From contig RFHZ01000168.1 in the NCBI GenBank assembly GCA_003696125.1, positions 1-8,018 on the forward strand: a stretch of 8,018 bases of DNA, given 5' to 3'. The position numbers were made by a program, and so were the translations under genes. Every line of letters starts with the position of its first letter. Within the stretch, counting starts at the first letter, position 1. The notes under the pieces were generated by a model, which did no database searches, was not told the DNA's origin, and worked only from the letters and a program-made list of their open reading frames with translations. The stretch comes from Nitrospinota bacterium (GTDB lineage Bacteria; Tectomicrobia; Entotheonellia; J063). This document shows, in pieces, positions 1 to 8,018 of the stretch.

Positions 1-107
1 CTTCTGAAGTCAGGACATCTACATAGGTTGTACTAAAGATAAACTCTTCATAAATTATGATATTTCGTCTGCACATCGGCCACGGATTTAAAGTCTTGAA
101 ATGCCAT
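1..107 (-). pseudogene. Possible 5' end of a hypothetical gene, apparently frameshifted
   Basis: On the minus strand an ATG at 107-105 opens a reading frame whose first residues are MAFQDFKSVADVQTKYHN, then a TGA stop at codon 20 (50-48). If one A is dropped from the AA pair near 53-54, the frame runs open to the window edge, reading roughly KYHIYEEFIFSTTYVDVLTSE. The start resembles, from memory, the N-terminus of a hypothetical family seen in cyanobacteria and other environmental bacteria; I cannot confirm this. A weak CAGGGA ribosome-binding-like site lies about 8 bases upstream. It would sit 106 bases downstream of the enolase-type gene on the same strand. The alternatives are a pseudogene remnant, a sequencing or assembly indel, or chance. 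Only about 36 codons are visible, so confidence is low. Confidence 0.3.
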
Positions 108-140
108 CCTGTATCCCTGCAGGGTTATAATAGACGAAAT
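62..140. repeat. 9-bp inverted repeat (arms 62-70 and 132-140)
   Basis: ATTTCGTCT at 62-70 and AGACGAAAT at 132-140 are perfect reverse complements separated by 61 bases. On the minus strand the arms flank the putative ATG at 107, so a transcript could fold around that start. Between them, CCCTGCAGGG at 115-124 is a perfect 10-bp palindrome overlapping the weak ribosome-binding-like site. A regulatory role is inference only. Confidence 0.4.
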
Positions 141-200
141 CTTCTTCTTTCCTGAAAATTCTGCTGTCATTATATCACGTCATCCCTCCGCTTGCAGTGG
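115..200 (-). promoter_or_regulatory. Possible promoter of the minus-strand 5' fragment
   Basis: Read on the minus strand, positions 174-169 spell a perfect TATAAT -10 box. It lies 61 bases upstream of the ATG at 107. The matching -35 position holds only a weak CTGCAA-like hexamer about 17 bases further upstream. The AT-rich composition makes chance -10 matches likely, so this is a tentative call. Confidence 0.25.
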
Positions 201-213
201 CAAAAGAGCCGGG

Positions 214-1398
214 TTACCAGTGCCATGTTCCCGGTTCGATCTCGATATACGGGTGCCGGGCGGCCACCTCCTCATCCAGCTCCACCCCCAGCCCCGGTTT
301 CGTGGGGGGGATGATATACCCATCCTGCCACTGGATCGGCTCTTTCAGTATCTCCGCGTGAAACCCACCCCAGGTCTCGATACTCTCCTGGATCAGGAAG
401 TTGGGGCTACACGTATCGAGCTGGATGTTTGCCGCACCCTCGATCGGACCACAGTACAGATGCGGGGCGATCTGGGCGTAGTGCGCCTCTGCCATGCCGG
501 CAATGGTCTTGGCCTCCAGGATCCCTCCCACCCGTCCGAGAGCCATCTGGAGGATGGCGGCTGCCTGCTTCTCCAGTAATTCGGCAAACTCGTACACCGT
601 GGACAACCGCTCCCCGGTGGCGATGGGGATGCTGGTCGCCTGGGCCACTCTGGCCATCTCCTTGACATTCTCTGGCGGTACCGGTTCCTCAAACCAGAGC
701 GGATCGTACTTCTCCAGGCGTCTGGCCAGGCGGATGGCGCTGTGCGTCGTCATCTGCCCATGGGTCCCGATCAGGATGTCACACCGGCTTCCTACCGCTT
801 CGCGCACGCTTCGTACCACCGCTTCCGCATTCTCCAGGGCCTCCAGGGAGAGGTCACGCGGGTCAAGGGGGGACATCAGATGCCGGATGGGATCCAGCTT
901 GATGGCCGTGAAGCCCTGCTGCACGTAGGCAGCAGCCCTGGTAGCAGCCAGGTCTGGGGTCGTATGCACGGCGATGCGATCAACCGTGTCTCCTGGGGCT
1001 TCGTACAGGTAGGTGTACGCCCTGAGCTTTTCGTGGTACTGGCCACCGAGCAGGTTGTAGATAGGCTGGTTCAGGGCCTTGCCGATGATGTCCCAGCAGG
1101 CCATCTCAAAGGCGCTGATCACCCCCATCTTGGTCAGATCCGGATGCTGTCCATACCCGCTGCTGTACAGGAGGCGACACAATTTCTCGATCTGAAAGGG
1201 ATTCGAACCGATGACGAACCGCTCCCCCATGTCCTCCAGCAACCGGGTAACGGTGTGGGGGTGAAAGGGCACCCCATAGGCCTCACCGAACCCCTCTATC
1301 CCGTCATTCGTGATGAGTTTCAAGAACACCCAGTTCCGTCCGCCGTGATGGGGAGGAGGATTCCCCACCACGTACGTCTTCAGGTCTGCGATCTTCAT
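214..1398 (-). CDS. Mandelate racemase/muconate lactonizing-type enolase superfamily enzyme (probable sugar-acid dehydratase)
   Basis: This 394-residue protein has the family's usual length. An N-terminal capping domain (about 1-125) precedes a TIM barrel and a C-terminal capping tail with PGLGVELDEEVAARHPY (368-384). Visible active-site elements are K167 in AIKLDP, H213 in GTHGQ, E237 in WFEEP, E263 in GERL and H313 in IAPHLYCGP. In this superfamily such residues bind Mg2+ and abstract the alpha proton of a carboxylate, commonly dehydrating sugar acids such as galactonate. The exact substrate cannot be read here. Two positions differ from D-galactonate dehydratase and mandelate racemase: G211 where the first metal-binding Asp is expected, and A286 where the His-Asp dyad Asp is expected. 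The start is supported by AAAAGGAG 10 bases upstream; the stop is TAA. The enzyme is presumably cytosolic, with no signal peptide. It stands alone on its strand, divergent from the AAA ATPase gene. Confidence 0.93.
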   Translation of the reverse strand: MKIADLKTYVVGNPPPHHGGRNWVFLKLITNDGIEGFGEAYGVPFHPHTVTRLLEDMGERFVIGSNPFQIEKLCRLLYSSGYGQHPDLTKMGVISAFEMACWDIIGKALNQPIYNLLGGQYHEKLRAYTYLYEAPGDTVDRIAVHTTPDLAATRAAAYVQQGFTAIKLDPIRHLMSPLDPRDLSLEALENAEAVVRSVREAVGSRCDILIGTHGQMTTHSAIRLARRLEKYDPLWFEEPVPPENVKEMARVAQATSIPIATGERLSTVYEFAELLEKQAAAILQMALGRVGGILEAKTIAGMAEAHYAQIAPHLYCGPIEGAANIQLDTCSPNFLIQESIETWGGFHAEILKEPIQWQDGYIIPPTKPGLGVELDEEVAARHPYIEIEPGTWHW

Positions 1399-1408
1399 GG
1401 TCTCTTCT

Positions 1409-1416
1409 CTCCTTTT
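1409..1416 (-). promoter_or_regulatory. Ribosome binding site of the enolase-type gene
   Basis: On the minus strand this reads AAAAGGAG, a strong Shine-Dalgarno match ending 10 bases before the ATG at 1398-1396. It supports that start over any upstream alternative. Confidence 0.75.
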
Positions 1417-1462
1417 CTCGGGGGCTCCCCGGGAGGAGGTTTGACTGATGGAAAACCGTTAT

Positions 1463-1622
1463 CTGCACCAGGAGGGAGGGGTGAGCCGCAGAGGAAAGGC
1501 GTCTGGGAGCGGAACGATTCACACCGGTGGCGATCCAGGAGGAGAAGAGCCCGGTAGAGAGATCCCTCCTGCGTAGCATGCCTGCAGTATATCCTCTTTC
1601 GTGGTGACCTGCAACACCAAAA
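1463..1622. repeat. Dispersed intergenic repeat, copy A
   Basis: This segment matches 7204-7374 in the same orientation. The core 1509-1591 aligns without gaps to 7260-7342 with 78 of 83 bases identical, and all five differences are transitions. An exact 30-base block runs 1520-1549. The left part (1463-1508) also matches, apart from a 10-base insertion in copy B; the right flank matches weakly to about 1622. The core contains the palindrome CACCGGTG (1522-1529), a potential stem CAGGAGG (1536-1542) with CCTCCTG (1565-1571), and GCATGC plus CTGCAG (1576-1587). No terminal inverted repeats or target duplications typical of an insertion sequence are evident. It fills the divergent spacer between the enolase-type and AAA ATPase genes. 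It could be a REP/MITE-like element or a shared functional RNA or control element. Confidence 0.85.
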
Positions 1623-1693
1623 CTCTTATCCGCAAAGAACGCCAAGGAAACCCGGTCTCCAGATTTTGGCTTTCAAGGCCCGGGAAACGGCGC

Positions 1694-1731
1694 TTGACAT
1701 TTTACCACTTGATATATTTACCGTGTGGTAA
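1694..1731 (+). promoter_or_regulatory. Candidate promoter with overlapping inverted repeat upstream of the AAA ATPase gene
   Basis: A perfect TTGACA -35 hexamer lies at 1694-1699. An AT-rich GATATATTTA tract follows, offering a weak -10 (TATTTA, 1715-1720, 15-base spacer). Overlapping it, TTACCAC (1702-1708) and GTGGTAA (1725-1731) form a perfect 7-bp inverted repeat with centres 23 bases apart, near two helical turns. That spacing suits a dimeric repressor operator; the regulator is unknown. The ATG follows 24 bases later. Confidence 0.5.
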
Positions 1732-1755
1732 GTAAACATCACGGAGAGAAGGAGT

Positions 1756-3474
1756 ATGCTGAACTACCTCTATCCCGCCGATGAGCGAGCCCTGTTCACC
1801 GATAGGGAGTATCTCTTGGGGCTGCTGGAGATGTGTCGCTCCGAACTGGAAGCCGGCCGACGTAAGCACCTGGCCCTCATCGGCCTGCGTCGCATCGGCA
1901 AAACCCTCCTCCTCAAAGAGTTCCTCCTCCGCCTCCTGCAACGGGCCAACACTTCTCCATCCGTCCTCCCTCTCTACCTCGACCTGCAGCGCATCGGACT
2001 CTCTCCAGAGTTTTTCGCCCTCGAATATGTCGGTGCTACGCTCTACTGGTTCCAGACCCGGGGTCGGGAACGACCAGACACTCACACCGATCCCGCCGCC
2101 CAACTGCGCCTGGCCACCACCCTCGGCAAGCCGCAGACCCTCGACGCCCTCCTGCAATTGCATCAGGCGCTACGGGAACACCCCATCCCCCATCATCGCC
2201 TGCTGGAGCAGGCCTTCGCCTTCCCTGAAATCCTGGCCACCGAAACCGGCACCCGTTTTCTCATCATCCTGGACGAGTTCCAGGAAATCACCCGTCTTTC
2301 CAACTACCCCCAGGTGGATGACGTCCTGGAGATCTTCCGCGCTGTCCTGCAGACCCAATCCCGGGTGTCTTACATCGTTGCCGGCTCAGCCATCAGCTTC
2401 ATGGAACGCATACTCCACCACGCCCAGTCCCCTCTCTTCGTCCACTTCCGGAGTGAATCGGTCGGCCCCTTTACCCGTGAGGATACGGTGCAACTGGCCG
2501 GTAAGATCCTCGGAGATCGAACGCTCCCGGCAGACGCCCTGCAGACCCTCTTCACCTGGACCTCTGGTCATCCCTTCTATGTCTACGCTGTGGCCGAGCG
2601 GGCCAGAGAAATGACCCTGCTTTTCCAGCGGGAGGTAGATGACCAGCTGCTGCGCGAGGCCTTTGTCCTGGAAACCCTCTCCAGTACAGGACGCATCTAC
2701 AACCTCTGCCGTTACGTGGTCGAGGAATCCATGGCCCAGGCACGAGGTCAAACCCTGCTACGCTTGGTGCTGCAACTCCTGGCTCAGAGCCCTGCCCCCC
2801 TCACCCTCACCGAACTCGGTCGCCGCCTGAAGCGTGCCTCCGGTGTCACCCGTAACCTGCTCAATCGCCTCATCGAGGTGGATCTGGTGGTCCAGCGAAA
2901 CGGGGCCTTTGACCTGCGAGACCCTGTGCTCAAGGTCTGGCTGGCCTATTTCCATGCTGGAGTGGAACTACTGGCCATGCCCCGCCGGGAGCTCCTGGAA
3001 CACCTGGTTACCGACATGAGCGAACGCTTCCAGCGGGTCAGTTTGGAACTGGGGTTGGCCAGGGAGAGTCAGGTACGGGAACTCATGGCAGCGTTTCACG
3101 GCCAGCGCGTCCCTGGTGAGTGGTTCGGTCGGTCCGGTTCTTTCCAGCTCCCCACCTTCCACCGCATCACGCCTTACCAGAGTCGTGATGGCCAGGTGGA
3201 ACTGGATGCCGTGGCCAGTGGGGATGCCCTCTGGGTGGTCGAGATCAAGTGGAAGAACCAGCCTGCCAGCCGGGCCGATCTGGAGCGGTTTCTGACCCGT
3301 GTCCATCGGGTCCAGGCCGACCTGCCCGGCACGCCGCACGCCTGCTGGTTCATCGCCAAAGCCGGTTTCAAGGACTCTGCCCTGCGCTTTGGCCGGCAGA
3401 AGGGGATCCTTCTCAGTACCCCTGACGACCTGCAACAGCTTGCGGAGCGGCTGAGGGTACGGTTTGCGAAGTGA
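1756..3474 (+). CDS. AAA family ATPase with winged-helix and C-terminal PD-(D/E)XK-like domain (COG1672-type)
   Basis: This 572-residue protein has an N-terminal ATPase domain. Walker A is GLRRIGKT (43-50), Walker B is LIILDEF (169-175, D173/E174), and a sensor-like VAGS lies at 208-211. About residues 335-396 read as a winged helix, ending in DPVLKVWLAYF. The C-terminus contains ELD (D484) followed by VVEIKWKN (E496, K498), the spacing of a PD-(D/E)XK nuclease-like fold as in the DUF234 region of archaeal-type ATPases (PF01637/COG1672). The biochemical role of these proteins is largely unknown, and I infer only ATP-dependent action, perhaps on nucleic acid. An in-frame TAA at 1729-1731 blocks longer starts. 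ACGGAG at 1741-1746 is the better-spaced ribosome binding site, since AAGGAG ends only one base before the ATG. The stop is TGA. The gene converges on the cyclase gene with a 31-base gap lacking a clear terminator hairpin. Confidence 0.9.
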   Translation: MLNYLYPADERALFTDREYLLGLLEMCRSELEAGRRKHLALIGLRRIGKTLLLKEFLLRLLQRANTSPSVLPLYLDLQRIGLSPEFFALEYVGATLYWFQTRGRERPDTHTDPAAQLRLATTLGKPQTLDALLQLHQALREHPIPHHRLLEQAFAFPEILATETGTRFLIILDEFQEITRLSNYPQVDDVLEIFRAVLQTQSRVSYIVAGSAISFMERILHHAQSPLFVHFRSESVGPFTREDTVQLAGKILGDRTLPADALQTLFTWTSGHPFYVYAVAERAREMTLLFQREVDDQLLREAFVLETLSSTGRIYNLCRYVVEESMAQARGQTLLRLVLQLLAQSPAPLTLTELGRRLKRASGVTRNLLNRLIEVDLVVQRNGAFDLRDPVLKVWLAYFHAGVELLAMPRRELLEHLVTDMSERFQRVSLELGLARESQVRELMAAFHGQRVPGEWFGRSGSFQLPTFHRITPYQSRDGQVELDAVASGDALWVVEIKWKNQPASRADLERFLTRVHRVQADLPGTPHACWFIAKAGFKDSALRFGRQKGILLSTPDDLQQLAERLRVRFAK

Positions 3475-3505
3475 TATCCAGACCTTGCTCCAGGGAGGGA
3501 TTCTT

Positions 3506-6500
3506 TTACGTCAACTCCGCCAGCAACGCCCTGGCCTCCTGCAGGTCTCTGGTCTCAAATCCTTCCGTAAACCAGCCATAGATCGGTGCCAGCAACTCCC
3601 GCGCTTCTGCACGTTTCCCTTGCTGTTGCCACAGCCGGCTCAGACTCATCACTGCCCGCAACTCCAGCGATTTGGCCTGCTGGCGGCGGGCAATGTCCAG
3701 GGCCTGCCGGAAACAGGTTTCTGCCTCTTCGGCAGGGGCAGGGCAAGCCCTGCCCGCAATGGGCGCAGCATGTAGCTCTCCTACGGCAGCGGATTGCTGC
3801 AGGAGCAACTCCCCCTTGAGCCGATACAGCTCCGCCTCCCAGAAACGCTCACCCGTCTCCTCCACCAGAGCCAGCGCCCCGGTCAGCGAACCGAGTCCCT
3901 CCCCTGTCCGCCCCGCTTTCCCGTATGTCTCGGCCAGGCGGGAAAGATGATGCGGCACCACCAGATTCGCCCCGGTGCTCTGCCAGGCGTCCAGACCTTC
4001 CTGTATCTGTGCTATCCCCTCTGCTGTCTTTCCCTGCTCGACCAGCGCCCCTCCCCGATCCACAACCCCATGTGCCAGCCACTGGGCAATACTGTGCTCG
4101 GTAGAGAGGACAATATTTGCCTCTGCCAGCTCCAGCCCTCTCTGGTGCTCACGACGCAGGTAATGGACAGTGGCCGCAATGCTCAGGGCAAAGGCCAGGC
4201 TGAAGGGCTGGGAGAGCTCTTGAGCCTGGTTGAGCGCCTCATAGATTGTATGCCGGGCCTGATCCGGATAGCCAATCAACCAGAGGGTCCAGGCCGTATA
4301 GAGCTGACACACCACTCCAGGATCGGCTCCATAGAGGAAAGCCAGAGCACGATGCTGCTGGCGATCGTAGAGCGTGATCCCCGGCTCCAGGTAGTTTTGG
4401 GCAGGGAGAAGTTCTCCCCGGAAGAAGAGGGTCGTCCCCATGACGCGGTGCGCCTCTACGAGGAGAGCAGGGTCTTGTAGCCGTTGGGCCAGAGCAAAGA
4501 GTCGCTCTCCGAATTCACAACTCCTCCCTAACTCTCCCTTCAGCAGATGCCAATTCCAGAGTCCCCGCAACACCAGGAAGAGCTGGGGGCTTTCTTCGAG
4601 GTGCTGGCATAGCTTCCAGGCGCGGGTAAAAGCTTCTTTCACTTCCAAAGATCCATAGCCTTTGGTCGCGATCAAGGGCACGCCCAGAGTGATTTGCAGG
4701 GTGAGTTCCTGTTGAATGCGCTCCGGAGTATCCGGCAGGGTTTGCAGCACGGCCAGCCCCCTGGCCAGGTGAGCGATCGCTTCTCGATGAGCCGAGCGCT
4801 CGATTGCCTGCTGGCCGGCCTGCTGCCAGTAGGGAAGAGCCTGGGCGTTCAGCCCGGCCTCCGTGTAGTGATGCGCCACCAGTTCCGGCTGGGTCTCTAC
4901 CGTCTCCGGAAACCGGGCTTCCAGGGCCTGGGCAATCTGCTGGTGATACTGTTGCCGGGTGCTCTTGAGCAAGGACTGATACGCCACCTCCTGGATGAGC
5001 GCATGTTTAAAGCGATAATTCGCCTGCGGGAGGAATCCCTGCTGGTAGAGAAGTTCTGCTTCCACGAGCTGCGCCAAGGCGTGTTGCAGGGCGGTCTCCT
5101 CTAGAGGCGACACGGTCTGAAGGAGGGTATAGGAAAACTGGCGGCCGATGGTGGCGCCCAGTTGCGCGATCCCCTTCACCGCGGCTAACCGGTCCAGTCG
5201 TGCCATCAACGAATCGTGGAGGGTCGTCGGAATAGCCAGGGGCGGTAAGGGGCCTGTCAACACATACTGCGCTCCGTCTTCTCTTACCAGACCAGATTCC
5301 AGCACCATCTTGGTTAATTCTTCTACAAAGAGGGGCACGCCATCCGTCTTGGTCACGATCTGGTCCAACACCGCCGGAGGGAGGGTTTTCCCTCGGGTCA
5401 GTCGTTTCACCATCAGGGTGGTCTGCGGCCGGGTCAACCGCTGCAGGGTGATCGGGGTCAGGTGGGCTCGTCCTGGCCATGGGAAGACAAATCCTGGCCG
5501 ATAGGTGAGCAGCGTCAATATCCGGGCAGTGGGCCCCTGATCGACCAAGAGACCGAGCAACTCCAACGTGGAGGGATCTACCCAGTGCAGATCCTCTACC
5601 ACCAAAAGCAGTGGTTGCTGGGCTGCCCGCTGCAAGAGAATGGTGAGGAGCGCCTGTAAGGTCTGTCTGCGTTGTTGTTCCGGAGAAAGCGGCAGCGGAG
5701 CATACGCCTCGCCGAGTGGCAGGGAGAGCAGGGTGGCAAACAGGGGGACCATCTGGGGGAGGGGTAAGCCATACTGGACCAGCCATCCCTCGAGTTTGTG
5801 TAATTTGTGGGTGGGGGATTCCTCTGGGGCAAACTGGAGCACCACACGCTGCAGGAGCTCAATGAACGGATACAAGGCACTGTGCTGATGATAGGGGGAA
5901 CACTGGCATGGCGTCAACCAGGCCTGGGGATCGTCGGCAACATGTTCTTTCAGCACCTGCACCAGCCGCGATTTGCCGATCCCGGCTTCCCCACTCACCG
6001 TGACAAGCTGCCCGTGTCCCTCCCTGACCTGCTCCCAGCGCTCCAGCAAGAGCCCGACCTCTTGCTCGCGTCCGACCAGGGGCGTGAGTCTCGTAGTGCC
6101 GATGACCTCCAGGCGACTGCGTGCTGCACTCTCTCGCACCACGTGATACACGTCCACCGGCTGGGCGATGCCTTTCAGGACCTGTGTCCCCAGCGGCTCA
6201 CAGGCAAAAAAGCCTTCGATGAGTCGATGGGTGGCGGCACTGATCACCACCCGGTCCGGCATCGCGATCCCTTGCAACCGTGCGGCAATGTTTGGCGTCT
6301 CCCCCAGGGCTAACTGCTCCCGTTTGACTCCACTCCCCACCGCGCCGACCACTACGGACCCGGTATGAATCCCGATCCGCACCGGGAGCGGAAAAGGCGT
6401 CGCTAGCTGGGAGAGGGCTTCGACAATGCCCAGTCCCGTGCGCACCGCCCGTTGCGCATCGTCTTCGTGGGCGTGAGGATAGCCAAAATAGACCAGCACC

Positions 6501-6976
6501 CCATCCCCCAAGTACTGCGCGATATGCCCATCAAAGCGCTGGATCACGGCGGTACAGGTCGTATGATAGGCCTGGAGCAAGGCGCGTAGCTCTTCCGGAT
6601 CGAGCTGGCTGGCCAGCTTCGTCGAATCGACCAGATCACAGAAAAGCACCGTGAGCTGGCGGCGTTCCGCCTCCGGAGGAGAAGGGTCTGGGGAGAGGCC
6701 TTCCACCGGGACAGGATATTTTGCCGCACTGACAGGTTGTGCCTCGGTCTGAGAAGGTGGACAGGCAGGCTGTGCACTCACTTCCGCACCACCGGTCCAT
6801 ACCAGCACCCGGCCCTCCTCATCTCTGGCCAGTTGCTTGGCGTAGATCATCTCCTCCCTGACCGCTTCCAGGTACTCGTCATCCAGGTGGAACCGGAGCT
6901 TGAGTGCACGATAGGAGACGCGCTGCTCCTGCCGAAGCAGCGCAATAATCCGGGACAGGATCTCGTCAAACGTCAT
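3506..6976 (-). CDS. Class III nucleotidyl cyclase-AAA ATPase-TPR multidomain signalling protein
   Basis: This 1156-residue protein is assembled from four parts. Residues 1-62 look like a winged helix. A class III cyclase domain (about 104-281) has metal-binding D114 (LFCDLVDST) and D158 (YLGDGV), plus transition-state N229 and R233 (NIAAR). T227 lies in GETPN, where class IIIb adenylyl cyclases have Thr instead of the purine-recognising Asp. The catalytic set therefore looks intact, and cAMP is the likeliest product. An AAA_16/STAND-like ATPase follows (about 293-560), with Walker A GEAGIGKS (329-336) and Walker B LLLVVEDLHWVD (456-467). From about 690 to the end are helical TPR-type repeats, probably for partner or ligand binding. 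There are no membrane segments, so the protein should be cytosolic. The start is supported by an AAGGGAA site on the minus strand, 5 bases before the ATG; the stop is TAA. Residues about 1060-1082 hold an unusual insertion encoded partly by a palindromic repeat. Stimulus and targets are unknown. Confidence 0.93.
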   Translation of the reverse strand: MTFDEILSRIIALLRQEQRVSYRALKLRFHLDDEYLEAVREEMIYAKQLARDEEGRVLVWTGGAEVSAQPACPPSQTEAQPVSAAKYPVPVEGLSPDPSPPEAERRQLTVLFCDLVDSTKLASQLDPEELRALLQAYHTTCTAVIQRFDGHIAQYLGDGVLVYFGYPHAHEDDAQRAVRTGLGIVEALSQLATPFPLPVRIGIHTGSVVVGAVGSGVKREQLALGETPNIAARLQGIAMPDRVVISAATHRLIEGFFACEPLGTQVLKGIAQPVDVYHVVRESAARSRLEVIGTTRLTPLVGREQEVGLLLERWEQVREGHGQLVTVSGEAGIGKSRLVQVLKEHVADDPQAWLTPCQCSPYHQHSALYPFIELLQRVVLQFAPEESPTHKLHKLEGWLVQYGLPLPQMVPLFATLLSLPLGEAYAPLPLSPEQQRRQTLQALLTILLQRAAQQPLLLVVEDLHWVDPSTLELLGLLVDQGPTARILTLLTYRPGFVFPWPGRAHLTPITLQRLTRPQTTLMVKRLTRGKTLPPAVLDQIVTKTDGVPLFVEELTKMVLESGLVREDGAQYVLTGPLPPLAIPTTLHDSLMARLDRLAAVKGIAQLGATIGRQFSYTLLQTVSPLEETALQHALAQLVEAELLYQQGFLPQANYRFKHALIQEVAYQSLLKSTRQQYHQQIAQALEARFPETVETQPELVAHHYTEAGLNAQALPYWQQAGQQAIERSAHREAIAHLARGLAVLQTLPDTPERIQQELTLQITLGVPLIATKGYGSLEVKEAFTRAWKLCQHLEESPQLFLVLRGLWNWHLLKGELGRSCEFGERLFALAQRLQDPALLVEAHRVMGTTLFFRGELLPAQNYLEPGITLYDRQQHRALAFLYGADPGVVCQLYTAWTLWLIGYPDQARHTIYEALNQAQELSQPFSLAFALSIAATVHYLRREHQRGLELAEANIVLSTEHSIAQWLAHGVVDRGGALVEQGKTAEGIAQIQEGLDAWQSTGANLVVPHHLSRLAETYGKAGRTGEGLGSLTGALALVEETGERFWEAELYRLKGELLLQQSAAVGELHAAPIAGRACPAPAEEAETCFRQALDIARRQQAKSLELRAVMSLSRLWQQQGKRAEARELLAPIYGWFTEGFETRDLQEARALLAELT
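3736..3755. repeat. REP-like palindrome embedded in frame in the cyclase/TPR gene
   Basis: GGGCAGGGCAAGCCCTGCCC has perfect 9-bp arms around a two-base AA centre. It encodes residues about 1075-1081 (GRACPAP) on the minus strand, within a longer linker between a helix ending LLLQQ and the next starting EAETCFRQAL. Similar GC-rich palindromes are common intergenic repeats in several environmental bacteria (recollection). The frame is preserved. The full insertion probably extends to about 3790. Confidence 0.7.
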
Positions 6977-7203
6977 TGCTGTTCCCTTTATGCTATCCTT
7001 CCAGTTCTGGTTGCTCTCCCACCGGCTGCTCGCGTGCAGCAGAAACGGGAAGGAAACGCCGCTTCTCTATTCCCAGAGGGTACTGTCCCGTACACCCTTG
7101 CTACAGGAACAGCTCTGGCCACGGCTGCCGTGTATCACTGCCGAACAACTGGTGAATCGATGCGTTCCCCCTTCTCTGGGGACGGGTGATGTCGCTGGAC
7201 AAC
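6977..7203. other. Intergenic spacer upstream of the cyclase gene, no gene seen
   Basis: No credible coding region is visible here. The minus-strand half nearest 6976 should carry the cyclase promoter, but no good -35/-10 pair stands out. Small hairpin-capable sequences occur: GCTGC/GCAGC at 7025-7040, AGGGTAC/GTACACCCT (2-base bulge) at 7077-7098, and CACGG/CCGTG with a 3-base loop at 7120-7132. None is followed by a T-run of a classical terminator. Confidence 0.4.
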
Positions 7204-7374
7204 CTGCACCAGGAGGCAGGGGAAAGCCGCAGAGGAGCGGTGTCTGGAAGCAGAGGGAGGCGGAACGATCCACACCGGTGGCGATCCAGGAGGAGAAGAG
7301 TCCAGTAGAGAAATCCCTCCTGCGCAGCATGCCTGCAGTATACCTGGTTTGATGATGCCCATGCAACGTCAAAA
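7204..7374. repeat. Dispersed intergenic repeat, copy B
   Basis: Second copy of the repeat at 1463-1622, in the same orientation 5741-5751 bases away. Its core is 7260-7342. The stem arms CAGGAGG (7287-7293) and CCTCCTG (7316-7322) are identical to copy A; three of the five core differences fall in the loop between them and two outside. It carries an extra 10 bases at about 7251-7260. Like copy A it lies in a divergent promoter region, here between the cyclase and flavoprotein genes. Homology fades beyond the shared TGCAAC at 7362-7367 and nearby A-run. Confidence 0.85.
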
Positions 7375-7381
7375 TAGATAA

Positions 7382-7457
7382 GATATCCTCTCCGGCGGAA
7401 AACGGATATCCTTCCAGCAAAGGGTACCCGTCTCCCCTAAACCGGGGACAGATACCC
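7382..7457 (+). promoter_or_regulatory. Two consecutive hairpin-forming elements upstream of the flavoprotein gene
   Basis: GATATCC (7382-7388) pairs with GGATATC (7404-7410) across 15 bases. Immediately downstream, outer arms GGGTA/TACCC (7422-7426, 7453-7457) enclose inner arms TCCCC/GGGGA (7433-7437, 7444-7448) with a 6-base loop. They could be operators or RNA structures, but they lie upstream of the better promoter candidate. No T-tract follows. No recognised riboswitch class matches. Confidence 0.35.
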
Positions 7458-7473
7458 CAGAGCATTGCTACTT

Positions 7474-7540
7474 TGTCTTCCCGGAGAGAATATGGTAGAG
7501 TGACACAGGGGGTGCCGGTAGATCCCGCACCTGATGTCAC
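7474..7540 (+). promoter_or_regulatory. Weak promoter candidate with an overlapping long imperfect palindrome
   Basis: TTGTCT (7474-7479) and TAGAGT (7496-7501) form a weak -35/-10 pair with a 16-base spacer. From 7500 to 7540 runs an imperfect dyad. GTGACA (7500-7505) matches TGTCAC (7535-7540), CAGG (7506-7509) matches CCTG (7530-7533), and TGC (7513-7515) matches GCA (7527-7529), with a 3-base and a 1-base bulge. At the likely transcription start this could be an operator or a leader hairpin. Confidence 0.4.
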
Positions 7541-7545
7541 ATGTC

Positions 7546-7566
7546 AAGGGCTGACCCTTTAAGGAG
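7546..7566 (+). promoter_or_regulatory. Small hairpin and ribosome binding site of the flavoprotein gene
   Basis: AAGGG (7546-7550) and CCCTT (7555-7559) form a 5-bp stem with a CTGA loop, ending one base before AAGGAG (7561-7566). AAGGAG lies 8 bases before the GTG at 7575, so it fixes this non-ATG start. The close hairpin might modulate ribosome access, which is inference. Confidence 0.65.
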
Positions 7567-7574
7567 AAAAGACG

Positions 7575-8018
7575 GTGAGACTCCATTGGGATGATATCCC
7601 CATTGTGCGCACGGATGTTCTGGTGTGCGGTGCCGGAGGAGCCGGACTCCGGGCCGCAATCAGTGCCCACCAACAAGGCGCTTCTGTCCGTGTCCTCTGC
7701 AAACTCCCCCTCCTGGCCGGGGGGAGTACGGCTAACGGCTTGAGCGAGATCATGAGCATCGGGGCCGCCATTGCCCACAGCGACGAACCCGATTCCCCGG
7801 AGGTGCATTTCCTGGATACGATGCGGGCGGGCTGGGGCTTCATCGATGAGCAACTGGTCCGCATCTATGCTTACGAAGTCCCGGAGAGGTTCTGGGATCT
7901 GGTACTACTCGGGGTTCCCTTTGCCCAAAAAACCGATGGCCGCTTCCGGCAGCGTCACTCTGATTTTGCCACCTATCGACGCACCATGGCGGTACCTGAT
8001 GGGAGCACCGGACGAGCC
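7575..8018 (+). CDS. FAD-binding succinate dehydrogenase/fumarate reductase-type flavoprotein, 5' part
   Basis: The first 148 codons are present; the gene runs off the window. After a short leader, residues 14-29 read DVLVCGAGGAGLRAAI, the Rossmann dinucleotide-binding motif GxGGAG (19-24) of the FAD_binding_2 family. KLPLLAGGSTANG follows at the position where SdhA/FrdA has its FAD-contacting Ser/Thr-rich loop. The segment DTMRAGWGFIDEQLVRIY... and GVPFAQKTDGRFRQR (about 90-132) parallels the succinate dehydrogenase pattern that precedes the RTGHA-like motif, seen here as GSTGRA at the edge. The family transfers hydride to or from dicarboxylates or other unsaturated acids; aspartate oxidase and adenylylsulfate reductase are relatives, so the substrate is undetermined. 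The usual covalent-flavin His of SdhA is not evident, which suggests a soluble, non-covalent type. The GTG start is set by AAGGAG 8 bases upstream. Full-length members are about 500-600 residues. Confidence 0.88.
   Translation, partial: MRLHWDDIPIVRTDVLVCGAGGAGLRAAISAHQQGASVRVLCKLPLLAGGSTANGLSEIMSIGAAIAHSDEPDSPEVHFLDTMRAGWGFIDEQLVRIYAYEVPERFWDLVLLGVPFAQKTDGRFRQRHSDFATYRRTMAVPDGSTGRA

Follow-up and report, generated by a model that had tools for sequence, protein, structure and literature searches.

An intergenic stretch of about 160 bases occurs twice in the 8018-base DNA analysed here (the window), which is the whole of contig RFHZ01000168.1 (C479) of assembly GCA_003696125.1 (4.18 Mb in 990 contigs, 94.8% complete, 8% contaminated). 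Just these two copies are present in the assembly, and each of them is located between divergently oriented genes (Table 1). The repeat is perhaps best read, tentatively, as a promoter/operator region that was duplicated locally and in the same orientation.

Table 1. Features of the window discussed in the text.
Feature	Position	Strand	Evidence or remark
Sugar-acid dehydratase, enolase superfamily (MR_MLE)	214..1398	-	Pfam and NCBIfam
Copy 1, duplicated intergenic stretch	1463..1622		138/160 ungapped columns identical to 7204-7374
Copy 1 core, best conserved	1509..1591		94% identity, transitions only
Promoter-like site toward dehydratase gene, TTGCAG-17-TATACT	1586..1614	-	consensus match only
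AAA-type ATPase with HTH_IclR-like segment	1756..3474	+	Pfam
Guanylate/adenylate cyclase - AAA_16 ATPase - TPR protein	3506..6976	-	Pfam; NCBIfam TIGR03903 below cut-off
Copy 2, same orientation as copy 1	7204..7374		10 extra bases at 7250-7259
Copy 2 core, best conserved	7260..7342		counterpart of 1509..1591
Promoter-like site toward cyclase/ATPase gene, TTGCAT-18-TATACT	7337..7366	-	consensus match only
FAD-binding oxidoreductase (fumarate reductase/SdhA-like), truncated by contig end	7575..8018	+	Pfam and NCBIfam

Extent and Genomic Setting of the Two Copies

The alignment confirmed the gap-free match of the two cores (78/83 identical positions) described in an earlier sequence-only reading of this DNA, and revealed that the homology is wider than the core, covering about 160 bases. 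Apart from substitutions, the copies differ by two indels, one of 10 bp (inserted in copy 2) and one of 1 bp, and the right edge of the homology fades gradually, without a sharp end. The pair (D1 plus D2) ranks top among the direct repeats of the window. In BLAST searches, copy 2 was matched with an E-value of 3e-39 by a 138-base query and 1e-30 by the 83-base core; thus, the repeat is not a chance similarity. That all 160 columns align as a single block, interrupted by just two indels, argues for descent by duplication, not for operator sites that became alike by convergence.

Gene calls and the alignment bear out that both copies lie in divergent spacers and in the same orientation, copy 1 between the dehydratase and AAA ATPase genes and copy 2 between the cyclase/AAA_16/TPR and FAD oxidoreductase genes. 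The ATPase and cyclase genes enclosed by the copies are convergent, and the copies are therefore direct repeats around a block of about 5.7 kb. The dehydratase, ATPase, cyclase and FAD genes have no obvious shared pathway. The dehydratase is gluconate/galactonate dehydratase-like, yet it scores under the NCBIfam equivalog cut-offs. The cyclase/AAA_16/TPR protein resembles TIGR03903 (TOMM kinase/cyclase fusion) but lacks the kinase part at the N-terminus of the profile, and has a paralogue on another contig of the assembly (C948, L021) with 54% identity over 510 residues. The promoter region of the ATPase gene harbors an operator-like inverted repeat, TTACCAC-N16-GTGGTAA (1702-1731), which is the sole occurrence of the pattern TTACCAC-N8..18-GTGGTAA in the assembly.

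Copy Number and Search for Relatives

BLAST searches with the 138-base query and the 83-base core, as well as a profile built from both copies, detected just the two copies in the 4.18-Mb assembly, all other matches having E-values of at least 0.01. The sequence-only reading had proposed a mobile REP/MITE-like family and had itself named a genome-wide count of two as refuting it; with this count, the proposal is not supported. The third profile match (C965, E-value, 0.0125) aligns poorly and lies inside a 563-codon open frame, which by eye we take to be gamma-glutamyltranspeptidase-like, and was put down to chance.

Within the same class, four genomes were searched, with no match below an E-value of 0.04. 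In a set of about 93 genomes from further afield, one 26-base match appeared (G072; E-value, 7e-4); it spans only a purine-rich stretch and is taken as chance. The element was not found in 18 genomes encoding a dehydratase closely related to the flanking one, a search that had no positive control, nor was the exact 24-mer ACACCGGTGGCGATCCAGGAGGAG found in GTDB contigs, a collection that may omit the window's own genome. The searched plasmids and phages contained no copy; a match of a viral contig to a 19-mer is isolated and located inside an apparent coding sequence, and was rejected, as the similarity stops there.

For 80 dehydratase relatives (63-82% identity), the DNA fetched contained no FAD gene and no copy of the element, and no relative was found with the same gene order that could serve for an empty-site comparison. 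As the element is missing upstream of the orthologous dehydratase in every relative, purifying selection between species is not shown. The dehydratase relatives span Chloroflexota, Desulfobacterota, Proteobacteria, Poribacteria and one Bathyarchaeota bin, and this wide range of phyla suggests that the gene may have spread broadly by horizontal transfer. One genome (G002) carries two nearly identical dehydratase homologues (L061 5998-7165 and L062 4227-5394), both of which are read in two frames, as if frameshifted.

Divergence of the Core and the Flanks

Overall divergence between the copies is 14%, in addition to the 10-bp indel, and it is distributed unevenly: mismatches occupy 7 of 46 columns in the left part, 5 of 83 in the core and 10 of 31 in the right part. 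With the core as chosen in the sequence-only reading, the difference between the core and the remainder (17/77) is supported by Fisher's test (p 0.005), whereas a window scan gave p 0.03 and segment scores p 0.06-0.10 for the unevenness. All five core differences (1519, 1550, 1553, 1561 and 1574) are transitions, as had been noted before, while the 17 differences in the flanks comprise 10 transitions and 7 transversions, a contrast that does not decide the matter (p 0.13). Two sequences provide little power, and the contrast between core and flanks is best regarded as borderline.

Promoter-like Site and Possible Shared Control

The two copies were scanned for sigma-70-like sites that occupy equivalent positions in the alignment. 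The best conserved one, TTGCA-17/18-TATACT, matches the consensus at 8 of 12 positions in both copies, and lies at the core's right-hand edge, on the minus strand; its score was reached by 3.25% of 2000 column shuffles. A standard promoter scan finds nothing because the -35 box is weak (3/6), and no comparable conserved sigma-70-like site was detected on the plus strand. In addition, each copy contains three CAGGAGG boxes, the first two being 67 bp apart in copy 1 and 77 bp apart in copy 2. The conserved site and the CAGGAGG boxes favour a promoter/operator region, none of them strongly.

According to the preferred reading, a stretch of about 160 bp with a promoter/operator would have been duplicated locally, in the same orientation, and would now stand on either side of the ATPase/cyclase block. 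Each copy would carry a leftward promoter, that of copy 1 driving the dehydratase gene and that of copy 2 the cyclase/ATPase gene, and the 83-bp core just downstream of the start would bind a common regulator, whereby the two genes would share some control. The 10-bp indel corresponds to about one helical turn and would leave the CAGGAGG boxes facing the same side of the helix, a suggestion that draws on one event. Among known systems, one of the closest is the duplication of promoter/operator regions in neighbouring gene pairs. The present case is like it in that direct repeats of short length, with a better-conserved core, precede nearby genes, and differs in that no regulator or site motif was recognized.

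In both copies, TATACT is also followed at a distance of six bases by an ATG, an arrangement like that of leaderless transcripts. A shared 24-codon frame, MLRRRD[LF]STGLFSSWIATGV[ND]RSA, opens at that ATG, before the 10-bp indel shifts the frame; of the five changes, three are silent in it, which is not significant. The core might then be a conserved leader transcribed from the leftward promoter, with a common leader peptide or RNA controlling the dehydratase and cyclase/ATPase genes, but the chance of this is very slight. Coding on the minus strand was rejected, as the shared frame is broken at the indel and has no match to a protein family.

Alternative Explanations

The repeat had been described as structured, and a conserved regulatory or RNA element had been suggested. 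Folding does not support the description: z-scores against dinucleotide shuffles range from -0.80 to +1.33 for both copies and both strands. When the contig is cut into 83-bp windows, 13% of them contain a perfect inverted repeat of 7 bp (loop, 3-30), as do 6-7% of core shuffles. The CAGGAGG/CCTCCTG arms are indeed free of changes, and the loop between them holds three, as previously stated; the 14 unchanged arm bases say little, because only five changes occur in 83 bases. A structured leader RNA or attenuator common to two transcripts is an unlikely explanation. It would agree with the unbroken CAGGAGG/CCTCCTG stem, with the three adjacent hairpins that the plus-strand core could form, with two of the five changes being U-G to C-G exchanges inside those stems, and with the RNAalifold consensus pair 76-87. 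However, in addition to the z-scores, the plus-strand minimum-energy folds differ between copy 1 and copy 2, and about 1/4 of random five-transition sets would leave the three hairpins intact by our own estimate. With two sequences, RNAalifold gave no pair inside the core that had changed on both sides, and just two such pairs outside it. Rfam searches gave no family match on either strand, even at E-values up to 10, and a riboswitch or T-box on either strand was likewise rejected. Of the suggested alternatives, the RNA element accordingly lacks thermodynamic, covariation and Rfam support, while a regulatory element may stand in the weaker form of a duplicated promoter/operator region.

A small non-autonomous mobile element (REP/REPIN/MITE-like) of which two copies are left would fit the short length, the intergenic location and the partial internal dyad symmetry of the repeats, but is most improbable. 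REP elements and REPINs, which are associated with RAYT transposases (PMC2817692; PMC3116915), are similarly intergenic and have a short internal inverted repeat. They are usually found in >100 copies per genome (PMC2817692), whereas the present repeat has two, 5.7 kb apart and in the same orientation; it is about 160 bp long, has no terminal palindromes, and shows no palindromic unit with a stable hairpin, z being near 0 and 7-bp inverted repeats common in the contig. The similarity to MITEs is that of a short non-coding repeat, and again the low copy number and the gradual edges differ. In place of long terminal inverted repeats, only CTGCA/TGCAG is found near the edges, with homology running beyond it on the right, and no flanking target-site duplication was seen in the sequence around the copies. 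The lack of copies in plasmids and phages also argues against mobility.

A more serious competitor, nearly as likely as a duplicated promoter region, is a neutral local duplication of intergenic DNA that decays without function, the higher core identity being due to chance or to a gene-conversion tract. The overall divergence with its 10-bp indel, the segment-score tests, the lack of the element in any relative, and folding no better than that of shuffled sequences are all consistent with it. On the other hand, the promoter-like hexamers are kept within a diverged flank, divergent spacers host both copies, and the core has changed by transitions only, unlike the flanks, the last difference being not decisive.

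The main value of the analysis is negative, in that a candidate repeat family or RNA is struck off. If neutral, the repeat would be a routine short duplication. If functional, it would couple the regulation of a sugar-acid dehydratase gene with that of a cyclase/ATPase signalling protein, in a bacterial lineage that has received little study.
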